Below are positions 1-64,000 of a stretch of 64,000 nt of DNA, in pieces. The notes beneath the pieces are model-generated. The model was not told where the DNA came from. It saw only the letters and a program-made list of their open reading frames with translations, and did not search any database. The stretch comes from Pedobacter sp. SYSU D00535 (GTDB lineage Bacteria; Bacteroidota; Bacteroidia; Sphingobacteriales; Sphingobacteriaceae): positions 434,001 through 498,000 of the forward strand of contig NZ_JAFEWD010000001.1 of the NCBI RefSeq assembly GCF_017355855.1. The letters run 5' to 3'. Every line of letters begins with the position of its first letter. Position 1 is the stretch's first letter. The position numbers and the translations under genes were made by a program.

Positions 1-1827
1 ATGTGGCGGATTTATAATGACGCCGAAATTAGTCACGCTTTCAAAAATTTCCAGATCGCGGCGGGTTTAGATACCGGCTCGCATAAGGGGCCATCTTTCC
101 ACGACGGCGACTACTACAAAACATTGGAAGCGGTAGCAAGTATGTATGCTGCCACCAGGGACAAACGCCTGGATGAAATGATGGACAAGGCCATTGCCGT
201 GATTGCAAAGTCGCAACGCGAGGATGGTTACATCTACACCAAGGCGATGATCGACCAGCGCAAGACCGGAGAAAAGAACCAGTTTCAGGATCGGTTGAGC
301 TTTGAGGCTTATAACATCGGGCACTTGATGACGGCAGCTTGCGTTCACTACAGGGCAACCGGCAAAACCAACCTGATGAACGTGGCGAAGAAAGCTACAG
401 ACTATTTGTACCGGTTCTATAAGCAAGCCTCGCCTACATTGGCAAGGAATGCGATTTGTCCTTCTCACTACATGGGAACTGTGGAGATGTATCGCACCAC
501 TCGCGATCCCCGCTACCTTGAATTGGCGAAGAATCTGATCGATATTAAAGGAAAAATCAACGATGGAACTGACGATAATCAGGACCGTATTCCTTTCCGC
601 GAGCAGAAAAAAGCGATGGGCCACGCGGTAAGAGCGAACTATCTGTATGCAGGTGTGGCGGATGTCTATGCTGAAACAGGCGATGAAACGCTGATCAATA
701 CGCTGAATCTGATGTGGGACGACGTAACTTCGCACAAGATGTACATTACTGGTGGCTGTGGTTCTTTGTATGACGGTGTTTCCCCTGATGGAACTTCCTA
801 CAACCCGACAGAGGTTCAAAAGATTCACCAGGCCTTTGGACGCGACTACCAATTGCCCAATCACACTGCCCATAACGAAACTTGCGCTAACATCGGAAAT
901 GTGTTATGGAACTGGCGGATGCTACAGCTAAGTGGTGAGGCGAAGTATGCCGACGTGATGGAACTTGCATTGTACAATAGTGTCTTATCCGGCATTAGTT
1001 TGGATGGAAAAAACTTCTTGTACACCAACCCTCTGGCTTTTTCAGACGAGCTACCATTTAAACAGCGCTGGTCAAAAGACCGCGTCCCATATATCGGATT
1101 GTCGAACTGCTGTCCTCCTAACGTAGTGCGTACCATTGCGCAGATTGCCAGCTACGCTTATAGTGTTTCTGACAAAGGATTGTGGCTGCACCTATATGGC
1201 GGCAACAAACTGAGCACCAAGTTGAAGGACGGCTCTAAGTTGAGCCTGACCCAAGAAACAGGTTACCCCTGGAACGGGAATATTAATCTTACTATAAAAG
1301 AAACATCAGCGAAACCATACTCGCTGTTTTTGAGAATTCCCGGATGGGCATCCAGTGCGAAGGTTTTGGTGAACGGAAAGGCAGTTGATGCTGCTGTAAA
1401 GCCCGGTTCTTATGCCGAGCTAAATCGCAAATGGAAAAAAGGAGATAAGGTGGAACTGGTTCTTCCGATGGAAGCGAAACTGGTGGAAGCAAATCCCCTT
1501 GTAGAAGAAACAAGAAATCAGGTGGCCGTAAAAAGAGGTCCGGTGGTTTATTGTTTAGAGTCACAGGATCTACCAAATTTGGATATTACCAATGTGGTGG
1601 TTCCCGCAACGATCAGTCTGCAGCCGAAGCCAATCACGATTGATGGCGCACAGGTGATGAGCCTGGAAGGTGTAGCTAAAAGCGTAGAACCAAAAGATTG
1701 GAAGAATACACTTTATAGAGAAGTATCCACTGCTGATAAAACCACTTCCATTCGCCTGATCCCTTATTTCGCCTGGGGCAACAGAGGTCACGCGGAAATG
1801 TCAGTTTGGTTGCCAGTCAGCAGATAA
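1..1827 (+). CDS. GH127-family glycoside hydrolase (DUF1680), 5' end missing
   Basis: The reading frame is open from the first base, so the start lies outside the window; signal peptide and the first strands expected of the family are missing. The 608 visible residues hold the (alpha/alpha)6 barrel and C-terminal beta domains of GH127. The metal and catalytic cysteine pattern is present: Glu293 and Cys295 in HNETCA, and Cys370-Cys371 in SNCCPPN, matching the Glu-x-Cys and Cys-Cys ligands of the beta-L-arabinofuranosidase HypBA1. Known GH127 members remove beta-L-arabinofuranose, and one removes aceric acid from rhamnogalacturonan II. The gene lies 46 bases before a RuBisCO-like gene and probably shares its transcript. 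The family is certain; the sugar removed is not. Confidence 0.9.
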   Translation: MWRIYNDAEISHAFKNFQIAAGLDTGSHKGPSFHDGDYYKTLEAVASMYAATRDKRLDEMMDKAIAVIAKSQREDGYIYTKAMIDQRKTGEKNQFQDRLSFEAYNIGHLMTAACVHYRATGKTNLMNVAKKATDYLYRFYKQASPTLARNAICPSHYMGTVEMYRTTRDPRYLELAKNLIDIKGKINDGTDDNQDRIPFREQKKAMGHAVRANYLYAGVADVYAETGDETLINTLNLMWDDVTSHKMYITGGCGSLYDGVSPDGTSYNPTEVQKIHQAFGRDYQLPNHTAHNETCANIGNVLWNWRMLQLSGEAKYADVMELALYNSVLSGISLDGKNFLYTNPLAFSDELPFKQRWSKDRVPYIGLSNCCPPNVVRTIAQIASYAYSVSDKGLWLHLYGGNKLSTKLKDGSKLSLTQETGYPWNGNINLTIKETSAKPYSLFLRIPGWASSAKVLVNGKAVDAAVKPGSYAELNRKWKKGDKVELVLPMEAKLVEANPLVEETRNQVAVKRGPVVYCLESQDLPNLDITNVVVPATISLQPKPITIDGAQVMSLEGVAKSVEPKDWKNTLYREVSTADKTTSIRLIPYFAWGNRGHAEMSVWLPVSR

Positions 1828-1873
1828 TATTTTTATTGACCCTTAAAGATTAAGATCTGTATCTAGCTTTAAC

Positions 1874-3118
1874 ATGGAAAGAATCAAAGCGACCTATTAC
1901 ATAGAAACACCGTACGAGCTGGAGAAAGCTGCCCAAGTGCTGGCGGGAGAACAGTCATCCGGCACCTTTGTGGAAATTCCCGGTGAAACGGAGGAACTAA
2001 AAAGCCGTTTTGCGGCAAGAGTAGAATCGATCACGCCTTTGGAAACAGTGACCGAGCCGGCAATACCAGGAGCCTCTTCACCAAATGGAAAGTACCAGCG
2101 AGCATCGATAGAAGTGTCCTGGTCAGTGGAGAATTTCGGCTATAACCTCCCGGTTTTGATTTCAACACTGCAGGGTAATCTGTATGAGATCACGCAGTTC
2201 ACCGGATTAAAGTTGATGGATATCGAGTTTCCTGCGTCCTATGGGCAAATGTTCAGGGGACCTAAGTTCGGGATTCAGGGTTGTCGCGAGCTGACAAAAG
2301 TCTACGACAGACCTTTGATCGGAACCATCATCAAACCCAGTATTGGACTTTCTCCTGAGCAGACAGCAGAACTGGTAAAAACACTTGCTGAGGCAGGAAT
2401 CGATTTCGTCAAGGACGACGAGCTGCTTTCGTCTTCAGCCAACTCGCTCTTCGCCAGAAGGGTAGACGCCGTGATGAAGGTGATCAATGATTACGCTGAC
2501 AAAACGGGTAAAAAGGTGATGTATGCTTTCAATGTAAGCGCGGGCATCGACGAGATGCAGCGCAACTATGAAAAGATTGTGAGCGCGGGAGGCACTTGTG
2601 CCATGGTCAGCTTGAACAGCGTCGGCATTTCCGCCGCTAACAAAATATGCGACTTCGGTGAGTTAGCTATCCACGGGCATCGAAATGGCTGGGGAATGAT
2701 GAATCGTCACCCCTTGCTGGGAATCGAGTTCCCTGCTTATCAAAAGCTATGGCGACTGGCGGGCGTAGATCAAATACATGTTAACGGTATTCAAAATAAA
2801 TTCTGGGAGTCGGATGATTCGGTGGTTAAATCGATTGAATCTTGTCTAGAGCCTATGTTTGGTGGCTTTTCAGTACTTCCGGTTGTTTCCTCTGGCCAAT
2901 GGGGCGGACAAGCTCCTGAAACCTACCGTCGCACCAAGACAGTAGATCTGCTTTATATGGCAGGCGGAGGCATCATGGCCCATCCCGACGGTCCCACTGG
3001 TGGTGTTCGGGCCTTACACCAGGCCTGGGAAGGAGCAGTGGCCGGTTTATCAGTAGAAGAAACGGCACAGAAATACCCAGAATTTGGAAAATCAGTAGTA
3101 AAGTTTGGAAAGAAATAA
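1874..3118 (+). CDS. RuBisCO-like protein (form IV), OiaX/OiaT-type candidate
   Basis: A 414-residue member of the RuBisCO large-subunit superfamily. It retains Lys154 in TIIKPSIGLS, the carbamylated-lysine position Lys180 and metal ligands Asp182 and Glu183 in DFVKDDE, and HGHR at 267-270. Such proteins are enolases, isomerases, decarboxylases or transcarboxylases. The next gene, starting on the final base of this one, is a DUF1537 acid-sugar kinase. In characterised D-apiose pathways RuBisCO-like proteins beside that kinase (OiaX, OiaT) act on 3-oxo-isoapionate 4-phosphate. Decarboxylation or cleavage of a phosphorylated beta-keto acid sugar is therefore the best inference. No carbon fixation is implied: there is no small subunit or phosphoribulokinase nearby. 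Confidence 0.85.
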   Translation: MERIKATYYIETPYELEKAAQVLAGEQSSGTFVEIPGETEELKSRFAARVESITPLETVTEPAIPGASSPNGKYQRASIEVSWSVENFGYNLPVLISTLQGNLYEITQFTGLKLMDIEFPASYGQMFRGPKFGIQGCRELTKVYDRPLIGTIIKPSIGLSPEQTAELVKTLAEAGIDFVKDDELLSSSANSLFARRVDAVMKVINDYADKTGKKVMYAFNVSAGIDEMQRNYEKIVSAGGTCAMVSLNSVGISAANKICDFGELAIHGHRNGWGMMNRHPLLGIEFPAYQKLWRLAGVDQIHVNGIQNKFWESDDSVVKSIESCLEPMFGGFSVLPVVSSGQWGGQAPETYRRTKTVDLLYMAGGGIMAHPDGPTGGVRALHQAWEGAVAGLSVEETAQKYPEFGKSVVKFGKK

Positions 3119-4491
3119 TGGAATCAAAGCTCCTGATTGCTTTTTACGGTGATGATTTTACCGGTTCAACCGACGCTCTCGACTTTCTTGGCCGGGCTGG
3201 TATAAAAACGGTTTTATTTATTGATCCTCCGAGCAGAGAGCAGTTAGACCGCTATCAGGGCTTGCAAGCAATAGGTGTGGCGGGGATGACCAGAGCGATG
3301 TCGCCGGAGAAGATGGAACAGGAACTAAGACCTGCTTTTCAAGCCCTGAAAGAATTAAATCCAAGGCATGTCCATTATAAAGTTTGCTCGACCTTTGATT
3401 CTTCCCCAACTGTTGGAAGCATTGGACGGGCAATCGAAGTAGGAGCGGCCGTTTTCAATTCCAAATTTGTACCCTTACTGGTTGCCGCACCGGCACTCGG
3501 CCGCCATTGTGTTTTTGGGAACCTGTTTGCAAAGATGGGCATCGGTAGCGACGGCGCTATTTTCCGCCTGGACCGACACCCTTCCATGAGTAGACATCCG
3601 GTAACGCCTGCCGACGAAAGCGACCTTCGTTTACACCTCTCCAGGCAAACGGTTAAAAAAGTCGGATTGATTGATATCCTTCAACTAGAAAAAGAAGTCC
3701 CAGAAACAAGAGAGGCCGTAGAAAAGCTGCTAACTGAGGGAAATGAGGTGGTTTTGTTTGATGGACTTTATCAATCGCAATTGAAAACGATAGGAGCGGT
3801 GATCGACAGTTTTGCAGATGCTGGACAGACGCTGTTTTCTGTAGGCTCTTCGGGAGTTGAGATGGCGTTGAGCGATTTTTGGAGAGCATCCGGATCAATT
3901 GCGGGCAAATCAGAATGGGACCTACTTCCCTGCGATACACCTTTACTGGTAGTCTCCGGTAGTTGCTCCCCGGTTTCTTCCAGGCAGATTGCGTATGCAT
4001 TAGAAGCAGGATTCAAAGAAATCGCTTTAGATACTGTACGACTTGCAATTGAAGACGATCCCACAAAATTACTAGAACAGTACGCGGCTGAAGCAACCGC
4101 CCTTATAACTGCTGGTTTCGATGTAATTATTCATTCGAGCACCGGTAATGACGATAAACGGGTAATAGAGACAGATGGGGTTTTCCGGGATAAGGGGCTA
4201 CCAAAATCGGAAACATCACGGCTCTACGGCACCGCTTTAGGGACAATCGCTAAGCGGGTAGCAGAGCAGACCACTCTGCAACGGATAATTATCGCAGGAG
4301 GCGATACGTCAAGCTATGCAGCCAGAGCCATGGGAATTGAGGCGGTAGAAATGATTGCACCGCTGGCACCCGGAGCTCCACTATGCAAAGCGCATGCGCC
4401 TGGCTCGGCAATAGACGGGAAGGAAGTGAACTTTAAGGGAGGACAGGTAGGGAAAGAAGATTACTTTGTAAGTGCTAAAGGGCGAGCATAG
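3118..4491 (+). CDS. Four-carbon acid sugar kinase family protein (DUF1537), OiaK-like candidate
   Basis: A 457-residue protein with both halves of the family. The N-terminal domain begins with the sugar-binding motif YGDDFTGSTDAL. The C-terminal nucleotide-binding domain carries SSTGNDD and the glycine-rich GGDTSSYAARAMG near residue 395. Members phosphorylate sugar acids such as erythronate, threonate, denovonate and 3-oxo-isoapionate. The start codon shares one base with the preceding stop (TAATG), so it is translationally coupled to the RuBisCO-like gene. That partner is the main reason for preferring a 3-oxo-isoapionate kinase role over the C4 acids. No aldolase or PdxA2 dehydrogenase typical of erythronate operons is seen. 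Confidence 0.85.
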   Translation: MESKLLIAFYGDDFTGSTDALDFLGRAGIKTVLFIDPPSREQLDRYQGLQAIGVAGMTRAMSPEKMEQELRPAFQALKELNPRHVHYKVCSTFDSSPTVGSIGRAIEVGAAVFNSKFVPLLVAAPALGRHCVFGNLFAKMGIGSDGAIFRLDRHPSMSRHPVTPADESDLRLHLSRQTVKKVGLIDILQLEKEVPETREAVEKLLTEGNEVVLFDGLYQSQLKTIGAVIDSFADAGQTLFSVGSSGVEMALSDFWRASGSIAGKSEWDLLPCDTPLLVVSGSCSPVSSRQIAYALEAGFKEIALDTVRLAIEDDPTKLLEQYAAEATALITAGFDVIIHSSTGNDDKRVIETDGVFRDKGLPKSETSRLYGTALGTIAKRVAEQTTLQRIIIAGGDTSSYAARAMGIEAVEMIAPLAPGAPLCKAHAPGSAIDGKEVNFKGGQVGKEDYFVSAKGRA

Positions 4492-4516
4492 GGGTAGAAG
4501 CGAAAATAAACAGTTA

Positions 4517-4547
4517 CGAATCAAAGAATTATTCGAATTGAACGAAT
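4517..4547. promoter_or_regulatory. Alternating CGAAT / ATTCG / CGAAT motif, possible operator
   Basis: Three half-sites occur in the 141-base gap before the racemase-like gene: CGAAT at 4517-4521, ATTCG at 4531-4535 and CGAAT at 4543-4547. Each neighbouring pair is an inverted repeat. This could be a transcription factor site or a weak RNA hairpin. No regulator for it is known and the call is tentative. Confidence 0.25.
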
Positions 4548-4632
4548 CGGGAGTAGGAGTTAAAGAGCGGGGGTAAGTGGGACTGGAACTTTATCGATTT
4601 GTTATTTAAACAGATATAAAACTAACCAAGAC

Positions 4633-5298
4633 ATGAAAATTAAGACATTAGGACTAGTACACACCTCTGCTACTTTGGTACCGGTATTTCAACAGCTTTG
4701 TTCGGAATATTTACCGGATGTAAACGTATTTAACATCGTCGATGACAGCTTAATAAAGGATGTTATCAAACGAAACGAAATGACCAACCTTACTGCTCGC
4801 CGGGTAGTAAACTACGTAGGTTCGGCAGAACTGGCAGGAGCAGATATGGTGATGGTTACCTGCTCGTCCATTGGTGCAGCAGTAGAAGCTTCAGCAGCGT
4901 TAACAGGCGTTCCGGTTCTGCGGGTGGATCAACCAATGGCGGACCTTGCCGTCCAAACAGGAAAAAAAATTGGCGTTATCGCCACCCTTCCTACCACCTT
5001 AGGACCAACCAGCGATTTGGTGCAAAGACGGGGCGCAGCAGCAGGTAAAGAAATCGAGCTGGTTTCCCGCCTATGCGAAGGAGCATTCGAGGCGCTTATG
5101 GGAGGGAATCCGCAGAAGCATGATGAAATGGTAGCTGCAGCGCTAACAGAACTTGCTTCACAGGTAGACGTGATAGTTCTTGCACAGGCTTCAATGGCAA
5201 GAGTGGTAGATACATTACCGGAAGAGGTGAAAAGCACGCCGATACTATCCAGTCCCGCCTTAGCGGTAAAGCACATTGCCGAACTATGTAAAGGATAG
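4633..5298 (+). CDS. Asp/Glu racemase superfamily protein lacking the second cysteine
   Basis: A 221-residue protein of the aspartate/glutamate/hydantoin racemase fold. The first catalytic cysteine is present (Cys77 in MVTCSSIG). The site where cofactor-independent racemases carry the second cysteine reads VLAQASMAR, with Ser187 in its place. Two-base racemisation therefore looks unlikely; relatives with one cysteine include arylmalonate decarboxylase, although that enzyme keeps the other cysteine. Position between an acid-sugar kinase and a transporter suggests isomerisation, decarboxylation or hydrolysis of a sugar acid intermediate. The substrate cannot be named from sequence. Confidence 0.75.
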   Translation: MKIKTLGLVHTSATLVPVFQQLCSEYLPDVNVFNIVDDSLIKDVIKRNEMTNLTARRVVNYVGSAELAGADMVMVTCSSIGAAVEASAALTGVPVLRVDQPMADLAVQTGKKIGVIATLPTTLGPTSDLVQRRGAAAGKEIELVSRLCEGAFEALMGGNPQKHDEMVAAALTELASQVDVIVLAQASMARVVDTLPEEVKSTPILSSPALAVKHIAELCKG

Positions 5299-5302
5299 CC
5301 GT

Positions 5303-6652
5303 ATGAAGAATTTTCGAAAGCTCTGTTTGGGCATAAGTGCTATATCTCTAATAACCTTGATTATAGGTCTGATCAGTGGAAATGCCTCCTTGTGGCAACC
5401 CTCAGCGACAGTATTGTCAGTGTCAACAGCAATAGGAATAGGGGCAATACGCTCCCTCGCCAACTATCAATATACTGCATGGATTATTACGGCTGTCGTA
5501 GCTGGAATGATTTATCCGGCTGCTTTCCTGAAATGGGGCGATTTTGACCTGAGAAATAAGTGGCTCATTCTACTGATTGTCCAGTTAGTCATGTTCGGTA
5601 TGGGAATTCAAATGAGCCTTAAAGATTTCTCCGGTTTGGCCAGCTCGGGAAAAGGCGTTCTTATAGGTCTCGTTTGCCATTTCTCGATTATGCCGCTGAT
5701 GGGACTGCTCTTAACACAAGTATTTGAATTTGAGACGGAGATCGCCGCAGGTATAATTCTCATTGGCTCCTGTTCCAGTGGTCTTGCATCCAATGTAATG
5801 GTTTATATCGCTCGGGCTAACTTAGTACTCTCGGTCACTGTAACCGCAATGGCGACCTTGATAGCTCCCTTTATGACTCCCTTGCTGATGAAACTGCTCG
5901 CAGGAACACTTATAAAAATCGAATTTCTGGATATGATGATGGAAATTATCAAAATTGTCATTGTACCCATAGGAGCTGCCCTTATTCACGACTACCTGAA
6001 AGGCGCTTCGGATAAAGGTTATAGGGCCGTCTACCAATTTTCCGGATTTGCTGCTTTATGGCTCGCAGCTCTGTCCTTCGGTCTCTGGAATTTTATGGAA
6101 TCCCGCCTGTCTTCTGAATTCATGCACTCCGTCGAAATACTAAGCTTCTTTGGAGGGGCACTGCTAGTTGGATTATTCTACCACTTGGCGACGAAAAGGT
6201 TTCACAGGCTCGATAATCTTATGCCTTATGTCTCGATGTTTGGAATTGTCTACTTTACCACGGTAACAACTGCTGCTGGTCGCGATAATCTTCTACAGGT
6301 AGGACTAATCCTGTTCCTATCTTCAGTAATACACAACGCTGCCGGCTATTTCTTTGGCTATTACCTAAGCAGGTGGTTTGGGATGGATAAGCCTAGTGCC
6401 CGGACCGTAGCCTTCGAAGTAGGGCTGCAAAACGGTGGAATGGCTTCGGGGCTTGCAGGAGCGATGGGCAAATTAGGAACCGTTGGTTTGGCAGCAGCAG
6501 TCTTCAGTCCCTGGATGAATATCTCGGGCTCCATTTTAGCAAATTACTGGCGAAAAAAAGCACTGGAAGAGGAAGCTGCTTCCGGAAAAACATGGCGAGC
6601 TAATCCGGAAGAGCCAGCAGTTGACGTTGAACCTGTTACTGATAAAAATTAA
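5303..6652 (+). CDS. Bile acid:sodium symporter (BASS) family transporter
   Basis: A 449-residue polytopic inner-membrane protein. The BASS signatures are GSCSSGLASNVMVYIAR in the first half and RTVAFEVGLQNGGMASGLA in the second, which form the crossed helices binding the anion and sodium. It is longer than the usual 300-330 residues because of an N-terminal region of about two hydrophobic segments and a charged C-terminal tail. I chose ATG 5303 over an upstream in-frame TTG at 5276 because AAAGGA at 5290-5295 stands seven bases before it and the TTG would overlap the previous gene by 23 bases. Family members carry organic anions such as bile acids, pantoate or pyruvate. Here uptake of a sugar acid is the likely job. 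Confidence 0.85.
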   Translation: MKNFRKLCLGISAISLITLIIGLISGNASLWQPSATVLSVSTAIGIGAIRSLANYQYTAWIITAVVAGMIYPAAFLKWGDFDLRNKWLILLIVQLVMFGMGIQMSLKDFSGLASSGKGVLIGLVCHFSIMPLMGLLLTQVFEFETEIAAGIILIGSCSSGLASNVMVYIARANLVLSVTVTAMATLIAPFMTPLLMKLLAGTLIKIEFLDMMMEIIKIVIVPIGAALIHDYLKGASDKGYRAVYQFSGFAALWLAALSFGLWNFMESRLSSEFMHSVEILSFFGGALLVGLFYHLATKRFHRLDNLMPYVSMFGIVYFTTVTTAAGRDNLLQVGLILFLSSVIHNAAGYFFGYYLSRWFGMDKPSARTVAFEVGLQNGGMASGLAGAMGKLGTVGLAAAVFSPWMNISGSILANYWRKKALEEEAASGKTWRANPEEPAVDVEPVTDKN

Positions 6653-6670
6653 TTGACACACAATTACATA

Positions 6671-8107
6671 ATGACAAAAACATCATCCATTACTTTTTAT
6701 TCTCTCATTCTCTTTCTTATTAGCTTTTCCGCTAAAGCGCAGATAAAGCTTGCTTCCTTATTTACTGACAATATGGTACTTCAGCAGCAGGCAGAGGTAC
6801 CGGTATGGGGATGGACTACTGCTGGCAAAAACGTTAATGTTACAACCTCCTGGAACGGTAAAAGCTACACTGCAAAAGCCGACAAAGCCGGAAAATTCCT
6901 CATTAAGGTTGCGACTCCAGCTGCAGGAGGCCCATACGAACTCTCTGTTAACGATGGAGGAAGCCCGACACAATTGAAGAATGTGTTGATTGGAGAGGTT
7001 TGGATTTGTGGTGGGCAATCTAACATGGAGATGCCGATGAAAGGCTTCAAAGGCCAGCCCATCCTGGGATCGAATGATGCGATCCTGAAATCAAAGAATT
7101 CGAAAATTCGAGTGTATACAGTGCCTCGTTCCTCTGTTACCGAACTTCAACAAAATAGCAAGACATCAGCATGGAAAGTAGCTGAACCGGAATCGGTAGC
7201 AAACTTTAGCGCTACCGGCTATCATTTCGGAAAGCTTCTGAATGAGATGCTCGATGTCCCTGTCGGGTTAATCAACGTAAGTTATAGCGGCTCATTTGTA
7301 GAAGCGTGGATGTCCCCTGAGAACCTGAAAGCTTTTCCCGAGGTAAAGATCCCTGCGAAAGGGGATGAGATTAAAGCAGTCAGCCGGACTCCCACAACAC
7401 TTTATAATGGAATGCTTTACCCCATCACTGGTTACGGAATCAGAGGCGCTATCTACTATCAGGGAGAATCAAATTACGAACGCCCGGACCGCTACGAAGA
7501 GATGTTTCCAGCCATGGTAAAAGAGTGGCGGTCGTTATGGAATCAGGGCGATTTTCCGTTCTACTATGTGCAGATCGCTCCTTACAATTACTCGCAACTG
7601 CCTCCTTACAACTATGGGGGCAAATACAACTCCGCCTTCCTTCGGGATGCGCAACGTAAGTCGCTGACTAAAATCCCTAATTCTGGAATGGCCGTTGTTT
7701 TAGATATCGGCGAAGAGAATCAGATCCACCCGGCAAATAAAGAAGCGGGCGGAAAGCGTTTGGCGCTATTAGCTCTTGCTAACACGTATGGAATGAAAGG
7801 CTTCGGCTCTGCCAGTCCCTTCTATAAATCGATGGCGGTGAACGGAAGTGTGGCGACCATCAGCTTTGACAATGTTCCAAATGGTTTAACATCCTTTGGA
7901 AAGGAGCTGACAACTTTCGAAATAGCAGGTGCTAATAAGATTTTTTACCCCGCTAAGGCTACCATCAACGGAAGTTCTGTCTCTGTCTCTTCGCCAATGG
8001 TGAAGGAGCCTGCGGCGGTGCGTTATGCCTTTAAAGATTTTGTAGTGGGAGATCTTTTTAGTACCGAAGGCTTACCGGCAAGTTCATTCAGAACGGACGA
8101 CTGGTAA
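6671..8107 (+). CDS. Secreted sialate O-acetylesterase-type carbohydrate esterase
   Basis: A 478-residue SGNH-fold esterase. A signal peptide ends around SFSAKAQ, followed by a beta domain and the esterase core with the nucleophile block GGQSNMEMP and a second block at YYQGESNYE. The likely catalytic histidine is in EENQIHPANKEAGG. ATG 6671 is used; an in-frame TTG at 6653 directly after the previous stop is less likely. Members remove acetyl groups from sialic acid, xylan, pectin and other glycans. Pectic side chains are often acetylated, so deacetylation ahead of the exo-hydrolases fits this locus. The exact sugar is unknown. Confidence 0.87.
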   Translation: MTKTSSITFYSLILFLISFSAKAQIKLASLFTDNMVLQQQAEVPVWGWTTAGKNVNVTTSWNGKSYTAKADKAGKFLIKVATPAAGGPYELSVNDGGSPTQLKNVLIGEVWICGGQSNMEMPMKGFKGQPILGSNDAILKSKNSKIRVYTVPRSSVTELQQNSKTSAWKVAEPESVANFSATGYHFGKLLNEMLDVPVGLINVSYSGSFVEAWMSPENLKAFPEVKIPAKGDEIKAVSRTPTTLYNGMLYPITGYGIRGAIYYQGESNYERPDRYEEMFPAMVKEWRSLWNQGDFPFYYVQIAPYNYSQLPPYNYGGKYNSAFLRDAQRKSLTKIPNSGMAVVLDIGEENQIHPANKEAGGKRLALLALANTYGMKGFGSASPFYKSMAVNGSVATISFDNVPNGLTSFGKELTTFEIAGANKIFYPAKATINGSSVSVSSPMVKEPAAVRYAFKDFVVGDLFSTEGLPASSFRTDDW

Positions 8108-8152
8108 CAGACAGGAGTGCTATTCTGAGAATGTTTATTTAAGATCAAAGCT

Positions 8153-10459
8153 TTGAAATCATATCTGTTTTGTGTTCTGTTCCTGCTGCCGGCCTTTCTA
8201 AAGGCTCAGCTAAATTCCTATAATCCCGTTTGGACCAGTCAGTCGAAAAACTCCTCCCAATCCATGCCGCTGGGTGGCGGGGATATTGGATTGAACGTCT
8301 GGATGGAGGATAACGACCTGCTTTTCTACATCGCCCGCTCTGGAACTTTCGATGAAAATAACTCGATGCTGAAGCTTGGTCGCGTGCGGGTAAGGTTAAG
8401 CCCAAATCCTTTCGACGGCGCAGAACACTTTCGGCAGGAGTTACACCTGAAGGACGGTTACATCACTGTTACCGCCACAAAAGGAAAGCAAAAAGCGGAG
8501 TTAAAACTTTGGGTAGATGTATTTCGCCCGGTAGTTACTGTTGAGATGAACAGCAGCGTGCCGGTTATAGCTACAGCGAGTTATGAGAGCTGGCGACACA
8601 AAGACCGGATATTGAAAGGGAGGGAGAACAACCAGAATTCGTACAAATGGGCGCCGCAAGGGGAGGTAAAAACCAGGAAAGATCAGATATATATGGCTGG
8701 CAACGCCGTTGTATTTTACCATCAGAATGAGCCCAACACCGTTTTCGACGTCGTGGTAAAACAGCAAGGGATGGACAGTGTGAAATCCAAGATGTTCAAT
8801 CCTATCAAAGACCTGATTTTTGGCGGGCAACTGTACGGCGAGGGTTTCGCTGCCTACGAGACAAAAGAAGGTAGGTATACTGACACGGACTACAAAAGCT
8901 GGAGCCTGAAAAGCAGTTCTGCAGCGAGGAACCACCGGGTTCAGGTGGCCTTACACACCCAATACACCCAGTCTGTAACTGATTGGAAATCAAATTTAAG
9001 TTCAGTAATAATTGAAGCTAAAAAACAGCTGAGCAAGGCTGATGACGCAACAAAATCATGGTGGAATAAGTACTGGGAACGAAGTTTTATCTATATCAAT
9101 TCCGGTCATCCCGAAAAGGATACCATAGCCTGGCAGGTGGGAAGAAACTACCAGCTAATGCGATACATGCTGGGTGCTAATGCCTTCGGTAAGTATCCTA
9201 CCAAATTCAACGGCGGGCTGTTCACCTATGATCCTTCTTATACGGATACAGTACAAAAGTTCACACCCGACTTCCGCAATTGGGGTGGGGGAACTCATAC
9301 AGCACAAAATCAGCGTCTGGTCTATTGGCCTATGTTGAGGAGCGGCGACGTAGACATGATGAAACCACAGTTCGACTTCTACCTGCAGATGCTGAGAAAT
9401 GCGGAATTGCGCAGTGAAGTGTACTGGAATCATAAAGGAGCCAGCTTTACGGAACAGATTGAGAATTTCGGCTTGCCCAACCCCGCTGAATACAATTGGA
9501 AGCGCCCTGCTGATTACGACAAAGGGATGGAGCACAATGCCTGGCTGGAGTACCAGTGGGATACGGTGCTGGAGTTTTGCCTGATGATCATGGAAACAGA
9601 GCGGTATAAAGGCCAGAATGTAAAAAACTATTTGCCCCTTATCGAAAGCTCCCTTCAATTCTTTGACGAGCACTATCAGTACCTGGCGAAAAAACGGGGA
9701 AGCAGAACGTTCGATGCTAATGGTCACCTGGTGCTCTACCCAGGATCAGCGGCCGAGACCTATAAGATGGCTTACAATGCCACTTCGACTATTGAGGGGC
9801 TTAAAGTGGTGCTTGAACGGCTGCTCGAATTACCTTCGGGCTACCTGACAGCAGAACAACGGAAAACCTGGGAAACGATGTTAAGCAGGATCCCACCACT
9901 CAGTTTTAGGGAGTTTGATGGGAAGCCCACTATCGCTCCAGCAAAGCTCTGGGAGCGGATCAACAATACCGAAAGTCCTCAATTGTATCCTGTTTTCCCT
10001 TGGGGGATTTATGGAATTGGCAAACCCGGCCTTGACACCGCCATCAACACCTTCAAACATGATCCGGACGTACTAAAATTCAGGAGTCACGTAGGTTGGA
10101 AGCAGGACAATATTTTTGCAGCACGGCTTGGGCTAAGCGAAGAAGCCTGGAAATTCACTTCTCTGAAGTTGAAAGACTCTGGCCGCAGATTTCCCGCTTT
10201 CTGGGGACCGGGCTTCGACTGGACACCGGATCATAACTGGGGCGGGTCGGGAATGATCGGACTGCAAGAAATGCTGCTGCAAACCGACGGAAAGAAAATC
10301 TATCTGCTACCTACCTGGCCGAAGGACAAAGATGTTCACTTTAAACTGCACGCGCCCTACAACACAACGGTAGAAGCAAGGGTCGTTAACGGACAGATTG
10401 AAGTATTGAAGGTAATTCCTGCCAGCAGGAAGGCTGATATTATTTTCACAAAAAAGTAG
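8153..10459 (+). CDS. DUF5703-domain protein, probable (alpha/alpha)6-barrel glycoside hydrolase
   Basis: A 768-residue secreted protein. The signal peptide is followed by a beta-sandwich opening with MPLGGGDIGLNVWMEDNDL, resembling the N-terminal domain of GH95-type enzymes, and then a helical barrel rich in Trp, Tyr and acidic residues. The start appears to be TTG at 8153: a stop codon lies in frame at 8126 with no ATG after it, and only this start keeps the signal peptide. A strong terminator follows at 10489, so it is the last gene of the first PUL operon. The family is recurrent in plant-glycan loci, but I know of no established activity. Confidence 0.75.
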   Translation: MKSYLFCVLFLLPAFLKAQLNSYNPVWTSQSKNSSQSMPLGGGDIGLNVWMEDNDLLFYIARSGTFDENNSMLKLGRVRVRLSPNPFDGAEHFRQELHLKDGYITVTATKGKQKAELKLWVDVFRPVVTVEMNSSVPVIATASYESWRHKDRILKGRENNQNSYKWAPQGEVKTRKDQIYMAGNAVVFYHQNEPNTVFDVVVKQQGMDSVKSKMFNPIKDLIFGGQLYGEGFAAYETKEGRYTDTDYKSWSLKSSSAARNHRVQVALHTQYTQSVTDWKSNLSSVIIEAKKQLSKADDATKSWWNKYWERSFIYINSGHPEKDTIAWQVGRNYQLMRYMLGANAFGKYPTKFNGGLFTYDPSYTDTVQKFTPDFRNWGGGTHTAQNQRLVYWPMLRSGDVDMMKPQFDFYLQMLRNAELRSEVYWNHKGASFTEQIENFGLPNPAEYNWKRPADYDKGMEHNAWLEYQWDTVLEFCLMIMETERYKGQNVKNYLPLIESSLQFFDEHYQYLAKKRGSRTFDANGHLVLYPGSAAETYKMAYNATSTIEGLKVVLERLLELPSGYLTAEQRKTWETMLSRIPPLSFREFDGKPTIAPAKLWERINNTESPQLYPVFPWGIYGIGKPGLDTAINTFKHDPDVLKFRSHVGWKQDNIFAARLGLSEEAWKFTSLKLKDSGRRFPAFWGPGFDWTPDHNWGGSGMIGLQEMLLQTDGKKIYLLPTWPKDKDVHFKLHAPYNTTVEARVVNGQIEVLKVIPASRKADIIFTKK

Positions 10460-10488
10460 CGATAGAACATCTCCCTAATTAAATCACT

Positions 10489-10542
10489 GCCCGAGGAAGG
10501 TCCTGATAAACAACAGGACATCACTTCTTCGGGCCTTTTTTT
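10489..10542 (+). terminator. Intrinsic terminator after the DUF5703 gene
   Basis: Long hairpin: GCCCGA at 10489-10494 pairs with TCGGGC at 10529-10534, with an inner GTCCTG/CAGGAC stem, followed by seven T. It overlaps the 3' end of the convergent DUF2945 gene. Confidence 0.85.
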
Positions 10543-10736
10543 AGTTCGCTTTCCGATTTGAGGACCGTTTTGCCGTTCTCTTGCTGCAACAAATAAGCAG
10601 GCTCCTCTTCGGTAGCGTTCCGTTTTACTTCTGATCCCTTAATCTTTTTTGTAACTGGTTTAGTATACTTTTCATCGATTTGTCCCTCCGCTTGCGACCG
10701 GCCGTAATTCCAATGCACCTTTTCTCCTTTTTTCAT
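10521..10736 (-). CDS. DUF2945 protein (Tudor-like, hypervirulence-associated family)
   Basis: A 71-residue small basic protein starting MKKGEKVHWNYG and containing TIKGSEV-like and EEEPAYLLQQ segments characteristic of DUF2945. The family folds as a small Tudor/SH3-like barrel; its function is not established. An upstream CTG/TTG-type extension of 18 residues is possible but the family normally starts at this Met. It is convergent with the PUL operon and shares its terminator region. Confidence 0.8.
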   Translation of the reverse strand: MKKGEKVHWNYGRSQAEGQIDEKYTKPVTKKIKGSEVKRNATEEEPAYLLQQENGKTVLKSESELKKGPKK

Positions 10737-10852
10737 GATTCGTTTTTCGTATTGAACACAAAGGCCGTACCATTGAAAACGTTGCAGCAAGCAAGCTTCG
10801 CATGCTAAACTTTAACTTGCGCTATTTGTTGAAACCTATAAATCTAATTGCT

Positions 10853-11029
10853 ATGATAACCGATCCAAACAACAAAGAAAAGGACAAGGGAGAGCAGCCC
10901 GACCGGGGGTACGCAAGTGATGAGACGCTAAACGAAGATGAGATTGCTGGTAATCCCACAGGCGTCGGTGAAAACGAAGAAGATCACTACACGCAGTGGG
11001 ATGATGAAGAGCCTGACGGCGAAGACTAG
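10853..11029 (+). CDS. Small acidic hypothetical protein
   Basis: A 58-residue, strongly acidic protein (MITDPNNKEKDKGEQPDRGY...), rich in Asp, Glu, Gly and Asn with no hydrophobic core, so probably disordered. I do not recognise the family. ATG 10853 is preferred to an upstream frame opening at 10802, whose extra residues differ in composition. It is divergent from the DUF2945 gene and followed by a clear hairpin. Small proteins of this composition are often stress-related in this phylum, but that is only a guess. Confidence 0.55.
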   Translation: MITDPNNKEKDKGEQPDRGYASDETLNEDEIAGNPTGVGENEEDHYTQWDDEEPDGED

Positions 11030-11040
11030 TAATTTTATAA

Positions 11041-11076
11041 ATGTGAACAGCACCAATCCCTAGATGCTGTTCACAT
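11041..11076. terminator. Bidirectional terminator between convergent small genes
   Basis: A perfect 11-base stem, ATGTGAACAGC at 11041-11051 with GCTGTTCACAT at 11066-11076, followed by TTTTATTT on the plus strand and AT-rich sequence on the minus strand. Confidence 0.8.
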
Positions 11077-11077
11077 T

Positions 11078-11269
11078 TTATTTATGGAAATCTTCCGCGT
11101 AAATCTCTTTAAGACCGTCCTCATAATCTGAGAAGCTACTTGCTGTTAGTAGCACCTCTTCTTCACAAATAGGACAATTAAAGACAATTACTTTAGCCTT
11201 TGATTGAACATCTGCCAAATGCATTGGCACCTCCACTGGTCCATCGTGTCCCGGGCAAATTGCTTTCAT
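11078..11269 (-). CDS. Small zinc-ribbon-like hypothetical protein
   Basis: A 63-residue protein with one Cys-x-x-His (CPGH, residues 5-8) and one Cys-x-x-Cys (CPIC, about 32-35), the spacing of a small zinc ribbon. An AAAAGA-type ribosome site precedes the ATG. No further domain is visible and no function can be assigned. It ends at the shared hairpin. Confidence 0.6.
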   Translation of the reverse strand: MKAICPGHDGPVEVPMHLADVQSKAKVIVFNCPICEEEVLLTASSFSDYEDGLKEIYAEDFHK

Positions 11270-11426
11270 ATTCTTTTCTCTTTTAAAGCAAAACTAAGCG
11301 GCCAAGAAAAACTAAAGATGAAAGGAATGTTGTATTTCTGTTAGGCTTTACTGGTTTAAGTAAAAGGAATTGGTGCAAAGTTTGGCTAATACCTGTATCT
11401 TAGCGAGATTTAGGTTTAATAAATTG

Positions 11427-11834
11427 ATGGCGGCTAGTATAATTCTTATTGATGACGATCCTGTTCAGCAGAAAGTAGCTGAAGTATATGTAAACCGTTA
11501 TAAGGCGTTTGACCAATACAACTCATTTAACAAAGCGAAAACTGCGCTCACCTTTATCGACGATAACAAATTGGATCCTAAAAATCTCCCCGACGTTATT
11601 CTACTCGATTTGCAGATGCCTGATTTCTCTGGCTGGGACTTTCTCGACAAGTTCGCGGACCTGCTTCCTGTGCTAAAGAAGAATATTGATATATACATTC
11701 TTTCCTCTTCACTTGACCCTGAAGATGAGTTAAAATCAAAGCAGTATCCTTGTGTACAAGGTTTCTACACCAAGCCTATATCCAGGAATCTGATCAAAGA
11801 TATTTCCGGAAAGTTTGTTCAAAGTAACAAGTAG
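11427..11834 (+). CDS. Single-domain response regulator
   Basis: A 135-residue CheY-like receiver without an output domain. The acidic pocket is in ILIDDDP, the phosphoacceptor aspartate in VILLDLQMP, the switch serine in IYILSSS and the conserved lysine in FYTKPIS. ATG 11427 is chosen over a frame opening at 11370 because the receiver normally begins a few residues before the first strand. No histidine kinase is adjacent, so the partner is unknown. It lies between the two PUL halves but nothing ties it to sugar use. Confidence 0.85.
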   Translation: MAASIILIDDDPVQQKVAEVYVNRYKAFDQYNSFNKAKTALTFIDDNKLDPKNLPDVILLDLQMPDFSGWDFLDKFADLLPVLKKNIDIYILSSSLDPEDELKSKQYPCVQGFYTKPISRNLIKDISGKFVQSNK

Positions 11835-11898
11835 GTTATCCATTAAAATACTTCACTAGTATGAGGCGATGTCACAGCAAAATGAACGAAAGTTTTGT

Positions 11899-11906
11899 TA
11901 TTTTTG
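11899..11906 (+). promoter_or_regulatory. Candidate -7 promoter element for the sigma/anti-sigma operon
   Basis: TATTTTTG matches the Bacteroidota TAnnTTTG element, 91 bases before the sigma gene. No good -33 TTTG is seen at the usual distance. Confidence 0.4.
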
Positions 11907-11997
11907 ACTTCGTCCGCACAACTAACCATTAGAAGAATAGGGTAGATCAGCGCTCATTTAAGGTAGAATCTTAATTTTAAAAAAGAGGAGAGTTTCA

Positions 11998-12585
11998 ATG
12001 TCTGTCGGTGCTTTTACTCATACAATTGCCGGGGAGAAAAAGGAGGTGCAAAGTGAAGAACAAGCATTCGAGATTCTTTTCAGGAATTATTACACCAAAC
12101 TGTCTTTTTTTGCCAATAAGTTTGTCAACGATTTGCAGGTTGCAGAAGAGATCGTATCTGACGCTTTCACCTACCTGTGGGAGCAAAGAGCGCAACTCGA
12201 AATAGGAATATCCACCAATGCCTATTTGTACAGGATGGTACAGAACCGGTGTCTTAATCATCTAAAACACAAAAAGATAGAGAGCGAGTATGTCAACTAC
12301 CTCGCTAAGCATAACTTATTATCTGAGACACCTTCTACCAGCCGAAATCCCTATTTAGAAAAAGAGCTGGAAGAACAGGTAAAAAAGGCGATTGAGGAAC
12401 TTCCGGAAAAATGCAGAGAGGTGTTTAAGTTGAGCCGATTTGAACAACTGAAAAACCGGGAAATTGCGGAGCAGCTCAATATTTCGACGAAAACTGTCGA
12501 GCGCCACATGACCATTGCACTTGAACGGATGCGTCACTGCCTGAAGCACCTGTTTATACTTTTACCCTTTTTAATCATTTCTTAA
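11998..12585 (+). CDS. ECF-type RNA polymerase sigma factor of the PUL
   Basis: A 195-residue sigma-70 family protein. Region 2 is seen around residues 25-90 (FEILFRNYYTKLSFFANKF, then VAEEIVSDAFTYLWE) and region 4 around 125-185 (ELPEKCREVFKLSRFEQ with the helix-turn-helix NREIAEQLNISTKTVERH). AGAGGAGAG stands just before the ATG. The FecR-like gene follows by 57 bases and then the STN-containing susC, the standard trans-envelope signalling arrangement in which a glycan on SusC releases this factor. Confidence 0.93.
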   Translation: MSVGAFTHTIAGEKKEVQSEEQAFEILFRNYYTKLSFFANKFVNDLQVAEEIVSDAFTYLWEQRAQLEIGISTNAYLYRMVQNRCLNHLKHKKIESEYVNYLAKHNLLSETPSTSRNPYLEKELEEQVKKAIEELPEKCREVFKLSRFEQLKNREIAEQLNISTKTVERHMTIALERMRHCLKHLFILLPFLIIS

Positions 12586-12642
12586 AAAATTAATTTTCTT
12601 TTTGGGGGTATTGCTTCCTTCAGTTGTCTTATATCCGTTCAC

Positions 12643-13692
12643 ATGAATGAGGATATAAAAATAACGCTGACAAAGTACATTACCGGGCAAGCTGACGAAA
12701 CGGAAGCTGCTGAGGTAAGAGAATGGATCAGACGGAGTCCGGAAAACGAAGAATATTACGTTAGCTTGTACGAGGCCTGGCATAATAGTCTGGCTGCTGA
12801 GAAAGCCTTGATAGACGTAGATGCTGCTTATGAAGTTTTTCTAACTAACAGGAAGAGCAAAAAGACGATCATCAAAAAGCTGTCGGCCTGGAGTCGGGTA
12901 GCCGCAGCTGCAATTATTGTAGGAGCGTGTACAGCGGGTATATATAAATTTTATGCTACAAAAGATACAGAAATATCAATTGTTGAGTTATATGTACCAA
13001 AGGGAGAAACAAAAAAAGTAACCCTGCCTGACGGAAGTACTGTTTGGGTGAATGCGGGAAGTCATATAAGTTATTCAAGAACTTTTGGGAAGACAGACAG
13101 GACCGTTCATCTTACAGGAGAAGCATATTTTGACATTGCACCTGTAAATAGTAAAATACCCTTTCTGGTAAAAACAGGAAAATTTTTAATCCGGGACGTA
13201 GGAACGGTATTCAATGTTAGGGCTTATCCCGAAGAGAATGTGTTTGAAACTGCTGTGGTTGAAGGCAAAGTATCCGTAGAAGGAAAATTGACAGAAGGTT
13301 CTGGTGAAGAAAGTAAGGTTTACCTGGACGCTAATCAGGTGCTAAAGATAAACGCCCCCGTACAGAAACAGGAAGAAAATCCCAAACGTAAGCTGGTGGA
13401 TATCGAGCCGGTGAAGGTTGTGCAAATTAACCCTTCGCAGATCAACGAGTACAATGGCTGGAAGGATGACCTACTGGTTTTTAACGGAGAGACCTTTGAG
13501 GATATAACTAAGATTTTGGAAAGACGATACAACGTAACCATTGTATTTGAGGACGAGGAGTTGAAAGACTTTGAGTATACCGGAACATTTAAGAATATAA
13601 GCGCCGTGTCTAAAGTATTTCAGGTAATAAAGGAAACTACACCAATTAACTACCAGCTTGAGGCGGGAGTAATAAGAATAGCAAAAAACTAA
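12643..13692 (+). CDS. FecR-like anti-sigma factor
   Basis: A 349-residue single-pass inner-membrane protein: N-terminal cytoplasmic sigma-binding part, transmembrane segment at about residues 85-103, and periplasmic FecR domain with LPDGSTVWVNAGSHISY and HLTGEAYFDIA. The last part (about 275-345) is the DUF4974 domain that typically meets the SusC STN domain. It holds the upstream sigma factor inactive until SusC signals. Followed by the antisense-RNA candidate region. Confidence 0.93.
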   Translation: MNEDIKITLTKYITGQADETEAAEVREWIRRSPENEEYYVSLYEAWHNSLAAEKALIDVDAAYEVFLTNRKSKKTIIKKLSAWSRVAAAAIIVGACTAGIYKFYATKDTEISIVELYVPKGETKKVTLPDGSTVWVNAGSHISYSRTFGKTDRTVHLTGEAYFDIAPVNSKIPFLVKTGKFLIRDVGTVFNVRAYPEENVFETAVVEGKVSVEGKLTEGSGEESKVYLDANQVLKINAPVQKQEENPKRKLVDIEPVKVVQINPSQINEYNGWKDDLLVFNGETFEDITKILERRYNVTIVFEDEELKDFEYTGTFKNISAVSKVFQVIKETTPINYQLEAGVIRIAKN

Positions 13693-13753
13693 CAACCAAT
13701 TAATGATAAACTCAACTAGGAACGGAATGACTTAGACAATTACTTGATTTTAG

Positions 13754-13785
13754 AAAAAAAACCGGGATGCTGCCACACCCCGGCC
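13754..13785 (-). terminator. Minus-strand intrinsic terminator between anti-sigma gene and susC
   Basis: On the minus strand CCGGG (13783-13779) pairs with CCCGG (13766-13762), extended by G-T pairs, with a ten-base loop and eight T (plus-strand A at 13754-13761). On the plus strand the A run comes first, so it is poor for ending the anti-sigma transcript. No minus-strand protein gene is present to use it. Confidence 0.65.
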
Positions 13786-13841
13786 TTATTGATTAACTAG
13801 CTAATACCCATCGCTTGGGGAAGCACAGTATTAACTAATAA
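13754..13841 (-). ncRNA. Candidate antisense small RNA opposite the susC leader
   Basis: A minus-strand TAGATTTG motif (13854-13847) matching TAnnTTTG is followed about 60 bases later by an intrinsic terminator. The predicted RNA is roughly 80-90 bases and lies wholly opposite the susC 5' leader. In Bacteroides, cis-encoded small RNAs in just this place, between anti-sigma gene and susC, repress some PULs (the DonS type). The 5' end is estimated; the -33 element is poor. No transcript data are available. Confidence 0.4.
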
Positions 13842-13846
13842 CTGAC

Positions 13847-13854
13847 CAAATCTA
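13847..13854 (-). promoter_or_regulatory. Minus-strand -7 promoter element for the antisense RNA candidate
   Basis: Reads TAGATTTG on the minus strand, a full match to TAnnTTTG, and its last base is the first base of the susC start codon. A TTTC at 13873-13870 is a weak -33 candidate at a shorter than usual spacing. Confidence 0.4.
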
Positions 13855-16800
13855 TGATTTATTTATGTAGAAATTCTCTATTCGCTATTCCTATTTGGCG
13901 AAAAATTTTTAGAGCTATGAAGCTTATTACCATTTTAATCTTCGCTGGTGTTATGCAGATTCATGCTGCAGGCTATTCACAGAATACATTCAACCTTAAC
14001 GAGGCGAACACCACCGTGAGGGAAATGCTTCGAAAGATTGAAAAAAACAGCGATTACACTGTTTTTTATCGGCATGATCAAATCAATCTGAATCAAAAGG
14101 TGAACGTAGTTGCTGAAAATGCTTCAGTTGAAACGGTGATGTCGCAAGTATTGAAAAATCAGCCACTTACTTTCGAGATCGTTGACCAGATGATTGTAAT
14201 AAAATCTGCGGATACTGATGTAAGGGACTATACAGTTACTGGTACAGTTACCGACACCAACGGCGAGCCTTTGATCGGGGCAAGTGTGCTTGTTAAAGGA
14301 ACTACGCGAGGCGCGTCTACTGATGTTAACGGCCGTTTCTCGCTAACAGTTCCGGGAGATGCAGCGGTGACACTGACAGTGACCTACCTTGGCTATTCCA
14401 CAAAGGACGTGACTGTTAGTCCTTGGCAGAGAACTATAGCGATAACGCTAACAGAAGATGCTGCAGCTCTGGAAGAGGTGGTGGTAGTAGGTTATGGAAC
14501 GGTAAGAAAAAGAGATCTGACTGGATCTGTCGCATCTGTAAAGTCAGAAGATATCACCCGGGTTCCGACTCACAATGCTGCTGAGGCAATACAGGGTAGA
14601 ATACCCGGAGCGGATATTACTAGAGTATCGGGTGTTCCAGGTGCAAGTGCTAATATTCTAATTAGAGGAAACAAGACTATTGCAGACAGGGACCAGCTAG
14701 CTTCGCGCAATGGCCCCCTATACATCATTGACGGATTTCAAGGTGGGGATATTTCTACAATAAATCCAAATGACATAGAATCAATCGATGTATTGAAGGA
14801 TGCTTCCTCTACAGCTATTTACGGGGCGCAGGGAGCGAATGGCGTAGTTATCGTTACTACCAAACGCGGTGCTGCTGGTAAAACCAAGATAAACTACAGC
14901 TCTTACTTCGGAGTAAATGATTTTATATTTCCTGACTTGAGAAGTGGAGATTCTTACGTACAGTTAAGAAGAGACGCTGGTATGGCAGCTGGTATTTGGA
15001 ACAGCCCTGCTGACGATCCAAAGGTTTTCACCGAGAATGGCGAGCTTGAAGCCTATCAAAACGGTCAGTGGATTGATTGGTATGATCTAATTCAAAGAGA
15101 CGGTACTCAACAAAGCCATTCTCTTACAATCAGTGGGGGAAATGAGCGGACCAGAATCGTCGGTTCTCTTGGTTATTTCAATGAAACCGGAATGTTCAGG
15201 AACAGTGACTTTAACCGTTACACAGGAAGATTCAACTTAGATCAGACTATTAATAAATGGGCAAAGGCAGGAGTTCAAACTCAGGTGACATATTCCCGTC
15301 AGAATCTTCGTAATGATCCCTTGGGGCAGGCGATGACGGTAAGTCCTCTAGGAACTCCATACGACGAGTTTGGTAATGTTGACCTGTATCCCTTGTTTCC
15401 AACTGGACAAAGAGGCGGAAACATTAGCCCTTTAGCTGATGAAGCTTCTCAATACGTTGCTCGAAACAATAATCTTCGGACAAATATCATAGCAAATGGT
15501 TATGTTGAGCTAACCCCCTTTAAGGGCTTAAGCTTTAAGTCGAACTTGGGAACCAATTTTAATTTTGGTCGTCATGGTATATTTAATGATAGAGAATCAC
15601 TTCAGCGGTATACCCAGCGCACATCTCAAGCATCCGTACGCAATGGCTATAACAGATTTCTTAACTGGGATAACATCTTAACCTATAACAAGGAAATAGC
15701 AGACCATAATGTGACACTGACAGGTATCACGAGCTACTTGCAAAGCGACGACGAAGAAACATTTGGCCGGGGAATTAATCAAGTTTTATCCTCTCAACTA
15801 TTTTATAACCTAGCTTCCACCAGTAACAGTGCAGGAGCAAGAGAGCTTGAAACTCGGTATGTTGGGTGGACAAATATGGCTTATGCTGGTAGATTAAACT
15901 ACGCTTACAAGGGCAGATATCTTTTAACTTTATCCGGACGCTTTGATGGTTCTTCCCGTTTATCCGGTAAAAAATGGGATTTCTTCCCCTCTGCTGCACT
16001 TGGATGGAATATCAGCGATGAAGGCTTTTTCGAAAAGTTCCGGTCATCAGTGTCTAACTTAAAATTAAGGGCAAGCTATGGTGTATCCGGAAACTATAAC
16101 ATCCAGCCTTATGCAACTCAAAGCTTGATTTCGGAGTTGCCCAGAATGGGTTTTGGAGACGTCGCTGCACCAGGTTATATATTTGAGGGAACAGTAGGAA
16201 ATCCAAATCTAAATTGGGAGAAATCTGCTCAGGTGGATCTCGGACTAGATTTAGGATTGTTTAACAACCGAGTTAGTGCAACGTTTGATTATTACCATAC
16301 CGTTACTTCGGACATTCTGCTAATGCGCCAATTACCGCAATCAACCGGAGTGGTTGATGTTGCTCAAAATATTGGGGAAATGCAAAATAGAGGTATTGAA
16401 CTCTCTATAAATTCTATAAATGTTCAAAACAAAAATTTTAGATGGTCCAGTACCTTAACGTTCAGCAGGAACAAAGAAAAAATTACCGAACTTCTGAATG
16501 GTACTGATATTTTGGCGACTCGTGGGATTGAGGAAAACTCGCTGTTGTTAGGTCGTCCTATAAGCTCATTTTACACCTACAAAAAATTGGGAATATGGCA
16601 ACAGGATGAGGCTGATATCGCAAAGCAATACAAGTTTGGTACGAGTACTTTTCAACCCGGCGATATCAAGTTGGCAGATTTGAACGGCGATAAAATGATT
16701 GGGCCAGAAGACATGACGTACATTGGATCTACCGTTCCGAAATGGGTTGGTGGTTTCCAGAATACATTAAGCTACAAAGCATTTGATCTTAACCTATTTT

Positions 16801-17210
16801 TAGTTGCCAGGGTAGGTCAAACAATTGATGCAGAGTTTTTAGGTAGGTTTAACACTGCGGGCACCGGAAACAGCCCAGCATTTATCAACTATTGGACGCC
16901 TGAAAATGCGACAAATGATTTCCCTCGTCCGTACTGGGGTAGGACACTAAGCAACTACGCAGGGTATCAAACCCTTACTTACATCGACGGCTCATACGTT
17001 AAGCTAAGAAATGTTACTTTGGGATATACTATTCCTAAAAGTTTAACGGATCGTATCTCCGCCGGCCGCGTGAGATTGTATGCAACTGCATCTAACGTCT
17101 TCACAATAACCAAAAGTGATCTTATAAAAGACTATGATCCTGAAAGAGGGGGAGCTGAATCGTCTCCTCTGGCAAGACAATTTGTATTTGGTATCAACTT
17201 CGATTTATAA
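13854..17210 (+). CDS. SusC/RagA-family TonB-dependent transporter with STN signalling domain
   Basis: An 1118-residue outer-membrane glycan importer. After a long N-terminal stretch and signal peptide (ending near IHAAGYSQ) come an STN domain (about 45-115), a carboxypeptidase-regulatory-like domain (about 130-215), the segment EEVVVVGYGTVRKRDLTG that opens the plug, the plug (to about 345), and the 22-strand barrel. The STN domain fits direct signalling to the upstream anti-sigma factor. ATG 13854 gives the basic IWRKIFRAMKL stretch before the hydrophobic core that is common in STN-containing SusC proteins; a Met at residue 22 is an alternative start. SusD follows 20 bases later. Confidence 0.95.
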   Translation: MIYLCRNSLFAIPIWRKIFRAMKLITILIFAGVMQIHAAGYSQNTFNLNEANTTVREMLRKIEKNSDYTVFYRHDQINLNQKVNVVAENASVETVMSQVLKNQPLTFEIVDQMIVIKSADTDVRDYTVTGTVTDTNGEPLIGASVLVKGTTRGASTDVNGRFSLTVPGDAAVTLTVTYLGYSTKDVTVSPWQRTIAITLTEDAAALEEVVVVGYGTVRKRDLTGSVASVKSEDITRVPTHNAAEAIQGRIPGADITRVSGVPGASANILIRGNKTIADRDQLASRNGPLYIIDGFQGGDISTINPNDIESIDVLKDASSTAIYGAQGANGVVIVTTKRGAAGKTKINYSSYFGVNDFIFPDLRSGDSYVQLRRDAGMAAGIWNSPADDPKVFTENGELEAYQNGQWIDWYDLIQRDGTQQSHSLTISGGNERTRIVGSLGYFNETGMFRNSDFNRYTGRFNLDQTINKWAKAGVQTQVTYSRQNLRNDPLGQAMTVSPLGTPYDEFGNVDLYPLFPTGQRGGNISPLADEASQYVARNNNLRTNIIANGYVELTPFKGLSFKSNLGTNFNFGRHGIFNDRESLQRYTQRTSQASVRNGYNRFLNWDNILTYNKEIADHNVTLTGITSYLQSDDEETFGRGINQVLSSQLFYNLASTSNSAGARELETRYVGWTNMAYAGRLNYAYKGRYLLTLSGRFDGSSRLSGKKWDFFPSAALGWNISDEGFFEKFRSSVSNLKLRASYGVSGNYNIQPYATQSLISELPRMGFGDVAAPGYIFEGTVGNPNLNWEKSAQVDLGLDLGLFNNRVSATFDYYHTVTSDILLMRQLPQSTGVVDVAQNIGEMQNRGIELSINSINVQNKNFRWSSTLTFSRNKEKITELLNGTDILATRGIEENSLLLGRPISSFYTYKKLGIWQQDEADIAKQYKFGTSTFQPGDIKLADLNGDKMIGPEDMTYIGSTVPKWVGGFQNTLSYKAFDLNLFLVARVGQTIDAEFLGRFNTAGTGNSPAFINYWTPENATNDFPRPYWGRTLSNYAGYQTLTYIDGSYVKLRNVTLGYTIPKSLTDRISAGRVRLYATASNVFTITKSDLIKDYDPERGGAESSPLARQFVFGINFDL

Positions 17211-17230
17211 TTATTAAGAAAGTTATTACT

Positions 17231-19006
17231 ATGAAATTATCAAAATCTATATACGCGGGATGTGTGACAGCAATACTTCTATCAAGTATGACTGCATGCA
17301 ACAAGTTGGATGAGTACAATCCTTCGGGTGCTACCGCCGACGCTGCCTGGAGTACACCTCAAGGCTTTGTCACCTTAGTGAATGCAGCTTATAATGAGCA
17401 AAGAAACTGGTACGGTAAAGAAGATGGAATCTTCATGGGAGAATCTGGAACCGACCTGTGGTACAATAGGGAGACAAACGGATACGCGAGACAATTAACC
17501 CAGTACGACGGATTAACTCCCCTGCAAGGGAACCCAAACAGAAACACATGGGAGTATTTGTGGAGAGGCGTAAACTTGTGTAATGCTGGTATCGGCCGGA
17601 TAAATGAAGCTGGATTTTCGGATGCAAACGAGAAGAACCGCAGAGAAGGGGAATTAAGGTTTTTACGGGCCTTTTACTACTGGCACATTGTTGAAACATG
17701 GGGAGGAGTAATGCTTCGTACTGAGGAAACTCGTGAGCCAGAACTAACTGCTACCCGTAGTTCCGTAGACGACTTCTATAAATTGATTATCTCAGATCTG
17801 GAATTTGCAGCTGCTAACCTTCCAACTCAAGCTTTTTGGGGAAATGAATACAGTAGAGCAAGCAATAAATCTGCTCTCGGATTCCTGGCAAGGGCTTACT
17901 TGTCAAGGGCTTACTATTCCCTTGCTGCCGGAAACACAACTGAAGCGAATGGTTTTTTCACAAAGGCGAAAGATGTTGCAAAAGATGTAATCAACAGAAA
18001 AGGAGAGTTGGGTGTTGACTTATGGTCCAATCCAGCCGACCTATGGAATCCGGCAAACAATAAGAGAAATAAAGAGGCCCTCTATACTATTAGCATCTCA
18101 ACTAATCCTGGGATTAACATCGAGGATAATGCTAACAGGGTTTTTATGACTTTTCAAAGCCCCTATACAGGTAGCAACAGACCAGGATTGGTAAATAGTT
18201 TGGCGTATGGCTACGATAACGAGAGAAGATTAATGCCTACACTATCACTACTTAATTACTTCGATGAGACCAAAGACGCTCGGTACGCTGCCTCTTTTCA
18301 GGAAGTTTGGATAGCAAATGCTCCGCAAAATTTCACCTGGACTGCAGCCGACGTGACCCGACTTAGTAAAAACGCGAGTATTACAGGGCAAGTTATGGTC
18401 TCAGGCCGCGATACTGCTTTGTTAATTACTAAAAAGGTCGTTCCGAACAAAGACAGAAAACCATACATAGTTGTGGATAGAAATGATATGTATGATGCAC
18501 GCGGAGCCATAAAAACAGGTACTCGTGATTTTGTAACTCTAAAGAAGTTTATGGATCCGTTTAGGTCTGACCCAGTGTCAAAAGTGGGAACCCGAGATAT
18601 CATCGTGATGCGTTTGGCGGAGATGTATCTTATTGCTGCTGAAGCTGAGTTTCAGTTAGATAATCCTCAAGGAGCAGCAGATATGTTAAATGTTTTAAGA
18701 ACGAGAGCCGCTCTTCCTGGAAAAGTAGCTGATATGCAGGTTACTGCCGCTAACGTTACTAATGGCGGTATTGATTTTATCCTCGAGGAACGGGCAAGAG
18801 AGCTTTGCGGAGAATACATCCGTTGGTTTGACTTGAAGCGCACTAAGTACGAGAATAACGGTGAAGCATTCAAAACCTTTATAACCACTCGCAACCCTAA
18901 CATTACTCTCGTGGAAGGATTCCATCGATTGAGACCAATTAAGCAAGAAGAAATTAATGCACTTCTAAACGGACAAGAATTTGGTCAAAACCCAGGATAT
19001 AATTGA
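17231..19006 (+). CDS. SusD/RagB-family glycan-binding lipoprotein
   Basis: A 591-residue surface lipoprotein with lipobox SSMTAC (Cys23) and acidic residues soon after it, fitting export to the outer face. SusD helical repeats are visible, with LRFLRAFYYWHIVETWGG near 140 and RLAEMYLIAAEAEFQL near 460, and the usual EERARELCGEYIRWFDLKR near 515. It caps the SusC barrel and helps bind the oligosaccharide. A terminator follows, which probably reduces expression of the downstream enzymes relative to the transporter pair. Confidence 0.95.
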   Translation: MKLSKSIYAGCVTAILLSSMTACNKLDEYNPSGATADAAWSTPQGFVTLVNAAYNEQRNWYGKEDGIFMGESGTDLWYNRETNGYARQLTQYDGLTPLQGNPNRNTWEYLWRGVNLCNAGIGRINEAGFSDANEKNRREGELRFLRAFYYWHIVETWGGVMLRTEETREPELTATRSSVDDFYKLIISDLEFAAANLPTQAFWGNEYSRASNKSALGFLARAYLSRAYYSLAAGNTTEANGFFTKAKDVAKDVINRKGELGVDLWSNPADLWNPANNKRNKEALYTISISTNPGINIEDNANRVFMTFQSPYTGSNRPGLVNSLAYGYDNERRLMPTLSLLNYFDETKDARYAASFQEVWIANAPQNFTWTAADVTRLSKNASITGQVMVSGRDTALLITKKVVPNKDRKPYIVVDRNDMYDARGAIKTGTRDFVTLKKFMDPFRSDPVSKVGTRDIIVMRLAEMYLIAAEAEFQLDNPQGAADMLNVLRTRAALPGKVADMQVTAANVTNGGIDFILEERARELCGEYIRWFDLKRTKYENNGEAFKTFITTRNPNITLVEGFHRLRPIKQEEINALLNGQEFGQNPGYN

Positions 19007-19027
19007 TTAGTTAAACTTCAATTCCGG

Positions 19028-19063
19028 CGGGGGAGGTAGAAATATCTTCCCCGTTATTATTTT
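19028..19063 (+). terminator. Terminator after susD
   Basis: CGGGGGAG at 19028-19035 pairs with CTTCCCCG at 19046-19053, then TTATTATTTT. It may act as a partial terminator between the transporter genes and the enzyme genes. Confidence 0.7.
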
Positions 19064-19235
19064 AAGCCACTTTGTAAATCATATTTTACACGTGCCGGTA
19101 ATATCCTACAATAGCTGGAGAAAATATTATAGGAAACAGCCTTTGCTAAGGGGTATTTTTGAAACTTACTATTGAATGCTAACCAGTAGTAGAACCATTA
19201 ACTTGCACACACACATTACTACGAAGGGAGAACCA

Positions 19236-21986
19236 ATGCATTTCCTTAGAAAACACTTTCTACTTTTTTTGATGCTACTTGTCGCTGGTGCGGCCTCTGC
19301 AGTAGAGCCAGCGAGGGCGAAAGCAGTTGCTATTGTGAGCCCGGCCGCTGCTAATGGCCGAATTAAATTCGGGGTAGAAAAATTAAAAACAGCGCTCCAG
19401 AAACACGGCTATAAAGTAACCCTGCACGAGCAAAATCAGCTTCCCAAAGGGAAACAGCTGATCGCTGTGGGACTAAAAACATCGCAGCTGATAAGCGGTG
19501 CGTCCGAGAAACTCGGCCTAAAATATAATGCCGCCAATGCAAAGGAAGGCTTTTCGCTGCTTTCGAATGACTCTAAAGTAATCGTGGCCGGTAACGATGA
19601 GTCAGGAACGTTATATGGTTGCGTTGAACTGATCGAACGACTTAACAATCAGCGGACTATCCCTCAAAATCTTAATATTCACGATCAGCCAGAAATGGTA
19701 CTCAGAGGTACTTGTATCGGTGTCCAAAAGCCCTACTATCTGCCTGGAAGACATGTGTACGAGTATCCTTACACGCCTGATCAGTTCCCCTGGTTCTACG
19801 ACAAAGAGCATTGGATCAAGTATTTGGATATAATGGTGGAGAACCGCTACAATTCCCTGTACCTCTGGAATGGTCATCCATTTGCTTCATTAGTGAAGTT
19901 AAAAGATTATCCATACGCCCTGGAAGTGGACGAAGCAACCTTCAGGAAAAATGAGGAGATGTTCAGCTTTTTAACCGAAGAAGCCGACAAGCGCGGTATC
20001 TGGGTGATCCAGATGTTCTACAATATTATCGTATCAAAGCCTTTCGCTGAAAAGCATAATATAAAGACGCAGGATCGTAACCGTCCGATCACTCCTCTGA
20101 TTGCTGACTATACTCAGAAGTCTATTGCCGCTTTCGTTGAAAAATATCCGAACGTTGGTCTGCTGGTAACTTTAGGGGAAGCAATGGAAGGGGTAGGACA
20201 AGATGATGTCGACTGGTTTACCAAGACCATTATTTCGGGAGTTAAAGATGGATTGAAAGCGCTTGGAAAGACGGCAGAACCACCGATCGTGCTTCGTGCA
20301 CACGATTCTGACGCACCTCGTGTGATGAAAGAGGCTTTGCCGATCTATAAGAATTTGTATACCATGGCAAAGTACAACGGCGAGGCATTAACTACTTACA
20401 CTCCGCGTGGTAAATGGGCCGAACTGCACAGAACTTTGAGCCGGATTGGTACTGTTCACGTACAAAATGTGCACATTCTTGCCAATCTCGAACCGTTCAG
20501 GTACAGTTCTCCTGATTTTATCCAAAAATCAGTGCAGGCAATGCACAACATCTATGAGTCAAATGGACTGCATTTGTATCCACAGGCCTCCTACTGGGAC
20601 TGGCCTTATACCGCTGATAAAATAACTCCTCGTCAACTGCAGATTGATCGCGACTGGATGTGGTACAAAACCTGGGCTCGATATGCCTGGAAAGCTAATC
20701 GTGATAAGGCCGGCGAAGATGAGTACTGGGGAAAAGCACTTGCGGACACCTTCGGTCTGAACCTGGAACACAGCAAGCACATCGTTAATGCGCATGAAGA
20801 ATCAGGTGAAATCTCTCCTAAATTATTAAGACGCTACGGTATCACCGATGGGAATCGCCAGACGTTGACTTTAGGAATGCTGATGACTCAGTTAATCAAT
20901 CCCTTCAGATATGGTCTTTTTACGCTGCTTTATGAATCAGAAGCTCCGGAAGGGGAGATGATCATTGAGTATGCAGAGAAGGAGTGGAAAAACCAAAAAC
21001 ATATCGGGGAGACGCCAATTCAAGTAGCGGATGAAGTGGTTGAACATGGTAAAAAAGCCGTGGAGGCGATAGACAAGGCGGCACCTTTTGTGACCAAAAA
21101 CAAGGAAGAGTTTGCACGATTGAAGAACGACATGTACGCCTACAACGCCATGGCCAATCACTACGCAGAAAAGGCCAGAGCGGCAGTTGCGGTATTGAGG
21201 TACAAGTATTCTGAAGATGTGAAAGACCTGGAGAAAGCGCTGCCATATCTGGAAAGAAGCGTGAAGCACTACGCGGACCTGGTGAAGCTCACCAACGATA
21301 CCTACCTCTACGCCAACAGTATGCAAACGGCTCAACGCAAAATCCCAATGCGCGGCGTAGACGCTACTTATATTCACTGGAAAGAAATGCTGCCAGTGTT
21401 CCAAAAAGAGCTGGATCACTTCAAGAAAAGCATTGATTCCCTGAAGACGAATAAATCCGCTGCTACGCATAAAAAGGTTCCATTTAAGAATGTGGAGGTG
21501 AAGCTGTTAACAAAAGGAGCCGAGTTTTACAAAGTGACTGCAGCTCAATCCATTTTCCCGGACACGGCTGTGCAAATACAACATCTGGCGGTAGAACTTG
21601 AAGGTCTGAAAGGTATCCGTTTACCTAAAGCAGTTCAGGAAAAAAACAGAACTACCCTGCGGTTCAGCACCCAAAAACCGGTGAAATTGCTGGTGGCCTA
21701 CTTCAATTCTAAAGAACCATTTTATGCCCAGGCTCCTGAGCTCGAAACCGACGCAACTGCGAACGACTATGGGCAGGGAGAAATTAAGATTTCAAACGCA
21801 GTTGTTGCCGGTAAATACCCGCCTGCCAATATCCACTCATACTCTTTCAATGCAGGTACGCATACGCTGAACCTGCCAAAAGGAGTTTTAATGATTGTAG
21901 GCTTTATTGATGGAAATCAGGAAATAAAGGCCTACAACGCGGGGCTGGCAGGAACTGGAAAAGAGATCGACTGGCTATTTGAATAA
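19236..21986 (+). CDS. Secreted uronidase-like glycoside hydrolase (alpha-glucuronidase/galacturonidase type), unverified
   Basis: A 916-residue protein. A signal peptide ends near AGAASAVEPA. Residues of about 25-135 resemble the small alpha/beta domain that precedes the barrel in GH20 and GH67 enzymes (VIVAGNDESGTLYGCVELIE). About 150-480 looks like a TIM barrel (EHWIKYLDIMVENRYNSLYLW, then LLVTLGEAMEGVGQDD, then LRAHDSDAP), followed by a helical domain and a C-terminal beta domain. ATG 19236 is chosen because AAGGGAG stands just before it; a frame opening at 19176 would add 20 residues before the signal peptide. An exo-acting uronic acid glycosidase fits a pectin locus, but neither family number nor activity is certain. 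Confidence 0.6.
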   Translation: MHFLRKHFLLFLMLLVAGAASAVEPARAKAVAIVSPAAANGRIKFGVEKLKTALQKHGYKVTLHEQNQLPKGKQLIAVGLKTSQLISGASEKLGLKYNAANAKEGFSLLSNDSKVIVAGNDESGTLYGCVELIERLNNQRTIPQNLNIHDQPEMVLRGTCIGVQKPYYLPGRHVYEYPYTPDQFPWFYDKEHWIKYLDIMVENRYNSLYLWNGHPFASLVKLKDYPYALEVDEATFRKNEEMFSFLTEEADKRGIWVIQMFYNIIVSKPFAEKHNIKTQDRNRPITPLIADYTQKSIAAFVEKYPNVGLLVTLGEAMEGVGQDDVDWFTKTIISGVKDGLKALGKTAEPPIVLRAHDSDAPRVMKEALPIYKNLYTMAKYNGEALTTYTPRGKWAELHRTLSRIGTVHVQNVHILANLEPFRYSSPDFIQKSVQAMHNIYESNGLHLYPQASYWDWPYTADKITPRQLQIDRDWMWYKTWARYAWKANRDKAGEDEYWGKALADTFGLNLEHSKHIVNAHEESGEISPKLLRRYGITDGNRQTLTLGMLMTQLINPFRYGLFTLLYESEAPEGEMIIEYAEKEWKNQKHIGETPIQVADEVVEHGKKAVEAIDKAAPFVTKNKEEFARLKNDMYAYNAMANHYAEKARAAVAVLRYKYSEDVKDLEKALPYLERSVKHYADLVKLTNDTYLYANSMQTAQRKIPMRGVDATYIHWKEMLPVFQKELDHFKKSIDSLKTNKSAATHKKVPFKNVEVKLLTKGAEFYKVTAAQSIFPDTAVQIQHLAVELEGLKGIRLPKAVQEKNRTTLRFSTQKPVKLLVAYFNSKEPFYAQAPELETDATANDYGQGEIKISNAVVAGKYPPANIHSYSFNAGTHTLNLPKGVLMIVGFIDGNQEIKAYNAGLAGTGKEIDWLFE

Positions 21987-22014
21987 GAATTTACCTTGAT
22001 TGAGTTTTAATAAT

Positions 22015-23565
22015 ATGATGAATAAATCGCTGTTGAGTATACTTTTTTTATCGCTTCTGCAGATCAATACCGGGTTTGCGCAGAAAGCAGCCGTCCTGGG
22101 CACTTCTGACCTGAAGAGCTACGTGGATGAATTTAACGTCGTGGATAAGGAAGAAGCTGTTGTGAACCTTGTTCCCAACGCACAGTCGTTCGACTGGCTT
22201 TCCAAAAATATCCCCTTGTTTGATTGTCCGGATTCGGCGATTGAGAAGGTGTATTACTTCCGCTGGTGGTCGTACCGCAAACACATTAAGCAAACTCCCG
22301 AAGGGCATGTCGTAACCGAATTTATCACACCAGCGAACCATGCAGGGAAGTACAATGCCATCAGTAGTGGATTAAGCCACCAGATCAACGAAGGTCGCTG
22401 GTTACACAATCAGCAGTACATCAAAGATTATATCAATTTCTGGTTCTTCATTGATCCAAAGCATAAAGCCTCCCGGTTCCACGCCTTCAGCAGCTGGATC
22501 CACTATACGCTTTACGATTACTACAAGCTTACCAAAGACAAACAGTTCATTGCCAACCTGATGCCTGCGCTTCATGCAGACTACTTGAGGTGGGAGCAGG
22601 AGAAACAGGCACCGAACAAGATGTTCTGGCAATTTGATGTACGCGACGCGATGGAAGAATCAATCAGTGGTTCCAGGAAAGAGAAAAATATTCGCCCTAC
22701 CATTAACAGCTACATGTACGGAAACGCCAAGGCGATGGTAGAACTGGCGGATCTTTTCGACATTGATTCCCTGGAGAAGACTTATAAGAAGAAAGAGAAG
22801 TTTTTACGCAAGGCTGTTCATGAAGAACTGTGGGATGACACGGCTTCATTCTTCAAAGTTCAGTACGAAAAAGGTGGCTTATGCGATGCTCGCGAAGCAA
22901 TCGGTTTTATTCCATGGTATTTCAACCTACCGTATGATAAACCGAAGTATGCGAAACAATGGGATCAAATCCTGGATACCAATGGATTCAATGCTCCATG
23001 GGGCTTAACTACCGCTGAACGTCGTCACCCCTTGTTCAGAACGCATGGCTCTGGTCATGGTTGCGAATGGGATGGAGCTGTCTGGCCGTATGCCACATCG
23101 CAAACCCTGAAAGGCATGGCTAATCTCCTGACCAACTACAAGCATCAGGGCAAAATGACGAAACAGGTTTTCTACAATGAGTTGCATAAATATGCAATGT
23201 CCCACCGCATGAACGATAAGATCTACATCGGCGAGTATCAGGATGAAAAAACTGGCGAATGGTTAAAAGGCGACAATCCCCGCAGTAAATTCTATAACCA
23301 CTCTACCTTTGCAGATATTATCATCAATGATCTTATCGGTTTGAAACTGCGGACTGATAACACCCTTGAGATCGATCCAATCGTACCAGAAAATCAGTGG
23401 GATTATTTCTGTTTAGATAAGGTTCCCTACCAGGGAAGAATTGTTACCATTCTCTGGGATAAAGACGGTTCAAAGTACGGCAAAGGCAAAGGATTTAAAG
23501 CCTATGTCGACGGAAAAGAGGTTGTTAAGTCCGACAAGATCAAACGCCTTACAGCGAAAATATAA
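22015..23565 (+). CDS. (alpha/alpha)6-barrel glycoside hydrolase, MGH1/GH63-clan-like
   Basis: A 516-residue secreted enzyme. After a signal peptide ending near NTGFAQ, the sequence is one helical barrel with motifs of the mannosylglycerate-hydrolase/trehalase-like clan: FWQFDVRDAMEESISGSR, RPTINSYMYGNA, GFIPWYF, and HGSGHGCEWDGAVWPYATS. Two adjacent ATGs (22015, 22018) are possible starts; an in-frame TTG at 22000 is less likely. The rhamnogalacturonan II beta-L-arabinofuranosidase of GH142 also has this fold, which would suit the locus, but similarity to that family cannot be judged here. Confidence 0.65.
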   Translation: MMNKSLLSILFLSLLQINTGFAQKAAVLGTSDLKSYVDEFNVVDKEEAVVNLVPNAQSFDWLSKNIPLFDCPDSAIEKVYYFRWWSYRKHIKQTPEGHVVTEFITPANHAGKYNAISSGLSHQINEGRWLHNQQYIKDYINFWFFIDPKHKASRFHAFSSWIHYTLYDYYKLTKDKQFIANLMPALHADYLRWEQEKQAPNKMFWQFDVRDAMEESISGSRKEKNIRPTINSYMYGNAKAMVELADLFDIDSLEKTYKKKEKFLRKAVHEELWDDTASFFKVQYEKGGLCDAREAIGFIPWYFNLPYDKPKYAKQWDQILDTNGFNAPWGLTTAERRHPLFRTHGSGHGCEWDGAVWPYATSQTLKGMANLLTNYKHQGKMTKQVFYNELHKYAMSHRMNDKIYIGEYQDEKTGEWLKGDNPRSKFYNHSTFADIIINDLIGLKLRTDNTLEIDPIVPENQWDYFCLDKVPYQGRIVTILWDKDGSKYGKGKGFKAYVDGKEVVKSDKIKRLTAKI

Positions 23566-23574
23566 GTGCATAAT

Positions 23575-23600
23575 GGCCGGCAGATTTCTGTCGGCCTTTA
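23575..23600 (+). terminator. Hairpin terminator before the GH28 gene
   Basis: GGCCGGCAG at 23575-23583 pairs with CTGTCGGCC at 23588-23596 around an ATTT loop, followed by TTTAATTCTT. The T run is short, so readthrough into GH28 is possible. Confidence 0.6.
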
Positions 23601-23628
23601 ATTCTTAAAAAGGTTTAAACACACAGAA

Positions 23629-25233
23629 ATGATTTTTTCCAATCCGCAAAAGTTGACTAAAGCGGCCTTCGTGGCTGTTGTTCTTTTTGTTAGCTCCCTG
23701 ACAGCGAGCGCACAGAACTACTACAACGTACTTAAATATGGTGCGAAGAACGATAGTAGCAAACTGGCTACAGCTGCCATCAAGAAAGCAATCGAAGCTG
23801 CTTCAAAAGCAGGCGGAGGTACAGTGTATTTTCCTGCCGGTAAATACCTGACTGGTCCCATCCACCTGAAGAGCAACATCACCATCTACATTGATGCAGG
23901 AGCTGAATTGCACTTTAGCGATAACTTCGATGACTACCTTCCCATGGTAAAAACCCGTTACGAAGGGGTAGACGTGACCAGCTTCTCTCCGCTATTTTAT
24001 GCGTACGAAGCAGAGAACATTGCTATCAAAGGCCGTGGAATTGTTGATGGTCACGGCAAAAAATGGTGGGATTTTGTGGAAGGCTACAAACAAGATCAGC
24101 CGCGTTCAAAATGGCAGTTGATGTTTGACGAGCTGAACAAAGATATCTTGCTTCCAGATGATCCGAGACAAATGAAACGCGGCTTTCTTCGTCCTCCGTT
24201 TATTCAGCCAATGTACTGCAAAAACGTGCTGATCGAGGGTATCACTATCCGCAATTCTCCTTTTTGGACGGTAAATCCTCAGTTCAGTGACAACGTAACT
24301 GTTCACGCTGTAACTATTTTTAATCCAGCTGAGTTTGCTCCCAATACCGATGGAATTAACCCGGAGTCATGCAGCAATGTGCGGATCTCAGATAGCCATA
24401 TCAGCGTAGGCGATGACTGTATCACCATCAAATCAGGTAAAGACAAGCCAGGAAGAGCTAAGAACACGCCTGCTGAAAACTACACCATCACGAATTGCAC
24501 AATGCTGTCCGGCCATGGAGGCGTGGTAATCGGTAGTGAGATGTCGGGAGGCGTTCGCAAGATCGCTATCTCTAACTGTATATTCGACGGCACTGATCGC
24601 GGAATTCGTATCAAGTCGGCTCGTGGTAGAGGTGGAGTAGTGGAGGAGATCCGCGTGGATAATATTGTGATGAAGAATATTCCGGACCAGGCTATTGTGC
24701 TTGACCTTCAATACGCAAAAACGAATCCCGAGCCTGTTTCTGAGCGCACGCCAATTTTCCGTAATATTCATTTCAGCAATATCACCGGTTCGCAAATCAA
24801 TCAAGCTTGTTTTATCAATGGGTTAGTTGAGATGCCCGTGGAAAACATCACATTTAACGATATCAACATCGATGCAAAAACCGGCTTCAATATTAATCTG
24901 GCTAACAAGATCGAGCTGCACAATGTTACCGTGAACACAGAAAGTGGACCTGCAGTGAAAGTGCAGGATGTGAACGTACTGGAAATAGACGGTGTGAAAA
25001 CATTTAAGCCGCATGCCGGAGTACCTGTTGTGGAGTTAAACAATGTGCAGGATGCCTTCGTCTACGATTCTTTCTCACCCGCAGGTACAGATATTTACCT
25101 GAAACTAGGTGGAGAAAAAACAAAAGGCATCACGCTTGACGGCAACAACTTTAAAAACGTGAAAACGCCACTGGTTAAAGACGCGGCTGTAAAAGAAGTG
25201 ATCAATCTGGACCCGAGAAATATTCTTAAATAA
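23629..25233 (+). CDS. GH28 polygalacturonase-family glycoside hydrolase
   Basis: A 534-residue secreted right-handed beta-helix enzyme. The signal peptide ends at TASAQ (residue 29). The four family blocks are present: NTD at 239-241 in NTDGINPESC, GDD at 261-263, GHG around His296, and RIK at 327-329. Asp241, Asp262 and Asp263 are the expected acid and base residues. GH28 hydrolyses alpha-1,4 galacturonic acid bonds in homogalacturonan or releases terminal galacturonic acid. Its presence is the clearest evidence that the locus handles pectin. Confidence 0.93.
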   Translation: MIFSNPQKLTKAAFVAVVLFVSSLTASAQNYYNVLKYGAKNDSSKLATAAIKKAIEAASKAGGGTVYFPAGKYLTGPIHLKSNITIYIDAGAELHFSDNFDDYLPMVKTRYEGVDVTSFSPLFYAYEAENIAIKGRGIVDGHGKKWWDFVEGYKQDQPRSKWQLMFDELNKDILLPDDPRQMKRGFLRPPFIQPMYCKNVLIEGITIRNSPFWTVNPQFSDNVTVHAVTIFNPAEFAPNTDGINPESCSNVRISDSHISVGDDCITIKSGKDKPGRAKNTPAENYTITNCTMLSGHGGVVIGSEMSGGVRKIAISNCIFDGTDRGIRIKSARGRGGVVEEIRVDNIVMKNIPDQAIVLDLQYAKTNPEPVSERTPIFRNIHFSNITGSQINQACFINGLVEMPVENITFNDINIDAKTGFNINLANKIELHNVTVNTESGPAVKVQDVNVLEIDGVKTFKPHAGVPVVELNNVQDAFVYDSFSPAGTDIYLKLGGEKTKGITLDGNNFKNVKTPLVKDAAVKEVINLDPRNILK

Positions 25234-25244
25234 AAAACGAATTC

Positions 25245-28070
25245 ATGAATTTTTCCCTTAGCAGATTTACTCTTTTAACCCTCCTGTGTGCAATACTGGC
25301 AAGTTTGAATCGAAGCTTTGCCCAGGGGCAGGATTATAAGCTCTGGTATAATCGTCCGGCTCAGAAATGGACCGACGCCTTGCCTATTGGAAATGGCCGC
25401 CTGGGAGCGATGGTATTCGCAGGTCTGGAATCCGATCGGATTCAGTTTAACGAAGAAACGTTGTGGACAGGCGAACCGAGAGATTACCATCGGGAAGGTG
25501 CTTCTGCTTATCTGGCTGAAATCCGCCGGCTTGTAGCAGAAGGAAAACAAAAGGAAGCTGAGAAGCTCGCTGCTGACAAATTCATGGGAATGAAAAGCAC
25601 CGAGGGGCAGCGAGAGAAATGGTTTGCCGACATGCGGGCTTTCAAAGGAATGGACGGTGATCCAAGCCAGGAAAGCTACGATGATAGCAAGTGGGTAACC
25701 TTCACGGTACCAACTTACGAAGGCTGGGAAACTGCAGGTTTGGAGGGTTTGGACGGAGCCGTATGGTTTCGTACTACTTTTGAAGCACCTGCAAGCTGGG
25801 TTGGAAAAAATATTGTCCTTGACTTGAACCGCATCCGCGATCAGGATTTCACCTACGTGAACGGCAAACTGGTTGGAACCACCGACGGCACAGAGGGAAG
25901 AAAGTATATCATCCCGAAGGATGTGATAAAAAAAGGCACGAACACTATCGCCATCCAGGTATTAAACTACACCGATAAAGGTGGGATTGCCGGCTACAAA
26001 GATACAAGTCGTCCAATTGCAGTTTACCCGGAAGGCAGCGATGCTAAGTCTGGGATCTCACTGGTGAAGCCATGGAAATACCGGATTCAAAACGATGAGC
26101 CGCCCGCTGTTCCAAAATTTCAGGCAGATTATCAGCCTTTCGGCGATGTTCACTTAACCTTCAAAGGGACGCAGGCGGCCAAGAACTATCGCCGTGAGTT
26201 GGATTTGAGCACAGCGATCTCGCGTACTACATATTCAATCAATGGCGTCAATTACACGCGCGAATACTTCGTAAGTCAACCCAATCAAGCAATTGTAATT
26301 CATCTTAGTGCCGACAAGAAAGGAAGCATAAGTTTCGAAACTCTTCTCAGCAGCCCGCACAAAAAATCGCTGGCGAAGAAGATAGATGATAGAACCCTTG
26401 CACTTTCACTGCAGGTTCGCAATGGGGCTTTAAGAGGAGAGAGCCTCCTTCGGGTGGAAGCAAAAAAAGGAAAAGTAACACTTGTAAACGACCGTATCCT
26501 CGTGGACGGAGCCGATGAAGTGACCCTCTATCTCACGGCCGGAACAAACTATGTGAACTATCAGGATGTGAGCGGAGATCCCCTGGCTGCTTGTCGCGAT
26601 GCCTTGGCAAGCCTGAAAGGCAAGAAATATGCACGCGTAAAAGCGGATCATGTCAAAGAGTATCAGCAATACTATAAACCCTTTTCTATTACACTGGCAA
26701 AAGGTCCGAATGCCGATCTTCCTACAGACGAACGATTGGTTAAATTCCATCAGGCTGTAGATCCTTCTTTTGCCGCTTTGTATGTTCAATATGGAAGATA
26801 CTTGTTGATTTCCAGTTCAAGACCCGGCACTCGTCCGGCAAACCTCCAGGGAATTTGGAACGATTTGCTTTCACCTCCCTGGGGTAGCAAGTACACGACC
26901 AATATTAACGCGGAAATGAACTACTGGCCAGCCGAGCTGCTGAACCTGTCGCCGATGCACGAACCATTTTTCAAGATGGTCGAAGAGCTTTCGCAGCAGG
27001 GCAGAAAAACAGCCAAAGCACACTACAATGCCAATGGCTGGGTGCTACATCACAATACAGATTTATGGCGTGGAACTGCTCCGATCAATGCATCTAACCA
27101 TGGAATCTGGGTAGGAGGATCGGGTTGGGTAAGTCAGCATTTGTGGGAGCGCTATCTGTTTACACAGGATAAAGCCTTTCTGAGAGACCGCGCTTATCCG
27201 ATCATGAAGGAAGCAGCGAAATTCTACGCCGAGTTTCTGGTGAAGGATCCAAAGACCGGTTGGCTGATCAGTACACCTTCCAATTCACCTGAAAATGGTG
27301 GCCTTGTTGCTGGTCCAACTATGGACCATCAGATCATCCGTACACTATTCAAGAATGTAATTGAGGCAAGTGAGATTTTAGGCGTAGACGCAGAGTTCCG
27401 CAGCTTGATGAAGGAGAAAGTTCCGCAGATTGCTCCAAACCAGATTGGTAAACATGGACAGCTGCAGGAGTGGCTACAAGATATCGACGATCCGGAAAAC
27501 AAACACCGTCACGTTTCTCATCTCTGGGGCCTGCATCCGGGTAACGAAATCAACTGGGACGACTCACCTGAACTGGTAAAAGCAGCGCGTCAATCGCTCA
27601 TTATGCGTGGGGACGAAGGCACTGGTTGGAGTCTTGCCTGGAAAATTAACTTCTGGGCCCGCTTCAAAGATGGGGAACATGCCATGCAAATGGTAAAAAT
27701 GTTACTCAGACCGGCAAGCGGAAACGGCGGATCCTACGTTAATCTTTTTGATGCACATCCTCCTTTTCAGATCGATGGAAATTTCGGGGGTGCAGCAGGG
27801 ATCGCTGAAATGCTAATCCAGAGTCATACCAAATACATCGACATCTTACCGGCACTTCCTGCTCAGTTTGCTGAAGGAACCGTAAAAGGTATTCGTGCAC
27901 GGGGCGGCTTCGAACTGAACTTCAGCTGGAAAAACGGAAAACTGACGAATGTTGAAGTACTATCGAATGCTGGCGAGAACTGTGTGTTAAGATATGCAGG
28001 TAAACAAATTAGCCTTCCCACCAAAAAAGGGAAGAAGTACAAATTCAACGGAGAATTACAAAAATTATAA
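25245..28070 (+). CDS. GH95 alpha-L-fucosidase/alpha-L-galactosidase with inserted jelly-roll domain
   Basis: A 941-residue secreted enzyme with signal peptide ending near NRSFAQ. The GH95 N-terminal domain (residues 30-118 and 293-480) is interrupted at about 120-292 by a GH2-like sugar-binding jelly roll (VWFRTTFEAP, VNGKLVGTTDG, GTNTIAIQVLNYTD). The (alpha/alpha)6 barrel carries the expected residues: Asn553 and Asn555 in TTNINAEMNYW, Glu683 in SNSPENGG and Asp844 in FQIDGNFGG. GH95 enzymes remove alpha-1,2-L-fucose or, in pectin systems, alpha-L-galactose. Substrate cannot be fixed from sequence alone. Confidence 0.93.
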   Translation: MNFSLSRFTLLTLLCAILASLNRSFAQGQDYKLWYNRPAQKWTDALPIGNGRLGAMVFAGLESDRIQFNEETLWTGEPRDYHREGASAYLAEIRRLVAEGKQKEAEKLAADKFMGMKSTEGQREKWFADMRAFKGMDGDPSQESYDDSKWVTFTVPTYEGWETAGLEGLDGAVWFRTTFEAPASWVGKNIVLDLNRIRDQDFTYVNGKLVGTTDGTEGRKYIIPKDVIKKGTNTIAIQVLNYTDKGGIAGYKDTSRPIAVYPEGSDAKSGISLVKPWKYRIQNDEPPAVPKFQADYQPFGDVHLTFKGTQAAKNYRRELDLSTAISRTTYSINGVNYTREYFVSQPNQAIVIHLSADKKGSISFETLLSSPHKKSLAKKIDDRTLALSLQVRNGALRGESLLRVEAKKGKVTLVNDRILVDGADEVTLYLTAGTNYVNYQDVSGDPLAACRDALASLKGKKYARVKADHVKEYQQYYKPFSITLAKGPNADLPTDERLVKFHQAVDPSFAALYVQYGRYLLISSSRPGTRPANLQGIWNDLLSPPWGSKYTTNINAEMNYWPAELLNLSPMHEPFFKMVEELSQQGRKTAKAHYNANGWVLHHNTDLWRGTAPINASNHGIWVGGSGWVSQHLWERYLFTQDKAFLRDRAYPIMKEAAKFYAEFLVKDPKTGWLISTPSNSPENGGLVAGPTMDHQIIRTLFKNVIEASEILGVDAEFRSLMKEKVPQIAPNQIGKHGQLQEWLQDIDDPENKHRHVSHLWGLHPGNEINWDDSPELVKAARQSLIMRGDEGTGWSLAWKINFWARFKDGEHAMQMVKMLLRPASGNGGSYVNLFDAHPPFQIDGNFGGAAGIAEMLIQSHTKYIDILPALPAQFAEGTVKGIRARGGFELNFSWKNGKLTNVEVLSNAGENCVLRYAGKQISLPTKKGKKYKFNGELQKL

Positions 28071-28102
28071 AGAGCTTCTGCCTCAGCAGGGCTGGTTAGG
28101 AT

Positions 28103-31100
28103 ATGATTGTGACTAAACGAACCATTTATTTACTAGCTTTTATCTGCGGGATAAACCTTAGTGCCTTCGGGCAGGCAGGTATTCGTAAAGATATTTCGCT
28201 TGACAACGGCTGGCGCTCTATAGCGAATGACGAAGATAAAGAAGCCTATAAAGGATTTGAAAAAACCTCTTTTAACGATAAAAACTGGGAACAGGTAAAC
28301 GTTCCTCATAACTGGGATCAGTACCATGGTTACCGCCGACTAATGCACGGCAACCGACACGGTTATTCCTGGTATAGAAAGACGTTTACTACGGCCGATA
28401 AGAAACCTGGAAGCCGGTACTTCCTCTGGTTTGAAGGGGTAGGGTCCTATGCAACGGTATTCCTGAACGGCAAGCAGGTGGGCTATCACGCAGGAGGACG
28501 GACTTCTTTCACACTCGACGTGACGGATGCCATTAATCTTAATAACAAGCCAAATCTTCTGGCCGTAAGGGCTGATCATCCTCCTCATATTCAGGATTTA
28601 CCCTGGGTTTGCGGCGGCTGTTCTACCGAAAGGGGCTTCTCTGAAGGATCTCAACCAATGGGAATCTTCCGGCCTGTTCACCTCATCGTTACCAACGAAG
28701 TACGGATAGAGCCGTTTGGGGTGCATGTGTGGAATGATGCTTCAGTGAACGAGAAATCAGCCCTGTTGAATCACAGTACCGAACTGAAGAACTACGGTAA
28801 GTCCATAAAAAATTTACGAATTGTCACCACGGTTAATGATAGAGCAGGGAAAAAAGTTGCTGAATCTTCTGAGGAGCTAAAAATTGCTGCAGGATCTACG
28901 GTAACTACCAAAGGAAAATTAACGGTTACCAATCCTACACTTTGGTCTGTTGAAAATCCTTACTTGTACGATATTCACACGAAGGTTTACGAGCAGGGTA
29001 AACTGCTGGACGAGCTGAACACTGCTTATGGTATTCGCTGGATCAGCTGGCCAATCGGCAGGAAGAATAATGATAAACGCTTCTTCCTGAATGGCAAGCC
29101 GGTCTTCATTAATGGAATTGCAGAGTACGAACACCTAATAGGCAATAGCCACGCTTTTAGCGCTGAGCAGGTATCCTCTCGTGTTCGCCAAATGAAGGCA
29201 GCCGGCTTTAATTCTTTCCGCGATGCTCACCAACCACATAACTTCCGATACCATGAATTTTGGGATAAGGAAGGAATTCTTTGGTGGACACAAATGGCGG
29301 CTCATATCTGGTATGACACCCCGGAGTTCAGAAAGAATTTCAAAGAGCTGCTCACCGACTGGGTGAAAGAGCGCAGAAATAGTCCTTCAATTATCTTATG
29401 GGGACTGGAGAACGAAAGTACCTTGCCGGAAGACTTTGCCCGCGAATGTACTGAGCTTATCCGTAAGCTGGATCCAACGGCATCTTCCCAGCGTTTAGTG
29501 ACCACTTGTAACGGTGGTTCAGGTACCGATTGGGATGTTCCTCAGAACTGGACGGGCACCTATGGCGGTGATCCTAAAACGTACGATCAGGATGTGCAGC
29601 GGCAAGTTCTGATAGGAGAGTACGGGGCATGGAGAACACTTGACCTGCACACCGAAGGTCCTTTTAATCAAAACGGACCTTACAGCGAAGACCGAATGTC
29701 TCAGCTAATGGAAATGAAGGTACGCCTGGCTGAATCAGTAAAAGATAAAACTTCTGGTCACTACTTCTGGCTGTTTACATCACATGATAATCCCGGCCGG
29801 GTGCAGGGAGGAGAAGGTCTTCGGGAACTTGACCGGATTGGACCTGTGAATTACAAAGGCTTACTTACTCCATGGGAAGAGCCGCTGGATGTATTCTATA
29901 TGTTCCGGGCCAACTATGCTCCCAAAGAAACGGAACCAATGGTCTACATCGTTTCACATACCTGGCCGGAGCGTTGGCTGAGTCCCGGCAGGAAAGACAG
30001 CATTACCATTTACTCTAACTGTGATGAAGTAGAGCTGTTTAACGACGTAAACAAGGTTTCCCTGGGAAGAAAGAAGCGCGGAGGAATCGGGACGCATTTC
30101 CAGTGGGATAATGTCGATATCAGGTACAATGTGCTGTATGCAAAGGGTTATGTGAAGGGCAAAGAGGTAGCAACAGACTACATTGTTCTCCATCATCTTC
30201 CTCAGGCACCGAGCTTTAACGACTTCTACAAAAATGCAAAAAACATCACAGCTCCTGAAAAAGGCTTGAACTACCTGTATCGTGTAAACGCAGGCGGACC
30301 AGACTATAAAGATGAGAATGGAAATATCTGGATGGCCGACAGGCATCGCAGCAGCGACAAAACCTGGGGCTCTGTTTCCTGGACGGACGATTTCGCTGAG
30401 ATGCCTCCATACTTCGCCAGTCAACGGCATACCCATGATCCGATCAAAGGCACGAAGGACTGGAAACTGTTCCAGAATTTCCGCTACGGGCGTGATAAGC
30501 TGAAATATTTCTTCCCCGTCCCGGACGGTGAATATGTAGTTGAACTATATTTTACTGAACCTTGGTTAGGAACCGGAGGCGGAATGGATGCCACAGGAAT
30601 GCGTGTGTTTGACGTAGCTGTTAACGGTCAAACCGTCCTAGATGATGTGGACATCTGGAAGGAAGCAGGCCATGATGCCGCTTTGAAAAAGACAGTGAAA
30701 GTGAAGGTAAAAGGCGGACAGCTGGTACTATCTTTTCCGGAAGTAAAATCGGGGCAGGCCCTCATTTCAGCCATCGCGATCGCTTCCACAAAAGACAAGA
30801 TTCAGCCGGCTCCAGCTTCTCCATTACTAATTGAGAACCAAGGCGGCAAGCTAAAAACAAGGAGTTGGATGGACACAGGTAATCCTGTATACGCTGATAA
30901 TCAGCAGGAGGTATTTGTAGCCCTGCCATCCTATCTGCATGGCGCAGAATACATTCAGAATACCGCCACTTCAAATTCCTCTGTCCCATCTTTCAAGGTG
31001 AGCTTTGACGCCGATGTGTATATCGCTCTGGCTGCAAAAGCTGCATCAGCTCCGATATGGATGAAGGATTATGAAGAACAACCCGGAGAGGTTGTCACCA

Positions 31101-31633
31101 CTGCGAACGGAGGCGAACGCTTTAAAGTTTTCCGCAAACGCTTCAAGGCGGGAGAAACGGTTCAGGCAGGCGCGGTTGCAGGTAAGGCAATAGTTGCAGT
31201 AAACCCCGCTTCAAACATTCAGCCAGCTTACGACCTGAAGAAAGCGACTTCCTACAAAGCTACCGAAGCTGTGTTCAAAGGAACCGGCCTCACCAAAGAA
31301 GTATTGATGGGACGTGAACGAGTGGTATTTAAGAGAGCGTCTGGCGATGTTCTGGAGTTTACCTTCTCAACGGGAGTAGCGGACACGTACTCACTTACGT
31401 TGAAATACCATAATCCTTTCCAGAAAGATCTTAAAGGAAAGATAGAAATCCTTGCAGCGGACGGAACGGTGATGAAGAAAGCTGAGGATGTAGTTTTTGC
31501 TCCAACCAAAGAAGGCAAATGGAACTATTTCAATACCAACACCGGAACAATGATCAATGCCGGTACTTATAAGGTAAGAATCATAGCAGACGATGCAGCG
31601 AATCTGGCCATCGATGCTTTGGATGTTCAATAA
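28103..31633 (+). CDS. GH2 glycoside hydrolase with C-terminal malectin domain
   Basis: An 1176-residue secreted enzyme. Order of domains: signal peptide (to about 24), GH2 sugar-binding jelly roll (30-200), immunoglobulin-like domain (205-310), TIM barrel (315-610) and a long C-terminal part with a malectin-like domain (about 718-895; VNAGGPDYKDENG and YVVELYFTEPW). The acid/base is Glu438 in WGLENES and the nucleophile Glu506 in LIGEYGAW. GH2 covers beta-galactosidases, beta-glucuronidases, alpha-L-arabinopyranosidases and others; a pectin side chain is the likely target. It is the last gene of the enzyme operon, followed by a strong terminator. Confidence 0.9.
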   Translation: MIVTKRTIYLLAFICGINLSAFGQAGIRKDISLDNGWRSIANDEDKEAYKGFEKTSFNDKNWEQVNVPHNWDQYHGYRRLMHGNRHGYSWYRKTFTTADKKPGSRYFLWFEGVGSYATVFLNGKQVGYHAGGRTSFTLDVTDAINLNNKPNLLAVRADHPPHIQDLPWVCGGCSTERGFSEGSQPMGIFRPVHLIVTNEVRIEPFGVHVWNDASVNEKSALLNHSTELKNYGKSIKNLRIVTTVNDRAGKKVAESSEELKIAAGSTVTTKGKLTVTNPTLWSVENPYLYDIHTKVYEQGKLLDELNTAYGIRWISWPIGRKNNDKRFFLNGKPVFINGIAEYEHLIGNSHAFSAEQVSSRVRQMKAAGFNSFRDAHQPHNFRYHEFWDKEGILWWTQMAAHIWYDTPEFRKNFKELLTDWVKERRNSPSIILWGLENESTLPEDFARECTELIRKLDPTASSQRLVTTCNGGSGTDWDVPQNWTGTYGGDPKTYDQDVQRQVLIGEYGAWRTLDLHTEGPFNQNGPYSEDRMSQLMEMKVRLAESVKDKTSGHYFWLFTSHDNPGRVQGGEGLRELDRIGPVNYKGLLTPWEEPLDVFYMFRANYAPKETEPMVYIVSHTWPERWLSPGRKDSITIYSNCDEVELFNDVNKVSLGRKKRGGIGTHFQWDNVDIRYNVLYAKGYVKGKEVATDYIVLHHLPQAPSFNDFYKNAKNITAPEKGLNYLYRVNAGGPDYKDENGNIWMADRHRSSDKTWGSVSWTDDFAEMPPYFASQRHTHDPIKGTKDWKLFQNFRYGRDKLKYFFPVPDGEYVVELYFTEPWLGTGGGMDATGMRVFDVAVNGQTVLDDVDIWKEAGHDAALKKTVKVKVKGGQLVLSFPEVKSGQALISAIAIASTKDKIQPAPASPLLIENQGGKLKTRSWMDTGNPVYADNQQEVFVALPSYLHGAEYIQNTATSNSSVPSFKVSFDADVYIALAAKAASAPIWMKDYEEQPGEVVTTANGGERFKVFRKRFKAGETVQAGAVAGKAIVAVNPASNIQPAYDLKKATSYKATEAVFKGTGLTKEVLMGRERVVFKRASGDVLEFTFSTGVADTYSLTLKYHNPFQKDLKGKIEILAADGTVMKKAEDVVFAPTKEGKWNYFNTNTGTMINAGTYKVRIIADDAANLAIDALDVQ

Positions 31634-31657
31634 GTTTTAACCTCAGTAAGGAAGAAA

Positions 31658-31686
31658 AGCAGCTATGAATTATAGCTGCTTTTTTT
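31658..31686. terminator. Terminator at the end of the PUL
   Basis: A perfect stem, AGCAGCTAT at 31658-31666 with ATAGCTGCT at 31672-31680, then six T. The minus strand reads TTTTCTTCC after it, so it can serve the convergent AlkB-like gene as well. Confidence 0.85.
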
Positions 31687-32266
31687 ATGAGTTAGCCGTG
31701 GGCTTTAGCGTCCTCAAGGTAATTGAATAGCGCAACTCCTTAACGGGGGCAATACTATGCTCCCAATCCGACCTCGCCGGTCCCTGGATCACGTATGCTG
31801 ATCTTCTTTTCGCATCTAAGGAAATAATCGAGCCTCGACCTTGTTTACCTTTATCATACCGGCGAAATCGAAATTTACAATCGCTGTTAAGAGAAACCCC
31901 AATGATGGCGTCAAAAGGAGGAGCGTCGCGGTGCCAGTTGATGACAGTTCCGGGGGCGTACTCAGTCACCAACAGCTCGGCAAGGTCGCTACTATCAAAA
32001 CTTAAAAGAGATGCGCATTTACTGATCAATGGCTGAAACTCACCTGGAATTGGTCTTCCCTGGGATAAGGTTCGGCTTTGAAAATCCCAGTCGTATCCAA
32101 AACTTGCCACCTTTCGCTTCGCCTCATAGCCCTGAAAAACAAAAGTCTTCAATTCTATCCTTTTCACTAACTGGAGCAAGTAATCCTCCTCTGCTTTTGA
32201 CAGGAAATCCGGGTAATATTGAAAGCCTTCCGGTTGCAGTGGCAAGGATGGAAATAACGTATTCAT
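31685..32266 (-). CDS. AlkB-family 2-oxoglutarate/Fe(II)-dependent dioxygenase
   Basis: A 193-residue protein with the AlkB double-stranded beta-helix. Iron ligands are His112 and Asp114 in NWHRDAPPF and His170 in WEHSI; the 2-oxoglutarate arginine is in RYSITLR (179 or 185). Family members remove methyl groups from damaged DNA or RNA bases by oxidation. It stands alone, convergent with the PUL. Length matches short bacterial AlkB paralogues rather than E. coli AlkB itself, so DNA repair is likely but not proven. Confidence 0.87.
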   Translation of the reverse strand: MNTLFPSLPLQPEGFQYYPDFLSKAEEDYLLQLVKRIELKTFVFQGYEAKRKVASFGYDWDFQSRTLSQGRPIPGEFQPLISKCASLLSFDSSDLAELLVTEYAPGTVINWHRDAPPFDAIIGVSLNSDCKFRFRRYDKGKQGRGSIISLDAKRRSAYVIQGPARSDWEHSIAPVKELRYSITLRTLKPTANS

Positions 32267-32373
32267 AATTTAAAAACAGAAAAGCACTCCATTAGATTAG
32301 CCGAATTAAGATTTCAAGTGAATTTTATAGGGATTATTTTAGGTCATTTATACTGCTTTTATCAGGCGAATTC

Positions 32374-32381
32374 TATATTTG
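32374..32381 (+). promoter_or_regulatory. Candidate -7 promoter element for the exonuclease/DUF294 operon
   Basis: TATATTTG, a full TAnnTTTG match, 40 bases before the GTG start. Its last three bases are a TTG in the exonuclease frame, so if this is a promoter that TTG cannot be the start codon. Confidence 0.5.
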
Positions 32382-32420
32382 GAAACCCGATTAAGTCTAA
32401 GCGGCTCTGAAAGTTTTAAA

Positions 32421-33119
32421 GTGAAAGATTACCTTCTATTTATCGATACCGAAGCATCAGGAGTACCCAAAAGCTGGATAGAGCCCTATGCAAAAAAGGG
32501 TAATTGGCCTTATTCAGTCCAGGTATCCTGGTTGGTCTACTCGAGCGATGGAAAAGAAATCAAGCGCGAAGACCACTACATCGGGGATCAGGACTTTAAG
32601 ATTTCCGACTCGTCCATCAAAATCCATGGCATTACCCGTTCTTACCTTGACACTCATGGAGAAAACAGAAAGACAGTAATGCAATTGTTAGCGGATGACC
32701 TTAACAGGTACACTCCCCTGGTAATCGGACATTTTATGGAGTTTGACTATCATGTACTGGCGGCCGACTTTTTTAGGTCAGATATTCAAAATCCGATAGC
32801 AACAAACGCACTTCCAGTTTTCTGCACCATGGTATCTACAACCAGATTCATGCAAAATCCTATAAGGAAATTCATGAAATTGGGAGAGTTATACCAAATG
32901 CTATTTAATAAACAGCTGGAAAAACCGCATAACGCAATTTACGATGCTAAAGCTACCGCTGATTGCTTTTTCGAGCTTCTGAAGCGAGGCGAGTTGACTC
33001 GCACAGAAGTAGAACAACAAAAGCTTGATTTGACGATTAAACAAAAAGATAAGGGCCCTTTCTGGCTTTTACTCGCTATAAGTTTACTGCTTATTCTATT
33101 TATCGCTGTTAATGCATGA
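32421..33119 (+). CDS. DnaQ-like (DEDD) 3'-5' exonuclease with C-terminal membrane segment
   Basis: About 232 residues from GTG 32421. Exo I is in LLFIDTEASG, Exo II in VIGHFMEFDYHVL, and Exo III in HNAIYDAKATADC, giving the Asp-Glu-Asp-Asp set with a histidine. After the nuclease domain a charged stretch leads to a hydrophobic tail (WLLLAISLLLILFIAVNA) that should anchor it in the membrane. GTG is preferred to TTG 32379, which overlaps a promoter motif. The stop overlaps the next start by four bases (ATGA). DnaQ-like nucleases beside DUF294 proteins are a known pairing, possibly a nucleotide-signalling unit. Confidence 0.8.
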   Translation: MKDYLLFIDTEASGVPKSWIEPYAKKGNWPYSVQVSWLVYSSDGKEIKREDHYIGDQDFKISDSSIKIHGITRSYLDTHGENRKTVMQLLADDLNRYTPLVIGHFMEFDYHVLAADFFRSDIQNPIATNALPVFCTMVSTTRFMQNPIRKFMKLGELYQMLFNKQLEKPHNAIYDAKATADCFFELLKRGELTRTEVEQQKLDLTIKQKDKGPFWLLLAISLLLILFIAVNA

Positions 33120-35020
33120 ATGAACGATTAGAGTTTTTAAGAACTGTAAAACCTTTTGATAAGCTCCCAGAAGAAGTTTTAACCACCGTGGCTGATCTTC
33201 TGGTGGAGGTGAGACATACGAAGGACGCCCTGATTTATCAACAGGAAGTTACTAAAATGAAAGGCGTCGACATCATTGTGGAAGGCGAATACGAGACCTT
33301 CTTTTATGATAATGCCCATAACAAGCGACTGGTAGAACATCATGGCAAGGGTCACTGCTTTGGGGGTATATCAATTCTCCTGAACAGAAAAAAATCCCTT
33401 CGAACGGCAATAGTAAAAAAGGGGACGATGGTTTACTTTCTGCCTCGTAAGGAGTTCAAAGGACTGTGCCAGGCCAACGACGAGTTCTTCCACTTTTTCA
33501 TTGCAGAATATGGTAAGCGAATGCAGAACGAGGATTTCGCTCATTTTGCTAAAAGACCAGCTTCGTTTGATGAGAGCTTCATAGCTTCAGACCAACTGTA
33601 CTCGCGTAAAATAGAGAGCATTGAGTCGCGCGATATTATATCTTGTAGCACCAGCACGCCCGCCTTTGAAGCTGCACGTTTGATGGGAACTCACAAGCTG
33701 AGCTGTCTATTTATACGAGATGAAGCGAACACTATCGTTGGCTATGTAACTGATATTACCTTACGGGATAAAATTATTGCCGAACTGGGTGACCCAACTC
33801 AGCCTGTTGGTGACATTATGGATAAACCAATTGTCTCTATCAGTCCGCAGGCTTATGTGCACGAGGCAATATTGATGATGTTCAGAACCAAAACACGCTA
33901 CCTGCTGGTAGAAGATGGAAGGCAGTACAAAGGCTTTATCAGCCGCAACAAACTGCTTAGTGAACAGGCACAGTCGCCGCTGGTCTTCATACAATCTGTA
34001 AAGCTGGCTTTGTCCGTAGACGAGCTGAAGCTGAAATGGGAGAGGGTCCCGCAAATTGTTACGCAGCTTCTTAGCAGGGGAGTTAACTCCGAGATTGTAA
34101 ACGACGTAATTACTACTATCTCTGATACCATTGCCGTCAAGGTAATTGAAGGGGTTATTGACGAAATTGGACAGCCGCCCGCCAAGTTCGTATTTATGGT
34201 ACTAGGCAGTGAAGGCCGGAAGGAACAAACGCTGAAAACCGATCAGGACAACGCCATTATTTATGAAGACAAGGCAAATGAACACCGGGAGCTGGTACGG
34301 GAATACTTTTTAAAATTTGCAGCAATGGTGTCTGAGCGTTTAGACTACGTTGGCTTTAGCTATTGCACCGGTGGTTTTATGGCCAGCAATCCAAAGTGGA
34401 CGCACTCTCTGTCGCACTGGAAGCGAAACTACATCAGCTGGATGCAAGAGTCCCTTCCAGAAACAGTGATCAAGTTTTCCACCTTCTTCGATTGCAGACT
34501 GATTTTCGGCGAGCAATCTATTATGGATGAGCTGAAAGATTTCCTGGACGGGGAACTGCAAAAACCGATGGAGAAGTTGTTTTTCCATATGGCCAAAAAT
34601 GCACTACAATACGAACCGCCTCTTACTTTCTTCAAAAACATTAAGACGATAACAATAGGGGCACATGAGGTTTTTGACATCAAAAAAGCGATGACGCCGA
34701 TTGTTGATTTAGTACGCGTTTACTCGCTCAAGCACCGGATTTTTAAAGTAAATACGGGAGAAAGAATTAAAGCTTTGAAAGAGATAGGCGTATTTAAAGA
34801 GTCTGAATATATGGAGCTTATGCAGTGTTATTATTTCCTTATGGGGATGAGACTTAAGAAGCAAGCTAGCCAGATCATTCAGGATAAGGTCAGTCCGGAT
34901 AACTATATCGATCCTAATGCGCTAACGAAGATAGAGAGAGTGACACTTAAGGAAATCTTCCGGATCATAGGAAACTTCCAGGCCAAAATAAAAATGGAGT
35001 TTACGAACAGTCTTTTTTAA
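33116..35020 (+). CDS. cNMP-binding / CBS / DUF294 nucleotidyltransferase-like protein
   Basis: A 634-residue cytoplasmic protein. Domains in order: cyclic-nucleotide-binding-like (1-140), two CBS repeats (about 155-290), DUF294 nucleotidyltransferase with GSEGRKEQTLKTDQDN near 360, and a substrate-binding-like C-terminal domain (about 480-620). The glycine-serine and Asp-x-Asp pattern resembles GlnD-type uridylyltransferases. Likely a sensor that modifies a protein or nucleotide in response to adenine nucleotides; target unknown. Translationally coupled to the exonuclease. In Proteobacteria this pair often sits with acetate permease genes, which are absent here. Confidence 0.87.
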   Translation: MNERLEFLRTVKPFDKLPEEVLTTVADLLVEVRHTKDALIYQQEVTKMKGVDIIVEGEYETFFYDNAHNKRLVEHHGKGHCFGGISILLNRKKSLRTAIVKKGTMVYFLPRKEFKGLCQANDEFFHFFIAEYGKRMQNEDFAHFAKRPASFDESFIASDQLYSRKIESIESRDIISCSTSTPAFEAARLMGTHKLSCLFIRDEANTIVGYVTDITLRDKIIAELGDPTQPVGDIMDKPIVSISPQAYVHEAILMMFRTKTRYLLVEDGRQYKGFISRNKLLSEQAQSPLVFIQSVKLALSVDELKLKWERVPQIVTQLLSRGVNSEIVNDVITTISDTIAVKVIEGVIDEIGQPPAKFVFMVLGSEGRKEQTLKTDQDNAIIYEDKANEHRELVREYFLKFAAMVSERLDYVGFSYCTGGFMASNPKWTHSLSHWKRNYISWMQESLPETVIKFSTFFDCRLIFGEQSIMDELKDFLDGELQKPMEKLFFHMAKNALQYEPPLTFFKNIKTITIGAHEVFDIKKAMTPIVDLVRVYSLKHRIFKVNTGERIKALKEIGVFKESEYMELMQCYYFLMGMRLKKQASQIIQDKVSPDNYIDPNALTKIERVTLKEIFRIIGNFQAKIKMEFTNSLF

Positions 35021-35041
35021 GGGGAGTGGTTACCCCTAAAA

Positions 35042-35416
35042 TTAGATCGGCTTGTCGGGATCGGCTTTCACCCATAGTAGTGCAATTTCCCGATCCCCAA
35101 GTTCAAAATACTTAATTCCTTTTCTTTTAACCAGAGAGGCTACCCTTGCGGCTATTTCCTGCCATTGCCTTTCACCCACCATCGCCACTCTTCCAAACTT
35201 CTGACCATGCACCAAGTCGAAAAGACCGTTTTCGAGAAAACTGGAAATCTCCCAACCTTCAAATGCTTCCATCTCAAAATACAGCCGAACATAACCAAAC
35301 TGCTCTATCCTCATCCTAACGGCATCCCTATAGATGTCAAAGTCGCTATCTGTAAGCTTTGCAGTCACTTTAACCACCAAAAGGTCTCTTTCAGATTCTG
35401 GCAAAATCTTTATCAT
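35042..35416 (-). CDS. SpoIIAA-like / STAS-type domain protein
   Basis: A 124-residue protein with the SpoIIAA-like fold pattern: LLVVKVTAKLTDSDFDIYRD at the N-terminus and RLYFEMEAFEGWE in the middle, ending in a strand pair. Proteins of this group are small, cytoplasmic and of unknown role, sometimes found with lipid- or membrane-related genes. It is a single gene convergent with the DUF294 gene. Confidence 0.7.
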   Translation of the reverse strand: MIKILPESERDLLVVKVTAKLTDSDFDIYRDAVRMRIEQFGYVRLYFEMEAFEGWEISSFLENGLFDLVHGQKFGRVAMVGERQWQEIAARVASLVKRKGIKYFELGDREIALLWVKADPDKPI

Positions 35417-35465
35417 AATCAGCTAACAAGCTTATTTAAATATTGTTAGCTAATTCCAGCGAAAC

Positions 35466-35493
35466 AAAAAAGGCCCGGAGTTATATCCGGACC
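35466..35493 (-). terminator. Terminator after mqo
   Basis: On the minus strand GGTCCGGA (35493-35486) pairs with TCCGGGCC (35479-35472), followed by six T. Confidence 0.8.
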
Positions 35494-35515
35494 TTACAAT
35501 TCTATTCGACTTTGC

Positions 35516-37033
35516 TTATGCCTGTAGTGTTTCTGGCGTAGTTAGACCAAGGACTTCGCCGGTCCATTGCCTGGTTTCTTCACACAACTGGGCATCGGTG
35601 CTTAGATGCTTTCCAAAAGTCGGGATCAACTCCTTCAACTTTGCCTGCCATTCCGGCGACTTCATTTTATCTTTAAAGCAACGTTCCAGCAAGTTGATCA
35701 TGATCGATACAGTGGTAGATGCACCCGGCGATGCTCCTAAAAGAGCGGCTATCGAACCGTCGGAAGCGTTTACAACCTCTGTCCCAAATTCCAAAATACC
35801 ACCGTGCTTTGCATCTTTCTTAATCACCTGAACTCGTTGACCTGCAATCTCCAGCTCCCAGTCTTCCATCTTTGCATTCGGATAATACTCTTTCAGTGCC
35901 TCCAAGCGCTCTTCCGGCGACTGTCTAACCTGCTCGATCAGATATTTGGTAAGTGGAATATTGTCCAGACCAGCGGCAAGCATTGGCCTAATATTACTTA
36001 GTTTTATTGATTTGATAAGATCGAAAAAGGAACCTTCTTTCAGGAACTTAGTAGTAAAACCTGCATAAGGACCAAAAAGAAGAGCTTTTTTACCGTTGAT
36101 CATGCGCGTATCAAGGTGAGGAACAGACATCGGAGGCGAACCAACTGAAGCTTTGCCGTATACTTTTGCCTCATGACGCTCGATAATCTCCGGATTAGTA
36201 CATTTCAACCATTGACCGCTGACCGGAAAGCCACCATAACCTTTGCTCTCAGGAATACCAGATTTCAGCAACAAGGGCAAAGATCCGCCACCAGCGCCAA
36301 TAAACACGAACTTAGTGCGCACGCTCTTGGTATCACCTGTCGAAAGATCCTTCATTCCCAGGTTCCAGAAGCCTTTTGAATCTTTATGCAGGTTCCGAAC
36401 TTCATGATAAAAATGAAGGGAAACACCGTCCATTTGTTTCAGCTTGTTGAACATACAACGGGTAAGAGCTCCAAAATTAACATCCGTACCGATGTCCATT
36501 TTTGTTGCAGCCACCTTTTGAGCAGCATCTCTTCCTTCCATCACTAAAGGAACCCATTCAGCAATCTGGTTGAAATCTTCTGAATATTCCATCCCTTTAA
36601 ACAAGGGATTTTCAGTTAAAGCGGCGTATCGTTTCTTAAGGAAACTAACATTCTCATCGCCCCAGACAAAGCTCATATGCGGAATACTGCGGATGAAGGA
36701 ACTTGGCTTATCTAAGAAGCCCTTCTCCACCAAACTCGCCCAAAACTGTCTGGAGATTTCAAAAGATTCGGCAACCTTAATCGCTTTGCTGATGTTTACC
36801 GACCCATTTTCGAGCTCTGGCGTATAGTTCAACTCACAGAATGCAGCATGTCCTGTACCGGCATTGTTCCATGCATCAGAGCTTTCTGCTGCTGCAACGT
36901 CCAACCGTTCGTAGATTTCAATCGTAATATCTGGTTCAAGTTCTTTAAGCATCACACCTAAAGTTGCACTCATTATTCCAGCCCCAATTAAAACTACATC
37001 CGGTCTCCCTGGTTCATTATTTTTACTAGTCAT
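35516..37033 (-). CDS. mqo: Malate:quinone oxidoreductase
   Basis: A 505-residue FAD enzyme that oxidises malate to oxaloacetate and passes electrons to quinone at the inner face of the membrane, bypassing NAD-dependent malate dehydrogenase in the citric acid cycle. The FAD-binding motif is VLIGAGIMSATLGVMLKEL, followed by the family blocks SSDAWNNAGTGHAAFCELNY, FVFIGAGGGSLPLLLKSGIP and LLGASPGASTTVSIM near the C-terminus. Length is normal. It is monocistronic, with a terminator after it and a promoter-like motif about 130 bases before it. Confidence 0.95.
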   Translation of the reverse strand: MTSKNNEPGRPDVVLIGAGIMSATLGVMLKELEPDITIEIYERLDVAAAESSDAWNNAGTGHAAFCELNYTPELENGSVNISKAIKVAESFEISRQFWASLVEKGFLDKPSSFIRSIPHMSFVWGDENVSFLKKRYAALTENPLFKGMEYSEDFNQIAEWVPLVMEGRDAAQKVAATKMDIGTDVNFGALTRCMFNKLKQMDGVSLHFYHEVRNLHKDSKGFWNLGMKDLSTGDTKSVRTKFVFIGAGGGSLPLLLKSGIPESKGYGGFPVSGQWLKCTNPEIIERHEAKVYGKASVGSPPMSVPHLDTRMINGKKALLFGPYAGFTTKFLKEGSFFDLIKSIKLSNIRPMLAAGLDNIPLTKYLIEQVRQSPEERLEALKEYYPNAKMEDWELEIAGQRVQVIKKDAKHGGILEFGTEVVNASDGSIAALLGASPGASTTVSIMINLLERCFKDKMKSPEWQAKLKELIPTFGKHLSTDAQLCEETRQWTGEVLGLTTPETLQA

Positions 37034-37162
37034 GATTCAATTTATCAACACGTATGCGTTTTTCTAATACTACATGATTTTTCAGGGATTGTTCTGCAGC
37101 GCGATAATTTTGCTAAGTCCACAATGTGACTTTCAAAATTTGCAATTCCCTTAAAATGAGTC

Positions 37163-37170
37163 CAAAAATA
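37163..37170 (-). promoter_or_regulatory. Candidate -7 promoter element for mqo
   Basis: Minus strand TATTTTTG, matching TAnnTTTG, about 130 bases before the mqo start. No convincing -33 element is seen, so the call is weak. Confidence 0.35.
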
Positions 37171-37252
37171 ATAATTTAAGCATAGAAATTAAAGTATTTT
37201 TTTGTTTAATTAGCAACTTTATAAAGAGTTTGTTAAAAAAATTACAATAAAA

Positions 37253-37840
37253 ATGAAAGCTGACCAAATGGAAGAAGCGTTTCGTCTTTTTGATGACTAC
37301 AACAAGATGGATCCGAATAAATTTATGTGGGAAGGAGAGTTGTATCCAGCCGAATACTTCTATAGCCTGCAACTGTATAACTGGGTGTTGAAGTTGGATG
37401 ATGCACCAAGCCCGGAACTGCTACTTGCGTCAAGATGCCAGCATATAGGACGCTGGGAAATTGCCCGTAATTCCTATCCTGCAAACAAGGCTGGCTACCT
37501 CCGCTGGAGGGCTGATTTGGCAAAATATCACGCTACCAAAGCAGGCGAAATCTTAAGGCAACTGGCATTTGCCGAAGACCTCATAGAAAAAGTACAGCAA
37601 ATTGTATTGAAGCAAAAGTTAAAATCAGATCCGGATGTGCAAACTATGGAAAACGCGCTATGCCTCGTCTTCCTTCAATTTCAATACGAAGATTTCCTGA
37701 CGAAGCACGATGACCTGAAGATGATCAGGATATTGCAGAAAAGCTGGAGCAAAATGGACGAAGCGGGTCACAAGGCCGCCTTTACGCTAAAATTCTCTGA
37801 ACGGGGAAGAGCGCTGATAGAAAGAGCACTGGGCTCTTAA
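37253..37840 (+). CDS. DUF4202-domain protein
   Basis: A 195-residue cytoplasmic protein matching the DUF4202 pattern: ELLLASRCQHIGRWEIARNSYP, LRWRADLAKYHA and FLQFQYEDF. The conserved histidines and the E/D-rich helical sequence recall HD-type hydrolases, but no activity is established. The ATG sits in an AT-rich region with an A run in place of a clear Shine-Dalgarno site. It ends at a bidirectional terminator. Confidence 0.85.
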   Translation: MKADQMEEAFRLFDDYNKMDPNKFMWEGELYPAEYFYSLQLYNWVLKLDDAPSPELLLASRCQHIGRWEIARNSYPANKAGYLRWRADLAKYHATKAGEILRQLAFAEDLIEKVQQIVLKQKLKSDPDVQTMENALCLVFLQFQYEDFLTKHDDLKMIRILQKSWSKMDEAGHKAAFTLKFSERGRALIERALGS

Positions 37841-37852
37841 TTATAAACAATT

Positions 37853-37875
37853 AAGGCAGCTCTGGTAGCTGCCTT
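37853..37875. terminator. Bidirectional terminator between DUF4202 and ABC-F genes
   Basis: A perfect nine-base stem, AAGGCAGCT at 37853-37861 with AGCTGCCTT at 37867-37875, loop CTGGT, in AT-rich surroundings. Confidence 0.7.
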
Positions 37876-37898
37876 ACTTATTGTAATACTATTTCCTT

Positions 37899-39530
<1,632 letters not shown>

Positions 39531-39545
39531 TCAAAAATTGAGGTG

Positions 39546-39553
39546 CAAAAGTA
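39546..39553 (-). promoter_or_regulatory. Candidate -7 promoter element for the ABC-F gene
   Basis: Minus strand TACTTTTG, a full TAnnTTTG match, with 18 bases between it and the ATG; the leader would be very short. Confidence 0.5.
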
Positions 39554-39874
39554 GGCATATTCTACAAGATAAACGAGCATCTGAGGGATTTATTAGGTAT
39601 GATGGAAAACTAATGACATTTAAGTATTTATGCCGAAACTATCTCATTACCTGACAATTCTATTCTCCAAAGCGATTTCAATCGATATGAAATCTAGAAT
39701 GAGCTTTACTGATAATTTATCTTTTTACTGGTCATTAGTTAAAAAGCTGAAAGCCTTAGCAGTAGTCTTAATACCTTGGACGTACTGGAGCAGCCAGTCG
39801 CCCATTAGGGCTAGGAATCCAAGTGAATATTTGCTAGACCGGCCCCATTAGCAGGAAGAGATGTCCTGCAGCCA
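39554..39874. other. Intergenic stretch without a supported gene
   Basis: The space between the start of the ABC-F gene and the end of the alpha/beta hydrolase gene. Apart from the promoter motif at its edge it holds only a 73-codon plus-strand frame (39630-39851) with no recognisable family or ribosome site. No tRNA, repeat or clear hairpin was found. Confidence 0.5.
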
Positions 39875-40927
39875 TCAAACACTAGCACGATTTTCTAACT
39901 CGTCTAACAATTCAAGGATTTGTCGGGATACCACCCCTGCATGATCTTCAACCGCAAAATGCTTTCCCTGTGGGATGGTAATCAGCGGAGCTTTGAGAGC
40001 ATTCGCAAGAAGGGTGGCAGATTCCAGACCGAGAGGATCTTGTTCTCCCCATATCACCCTTTTCGGGATTGAGAGCTCTACAGACTTTAGTACTTCAGCT
40101 GTATCCAGCACCTCTGCAGATTGAAAATCGTGGAGCTGGTGAGCCAAGGCTTTCGGTCCTCCTGACCAGTTATAAGGAGCCCAAAACAACTTGAGCGACT
40201 CATGTTTGACAACCTTACTTGAGTGCCCTAAACTTGCCATCATGCCTTTGAACAACGGATTCAGAAGAGTAGGAGACAGATTGTCAATCCCACCGGGGGC
40301 AAACTTTGTTATCCAGTTAATAGTCGCTGGCAAATTATCCGGGCTCGCAGAATCAATTAGAACAAGACCGGCAAACAGTTCTGGCTTATTTGCTGCCAGC
40401 CGCTGAACAACGGCTCCTCCCAAATCATGCGCCACAAAAACTGCCTTCGAAACTCCCAGATATTGCAACCACTGGTATAAATATTCTGCCTGGGCAGCTA
40501 CGGAAATATCACGCCCGCACCCTTCTTTCATCGACCAACCAAATCCTACCAACTCATATGCAAGGCATTGCCGTTTTTTTTCTGTAAGGTTCGGTATTAC
40601 ATATCTCCACACCCTTGGGTTGGTAGGAAGTCCGTGAACCAGTACCACTGGCACTCCATCTGCATTTGCCGTTCCATGTTCCTCCCACCGCATGCGAATT
40701 CCATTGACATCCGCTGACTTTGAATTCTCCGCAACCGCGATAGGTAATTTCTTTTTAGCCGCGTCTCTTTTTGAAGTGAAGTACCAGGTTAAGAGCTGCT
40801 GAACTGCAACAGAAAATAAAAATGATTGAGCTTTTGTCTTTCTAAGGGGGCCTGCGGCGAGGGCCGCGGCTCCAAGTCCCGTCACCAGATGAATAGTAGG
40901 TTTTTCTGATAATTGTTTAGTTTCCAT
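39875..40927 (-). CDS. Alpha/beta hydrolase with Asp nucleophile (epoxide hydrolase/haloalkane dehalogenase-like)
   Basis: A 350-residue protein. After an N-terminal stretch with one hydrophobic segment (about residues 14-50) comes the hydrolase core: oxyanion motif VLVHGLPTN near 97, nucleophile Asp168 in AHDLGGAVV, acid Asp297 in WGEQDPLG and base His323 in GKHFAVED. An aspartate in the nucleophile elbow points to epoxide hydrolases or haloalkane dehalogenases rather than lipases or esterases. The substrate is unknown. It is divergent from the DUF72 gene. Confidence 0.82.
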   Translation of the reverse strand: METKQLSEKPTIHLVTGLGAAALAAGPLRKTKAQSFLFSVAVQQLLTWYFTSKRDAAKKKLPIAVAENSKSADVNGIRMRWEEHGTANADGVPVVLVHGLPTNPRVWRYVIPNLTEKKRQCLAYELVGFGWSMKEGCGRDISVAAQAEYLYQWLQYLGVSKAVFVAHDLGGAVVQRLAANKPELFAGLVLIDSASPDNLPATINWITKFAPGGIDNLSPTLLNPLFKGMMASLGHSSKVVKHESLKLFWAPYNWSGGPKALAHQLHDFQSAEVLDTAEVLKSVELSIPKRVIWGEQDPLGLESATLLANALKAPLITIPQGKHFAVEDHAGVVSRQILELLDELENRASV

Positions 40928-41030
40928 AGGTGTAGCATGATAAAAAACAACTCTAACACCAGGAATTTGTTCTTTAAAATACGAAGAAGTCCCGCCATCA
41001 ACATCCTGCTTCTTAACTTGTTCATCCTTT

Positions 41031-41795
41031 ATGGACTTAAGCAGTAGAAACCTTTATACCGGGGCAAGCGGAATTGTGCTTCCTGTACCCAACAAATCCC
41101 TTTACCCACCCGAATTTCAAGAGCGAAGCAGACTGGAATACTACGCATCATTATTCAACAGCCTGGAGGTTAACAGCTCTTTCTATAAGCTACCTATTGC
41201 AAAAACAGTTAAGAGATGGGCAGAATCCGTTCCGCAACACTTTAAGTTCACCTTTAAGTTATGGAAAGAGATCACGCACGCAAAAGGGTTAAATTTTTCT
41301 GATGAGCATCTGGAGGTATTTTTTGAACGAATTGGTGAAGTAGGAGAGAAAAAAGCCTGCGTCCTGGTTCAATTTCCGCCGAGCGTGGGGGTAGAACATA
41401 TAGCAGCATTTGAACGGCTTCTTAGAAAAATCCAGGAGACAAATGCAGCATACGGCTGGCGAATAGCGGTAGAATTCAGAAACCGAAGCTGGTACCGCGA
41501 TGACATCAGCGACTTACTTGATGAATACAAGGCATCCATGGTTATACAAGATCTTCCAGCTTCAAGTCCGCCCATACCTGAGGAAATTCTGCACTTCGCA
41601 TATTTACGATTCCACGGACCGAATGGCGGTTACAGGGGGAGTTATTCCGACGATTTTTTGTCTGAATTTGCTTCGTATATCCAAGAGTGGGAAGAAGAAA
41701 AAAAGACCGTATTTATATATTTCAACAATACGATGGGCAGCGCCGTCCAGAACCTGATGAGCTTGAACAAATATCTGCGGCAGGGGGGAGGGTAA
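41031..41795 (+). CDS. DUF72-family protein
   Basis: A 254-residue protein of the DUF72 TIM-barrel-like family: NSLEVNSSFYKLP, FKFTFKLWKEITH, QFPPSV, WRIAVEFRNRSW and YFNNTMGSAVQNLM are characteristic blocks. The family is widespread and its biochemical role is not established. The gene follows a 103-base divergent region and ends in a perfect hairpin terminator shared with the convergent GH3 gene. Confidence 0.88.
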   Translation: MDLSSRNLYTGASGIVLPVPNKSLYPPEFQERSRLEYYASLFNSLEVNSSFYKLPIAKTVKRWAESVPQHFKFTFKLWKEITHAKGLNFSDEHLEVFFERIGEVGEKKACVLVQFPPSVGVEHIAAFERLLRKIQETNAAYGWRIAVEFRNRSWYRDDISDLLDEYKASMVIQDLPASSPPIPEEILHFAYLRFHGPNGGYRGSYSDDFLSEFASYIQEWEEEKKTVFIYFNNTMGSAVQNLMSLNKYLRQGGG

Positions 41796-41799
41796 TAAA

Positions 41800-41830
41800 A
41801 ACAAAGGAGGCCGCAGGAGCCTCCTTTGTT
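41800..41830. terminator. Bidirectional terminator between DUF72 and GH3 genes
   Basis: Perfect twelve-base stem, AACAAAGGAGGC at 41800-41811 with GCCTCCTTTGTT at 41819-41830. The T run is short on both sides. Confidence 0.75.
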
Positions 41831-41837
41831 ACAGGCA

Positions 41838-44471
41838 TTAAATAGAAAGGGTTAAATTCCCTTCTACTGTTTTTCTACTTGACTTCGTGGTTGCGTCCGG
41901 CTGACTGCCGCCAACGCTCACTACGATCCTTCCTTGAACGTCTTTAGCAGCACCGTTTTGATCAATTACTTTCAAATCTTGCGGGCGGAGCATAAAGCTC
42001 ACTACCTTGCTTTCTCCACTCTTCAGGTGAATTCGTTGAAAACCTTTGAGCGCTCGGATCGGCGTTTTGATGCCTTGAGCCGCATGGGTAAGGTAAAGCT
42101 GAACAACTTCCTCGCCATCTCTTTTTCCGGTGTTCGTCACCTTCACGCTGACCGGTACCGCAGCTCCCGCTTTTATTACCTGGGGAAGTTTAAGATCGCT
42201 GTAGGAAAAACTAGTGTAGCTTAAACCATGTCCGAAGCTATACAAGGGCTTGCCGGTAAAGTAGCGGTAAGTCCGGTTATTCATGGAATAATCGTTAAAG
42301 TCAGGCAAGTCCTTGTCGCTTGCATAAAATGTTACGGGCAATCTACCGGCAGGATTGTAATCACCGAATAAAATATCGGCGATAGCGGTACCCGCAGATT
42401 CCCCGCCGTACCAAGCATTGAGAATAGCCGGGACATTTGCCGACTCCCAGGGAGTTGCAATAGCGCTACCTGTCATCATCACAAAAACCAAGGGTTTACC
42501 CGTTGATTTCAAGGCTTTCATAGCTTCGGTTTGTACTTTTGGCAACAAGATACTGGTACGGTCGCCGCCATCAAATCCAGGTTCATTCACCTTCATTTCT
42601 TCGCCCTCGAGCTGAGGGGAAATACCCCCTACAAAGACTATGGCATCAGCATCCTTCACTCTTTTTGCAAGCGCATTAAAATCTGTCTTTGCAAAATTTC
42701 CAGCTCTCAGTTTTATAGAAGCCTTACCGTCAGCCTGGTAATATTCCAGCACCAATCGGTAAGTTTTCCCTTTGACGGTCGAAAGTTTATAATTTCTTGC
42801 TCCCCATCTATTCCTGGTCCAGGCATTTAGTACTTCTTTGCCGTCAATAAACAAACGGTAGCCGTCATCGCCTTCCACCTCGAAAGTAATGTCTCCGTCG
42901 GATGTTGCCGTAAAATCACTACTGTACCTTGCTGAAAAATCATAGGCCTTCATGTCCGACACTACTACCTGACCTTCCTGCCAAAAATGATTTACATCCT
43001 GCTCGATTCTCGTGACAAGAGGACTGCCTTTTAATTCCTTGTTATTGAAATACTCTGCTTGTACACCAGGCTTGCCGTTAAAACTATATTGCTTGCGGAC
43101 ATCCTTGTAAACCAGCAAGGTGTCTTTAGTGAAGGTAGTGGCTGGCTCATATACTACTTGCACATCCTTGCCAACCTTGTTTCTTATACCTTGTAAAGCA
43201 GTTACAATTTCGCTGGGAATACCGTTATAATTTCCAAGTACAGCAATCGAGTTATCAGCATTTGGACCAACAACTGCAATTTTCTTAATCTTTTTATTAA
43301 GTGGTAACGTGTTCTGCTCGTTCTTCAGCAGCACCATCGACTGTCTCGCCATCTTTAGAGAATGAGCTTTGTGAGGAGCACTCTCAATGACAGAGGCAGG
43401 AGTTTGAGCGTACTTAACCATCGCTACAGGATCAAACATCCCAAGACGAAAACGAATGGAAAACAGACGCTTAACAGAAACGTCTATCTGCCTTTCTGTT
43501 ATCTTGCCTTCTTTCACTGCCTGCACAAGAGCTTTGTATGCATCCGTCCCACAATCGATATCTGTTCCGTGTAACACCGCATCCGCGGAAGCGCTGGCGG
43601 CATCTGGGTGAGTTTTATGATTTTTAAAGAAATCATCAATTGCCCAGCAGTCGGAAGTAACATAGCCGGTAAACTTCCACTGATTGCGTAGAATGTCATT
43701 CATTAGCACATCACTACCGCAGCAAGGCTGCCCCTGGAAGGCATTATAGGCACACATCACACCCGCGACCTTGGCATTCACCACTAGTTCTTCAAAGGCT
43801 GGCAGGTAAGTATCCCAAAGATCATATTTACTTGGATTAACGTTAAAAACATGCCTAAGAGGTTCGGGGCCGCTATGAACAGCGTAGTGCTTAGCACAAG
43901 CCGCAGCTTTTAAATATTTAGGGTCGTCTCCTTGCAAGCCATGCACAAAAGCTTTACCGAGCATGGCAGTGAGGAAGGGGTCTTCTCCGTAAGTTTCCTG
44001 GCCGCGCCCCCAGCGTGGGTCACGGAAAATGTTAATATTTGGAGTCCAGTAGGTTAACCCGACGTAACGTTGTCCTGATTTACCGTCGGCGATAGCCTTA
44101 TTATAAATCGCCCGTCCTTCCAATGCTGAAAAATCGGCCATCGTAGCAAGCGAGGTAGTATCGAAGGTAGCCGCCATGGCAATTGCTTGCGGATACACGG
44201 TGACTTTATAAGGAGTTCGGGCCACCCCGTGCAGCACCTCGTTCCACCAATCATAGGAAGGAATACCCAGACGGGGAATGGCTGGTGCGGCGTTGAGCAT
44301 TTGGGCGACTTTTTCTTCCAGGGTCAAGCGAGACACCAAATCATCAACTCGCTTTTCCAAAGGAAGATCAGGGTCTTGAAAGGGATAATCATAGTTCGTT
44401 TTTTTCTGAGAGACAAAGGAGGCTGACGTAATAAAAACAACAACTGCTAGAAGCGTAAATAACTTTTTCAT
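41838..44471 (-). CDS. GH3 beta-glycosidase (xylosidase/glucosidase type) with PA14 domain
   Basis: An 877-residue secreted enzyme. Order: signal peptide (to about 22), GH3 TIM barrel (40-370) with nucleophile Asp274 in YVTSDCWAID, the alpha/beta sandwich domain interrupted by a PA14 domain (about 447-590; VQAEYFNNKELKG, VEGDDGYRLFIDG), and a C-terminal fibronectin III-like domain (about 785-865). The active-site neighbours CAYNAFQGQPCCGS and GPEPLRH are typical of the bacterial and plant beta-xylosidase/arabinosidase group. It is monocistronic, 56 bases downstream of a LacI-type palindrome and outside the main PUL. Confidence 0.92.
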   Translation of the reverse strand: MKKLFTLLAVVVFITSASFVSQKKTNYDYPFQDPDLPLEKRVDDLVSRLTLEEKVAQMLNAAPAIPRLGIPSYDWWNEVLHGVARTPYKVTVYPQAIAMAATFDTTSLATMADFSALEGRAIYNKAIADGKSGQRYVGLTYWTPNINIFRDPRWGRGQETYGEDPFLTAMLGKAFVHGLQGDDPKYLKAAACAKHYAVHSGPEPLRHVFNVNPSKYDLWDTYLPAFEELVVNAKVAGVMCAYNAFQGQPCCGSDVLMNDILRNQWKFTGYVTSDCWAIDDFFKNHKTHPDAASASADAVLHGTDIDCGTDAYKALVQAVKEGKITERQIDVSVKRLFSIRFRLGMFDPVAMVKYAQTPASVIESAPHKAHSLKMARQSMVLLKNEQNTLPLNKKIKKIAVVGPNADNSIAVLGNYNGIPSEIVTALQGIRNKVGKDVQVVYEPATTFTKDTLLVYKDVRKQYSFNGKPGVQAEYFNNKELKGSPLVTRIEQDVNHFWQEGQVVVSDMKAYDFSARYSSDFTATSDGDITFEVEGDDGYRLFIDGKEVLNAWTRNRWGARNYKLSTVKGKTYRLVLEYYQADGKASIKLRAGNFAKTDFNALAKRVKDADAIVFVGGISPQLEGEEMKVNEPGFDGGDRTSILLPKVQTEAMKALKSTGKPLVFVMMTGSAIATPWESANVPAILNAWYGGESAGTAIADILFGDYNPAGRLPVTFYASDKDLPDFNDYSMNNRTYRYFTGKPLYSFGHGLSYTSFSYSDLKLPQVIKAGAAVPVSVKVTNTGKRDGEEVVQLYLTHAAQGIKTPIRALKGFQRIHLKSGESKVVSFMLRPQDLKVIDQNGAAKDVQGRIVVSVGGSQPDATTKSSRKTVEGNLTLSI

Positions 44472-44526
44472 TCTTGCGGCTTAGTAGGTTAGTAACTTGT
44501 ATGCTAAGGCGAATTTAAAAAAACCA

Positions 44527-44542
44527 ATGCAAACGTTGGCAT
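44527..44542. promoter_or_regulatory. LacI-family-like operator upstream of the GH3 gene
   Basis: ATGCAAACGTTGGCAT is a 16-base palindrome broken at one symmetrical pair, with the central CpG (AACGTT) usual for LacI/GalR operators. It is 56 bases before the GH3 start. No LacI-type gene lies in the window. Confidence 0.5.
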
Positions 44543-44595
44543 AGAATCGTAAGAAAGTTGTGACGAAGTGATAGGAGAGGTCGTTATCCGAGAAA

Positions 44596-44856
44596 TCAGT
44601 TGATTAGTTTTACCGAGTAAGTCAGCAGGTTGTACTCTACCAACTTCAGCGGCTTTTCGCCCTTCATAAGAAAATAAGCACCGGTTTGGTTATCGTGCAC
44701 TTCAGCCAGTCGGTCCTTAGGGTACGACGCTAAAAATTCTCCAGGTGTTTTAATCTCCCCAAGTTCTATCAGCTTCTCACAAAGTGCATCGTGCAGCCGT
44801 TGTTCAAAACTTCCGGCATCTTCATAGTTCCCGTCTGCGCTGGTGTCATTTTTCAT
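44596..44856 (-). CDS. Conserved-looking small hypothetical protein
   Basis: An 86-residue soluble protein with an amphipathic helical N-terminal half (FEQRLHDALCEKLIELGEI) and a C-terminal part resembling two or three strands (GAYFLMKGEKPLKLVEYNL). I do not recognise the family. It is a single gene between the GH3 enzyme and the divergent histidine kinase; no overlap with another coding frame supports it as real. Confidence 0.55.
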   Translation of the reverse strand: MKNDTSADGNYEDAGSFEQRLHDALCEKLIELGEIKTPGEFLASYPKDRLAEVHDNQTGAYFLMKGEKPLKLVEYNLLTYSVKLIN

Positions 44857-45036
44857 ATTGCAAGCATCTGAAGAATTTTTCTTTTTTACAATTACTATTA
44901 TCCTGAGTAAAGAAAACGCCGACTGGCTTTTAAAAACATTAATTTAAGATGTACCTTAGCCAAAAGGCCATCAACTCACTTCAAGTGCGTTTTATCCACT
45001 GAGGGTTAGCAACAAAAATAAGCCATTACTGCGACT

Positions 45037-47187
45037 ATGTTTTACACGCTGTTATCAAAGAAGTTTCTAGTTGCTTCTTTAATAATGTTTCTTGCCTTCT
45101 GCTGTAAGGCACAGGTGCTTATCACCGATCAAACTAAACGATTAAAAATCGGAGCGCAACTGGAGCTTCTTCAAACGGAAGAAGACCTGAAAATTGAAGA
45201 AGTGATGCGCTCAACCAACTTCAAAAAAAGCGGATCCCATGTTCCCAATCTGGGCGTTAATTCAAACAAACAGTATAACTGGGCGCGTTTTTCAGTTACA
45301 AATAAGAGCTCAAACCCTGTTGTGTTCTTAGACCTGGCTTATCCCTTAATTGACAGGATTGATCTTTACGCTGTCACTTCATCAGGGATCGAACAGCGGG
45401 TAACTGGCCAGCTGCAACCCTTTGAGCTAAGAGCAATAAAACATCCAAACTATATTTTTGATCTTCGAATTCCTAAAGATTCAACGGTTACCTATTATCT
45501 GCAAGCAGTTAGCGCCGAGCCCATTTTCCTTCCTATTAGTATTGGCCGGCAGCGACATCTATGGGAGCAGCTTAATACAGAAACCCTCATAGTCGGCATT
45601 TTCGTAGGGATTTCTCTTGTCATGATTGCTTACAACCTTTTTTTGTTTTTCTCGATCAGGGACACCAGTTACCTTTGGTATATAACTTATGTACTTTTTT
45701 TGTGCTTAACCCATGTCGGGATCAAAGGCTATTCGTACCAATATCTTTGGCCCGGAAACCCGGAGTTCGAACAAAAAAGCGTGATTTTTTTTGCTTGTTT
45801 AAGCAGTATTGGAGGACTCATGTTCGCCAATACTTTTCTCCGCACGAGAGATTACTCCAAAAAGATGTTCATGGTTTCCTTGTTCCTGGCTGGACTTTTT
45901 GCTCTGTCATTTGTACTCACCGCCTTAGGCAAGCTGGCCGCAGGTTTTCAACTGATGCATCTGGCAACCATATTTTTCACCCTGATGATCCTGCCAATGT
46001 CTTACATCTCGGTAAAGAGAGGCTACCGCCCCGCTAGGTATTTTTTTGCAGGGTGGTCTGTTTTTACAATCGGAATGGCCATTTTTATCCTCAAAGACCT
46101 CGGAATTCTTCCCTATAATTTGTTCACCAGTTACTCGGTGATCGCCGCCTCCGCAGTAGAGGTTTCCTTGTTGGCCTTCGCACTTGCCGACCGCATCAAA
46201 CTACTAAAAGCAGAAAAAGAGAAGTATCAGGAAGAACTGGTTCAGGTGGCACAACAGAACGAACGTATGGTTCGCGAGCACAACATCCTGCTAGAGCAGG
46301 AAGTAAAAAACAGAACCTCGCAGTTGAACGAAGCAAATTCAGAACTGATGCTGACCCTGAATAATCTGGAGATAGCTCAAAACCAGTTGTTGCAATCGGA
46401 AAAAATGGCTTCTCTTGGCTTTCTTTCACGTGGGATTGCTCATGAGATTAACAACCCCATCAATTTTGTGGCTGCTAATGTATCTCCTTTGCGTCGGGAT
46501 GTAGATGAATTGTTTCATCTGATTGAGATGATGGAGGAGTTGATCAATTCCAAAGCTTCAGTACCCGAGAAGAAAAAACTATTAAGAGAATACAACGAGA
46601 AAATTGATTTTGACTATCTGAAAACGGAAGTGAACTATCTGTTCAACGGTATTGCGGAGGGATCAGGCAGAACGCTTAAGATTTTAGATGGGTTAAGAAT
46701 CTTCTCCAAAGTACATGAAAACGATTTGAAGTATGTCGACATCAATAGGGGACTTGACTCTACTTTATTGATTATCAACCATCTTCTAACAAAGATCCGT
46801 CTAGAAAAGAAATATGCGGATTTACCTGCTTTAAAATGCTATCCCGGAAAACTAAACCAAATCTTTTTGAATATTTTACTGAATTCTATTCATGCTATTC
46901 AGCTGAAATTCGGCGACGAGCAGGGCGGCGCTATTGAAATAGCAACCGGCGTGAGGGATAACGCACTTTTTGTTAGCATAAAGGACAACGGAATTGGAAT
47001 GGAGGAAGCTGTAAAGGAACGAGTCTTTGAACCTTTCTTCACCACGAAGGAATTCGGAGGAGGGGCCGGGCTCGGAATGTCCATATCTTACAATACGGTT
47101 AAAAACCACAATGGAGATATTGAGGTGCAGTCGACGGTGGGTGAGGGCTCGCAGTTTACAGTGTGGTTGCCGGTAGAGCAAAACTGA
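45037..47187 (+). CDS. 7TMR-DISM sensor histidine kinase
   Basis: A 716-residue inner-membrane sensor. A signal peptide (ending near CCKAQ) precedes a periplasmic 7TMR-DISM extracellular domain (about 40-175), seven transmembrane helices (about 185-390), a coiled coil (390-455), and the kinase core with His469 in HEINNPINF. ATPase motifs are NILLNSIHAI, DNGIGM, FFTTKEFGGGAGLGM and GEGSQFTVWLP. The extracellular domain has a carbohydrate-binding-like fold, so a small ligand or glycan may be sensed. No response regulator is adjacent; the single-domain regulator at 11427 is a distant possibility only. Confidence 0.9.
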   Translation: MFYTLLSKKFLVASLIMFLAFCCKAQVLITDQTKRLKIGAQLELLQTEEDLKIEEVMRSTNFKKSGSHVPNLGVNSNKQYNWARFSVTNKSSNPVVFLDLAYPLIDRIDLYAVTSSGIEQRVTGQLQPFELRAIKHPNYIFDLRIPKDSTVTYYLQAVSAEPIFLPISIGRQRHLWEQLNTETLIVGIFVGISLVMIAYNLFLFFSIRDTSYLWYITYVLFLCLTHVGIKGYSYQYLWPGNPEFEQKSVIFFACLSSIGGLMFANTFLRTRDYSKKMFMVSLFLAGLFALSFVLTALGKLAAGFQLMHLATIFFTLMILPMSYISVKRGYRPARYFFAGWSVFTIGMAIFILKDLGILPYNLFTSYSVIAASAVEVSLLAFALADRIKLLKAEKEKYQEELVQVAQQNERMVREHNILLEQEVKNRTSQLNEANSELMLTLNNLEIAQNQLLQSEKMASLGFLSRGIAHEINNPINFVAANVSPLRRDVDELFHLIEMMEELINSKASVPEKKKLLREYNEKIDFDYLKTEVNYLFNGIAEGSGRTLKILDGLRIFSKVHENDLKYVDINRGLDSTLLIINHLLTKIRLEKKYADLPALKCYPGKLNQIFLNILLNSIHAIQLKFGDEQGGAIEIATGVRDNALFVSIKDNGIGMEEAVKERVFEPFFTTKEFGGGAGLGMSISYNTVKNHNGDIEVQSTVGEGSQFTVWLPVEQN

Positions 47188-47260
47188 TAGGACTTACCGT
47201 ATTACGAGGAAGGTTGGTCGCTGAGAATAGGAAAAGTGCGGGTACCTCGTTTCTAAGGGC

Positions 47261-47860
47261 CTACTCGTCCTCTTCAAACTGCTTCTTCAGTTTCTCCAGA
47301 CTCTCTATCATTTCTCCAAGACGATCCTGCTCTTTTCTTATGTATACCCGCATCAGGAAAGCACAGGCTACAAACCAGGCAATTGTAAATCCGACGCCAG
47401 TCAGCGTTTGCCAAAGTGGTGCGGTGAAGTAGACCTCCACGAAGTAAAGTGCAAAAGCCAATCCTATAAAAACACTATAAACGGTGTATTTTTTCGTATT
47501 CAGCTGATAACGCTTCCGCTGATAGAACTTCAGGTATTCGACATACTCTTCCGGTTGCTTTAACAGCGCATCGCTATTCGAAATACTTCTATAATCTGCA
47601 ATCTGCAACACGATGTAGTACAGGCAGCAAAAAATAAAAATAAGAATAGAGAGGTGAGAGGTCCACATGCTGAAAGCCTTTGTTGCCCAAATAAGCACAA
47701 AAACAAGTATAGCAACTGACATTCCCAAGGTCTCGAAAAGAAGCTTACTTGCAAAACTACTCTTTGACCTTCGTACTTCCTTCAGCACCTCGTCCTCACT
47801 CAGCCGCGGCGCGGAAACCTGACCCTGCCATATACCTCTCAGTGCATCAAAATCTTTCAT
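47261..47860 (-). CDS. Membrane protein, likely regulator of the overlapping ECF sigma factor
   Basis: A 199-residue protein with a soluble N-terminus (about 1-40, beginning MKDFDALRGIWQGQ), two pairs of hydrophobic segments (about 38-80 and 120-165) and a charged coiled-coil tail. Its start overlaps the end of the sigma gene by 14 bases. Proteins so placed usually act as anti-sigma factors, and the N-terminal cytoplasmic part could bind sigma. No canonical anti-sigma motif is seen. Confidence 0.65.
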   Translation of the reverse strand: MKDFDALRGIWQGQVSAPRLSEDEVLKEVRRSKSSFASKLLFETLGMSVAILVFVLIWATKAFSMWTSHLSILIFIFCCLYYIVLQIADYRSISNSDALLKQPEEYVEYLKFYQRKRYQLNTKKYTVYSVFIGLAFALYFVEVYFTAPLWQTLTGVGFTIAWFVACAFLMRVYIRKEQDRLGEMIESLEKLKKQFEEDE

Positions 47861-48344
47861 ATCTGTTATATATTTCAGTCAGTTTGTGTTTGATCCGATG
47901 TATTTTCACCCTTAGATTCCCCTCAGAAACACCGGATATTTCCGCAATCTCGGAATAAGGGAGTTCATCTAATACCATTGTAATGATGATACGTTCATTC
48001 TCTTCCAACTGGGAAATACATTTATAAAGAAGAGCTACCTGCTCATTTTTCTCTGATAATTCTTCGTGTTTATTCTCGATGATATTATCGGTCAGCTCGT
48101 CTTTAGCCATTCGCTTTTCTACTCTCAACCACGAAAGGCATGTATTAACAGCGATCCGGTAGATCCAAGTGGAGATCATGGCCTGGTTGCGGAATTTGTC
48201 CAGGCTTTGCCAGACTTTAAGAAAAGTTTCTTGCATGAGGTCGTTTGCCGCCTCCTCATCACCGGTATACCCGTAACACAAATGATAAATCTTTTTCGAA
48301 TTAGCCTTAAAAATCTCTTTAAAGCGAGCTTCCTTACTGGACAT
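47847..48344 (-). CDS. ECF-type RNA polymerase sigma factor
   Basis: A 165-residue sigma factor. Region 2: IYHLCYGYTGDEEAANDLMQ followed by ETFLKVWQSLDKFRNQ; region 4: ENERIIITMVLDELPYSEIAEISGVSEGNLRVKIHR. It is the middle gene of a three-gene minus-strand operon with an unknown 173-residue protein before it and an overlapping membrane protein after it. It differs from the PUL factor, lacking a FecR/SusC context, so it probably answers an envelope or stress signal. Confidence 0.9.
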   Translation of the reverse strand: MSSKEARFKEIFKANSKKIYHLCYGYTGDEEAANDLMQETFLKVWQSLDKFRNQAMISTWIYRIAVNTCLSWLRVEKRMAKDELTDNIIENKHEELSEKNEQVALLYKCISQLEENERIIITMVLDELPYSEIAEISGVSEGNLRVKIHRIKHKLTEIYNRYERF

Positions 48345-48374
48345 TTCCTTTAAGATGCTTGTTTAAACATTTTG

Positions 48375-48896
48375 TTACATCTCAAACTGTTTTTTATCCA
48401 ACCACCTTAATCTTTCGTCCGCTTCGTTCAATAAACCATCGAACTCTGTTGAGTAGTCGAACTGGAGATCCTCATGGAGTTTTAAGATTTGCTTCCGGAG
48501 CTTCTCCAGTTGTCGAACGAAAATAGTTTGAAGCGGCTTGTAATTTGACCTGGTATCCACGTGAACCAAATAGTTCCGACAGAACCATAACAGGAGTTCT
48601 ATTTCTACCTCTACAGTTCCCGTGTACTTGGCATGTTTCGAAATCGATCTCAGAATTTTTCTCAGCTCCTTCGCACTTCGATAATCATATTTTTTTAGCG
48701 TTTGGAACTCCTCCAGTAGTGCAGCTTTTACTTCCTCACCGTACCCAAGCGGATCGTCAGCGTTATATAAGACGTAGTTTAAAAATTCTTTATTGTCTTT
48801 TTTGTACTTAGTCAGACGCAACGTAATCTCAACCAGCTGTTCATGATTAAGCGAGCGTAGTTCTTTTTTTATTTCGCTTAACTTTTCAGTTTTCAT
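48375..48896 (-). CDS. Hypothetical helical protein at the head of the sigma factor operon
   Basis: A 173-residue, highly charged, all-helical soluble protein (starts MKTEKLSEIKKELRSLN; contains ADDPLGYGEEVKAALLEEF). It ends 30 bases before the sigma factor start, so it is probably co-transcribed. I do not recognise the family. Related genes seem to accompany similar sigma factors in this phylum, but this is from memory of context and not certain. Confidence 0.65.
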   Translation of the reverse strand: MKTEKLSEIKKELRSLNHEQLVEITLRLTKYKKDNKEFLNYVLYNADDPLGYGEEVKAALLEEFQTLKKYDYRSAKELRKILRSISKHAKYTGTVEVEIELLLWFCRNYLVHVDTRSNYKPLQTIFVRQLEKLRKQILKLHEDLQFDYSTEFDGLLNEADERLRWLDKKQFEM

Positions 48897-48944
48897 GCCC
48901 TGAAGGTAACAACTAGAATTATAATCCGATAATTCCCTTTGATT

Positions 48945-50258
48945 TCATTCCGCGCTAATCCAGCCATTTTCATTTCCTTTTCGAATGAAAAGGAAATTAT
49001 CAAAAGAGCCTATTACTTCTACTGTTTCACCAGCGGGCAACGTCGTCTTTCTGGGTGCTACAAGATCAGCGTGAGCAAGTAGTGGCTTCTCTTCAGCCAG
49101 CCGGAGCTGTCGTAGGGGAGCGGTTGCTGAAGAGACGGAACTGCTCGTTACAAACCCCTCTTTGCCGTCGGGAAGGATTACTTTGTACCAACCTGCTGCT
49201 GCTGCCTGAACCTGAAGAAGAGTATTGCTTTTTAGACTGCTAACTGCATCTGCGGAAGCAGCGGGAGCCCTCCGAATGGTTGTTGAGCCAGTTCGTGTTC
49301 GAACAGATCTTCCGATGTTCGGCTGGGGAGCAGTGATATCCACAGGTGTTTTACGAGAAGGATTTACGAAGGGTAAGGGATCGATAGCTCCGCCGAAAGT
49401 ATAAATTCCAAAATGCAAATGAGGCGAAGTAGAGATGGCATTCCCTGTATTTCCCACCAGACCTACGGTATCTCCCTGCCTCACGCGTTGTCCGGCTTCC
49501 ACCAGCTGTTCATCAAGATGGGCGTAGTAAAGGCTGTAATTTTTCCCCTGAGGACGCAAAAAAACTACCTTACCGCCTAATTTATTTATGGTCACTCTGT
49601 TCACTACTCCATCGGCAGCCGCAATAGCCGGGGTTCTTCTTGGCGCAAAGATGTCTATTCCTTCATGTCTTCTGGCGCCACCATCCCGATCAGCCCCCCA
49701 AAAGCTGCCTATCTTTCCACTTTTCACGGGGAAGGCCAGTGAAGGCCCGCTTGTGATAGTAAGGGTATATTCGCCTGAAGCAAGAAGTTCGGGCTGCAAT
49801 CTTAAAATATAAGTACCAGAATCGTCAATCTCATGCTTAAAAGGATTTCCTGTTGTATCAGCGTAAGCAAGCAATTTTTTGTCCCGACTTTCCCGATCTT
49901 CCCATAGGTCGACATAAATAGTGAAGTTTCTTTGAGGCTTCTTTGTTAGCGAGATCGTGATTAGCTCTCCTCTCTTCGCTTCAAACCTCAATGCTGAGGC
50001 TCTTGGTTGATCAGCGGGAAAATAGCCTGTTTCCTTGTAGGGAACTGATACCTGAAGGGGATTGTTCAAACTGCGCTCCGCCTGGCCAAACCACATTTTA
50101 CCCAAAGCTGTTTTGTTCAAACCCGCATTAGTTAAACTTTGTCCGTACTGCTCATGAGGACTCCGTTTTCCGAAAAATCCGGAAGGACCAGTAACGTTAC
50201 ACGCGCTAAATAGCACAAGAGAAAGCAATAGTCCCGAAAGGGGAAATACCAACTTCAT
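48945..50258 (-). CDS. M23-family lipoprotein peptidase with SH3 domains
   Basis: A 437-residue lipoprotein (lipobox LFSAC, Cys20). Residues of about 75-180 form a beta-sandwich like PPC domains; the M23 LytM-type domain follows (about 185-310) with zinc and catalytic residues in RRHEGIDIFAP, YYAHLDEQL and SPHLHFGIY. Two SH3-type repeats end the protein (about 320-375 and 390-437). It likely cleaves peptidoglycan cross-links or stem peptides in the periplasm. The motif set is complete, so an active hydrolase rather than an EnvC-like activator is inferred. Confidence 0.88.
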   Translation of the reverse strand: MKLVFPLSGLLLSLVLFSACNVTGPSGFFGKRSPHEQYGQSLTNAGLNKTALGKMWFGQAERSLNNPLQVSVPYKETGYFPADQPRASALRFEAKRGELITISLTKKPQRNFTIYVDLWEDRESRDKKLLAYADTTGNPFKHEIDDSGTYILRLQPELLASGEYTLTITSGPSLAFPVKSGKIGSFWGADRDGGARRHEGIDIFAPRRTPAIAAADGVVNRVTINKLGGKVVFLRPQGKNYSLYYAHLDEQLVEAGQRVRQGDTVGLVGNTGNAISTSPHLHFGIYTFGGAIDPLPFVNPSRKTPVDITAPQPNIGRSVRTRTGSTTIRRAPAASADAVSSLKSNTLLQVQAAAAGWYKVILPDGKEGFVTSSSVSSATAPLRQLRLAEEKPLLAHADLVAPRKTTLPAGETVEVIGSFDNFLFIRKGNENGWISAE

Positions 50259-50335
50259 ACGCTTCTTTTTTGTAGAATAGAACGTAATTGATTGAGCAAA
50301 TGTTGATAGGGGAAGTTAATAAAGGTGAAAAGGGA

Positions 50336-50377
50336 ATAAAAAAACAAGCCCCACTCTTTCTTCAAAAGTGGAGCCCC
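50336..50377 (-). terminator. Terminator after the 63-codon gene
   Basis: On the minus strand GCTCCACT pairs with AGTGGGGC (one G-T pair), followed by TTGTTTTTTTATT. It gives the small upstream gene its own transcription unit. Confidence 0.75.
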
Positions 50378-50396
50378 ATCAATATTACATTATGAA

Positions 50397-50588
50397 TTAG
50401 CAAACGTTAACATTCCATGTCATGCCATTTGCCCCTTTTATCTGCTGGGCAAGCAGCACTATTTTCCGGTCTTCGACTGCTAGTTCTTTTAAAAAAACAG
50501 ACTGCATACTAGTAGTAGGATCAGGCAGTTCTTTTAAAAATAAGTTAATTGTGCTGTTTAGATCTTGTAGGTTAGACTTTTTTGGCAT
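50397..50588 (-). CDS. Small peptide gene of unknown function
   Basis: A 63-residue product, MPKKSNLQDLNSTINLFLKE at the start and GANGMTWNVNVC at the end. It has no signal peptide or membrane segment; the sole Cys is the last residue. The helical charged first 50 residues followed by a short Gly-Ala-Asn-Gly tail recalls leader/core organisation of ribosomal peptide precursors, but no modifying enzyme or exporter is nearby. It stands alone with its own terminator, in a long gap between kdsB and the M23 gene. An opposite-strand frame covers the same bases. Confidence 0.5.
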   Translation of the reverse strand: MPKKSNLQDLNSTINLFLKELPDPTTSMQSVFLKELAVEDRKIVLLAQQIKGANGMTWNVNVC

Positions 50589-50870
50589 ATGTATTAATAG
50601 TTTTAAATAGTTCCTGTTTTCAAATTGGCCGTGTATAGATAGTAGTACATCGCTGCCTTGCTTTCTACACAGCGTCTGCTTGTATATATAATCTTAAAGT
50701 AAGATCCAACGCTAAGTACACCTTTGTTATCACTTAAAATCGCTTATGACTGTAGAGTCCAACCTATTGTCGTAAGTAAAATATCAAAGTAAATAAGTAA
50801 GGACAATTTCCTTGCCACATTTGAGAAGGCACTAATAAAAAAGAAAGGGAACAAGGTTTAGGCTAAACTA

Positions 50871-51605
50871 CTACCGCTCTTTGAGAACTTTCTTAAGATC
50901 CTCGGGAGTATCCACCGCAGCCGTTTCGATATCAGTTATGGCAACCTTAATTCTGTACCCATTTTCAATCCAACGTAATTGTTCGAGGGCTTCGGTTTTC
51001 TCCAGCAAGGACACGGGTAGTTGGGTAATTGAAAGCAGGGTATCAATACGATATCCGTAAATACCGATATGCTTGTAAAAGATATTGCTCTGAAGCCAGT
51101 CCGAAGCCTCTTTCCCCCTTACGAAAGGAATAGTAGCACGGCTGAAATAAATAGCTTCTGAATTCTTATTTAAAACTACTTTAGGGGAGTTAGGATTGTA
51201 CAACTCCTCTTCAAAATTTATCTTTTTAACCAAGGTGGCCAGCGCAGTTTCTGCCTCGGCAAAGCAACTACACAAAAGATCAATTTGTTTAGGGTTGATA
51301 AATGGCTCATCACCCTGTATGTTGATGATTATGTCAAACCCCGGTAGTTTTTGCGCTACTTCTGCACAGCGATCAGTGCCGCTCTGATGTGTATCTGCTG
51401 TCAACAGCGCCCGCCCTCCGAACTCCCGCACGTGCATCAAAATCCGCTCATCATCTGTAGCCACTACCACCTCATCTAATTTCTCTGCCTTCAGGGCTTG
51501 TTCGTAAACACGTTGTATCATGCTCTTACCATCGATATCGATCAGAGGTTTACCGGGAAATCTGGTAGAAGCAAAACGGGCGGGAATTACACCTAGAATT
51601 CGCAT
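50871..51605 (-). CDS. kdsB: 3-deoxy-manno-octulosonate cytidylyltransferase
   Basis: A 244-residue enzyme that joins CMP to Kdo for lipopolysaccharide inner core synthesis in the cytoplasm. The nucleotide-binding N-terminus is GVIPARFASTRFPGKPL, with VVATDDERI and the metal-site block INIQGDEPFI; RATIPFVR and GIYGYR follow. Length is normal. The deoxynucleoside kinase gene lies 29 bases upstream on the same strand, so co-transcription is likely. Confidence 0.95.
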   Translation of the reverse strand: MRILGVIPARFASTRFPGKPLIDIDGKSMIQRVYEQALKAEKLDEVVVATDDERILMHVREFGGRALLTADTHQSGTDRCAEVAQKLPGFDIIINIQGDEPFINPKQIDLLCSCFAEAETALATLVKKINFEEELYNPNSPKVVLNKNSEAIYFSRATIPFVRGKEASDWLQSNIFYKHIGIYGYRIDTLLSITQLPVSLLEKTEALEQLRWIENGYRIKVAITDIETAAVDTPEDLKKVLKER

Positions 51606-51634
51606 AATTGAGGTTTATATGATTGGTTTCAGAT

Positions 51635-52249
51635 TTAGAAAAGTCCGTGCATTTCCCTTTCAATACTTTGGATGATATAACCCAGGTCTTCAGGATTGTT
51701 GGCAAAGTCAAGCTTGTCCTTATCAAGCACCAGCAATTTGCCGTTTTTATAGTTACCTATCCATTTCGTGTACTTATCATTTAATTTAGATAAATAATCT
51801 AACCGGATGCCTGCTTCGTACTCGCGGCCGCGTCTCTGAATGTTATTAACAAGGGTAGGAACAGAAGCCTTCAAATAAATGAGCAAATCAGGAGCTTTGA
51901 TAAACGAAGTCATGTTTTCAAATATGGCTCGGTAATTTTCATAGTCCCGAGTGGTCATCAAACCCATATCATGCAAGTTCTCCGCAAAAATATAAGCGTC
52001 TTCATAAATCGTCCGATCCTGAACAATATTCTTGTTTAGCTTATTAATCTCCGTTATTTGATTAAAGCGGCTATTCAGGAAATAAATCTGAAGGTTGAAG
52101 CTCCAGCGCTTCATGTCATTGTAGAAATCCTCCAAGTAAGGATTGTTATCTACCGCTTCAAACTGAGGTTCGTAACCCAGGTGTTTTGCTAATAATTCCG
52201 TTAATGTGGTTTTACCGGCCCCTATATTTCCTACAATTGCAATATGCAT
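51635..52249 (-). CDS. Deoxynucleoside kinase
   Basis: A 204-residue kinase of the dNK/dGK group that phosphorylates salvaged deoxynucleosides. P-loop GNIGAGKTTL at residues 7-16, then the ERS-like block IVQDRTIYEDAYIFAENL, substrate block LLIYLKASVPTLVNNIQRRG and the lid region. The first Met at 52249 directly precedes the P-loop strand. Which deoxynucleoside is preferred cannot be read from sequence. Confidence 0.9.
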   Translation of the reverse strand: MHIAIVGNIGAGKTTLTELLAKHLGYEPQFEAVDNNPYLEDFYNDMKRWSFNLQIYFLNSRFNQITEINKLNKNIVQDRTIYEDAYIFAENLHDMGLMTTRDYENYRAIFENMTSFIKAPDLLIYLKASVPTLVNNIQRRGREYEAGIRLDYLSKLNDKYTKWIGNYKNGKLLVLDKDKLDFANNPEDLGYIIQSIEREMHGLF

Positions 52250-52318
52250 CGGGTAAAGTTAAAAGATATAAGTAAAAACTTCAAAAAACTGGATGTATGG
52301 TCCAGAGCACAATAAGAT

Positions 52319-53314
52319 CTAAAAACTTCTGAAACCGATTATCTCTCTCACTTCCCTGATGGTTTTGCCGGCACTTTCCCGGGCTTTCTCAGCTCCTAAC
52401 TTCGCTACTTTGCTTAAGTAATCAGCGTCTGCCGCGATATCAGCAATACGTTCCCTAACAGGAGTGGTAGCAAGGACCATATCTTCTCCCAGCTGCTTTT
52501 TAAAGTCTCCATAGCGGATCTGACATTTGTTATACAAGTCGTCAAAGTGCTTGTACGTGTCAACAGAAGAAACAATCTTCATCAAATCGAATAAATTCTG
52601 AATTGCTTCCGGCTTTGCCTGATTTTCTTCAGTAGGACCACTATCTGTAACTGCCCGCATTACTTTCTTACGTATCACCTCCGGACTGTCGGAGAGATAA
52701 ACCGCATTAGCTTCACCTTCCGATTTTCCCATTTTCCCCTTACCATCTAGTCCGGGCACCTTTACCAGCTTATTGCTGAAACTGAACGCGTAGGGCTCGG
52801 GAAAATATTCAGTTTGATATAATCGGTTAAAGCGATTCCCAAATGTCCGGGCCATTTCCAGATGTTGCTCCTGATCTTTCCCCACAGGCACTTTGGTGGC
52901 TTTATGGATAATAATATCGGCGGCCATCAGCACTGGATAGGTGAGGAGGCCTGCATTCACATTATCCGGCTGCGCTCGAACTTTATCTTTAAATGAAGTA
53001 CTTCGCTCTAGTTCACCGAGATAAGCGTTCATATTCAGAAATAAATATAATTCTGCTATCTGAGGTACATCAGACTGTACATATATGGTAGCCTTTTCTG
53101 GATCAATTCCAGCCGCCAGATACTCAATCAGAACCTGCTTCACATTGCCATGCAAATCATCAGGAGTAGGGTGGGTCGTAAGCGAATGATAATCTGCTAT
53201 AAAAAAGTAACAGTTATATTCATGCTGCATCTTAACAAAATTCTGTACAGCTCCGTAATAATTCCCTAAATGAAGTTTTCCGGTACTTCTGATACCGCTT
53301 ACAACAGTTTCCAT
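52319..53314 (-). CDS. trpS: Tryptophan-tRNA ligase
   Basis: A 331-residue class I aminoacyl-tRNA synthetase. The HIGH-type motif is HLGN in STGKLHLGNYYGAV near residue 12 and the KMSKS-type motif is KMGKSE near 197; the tryptophan pocket blocks YPVLMAADIIIHKA and PVGKDQEQHLEMAR are present. Length is usual for the bacterial enzyme. It is divergent from the acyltransferase gene across only 39 bases, and its candidate -7 element ends six bases before the ATG. Confidence 0.96.
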   Translation of the reverse strand: METVVSGIRSTGKLHLGNYYGAVQNFVKMQHEYNCYFFIADYHSLTTHPTPDDLHGNVKQVLIEYLAAGIDPEKATIYVQSDVPQIAELYLFLNMNAYLGELERSTSFKDKVRAQPDNVNAGLLTYPVLMAADIIIHKATKVPVGKDQEQHLEMARTFGNRFNRLYQTEYFPEPYAFSFSNKLVKVPGLDGKGKMGKSEGEANAVYLSDSPEVIRKKVMRAVTDSGPTEENQAKPEAIQNLFDLMKIVSSVDTYKHFDDLYNKCQIRYGDFKKQLGEDMVLATTPVRERIADIAADADYLSKVAKLGAEKARESAGKTIREVREIIGFRSF

Positions 53315-53320
53315 AACGGG

Positions 53321-53328
53321 CGAAAGTA
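53321..53328 (-). promoter_or_regulatory. Candidate -7 promoter element for trpS
   Basis: Minus strand TACTTTCG, a TAnnTTCG variant of the usual element, ending six bases before the trpS ATG. If used, the mRNA would have almost no leader. Confidence 0.45.
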
Positions 53329-53339
53329 AGGATTTTTTA

Positions 53340-53347
53340 TATTTTTG
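53340..53347 (+). promoter_or_regulatory. Candidate -7 promoter element for the acyltransferase/gatC operon
   Basis: TATTTTTG, a full TAnnTTTG match, ending six bases before ATG 53354. It overlaps the alternative TTG start at 53345, which argues for the ATG. Confidence 0.5.
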
Positions 53348-53353
53348 GATTCA

Positions 53354-54094
53354 ATGAAACTATTTTTCAGGAAGCTGCACCGGTATTTTTACATCGCTAG
53401 TGTTGCTCTTTTTTTCGCATTGCTATATCCGGTTTTATACTACTTTTCCCGTAAACCGGAGAGGTATACTACCCTGAACCATGTGCGCAGATTTTACGCC
53501 TTCATCAGCTCGGCATTCGCAGGTCTTTTTTATAAATATCACTACGAAAAACCGCTCGATTGGTCAAGAAACTACATTTTCTGTTCCAACCATACGTCTA
53601 ACCTCGACATCACGGCGCTCACCCTGCTGGTAAAAAAGGACTTTGCATTCCTCGGCAAGGACGAGTTGCTGAACAATCCCATTACAGGTCTCTGGTTTAA
53701 AACCATTGACATCCCTATCAATCGCGAAAGCAAAATATCTGCTTTCAAGGCGTTCAAAAAAACCGAAGAGTACCTAAAAAACGGATTCAGTATGGTAATC
53801 TTCCCAGAAGGTAAGATTGGAGACGAATATCCTCCCCAACTACATTTGTTCAAAAACGGTCCCTTTCGGCTTGCCATTGAACAGAAAGTCGCAATAGTTC
53901 CGGTAACCGTTCCCGACATTTACAAGAAAATGTGGGACGACGGAAGTATTTATGGAAGTAAACCCGGAATTTCTCATATTTGCGTTCACGCCCCCATCGA
54001 AACCACCGGCTTAACTATTGACGACGCTGATGCATTAAGAGATCGGGTGTATGAAACCATACAGGCAGAATTAACAAAACATGAAGTTAGATAA
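53354..54094 (+). CDS. 1-acyl-sn-glycerol-3-phosphate acyltransferase family (PlsC-like)
   Basis: A 246-residue membrane-associated acyltransferase. An N-terminal hydrophobic anchor (about 12-30) precedes the four motifs: NHTSNLD (HX4D type) near 80, PINRES near 120, FPEGKIGDE near 150 and VPVTVPD near 185. It probably adds the second acyl chain to lysophosphatidic acid in phospholipid synthesis. A TTG nine bases upstream is in frame but lies in a promoter motif. It overlaps gatC by 14 bases. Confidence 0.9.
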   Translation: MKLFFRKLHRYFYIASVALFFALLYPVLYYFSRKPERYTTLNHVRRFYAFISSAFAGLFYKYHYEKPLDWSRNYIFCSNHTSNLDITALTLLVKKDFAFLGKDELLNNPITGLWFKTIDIPINRESKISAFKAFKKTEEYLKNGFSMVIFPEGKIGDEYPPQLHLFKNGPFRLAIEQKVAIVPVTVPDIYKKMWDDGSIYGSKPGISHICVHAPIETTGLTIDDADALRDRVYETIQAELTKHEVR

Positions 54095-54374
54095 CGAAAC
54101 AATTGCAAAAATTGCTCACCTGGCACGACTGGAAGTAACTGATAACGAGAAAGAATCGCTACTGAAAGACATGAATAATATCCTCAGCTTCATGGAAAAA
54201 CTTAATGAACTGGATACAAGCGCTGTAGAACCGCTAATTTATCTTACCGACGAGATCAATATTTTTAGAGAGGACGAAGCTAAAAAAGAAATTACACCTG
54301 AAAAGGCACTCTCTAACGCGCCGCAGCACGACGGGACTTATTTCCAGGTGGCTAAAGTGATAGACAAAAGCTAA
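54081..54374 (+). CDS. gatC: Asp-tRNA(Asn)/Glu-tRNA(Gln) amidotransferase subunit C
   Basis: A 97-residue subunit that stabilises GatA in the GatCAB complex, which amidates mischarged tRNA. Family blocks: IAKIAHLARLEVTDNE at the N-terminus, FMEKLNELDTSAVEPL in the middle and the C-terminal APQHDGTYFQVAKVID. It starts inside the acyltransferase gene, indicating translational coupling. gatA and gatB are not in the window, which is common in this phylum. Confidence 0.93.
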   Translation: MKLDNETIAKIAHLARLEVTDNEKESLLKDMNNILSFMEKLNELDTSAVEPLIYLTDEINIFREDEAKKEITPEKALSNAPQHDGTYFQVAKVIDKS

Positions 54375-54389
54375 TATTTTTTTGAAAAA

Positions 54390-54516
54390 GAGCAGCAGTA
54401 CAGCAATCTCCTTCGGTCCCGCCATCCGCTCTTACTGCTCGCCTTCACACAGGTCTTGATGCTCGGCCTAAGCCGCAGGGCCGGTATCCGCTGCTGTCGG
54501 GTTTAGCTTACAACGA
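54390..54516. repeat. GC-rich structured intergenic element, possible dispersed repeat
   Basis: A GC-rich segment in an otherwise AT-rich intergenic region between convergent gatC and trpA. On the minus strand it contains two related units, GCAGCGGATACCGGCC and AGAGCGGATGGCGGGACC, and the hairpin CGGC-TTAG-GCCG. No protein frame fits. It recalls GC-rich repeats found after genes in several Bacteroidota genomes, but copies elsewhere cannot be checked here. Confidence 0.4.
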
Positions 54517-54542
54517 CAGCTCTTCGATTTGAAGTATAAAGT

Positions 54543-54577
54543 AAAAAGGAGTCAGAAACACTGTTCCAACTCCTTAT
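54543..54577 (-). terminator. Terminator of the trp operon
   Basis: On the minus strand AAGGAGT pairs with ACTCCTT, enclosing a second GGAAC/GTTTC stem, and is followed by TTT. It begins four bases after the trpA stop. Confidence 0.75.
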
Positions 54578-54580
54578 ATC

Positions 54581-55369
54581 TTATACCGTCATGGCTTCTT
54601 TCCCTTTCATCGAACTGATAAAAGCCGGGATCTTTTCCAGGTAATTTTCCTCACCCATCAATTTCACAAAAGCACTGCCTACAATTGCTCCATTGGCATA
54701 TTCGCTTGCCTTGCTAAAGCTCTTGTTATCTGAAATCCCGAAACCAATCATCGTCGGGTTCTTTAGATTCATCCCCTTAATCCTAGCGAAGTAATCCTCT
54801 ATCTCGTTAGATACCGACAGGTTTTTTCCAGTAGTAGATGATGTACTTAACAGGTAAATAAAACCGTTGCTCAACTCATCGATCTTCCTGATACGAGCCT
54901 CAGAGGTAGTAGGTGTAATTAAGAAAATATTGCTCAGTTTATGTCCCTCGAAACAATCCTTGTACATTTCCTCATACTCGTACATAGGCAGGTCAGGCAC
55001 AATAACACCATCCACTCCAACTTCCGCGCAGGAAGCACAAAAATTTTCTACTCCATATTGCAAGACAGGATTCACATATCCCATCAGCAATACCGGAATG
55101 GAAACACGCTTTCTCAAATCCTTCAGCTGTTCAAAAAGCAGCTTCACCGTCATGCCATTATCTATAGCAGTTTGGGAACTCTTTTGAATTACCGGGCCAT
55201 CTGCCAGCGGATCGGAATAGGGAACGCCAATTTCCAGAAAATCGGCCCCTGCTTTTTCCAGCGCCTCAGCTATATCCAGGGTGCTGTTTAAGTTGGGATA
55301 GCCGGCAGTATAATATATTGAAAGGATATTTCCTTTTTTCTCCTCAAAAAGTTGTTTAAGTCTGTTCAT
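54581..55369 (-). CDS. trpA: Tryptophan synthase alpha subunit
   Basis: A 262-residue TIM-barrel subunit that cleaves indole-3-glycerol phosphate to indole and glyceraldehyde 3-phosphate. Catalytic Glu46 and Asp57 are in FLEIGVPYSDPLADGP; the phosphate-binding loop GFGISDN and GAIVGSAFV are present. It is last in trpD-F-B-A, 30 bases after trpB, and is followed at once by a terminator. Indole passes to TrpB within the complex. Confidence 0.96.
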   Translation of the reverse strand: MNRLKQLFEEKKGNILSIYYTAGYPNLNSTLDIAEALEKAGADFLEIGVPYSDPLADGPVIQKSSQTAIDNGMTVKLLFEQLKDLRKRVSIPVLLMGYVNPVLQYGVENFCASCAEVGVDGVIVPDLPMYEYEEMYKDCFEGHKLSNIFLITPTTSEARIRKIDELSNGFIYLLSTSSTTGKNLSVSNEIEDYFARIKGMNLKNPTMIGFGISDNKSFSKASEYANGAIVGSAFVKLMGEENYLEKIPAFISSMKGKEAMTV

Positions 55370-55399
55370 AATTTCAAGCTGATGAAAGGGATACGCTGT

Positions 55400-56581
55400 T
55401 TATAATCCGAAATATTTCATATAGGTAGCAAGGTCTTTATCCCCGCGTCCCGATAAGCATACCACCACCGTCTCATCTCCCTTAAACTGCATTTTTTCCA
55501 GATAAGCTAGCGCATGCGAACTTTCAATAGCAGGGATAATTCCTTCCAGCCTTGACAGCTGCAAACCTGCTTCTAACGATTCCTCATCGGTAATACTTAC
55601 ATATTTCGCGCGGGCAGAAGTATGTAGATGTGCATGTTGAGGGCCAATGCCAGGATAATCCAAACCAGCAGAGATGGAATACGGCTCAATCACCTGACCG
55701 TCTTCCGTTTGCATTACGATGGATCTGCTTCCATGCAAAACACCTTCCTTACCCAATGCTGTGGTGGCTGCAGATTCCCCTGTATGAACACCTTTTCCTG
55801 CAGCTTCTACAGCAATTAGTTTCACATCTTCCTGATCCAAGAAATGATAAAACATTCCGATCGCATTACTTCCGCCACCTACACAGGCCATAACATAGTC
55901 GGGGTTTGGTTTGCCTATTTTTTCGGTCAGTTGCTTCCGGGTTTCCTCAGAAATAATCGCCTGGAACCTCGCTACCATATCCGGGTAGGGGTGAGGGCCT
56001 ACTACAGAGCCGATAATATAATGGGTGTCAACAGGGTTATTGATCCAGTCCCGGAGCGCTTCATTTGTCGCGTCTTTCAGTGTCTGGCTTCCTGAGGTTG
56101 CCGGAATTACAGTTGCACCCATCATTTTCATCCGGGCTACATTCGGAGCTTGACGTTCAATATCCACAGCTCCCATGTAAACCACGCACTCGATGCCTTT
56201 TAGCGCACAAACAGTTGCAGTTGCTACACCGTGCTGGCCGGCTCCTGTTTCGGCAATAATTCTTTTTTTACCTAAACGCTGCGCAAGCAGGATCTGGCCT
56301 ACGGTATTGTTAATTTTGTGAGCGCCCGTGTGGTTAAGATCTTCACGCTTCAAATAAATGTTGGCGCCATATTTCTCAGACAATCGCTTAGCGAAATAGA
56401 GCGGAGAAGGACGACCCACATAATCACGAAGGAGTTCCTGAAACTCTTCCTGAAAGGCAGGTTCAGCCATGATCTTCAAATAATTGTCCCGTAATTCTTC
56501 AACGTTTGGATACAACATTTCGGGGATGTAAGCCCCGCCAAAGTTTCCATAGTATCCTTTTTCATTTACATGATAACTCAT
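55400..56581 (-). CDS. trpB: Tryptophan synthase beta subunit
   Basis: A 393-residue PLP enzyme that condenses indole with serine to give tryptophan. Lys89 in HTGAHKINN binds [27 protein letters not shown] and CLSGRGDKD are the usual phosphate and catalytic blocks. Sequence type is TrpB1, the form that works with TrpA. It follows trpF by ten bases. Confidence 0.97.
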
Positions 56582-56591
56582 ATGTATAAGT

Positions 56592-57239
56592 TTATTCGCT
56601 TAAGTGCGCCTGTTTTAATTTATCAATTACCGAACCCAGCAACTCTATGTTTTTTAGTCCCGGTCTAACTTCAAATCTACTATTCAGATCAACTGCATAG
56701 AGCCGGTCGTCGTCTAGAGTTATTACCTCGAGAACATTTTCTGCAGACAGTCCGCCGCTCAAGAAATAAGGGACATTCAATTGATATTTCGTCAGCAACG
56801 ACCAATTAAATGTTTCCCCCGACCCGCCATGTGCTACAGTTTTAGTATCGAAAAGAAAATAGTCGACCGCTTTAGTATAACTATCTAAAACTGTAAACTG
56901 GAAGTCTGGGTCCACTCCAAATGCCTTGATAACTTCAAATCCTTTGTTTTTTAATACTGAGCAAAATTCCGGAGACTCCTGTCCGTGCAGCTGTAATGCA
57001 TCTAATTTAAACTCTTCAGCTTTGGCCTCAACCTCGGCTAAGCTGCTATTCACAAATACGCCAGTCTTCTTAATTGATGAAGGAAGATGAGCCAAAGTCT
57101 CAAGGTCTAGTGCCTCCACAAATCTTTTTGAAGCAGGATAGAAAATAAAGCCCATGTAGTCGGGTCGTAGATTTGCCAGATCATTAATATTCGACGGTTC
57201 ACGCATTCCGCAAACCTTTATTTTTAACGACCTAATCAT
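56592..57239 (-). CDS. trpF: Phosphoribosylanthranilate isomerase
   Basis: A 215-residue TIM-barrel enzyme that isomerises N-(5-phosphoribosyl)anthranilate by Amadori rearrangement. Catalytic Cys11 is in [10 protein letters not shown] and the acid in [20 protein letters not shown] and [12 protein letters not shown] are family blocks. Its start overlaps the trpD stop by one base. trpC, usually between trpD and trpF, is absent here. Confidence 0.95.
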
Positions 57240-58231
57240 TATTTCACCGCTATTAATCTATTGAAACTTGTTAAGGCCCGTTTGCTTAGTAGCGACTCTT
57301 CTGCTTCATAAAAACAATCAGCGAACGATTTAGTATCATCAACGGTTTTAATAGCAATAGCTGCATTACATAAAACCACATTATTTTGAGCAGTTGTTCC
57401 TTCTCCCTTTAAAACGTCTATAAAGATCCTAGCCGACTCCTCTACCGTATTTCCGCCGCCTATCTGCCTAGCAGATATCCGTTCAAAACCTAACCTTTCT
57501 ATAGAGTAGATATGCTCGCCCCGGTGAGAAAACGTTTTAAAGTTTCCTGTTAGTGATATTTCATCATATCCATCAAGAGCATGCAATATGGTATATTTCT
57601 TATCAGACTTCTGATAGAGATAGGCATAAATACGGGCTAGCTCCAAACTGAAAACTCCAACCGACTGATACTCGGGAAGAGCTGGGTTAACGAGCGGACC
57701 CAACATGTTGAAAAAGGTTTTTACAGCTAGTTCCTTTCGGATAGGTGCCACATTTTTCATGGCCGGATGAAAAAGGGGAGCATGTAAAAAGCAAATCCCG
57801 GCTTCTTCTACACTTTGCCGAAGCTTTGCAGCATCGTTCGTGAACTGATATCCCAAAAACTCCATCACGTTTGAAGAACCACACCCGGAAGAAACCCCGT
57901 AGTTACCATGTTTAGCAACTTTATATCCAGCGCCTGCAGTAACGAAAGAAGCCAGCGTAGAGATATTGAAGGTATCTTTTCCATCGCCACCCGTGCCACA
58001 AAGATCGATGAGGCTATACCCTTCCAAACCTGGAGAAAGACAAAGATCAAGCATAGCATCTCTAAACCCTTCCAACTCTTCAACAGTGATACTTCTCATA
58101 CAATAGGCCGTCATGAACGCTGCCATCTGCGAGTTGTTAAACTTTCCGGTAGTTATATTTTTTAATATACTTTTCGCTTCTCCCTTAGTAAAGGTTTTGT
58201 GTTCAAACAGGTGATTTAAAATATCTTTCAT
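57239..58231 (-). CDS. trpD: Anthranilate phosphoribosyltransferase
   Basis: A 330-residue enzyme that transfers phosphoribose from PRPP to anthranilate. The PRPP motif is DLCGTGGDGKDTFNIST near residue 82, with KHGNYGVSSGCGSSNVME and FNMLGPLVNPA. It is the first gene after the trp leader and attenuator terminator, which ends 27 bases before its ATG. trpE and trpG are not adjacent. Confidence 0.96.
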   Translation of the reverse strand: MKDILNHLFEHKTFTKGEAKSILKNITTGKFNNSQMAAFMTAYCMRSITVEELEGFRDAMLDLCLSPGLEGYSLIDLCGTGGDGKDTFNISTLASFVTAGAGYKVAKHGNYGVSSGCGSSNVMEFLGYQFTNDAAKLRQSVEEAGICFLHAPLFHPAMKNVAPIRKELAVKTFFNMLGPLVNPALPEYQSVGVFSLELARIYAYLYQKSDKKYTILHALDGYDEISLTGNFKTFSHRGEHIYSIERLGFERISARQIGGGNTVEESARIFIDVLKGEGTTAQNNVVLCNAAIAIKTVDDTKSFADCFYEAEESLLSKRALTSFNRLIAVK

Positions 58232-58257
58232 AACGTTTTTGTCTCCGACCAGGTGGC

Positions 58258-58286
58258 AAAAAAAAAGGTTGCCTTAAGAGCAACCC
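58258..58286 (-). terminator. Attenuator terminator before trpD
   Basis: On the minus strand GGTTGC (58285-58280) pairs with GCAACC (58272-58267) around a seven-base loop TCTTAAG, followed by nine T (58266-58258). It lies between the Trp-rich leader peptide and trpD, so it controls entry into the operon. Confidence 0.85.
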
Positions 58287-58327
58287 TGTTTATTTTTAGA
58301 AACATATACATGCAGAGGGCCCCTCGA

Positions 58328-58375
58328 TTAATCGAAGTTCCACCACCAAATATATACGTTGCTTAGTACCATCAT
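58328..58375 (-). CDS. trpL: trp operon leader peptide with three consecutive Trp codons
   Basis: A 15-codon frame reading MMVLSNVYIWWWNFD followed by TAA. The three TGG codons in a row are at 58348-58340. A second ATG at 58372 could also be the start. It sits directly after a -33/-7 promoter and 42 bases before the terminator preceding trpD. Ribosome stalling on these codons when charged tRNA-Trp is scarce should affect folding of the RNA that follows. The leader itself has a TCGATTAATCGA palindrome over its stop codon. AGCAAC in codons 5-6 is complementary to GTTGCT of the terminator and is the only antiterminator partner I found; the exact alternative structure is unresolved. Confidence 0.85.
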   Translation of the reverse strand: MMVLSNVYIWWWNFD

Positions 58376-58385
58376 TATTAGGTTG

Positions 58386-58417
58386 CAAAGATGAAGAAAG
58401 TTTTAATGAAAGCAAAA
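58386..58417 (-). promoter_or_regulatory. Promoter of the trp leader/trpDFBA operon
   Basis: On the minus strand TTTTG (58417-58413) is followed after 19 bases by CATCTTTG (58393-58386), one mismatch from TAnnTTTG. The expected start of transcription is a few bases before the trpL ATG. Confidence 0.7.
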
Positions 58418-58484
58418 CTTTTGAAAATTTTCCGAAAGTATAAAAACGGTATTTACCCAGAATTGAAGTATCAGATGGGGGAGA

Positions 58485-59126
58485 TCAGGCAGCAGTATAA
58501 AACTCCTCCTTTTCGGTAGTATGAACCCGGATGACTCCCGAAAGCACCAGATTTACCAATATTTTCTGAGCTCTTCTCCTCGACAGGTTCAGCATTTTGC
58601 TGTATTCTTTAGCTGTAATTCTTTCGTTCTCGTCCAGATATTCCAAAAGGGCTTTTTCCTTACTTGAATATTCAATAAGAACACCCTCGTCCTTTGAACT
58701 TCCTTTTAGTACATCCACCACGATTTTGCTGGCCAGGAGACTTTTATCTTTCACGCGAACGTAAACCCACCACTTTTTATCCTCGCCCAGGGCGTAATGC
58801 GGTTTCATGTCGCTTTCTTTAATTTCGGCTACAAGCACAATTTTACCATCAAAATAGATCTCTTCGAACAAAGGCTCTAGAGCTGGGCGACAAAAGAACG
58901 TGCCAGCCTTGGTAAGCATATACTTTTCTTCATCTTCTGACTTTACCCCCTTAATGTCGCCGTTGTCGGCAACGCCAACCAATAATCGGCCGCCTTTATT
59001 ATTTGCGAATGAAACCATTGTTTTAGCAATCTTCTCACAAGATGTAATCGTCTTTTTAAAGTCGACGTTTACACCTTCTCCCTCAAATATTAATTGCTTT
59101 ATATGGTAAGGCTTTAAATTACTCAT
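58485..59126 (-). CDS. AlbA_2/Schlafen-type ATP-binding domain protein with winged helix
   Basis: A 213-residue protein. The AlbA_2 (divergent AAA-4) domain occupies about 10-135, with EGVNVDFKKTITSCEKIAKTM, SFANNKGGRLLVGVADNGDI, and VYVRVKDKSLLAS. A winged helix follows (about 150-210; ITAKEYSKMLNLSRRRAQKIL). Proteins of this type are probable nucleic-acid-binding regulators; no target is known. It ends before the trp promoter on the same strand, with no clear terminator. Confidence 0.85.
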   Translation of the reverse strand: MSNLKPYHIKQLIFEGEGVNVDFKKTITSCEKIAKTMVSFANNKGGRLLVGVADNGDIKGVKSEDEEKYMLTKAGTFFCRPALEPLFEEIYFDGKIVLVAEIKESDMKPHYALGEDKKWWVYVRVKDKSLLASKIVVDVLKGSSKDEGVLIEYSSKEKALLEYLDENERITAKEYSKMLNLSRRRAQKILVNLVLSGVIRVHTTEKEEFYTAA

Positions 59127-59159
59127 CTATTTAATAATCCTCTTCTTCTTTTTTTGTTT

Positions 59160-59624
59160 TTAGGCAGCAACCAAGTGTCGGATATAAATTTCAACCCGAA
59201 TGGTAACACAGAGCCGCTGCTCTCTGTCAAACATCTCTATTTCAAAAGGTTGTACTACCTTTCCTAGATCAAGCAGCTCTTTAATCAATCTATCCAAATC
59301 TTCTTCGGGTATCGCTACATCAAAGGTCAGGTTCGAATTTCCAGGTTTGAGAAAGTTCACCTCCGACTTTTTCACCCAGATAATACAATTCAATCCCTTC
59401 CGTCTCAACAGTTGATACAACAAAACGGGATATACAGGGTCTGCACCGCTAAAGATAGTGCCGCCAAAAATTGAACGATTGTAATTGATGTTTAATATCG
59501 AACGAAATATTTTTACGGAAGCACCACAAAACCCCTTATCAATTTTTTTAACCCATACTCTTTGTAATAGCAGGGGCGGATATGCCCTTAAGGCCCATTT
59601 TAACACCCTTTCAGAAACAAGCAT
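59160..59624 (-). CDS. DUF4442 hotdog-fold protein (thioesterase-like)
   Basis: A 154-residue protein resembling the PaaI/DUF4442 hotdog group: NYNRSIFGGTIFSGADPVYP is the family core near residue 48, with alternating strands to the C-terminus. A thioesterase role is usual for the fold but catalytic residues cannot be certified. It is 33 bases upstream of the AlbA_2 gene on the same strand. Confidence 0.8.
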   Translation of the reverse strand: MLVSERVLKWALRAYPPLLLQRVWVKKIDKGFCGASVKIFRSILNINYNRSIFGGTIFSGADPVYPVLLYQLLRRKGLNCIIWVKKSEVNFLKPGNSNLTFDVAIPEEDLDRLIKELLDLGKVVQPFEIEMFDREQRLCVTIRVEIYIRHLVAA

Positions 59625-59750
59625 ACAAGACGAATATGCTCAAAAAGATCCGTTTAAACGAATTTTAATATTCAATCATTAAACAAATTCCTTGCCCAGC
59701 GGTTAAGTAAGTTGGATCAAAAAAAACATTAAAACTAAAAACATCTGTCT

Positions 59751-60131
59751 ATGAAAACTAAAGCTTTGAAACTTGCAATCGCATCACTTGGAATTGCATT
59801 TTCGGTGGCTGCCTGCTCAGGAGGCCAAAACAATAACGCGACCGATACAGCCGGAACAGAAGACGGCTTAGGTACGGATACCATGATGACCGACACAGCC
59901 GGAACCGGTACTGCACCAGGCGGTGGAGTTGGAGAAGGTGGTATTGGTACTGGTACTGGTACTGACACCGGTGGAACTGGTACTGGAACAGGTACAGGCA
60001 CTGGAACCGGCACAGGTGGAACTGGTACTGGTACAGGTACAGGCGGAACTGGAACCGGAACTGGAACTGGAACCGGAACTGGAACTGGAACTGGAACCGG
60101 AACTGGAACTGGTACGACTCCAGCACCTTAA
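59751..60131 (+). CDS. Lipoprotein with long Gly-Thr repeat tail
   Basis: A 126-residue lipoprotein. Lipobox SVAAC places the lipidated Cys at residue 22, followed by a short Asn/Asp/Thr-rich part; from about residue 65 to 121 it is almost only Gly-Thr pairs, ending TTPAP. The tail must be flexible and has no fold I recognise. The coding sequence is a degenerate six-base repeat (GGNACN), so slippage would change length by Gly-Thr pairs without shifting frame. A terminator follows. Confidence 0.75.
   Translation: MKTKALKLAIASLGIAFSVAACSGGQNNNATDTAGTEDGLGTDTMMTDTAGTGTAPGGGVGEGGIGTGTGTDTGGTGTGTGTGTGTGTGGTGTGTGTGGTGTGTGTGTGTGTGTGTGTGTGTTPAP
59945..60112 (+). repeat. Degenerate hexanucleotide repeat GGNACN inside the lipoprotein gene
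   Basis: Units such as GGTACT, GGAACT and GGAACC recur with a six-base period, interrupted by a few extra Gly codons. Third-base variety shows selection on the Gly-Thr protein pattern as well as possible recent slippage in the nearly uniform 3' part. Confidence 0.85.
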
Positions 60132-60151
60132 GCATTAAATCCTAATTAACG

Positions 60152-60184
60152 AAGTAGCGGCGGCTGTCTCGCTGGCCGCTACTT
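60152..60184 (+). terminator. Terminator after the Gly-Thr lipoprotein gene
   Basis: Perfect ten-base stem, AAGTAGCGGC at 60152-60161 with GCCGCTACTT at 60175-60184. The following sequence is only moderately T-rich. Confidence 0.7.
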
Positions 60185-60238
60185 ACTTATATTCCCTAAT
60201 ATTTATTTTCTTTGTAGTTTCAAAACCCACGAGACTAC

Positions 60239-61495
60239 ATGAGCAAACCCGAGTCTTCCAAGAGAAACATCATTCTTCTTATTATCGTTGCCGCATTAGG
60301 TTACTTCGTAGATATTTATGACCTGGTTCTTTTTTCTGTTGTCAGGATCGAGAGTTTTCACGACATCGGTATTAAGGAGGATAAAATGAGGGTGATGGGC
60401 GAGTATGTACTGAACATGCAAATGGGAGGCCTATTGCTCGGCGGTATTATATGGGGAATAATAGGGGACAAACTAGGCAGAATTAAAGTGCTGTTCGGAT
60501 CTATTCTTTTATACTCATTAGCCAATATCGCTAACGGCCTGGTAACCGACATTAATTCTTACGCTATTATCCGATTCATTGCCGGGATTGGTTTGGCCGG
60601 GGAATTGGGTGCTGGAATAACGCTAATTAGCGAAACCATGCGCAAAGAACACAGAGGCTATGGTACTATGCTCGTTGCTGGTGTTGGCGTACTTGGTGCA
60701 TTGGCAGCAGTGGCGGTATCGCAGCATTTTAGTTGGCAGACTTCTTATTTTGTTGGCGGCGGAATGGGGCTACTTCTTCTGCTACTTCGAATTGGAACAT
60801 TCGAATCTGGAATGTTTAAGAGCGTATCGGAAAGCAATGTTTCCAAAGGAGATATCAGGATACTTTTTACTAATCGGGAGCGCTTTCTTAAATACTTATA
60901 TTGCATTTGCATTGGCCTCCCCATCTGGTTTGTAGTAGGAATACTGGTAACACAATCACCAGAATTTGGAAAAGCTTTAGGAGCTCCGCAAACACTAAGC
61001 GCCGCTACTGGAATCATGTTTACTTACATTGGTATCTCTGTAGGCGACATTTTCGCTGGTTTATTTGCACAACTAACCAAGTCACGAAAAGCTACCGTTT
61101 TTGTCTTTCAGATTCTGATAATAATTTCCTCGACCATTTACCTTAGTAGCACAGGCTTGACTAACTCAGCCTTCGTTTGGCTATGCTTATTTATGGGCTT
61201 TGCTGTAGGATACTGGGCTACATTTGTCACCATATCTGCAGAGCAATTCGGAACTAACATTCGTTCGACCGTTACAACCACAGCTCCTAATTTTGTAAGA
61301 GGGGCTCTTATTCCCACCACTTTTCTATTTGAGTTCTTCGTTAAACAGTTTGGAATAATTTACAGCGCTTACATTGTTGTCTTTCTTTTAACCGCGATAG
61401 CCATGTTCGCATTGAGTCAGCTAAAGGAAAGCTTTAGCAAAGACTTGGACTATCTGGAGGAAGACGCGACAGGTCAGCACAACATACTTTCCTAA
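60239..61495 (+). CDS. MFS transporter (sugar-porter/metabolite:H+ symporter-like)
   Basis: A 418-residue inner-membrane protein with twelve hydrophobic segments. The loop 2-3 signature is GDKLGRIKVLFGS near 80; RFIAGIGLAGELGAGITL marks helix 4. Helix 1 carries Asp-Ile-Tyr-Asp (YFVDIYDL), as in the metabolite:proton symporter group. Substrate is unknown; such proteins carry organic acids, sugars or aromatic acids. It lies before hemF, 43 bases away, but a functional link is not obvious. Confidence 0.85.
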   Translation: MSKPESSKRNIILLIIVAALGYFVDIYDLVLFSVVRIESFHDIGIKEDKMRVMGEYVLNMQMGGLLLGGIIWGIIGDKLGRIKVLFGSILLYSLANIANGLVTDINSYAIIRFIAGIGLAGELGAGITLISETMRKEHRGYGTMLVAGVGVLGALAAVAVSQHFSWQTSYFVGGGMGLLLLLLRIGTFESGMFKSVSESNVSKGDIRILFTNRERFLKYLYCICIGLPIWFVVGILVTQSPEFGKALGAPQTLSAATGIMFTYIGISVGDIFAGLFAQLTKSRKATVFVFQILIIISSTIYLSSTGLTNSAFVWLCLFMGFAVGYWATFVTISAEQFGTNIRSTVTTTAPNFVRGALIPTTFLFEFFVKQFGIIYSAYIVVFLLTAIAMFALSQLKESFSKDLDYLEEDATGQHNILS

Positions 61496-61538
61496 ATATC
61501 TTCTGTTTTATTTTCTATAGAAAAAGCATCTTTGCAGG

Positions 61539-62435
61539 ATGATAAGCAGAGAAAGCATCGCCTTAGAATATCAGAAAATCCAGGACGAAATATGTTCCGG
61601 CCTTGAAGCACTTGATGGCCGAGCGAGGTTCGAGGAAGAAGTTTGGGAAAGGGAAGGAGGCGGAGGCGGGAGAACCCGGATCATTCAAAAAGGTGAGGTG
61701 CTCGAAAAAGGAGGGGTGAATTTCTCCGCCGTCTACGGTAAGTTGCCTGAGCCGGTTAAGCAATCTTTCAAGGTGGAAGACGACGACTTTTTCGCCACCG
61801 GCGTTTCTATTGTAATTCATCCTAATCATCCGCTTGTACCAATCATTCATATGAATATCAGGTACTTTGAGATGAATGAAGACTTGCGATGGTTTGGGGG
61901 CGGAATAGATCTTACGCCCCATTATGTTTTCGAGGACGATGCCCGTTTTTTTCATAACTCCCTAAAAAACGTATGCGACAAATTCAACAAGAACTTCTAT
62001 AGCAAATTCAAAACCTGGGCTGATAACTACTTCTTTATTAAACACAGAAATGAAACCCGGGGAATTGGAGGTATATTTTATGATCGACTTAATCCGGCAT
62101 CGGCGGAAATCGGCTGGCCGGAGATTTTTGAATTTTCAAAAGCAGTAGGCCGGTCTTTTGTCCCCATTTATACCGAGTTGGTGAACAAAAACCGCTATGA
62201 CGTCTTCACAGAAGAACAAAAGCAATGGCAATATCAACGGCGGAGCAGGTATGTAGAGTTTAATTTGGTGTACGATGCCGGCACTAAATTTGGCCTTGAA
62301 ACCAATGGCCGCATAGAATCTATCCTGATGAGTTTGCCGCCTCAAGCCAACTGGGAGTACAACTATCAGCCTGCAGCAGGAAGCGAAGAAGAAAAAACAC
62401 TAAGTCTGCTTAAAAAGGGAATCGACTGGGCCTAA
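61539..62435 (+). CDS. hemF: Oxygen-dependent coproporphyrinogen III oxidase
   Basis: A 298-residue enzyme that decarboxylates two propionates of coproporphyrinogen III using oxygen, in haem synthesis. Family blocks: GGGGGRTRIIQKGEVLEKGG VNFS in two parts, FATGVSIVIHPNHP, IHMNIRYFE, FGGGIDLTPHYV, RGIGGIFYD, and YVEFNLVYDAGTKFGL, which together are unmistakable. Length matches the bacterial enzyme. It shows the organism can make haem with oxygen present. Confidence 0.96.
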   Translation: MISRESIALEYQKIQDEICSGLEALDGRARFEEEVWEREGGGGGRTRIIQKGEVLEKGGVNFSAVYGKLPEPVKQSFKVEDDDFFATGVSIVIHPNHPLVPIIHMNIRYFEMNEDLRWFGGGIDLTPHYVFEDDARFFHNSLKNVCDKFNKNFYSKFKTWADNYFFIKHRNETRGIGGIFYDRLNPASAEIGWPEIFEFSKAVGRSFVPIYTELVNKNRYDVFTEEQKQWQYQRRSRYVEFNLVYDAGTKFGLETNGRIESILMSLPPQANWEYNYQPAAGSEEEKTLSLLKKGIDWA

Positions 62436-62550
62436 ACGGGGTTGTTTATTCGGCTATAACCGCGCTTTTTACTTCTTCTAACATACTTTTTCTGGTTTTA
62501 TCCACACTTAAAACTTTTCAACAGGGAGTCGCGAACCCGCTTATTTTCTT

Positions 62551-62558
62551 ATCTTCGC
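62551..62558 (+). promoter_or_regulatory. Candidate -7 promoter element for gyrA
   Basis: TATCTTCG, a TAnnTTCG variant, 49 bases before the gyrA ATG; no clear -33 element is seen. Confidence 0.35.
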
Positions 62559-62607
62559 AGGTCGCTCTGAAGAGCGAATTAAATTTTCATAAAGGAACGA
62601 TCTAAAG

Positions 62608-64000
62608 ATGGCCGAAGAAACAGAAAACGACAATTTACAACCTGCTAACGACCGCATCATACCTATAAATATCGAAGAAGAAATGAAAGCCGCCTACATC
62701 GACTACTCGATGTCGGTAATTGTTTCTCGTGCACTTCCTGACGTCAGGGACGGGCTAAAGCCTGTACACAGACGTGTTTTATATGGGATGCTGGACTTAG
62801 GTGTTACCAGCGGAAAGCCATACAAAAAGTCTGCACGTATTGTGGGAGACGTTCTTGGAAAATATCACCCTCACGGTGACTCGTCTGTTTATGACACGAT
62901 GGTGCGTATGGCCCAGGACTGGAGTTTACGCTATCCTTTGGTAGACGGACAAGGTAACTTCGGATCAATAGATGGCGATAGTCCGGCAGCGATGCGTTAT
63001 ACAGAGGCAAGGCTTAAAAAGATTGCTGAAGAGATGCTGGCCGATATCAACAAAGATACTATTGACTATCAGCTTAACTTCGACGACTCTATTGAAGAGC
63101 CAACCGTCCTTCCATCAAAAATTCCAAATCTTCTTGTTAATGGAGCTTCTGGTATTGCGGTAGGTATGGCAACGAACATGGCGCCTCACAACTTGAACGA
63201 AGTGATTGACGCTACTGTAGCTTATATCGCCGATCGGGATATCGAGGTTTCCGGTTTAATGCAGTACATCAAAGCCCCTGATTTTCCTACAGGCGGTATC
63301 ATTTACGGCCACAGTGGCGTGAAGGATGCCTACGAGACAGGCCGGGGACGGGTGGTAATGCGCGCCAAAGCCGAAATCGAAACCTATGGTAACGACAGGG
63401 AGCGCATTATAGTAAACGAAATTCCTTATCAGGTTAACAAGGCGATGATGATCGAAAGAACAGCAGAGCTTGTTAATGAGAAAAAAATTGAAGGAATTTC
63501 GGAGATCCGGGATGAGTCTGACAGGGATGGAATGCGCGTCGTATACGAAATAAAACGCGACGCAAACGCCTCTATTGTTTTAAACAACCTGTATAAGTAT
63601 ACCGCGCTTCAAACCTCTTTCAGTATCAATAATATTGCCCTCGTCCATGGCCGGCCAATGTTATTGAACTTGAAGGATCTTATCAGACACTTCGTAGACC
63701 ACCGTCATGAAGTGGTGATTAGAAGAACAAGATTTGAACTGGCAGAGGCTGAGAAACGTGCTCACATTCTTGAAGGTTTACTTATAGCACTGGATCACCT
63801 GGACGAAGTTATTCAGCTGATTCGCAGCTCTCCTACTCCTGAAGATGCTCGTACCGGCCTAATTGAAAAGTTCGGTTTGTCAGACATTCAGGCCCGGGCG
63901 ATCCTCGACATGACGCTGCGTCGGCTGACCGGACTGGAGCGGGATAAAATCAAAGATGAGTACGCTGAGCTGATGAAGACAATCGAGTACTTAAAGTCTG
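62608..64000 (+). CDS. gyrA: DNA gyrase subunit A, 3' end missing
   Basis: The first 464 residues of the DNA-cutting subunit of gyrase; the frame is open to the window end. ATG 62608 follows AAAGGA by eleven bases. The breakage-reunion domain is seen: [20 protein letters not shown], then the quinolone region with [10 protein letters not shown], and the active tyrosine Tyr131 in [10 protein letters not shown]. Positions equal to E. coli Ser83 and Asp87 are Ser92 and Asp96, the quinolone-sensitive residues. The C-terminal wrapping domain that tells gyrase from topoisomerase IV is outside the window, but the N-terminus fits GyrA well. Confidence 0.93.

Follow-up and report, generated by a model that had tools for sequence, protein, structure and literature searches.

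The trpDFBA operon on the minus strand of the window (the whole 64,000-nucleotide stretch of DNA analysed) is, with a probability of about 0.93, controlled by a ribosome-mediated transcription attenuator in which a 1:2 / 2:3 / 3:4 switch downstream of the Trp codons of a short leader frame would decide whether transcription reaches trpD, a reading based on sequence comparison and folding models. By kind this appears to be an ordinary, well-supported Trp attenuator; what seems unusual is its place, before trpD in a split pathway. The genes concerned are the following.

57239-58231, minus strand: trpD, anthranilate phosphoribosyltransferase (NCBIfam TIGR01245, 301.9 bits, above cut-off)
56592-57239, minus strand: trpF, phosphoribosylanthranilate isomerase (best NCBIfam models TrpF, below their curated cut-offs)
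55400-56581, minus strand: trpB, tryptophan synthase beta (NCBIfam TIGR00263, 598.1 bits)
54581-55369, minus strand: trpA, tryptophan synthase alpha (NCBIfam TIGR00262, 242.8 bits)

The region before trpD holds these elements.

58413-58417, minus strand: -33 element TTTTG, read in the sequence
58386-58393, minus strand: -7 element CATCTTTG, one mismatch to TAnnTTTG, read in the sequence
58328-58375, minus strand: leader ORF MMVLSNVYIWWWNFD, 15 codons followed by the TAA stop (within the coordinates), read in the sequence
58350-58360 with 58311-58301, minus strand: outer helix enclosing the Trp codons, AACGTATATAT with ATGTATATGTT, from the minimum free energy (MFE) fold
58340-58348, minus strand: three tandem Trp codons TGGTGGTGG (TGG TGG TGG), read in the sequence
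58332-58337, minus strand: segment 1, CTTCGA, pairing with TCGAGG at 58327-58322 (candidate anti-antiterminator 1:2), from the MFE fold
58316-58325, minus strand: segment 2, GAGGGGCCCT, candidate antiterminator strand, pairing with segment 3 with one mismatch
58278-58287, minus strand: segment 3, AGGGTTGCTC, terminator 5' arm and target of segment 2
58258-58273, minus strand: segment 4, terminator 3' arm and nine-T run, from the terminator scan and alignment

The TTTTG and CATCTTTG elements lie 19 bases apart and form a promoter-like pair of the Bacteroidota type. The leader opens with ATGATG, 10 nt 3' of the -7 box, its second ATG falling at 58372; the terminator stem lies inside 58287-58265, with nine T at 58266-58258 on the minus strand and 26 bases between the T run and the trpD ATG (58231). 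The tandem-Trp frame, the hairpin with nine T and the promoter with its 19-base spacing, all named in the first-pass annotation, were each recovered when the minus strand before trpD was re-read. The nearly leaderless start proposed there agrees with the short distance from the -7 box to the leader ORF, given the transcription start site (TSS) that this box would predict.

In the proposed mechanism, RNA polymerase would start the transcript a few bases 5' of the leader ATG, giving an almost leaderless RNA on which a ribosome would load. With ample Trp-tRNA, the ribosome would reach the UAA codon and cover segment 2, the 3:4 terminator would form, and transcription would stop before trpD. With scarce Trp-tRNA, it would stall on UGGUGGUGG and mask segment 1; segment 2 would then capture segment 3 ahead of the synthesis of segment 4, leaving no terminator, and trpDFBA would be transcribed. 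In the absence of translation, 1:2 would form and termination would be the default. The ORF, the promoter match, the terminator, their conservation, the helices and the switchable pairing in folding can all be read from sequence, and from these we infer the transcript start, the translation of the frame, the stalling and the response to tryptophan.

Taken alone, the single elements of the window (tandem Trp codons, a terminator-like site) could arise by chance. The 64 kb contain a single TGGTGGTGG where 0.27 would be expected, and 25 of 100 shuffles contain at least one; a scan of 1.4 kb on the two strands gave four terminator-like sites, the expectation being 1.2. None of 200 shuffles folds as stably as 58380-58256 (z -3.26). 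Conservation, as judged from related sequences, is what raises the window leader above chance. A protein search with trpD returned 578 relatives, and the best 80 of these 578 loci, with titles naming Mucilaginibacter or Pedobacter in most cases and Sphingobacterium, Olivibacter or a less exactly named relative in some, were kept. A short WW frame precedes trpD in 78 of the 80 (WWW in 76; one with a GTG start); in the other two (L013, L064) the contigs end, and the sequence reaches just 183 and 204 nt 5' of trpD. An intrinsic terminator lies 3' of the Trp frame in all 78 relatives as well as in the window. The comparative alignment of leaders proposed in the first pass was run: the leaders align, and their conserved frame and terminator support the Trp-codon leader-peptide attenuator suggested there for trpDFBA.

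The promoter and the gene order are conserved as well. A -7 box with TTTG, followed 5-17 nt on (median 10) by the start codon, is present in 78 of 79 leaders, the window included (L078 is the sole exception), and 76 of the 78 leaders with a box have a TTG-containing element 17-22 nt 5' of it. Should the TSS fall a few bases 3' of the -7 box, the trpD leaders would be leaderless or nearly so. The order of genes is trpDFBA in 70 of the 80 loci, trpDFB in eight and trpDF in two, three of the ten loci other than trpDFBA being short. In seven Mucilaginibacter trpDFB loci (L014, L016, L020, L026, L028, L031, L032), trpA is absent within 5 kb after trpD, which represents a further break of the pathway. 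Two elements between the leader and the gene were noted by eye: a palindrome of the CCCCCTTTAGGGGG type, situated 3' of the terminator and 5' of trpD in many loci from Mucilaginibacter and related organisms (L005, L008, L012, L017, L022, L023, L028, L029, L035, L039), and a TTCTGAA...TTCAGAATGACG-like element before trpD in Pedobacter L041, L051, L057, L064 and L068.

With regard to neighbouring genes, trpS (52319-53314, minus strand) lies on the same strand, 1.3 kb past trpA, and has no WWW leader in the window, because TGGTGGTGG is found there once only. The gene 5' of the leader (58488-59126, minus strand) carries an SLFN_AlbA_2 domain and a winged helix (Pfam) and is unrelated to trp. An ORF at 59751-60131 on the plus strand is lipoprotein-like with a long Gly-Thr repeat, and there are open frames on the opposite strand too.

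The geometry of the antiterminator decides between two forms of attenuator. The first-pass annotation had looked to AGCAAC, located in the leader 5' of the Trp codons, as the strand that would capture GTTGCT, a geometry different from that of Escherichia coli. In the window this upstream duplex reaches -8.3 kcal/mol (z -3.04), and the downstream duplex of segments 2 and 3 reaches -10.6 kcal/mol (z -2.61). Across the 78 distinct leaders, the codons 5' of WWW pair with terminator arm 3 better than shuffles (p<0.05) in just two, the window and L043 (mean z -0.14), against 54 of 78 for segment 2 with arm 3 relative to dinucleotide shuffles (mean z -2.41), so the unusual geometry was abandoned. Moreover, AGCAAC pairing would act the wrong way round: this strand would lie under any ribosome that stalls on the Trp codons, and stalling would favour termination. 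An attenuator built on the upstream strand is thus considered highly improbable, and the reading with segment 2 downstream of the Trp codons is retained. The remaining helices were examined in the same set of leaders. Taken alone, the 1:2 hairpin is better than its shuffles in 29 of 78 leaders, the window (z -0.59) not being among them. The outer helix is present in the MFE fold but beats shuffles (p<0.05) in 12 of 78 leaders and was retained as a minor part. In the alignment of 78 distinct rows, in which one leader group appears shifted by one column in a way that would lower the counts of pairing and compensation, compensated changes occur at five of seven pairs of helix 1:2; helix 3:4 has 97.4% of cells paired and five of nine pairs compensated. 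Together, 1:2 and 3:4 have 91.1% of cells paired versus at most 47.5% when slid, with both-side changes at 10 of 16 pairs. For helix 2:3, 85.8% of cells are paired versus at most 51.4% when slid, and no covariation beyond shuffles was found (156 of 500 shuffles reach its score), as may be expected (which is no proof) if arm 3 must pair with two partners.

Ribosome-masked folding of nascent RNA, with a 29-nt footprint at W1, W2 or W3, reproduces the predicted switch. The mean P(2:3) over the 78 leaders is 0.83 in the stalled state, 0.14 with the ribosome at the stop codon and 0.16 without a ribosome, with values above 0.5 in 77, 4 and 10 leaders, respectively; the window gives 0.80-0.83, 0.05 and 0.02. 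A full switch, defined by both P(2:3) differences exceeding 0.5, is found in 58 of 78 leaders versus 7.6% of 780 copies whose middle segment was shuffled. For the window alone, ten middle-shuffled copies masked at W2 give P(2:3) of 0.21-0.83, seven of them above 0.5. Since its own shuffles often reach this level, the family and not the window alone carries the argument for the switch, and the helix evidence from the window by itself is modest. In full-length RNA at equilibrium, the terminator dominates in every ribosome state on average (mean P(3:4) 0.92-0.98), and in the window it holds at 0.88-0.89 even with a stalled ribosome; the switch must therefore be kinetic, as in classical attenuation. 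This dominance would also suit a translated leader that acts chiefly through coupling, Rho or mRNA stability, the hairpin being an ordinary terminator of partial efficiency, to which the conserved, compensated 1:2 helix and a family-wide switching far above shuffles leave a slim chance. It is very unlikely, too, that a protein or ligand (TRAP-like, T-box or riboswitch) reads the leader RNA and that the short frame is incidental, given that the Trp codons are kept in frame in 78 of 80 loci despite varying flanking codons and that no Rfam family, T-box and riboswitch families included, matches the window at its gathering threshold, the best family below threshold being a Trp peptide leader. With attenuation by a stalling ribosome as the preferred reading, the leader presents the arrangement of the classical trp-type attenuator: tandem cognate codons before the operon, an intrinsic terminator before the first gene, 2:3 pairing downstream of the cognate codons and, family-wide, a competing 1:2 helix.

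In the same genome, trpE-trpG-trpC (trpG assigned by position and its own sequence) lies on another contig, and trpE is preceded by MLDSLHTKIWWWQATACAG (WWW) and by a terminator, CCCGACG-CGTCGGG plus T. The location of this region is given below.

L085, contig C17:45113 to about 44979, minus strand: leader region of trpE-trpG-trpC, with the genome's second WWW frame and a terminator

A covariance model built from the trpD leaders (R1) scores 72.3 bits on the window leader, and its second match in the genome is the trpE leader (25.9 bits, E 0.53). A pattern search of this genome that required a T run no more than 60 bases from TGGTGGTGG gave no match because the actual spacing is longer. Among 101 genomes of the family, R1 matches (E<=0.1) in 97 and trpE (E<=1e-60) is present in 93; the eight without trpE comprise the four lacking an R1 match and four with weak R1 matches. 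Weak matches (E 0.028-0.049) also occur in G002, G024, G029 and G040, where trpE is present. All 30 of 30 best R1 loci hold trpD, and among 20 further R1 matches that were fetched, 11 coincide with a Trp frame preceding trpE, the other nine being terminators that lack such a frame; a match without any Trp frame can reach 46.8 bits (G042:C58). Upstream regions of trpE were read in 90 of the 93 genomes, the leaders being picked by frame and W motif, with several regions holding an extra incidental WW frame. A WW frame was found in 75 (WWW in 46) and W-x-W in 12 more (TWLWQ, TWQWP and TWHWR among them: L158, L189, L190, L195, L197, L198, L208, L225, L226, L228, L229 and L233). No Trp-rich leader was found before trpE in the remaining three (L182, L204, L210), all of one genus, g3, for which, with only weak R1 matches, a loss of both attenuators is possible. 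The 80 trpD loci, 75 of which extend 5 kb upstream, gave no match to trpE, trpG or trpC. In the genomes sampled, almost the entire family thus appears to have a split trp pathway with two parallel leaders.

Leaders of this kind are already represented in Rfam by RF01692 (Bacteroid-trp), a Bacteroidete tryptophan peptide leader RNA listed in Table 1 of Weinberg et al. 2010 (PMC2864571). The window leader shares that family's trait of a trp gene preceded by a short ORF that contains tandem Trp codons. RF01692, the best of all Rfam families on it, gives a tentative collinear alignment over the full model (positions 1-131) at 25.3 bits (E=1 in a 351-base search), below the 49-bit cut-off, so that the leader is not counted as a formal member. 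When the entire genome was scanned, the RF01692 matches listed did not include the window leader, and the best of them (26.1 bits) lie elsewhere. Among the 101 family genomes, RF01692 matches at E<=0.1 in 47 and exceeds the cut-off in four; 46 of the 47 matches sit on the R1 leader, as compared by eye, the exception being G044, which lacks trpE. Like the RF01692 motif, the window leader has tandem UGG codons with a comparable outer helix around them, whereas the model stops at terminator arm 3 without the whole terminator. The lack of any Rfam match at the gathering threshold had at first suggested an undescribed kind of leader, a notion dropped because RF01692 describes the kind. From this comparison, the trpD leaders are judged to be relatives of the RF01692 motif, mostly below its threshold.

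As regards E. coli trpL (Rfam Trp leader RF00513), the likeness lies in the Trp codons, in the 1:2 / 2:3 / 3:4 logic and in a stop codon placed so that a terminating ribosome covers segment 2. The window leader differs in an almost leaderless ORF, in a segment 1 that begins after the Trp codons, in preceding trpD and not trpE, and in a possible extra outer helix. Vitreschak et al. 2004 reportedly mention attenuators in Bacteroidetes/Chlorobi. In Sinorhizobium meliloti, the trpL ORF also stands at the RNA 5' end and the trp operons are separate, but of three operons only trpE(G) is attenuated, whereas here both halves have a leader (PMC7298713). Actinobacterial trp attenuators share double or triple UGG codons, and in Corynebacterium diphtheriae candidate attenuators are given before both trpB1EDGC and trpB2A; they belong to another phylum and differ in their GC-rich terminators and their sequences (PMC1262725). 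Within the same phylum, the study of Flavobacterium psychrophilum reports 'strong clues' that leader peptides attenuate amino-acid operons, and 5.5% leaderless mRNAs; a search of its text gave no mention of trp or tryptophan, and its passages on attenuation give no antiterminator (PMC9723704). Naville and Gautheret 2010 describe leader peptides as shown in Proteobacteria and Actinobacteria only (PMC2965389). In the open-access literature, the titles and abstract openings among the matches listed describe neither a trpD leader, nor paired leaders, nor an antiterminator that captures the terminator loop.

Beyond the family, a phylum draw of 128 genomes was analysed, in which f1-f30 are family labels. 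RF01692 matches in 14 of the 128 and exceeds its cut-off in eight, 11 of the 14 being f4; at the cut-off it passes one of six loci scanned, an f4 trpE leader (63.6 bits versus 49). These matches, together with those of Flavo-1, suggest that f4 is Flavobacteriaceae; a Flavo-1 RNA (RF01705, 58.5 bits) lies between trpE and trpG at L241:2921-2993 on the minus strand. In the draw, 112 of 128 genomes have trpE (E<=1e-50). In other families of the same class, all 23 loci have a WWW leader before trpE; trpG follows trpE in all 23 and trpD lies within the locus in 21, so that one leader can serve the unsplit genes. Among out-of-class genomes with trpE, 58 of 84 were read, and WW frames stand before trpE in L261 and L262, in 24 of a set of 40, for which 0.02 chance frames are expected per region, and in 14 of 16 (absent from L305 and L306). 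One of the 24, in L269, is probably incidental, and the 23 credible ones span nine families (f11, f12, f14, f17, f18, f19, f21, f23, f27). In the same 40 regions no WW frame was found for f10, f13, f15, f16, f24, f26, f28, f29 and one of two f12, f29 (L278) having a W-x-W candidate. As for position, trpE leaders of the family start 5-10 nt after the -7 box in 75 of the 81 having a box (six at 32-33 nt), those of other same-class families start within 17 nt in 13 of 22 (the rest at 18-35), and out of class a box was found in 6 of 27. Near-leaderlessness of the Trp leaders is therefore indicated for the family rather than for the phylum. For comparison, 5' UTRs of less than 10 nt make up only about 3.7% of those in Bacteroides thetaiotaomicron (PMC7366714).

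Two antiterminator designs can be distinguished among these leaders by what segment 2 pairs with (p<0.05 versus shuffles). In f21, its partner is arm 3 in all 15 leaders and the loop plus proximal arm 4 in none; in f11, the counts are 4/4 and 2/4. In f14, arm 3 is paired in 0/10 and the loop plus proximal arm 4 in 9/10, and in f4 in 0/11 and 7/11, respectively. The loop-capturing trpE leaders, whose leader end is complementary to the loop and the proximal 3' arm, are as follows.

f14: L261-L264, L298-L300, L307-L309
f4: L241-L248, L251

The partners covary in f14 (CTCAGTGA/TCACTGAG, CCCGGTGAAT/ATTCACCGGG, CTCTCAGTGG/CCGCTGAGAG), and the stop codon of many f4 leaders falls within or partly within the segment GTCGTGA. 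A ribosome at the stop codon would cover this segment, and a stalled one would free it, the logic being kept with another target; alternatively, this segment could form a pseudoknot that tunes the terminator. We know of no described amino-acid attenuator with a loop-capturing antiterminator. Within the family, trpE leaders pair with arm 3 in 38/82 versus 10/82 with the loop plus arm 4, and trpD leaders in 54/77 versus 3/77; the window leader is of the arm-3 design. A coarser first test gave weaker contrasts, with arm 3 in 4/23 and loop plus arm 4 in 10/23 for other same-class trpE leaders, and 16/25 and 7/25 out of class. A within-lineage swap of partners was mildly informative, the own-partner percentile (0.5 = chance) being 0.19 for the f14 loop, 0.35 for f14 arm 3, 0.36 for f21 arm 3, 0.40 for the f4 loop and 0.46 for f4 arm 3. 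Considering these results jointly, we lean slightly towards a scenario in which Trp-codon attenuation is ancient in the phylum, the operon break in Sphingobacteriaceae gave or left trpDFBA an almost leaderless attenuator of its own, with two parallel switches, and two antiterminator designs exist, one capturing arm 3 (window, f21, f11) and the other the loop and the start of the 3' arm (f14, f4).

Trp leaders occur widely in the phylum and are under-annotated; most escape the Rfam model (4/101 in the family and 8/128 in the phylum draw exceed its cut-off), and many are therefore probably unannotated. Ribosome-mediated attenuation requires a ribosome close to RNA polymerase. According to the flavobacterial study, genes of flavobacteria are by and large without Shine-Dalgarno sequences (PMC9723704). 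A phylum poor in such sequences, with Sphingobacteriaceae Trp leaders near the -7 box, would offer a natural test of transcription-translation coupling outside Proteobacteria. In addition, two parallel leaders on a split pathway would indicate that the break-up of an operon can be offset by a second control element.
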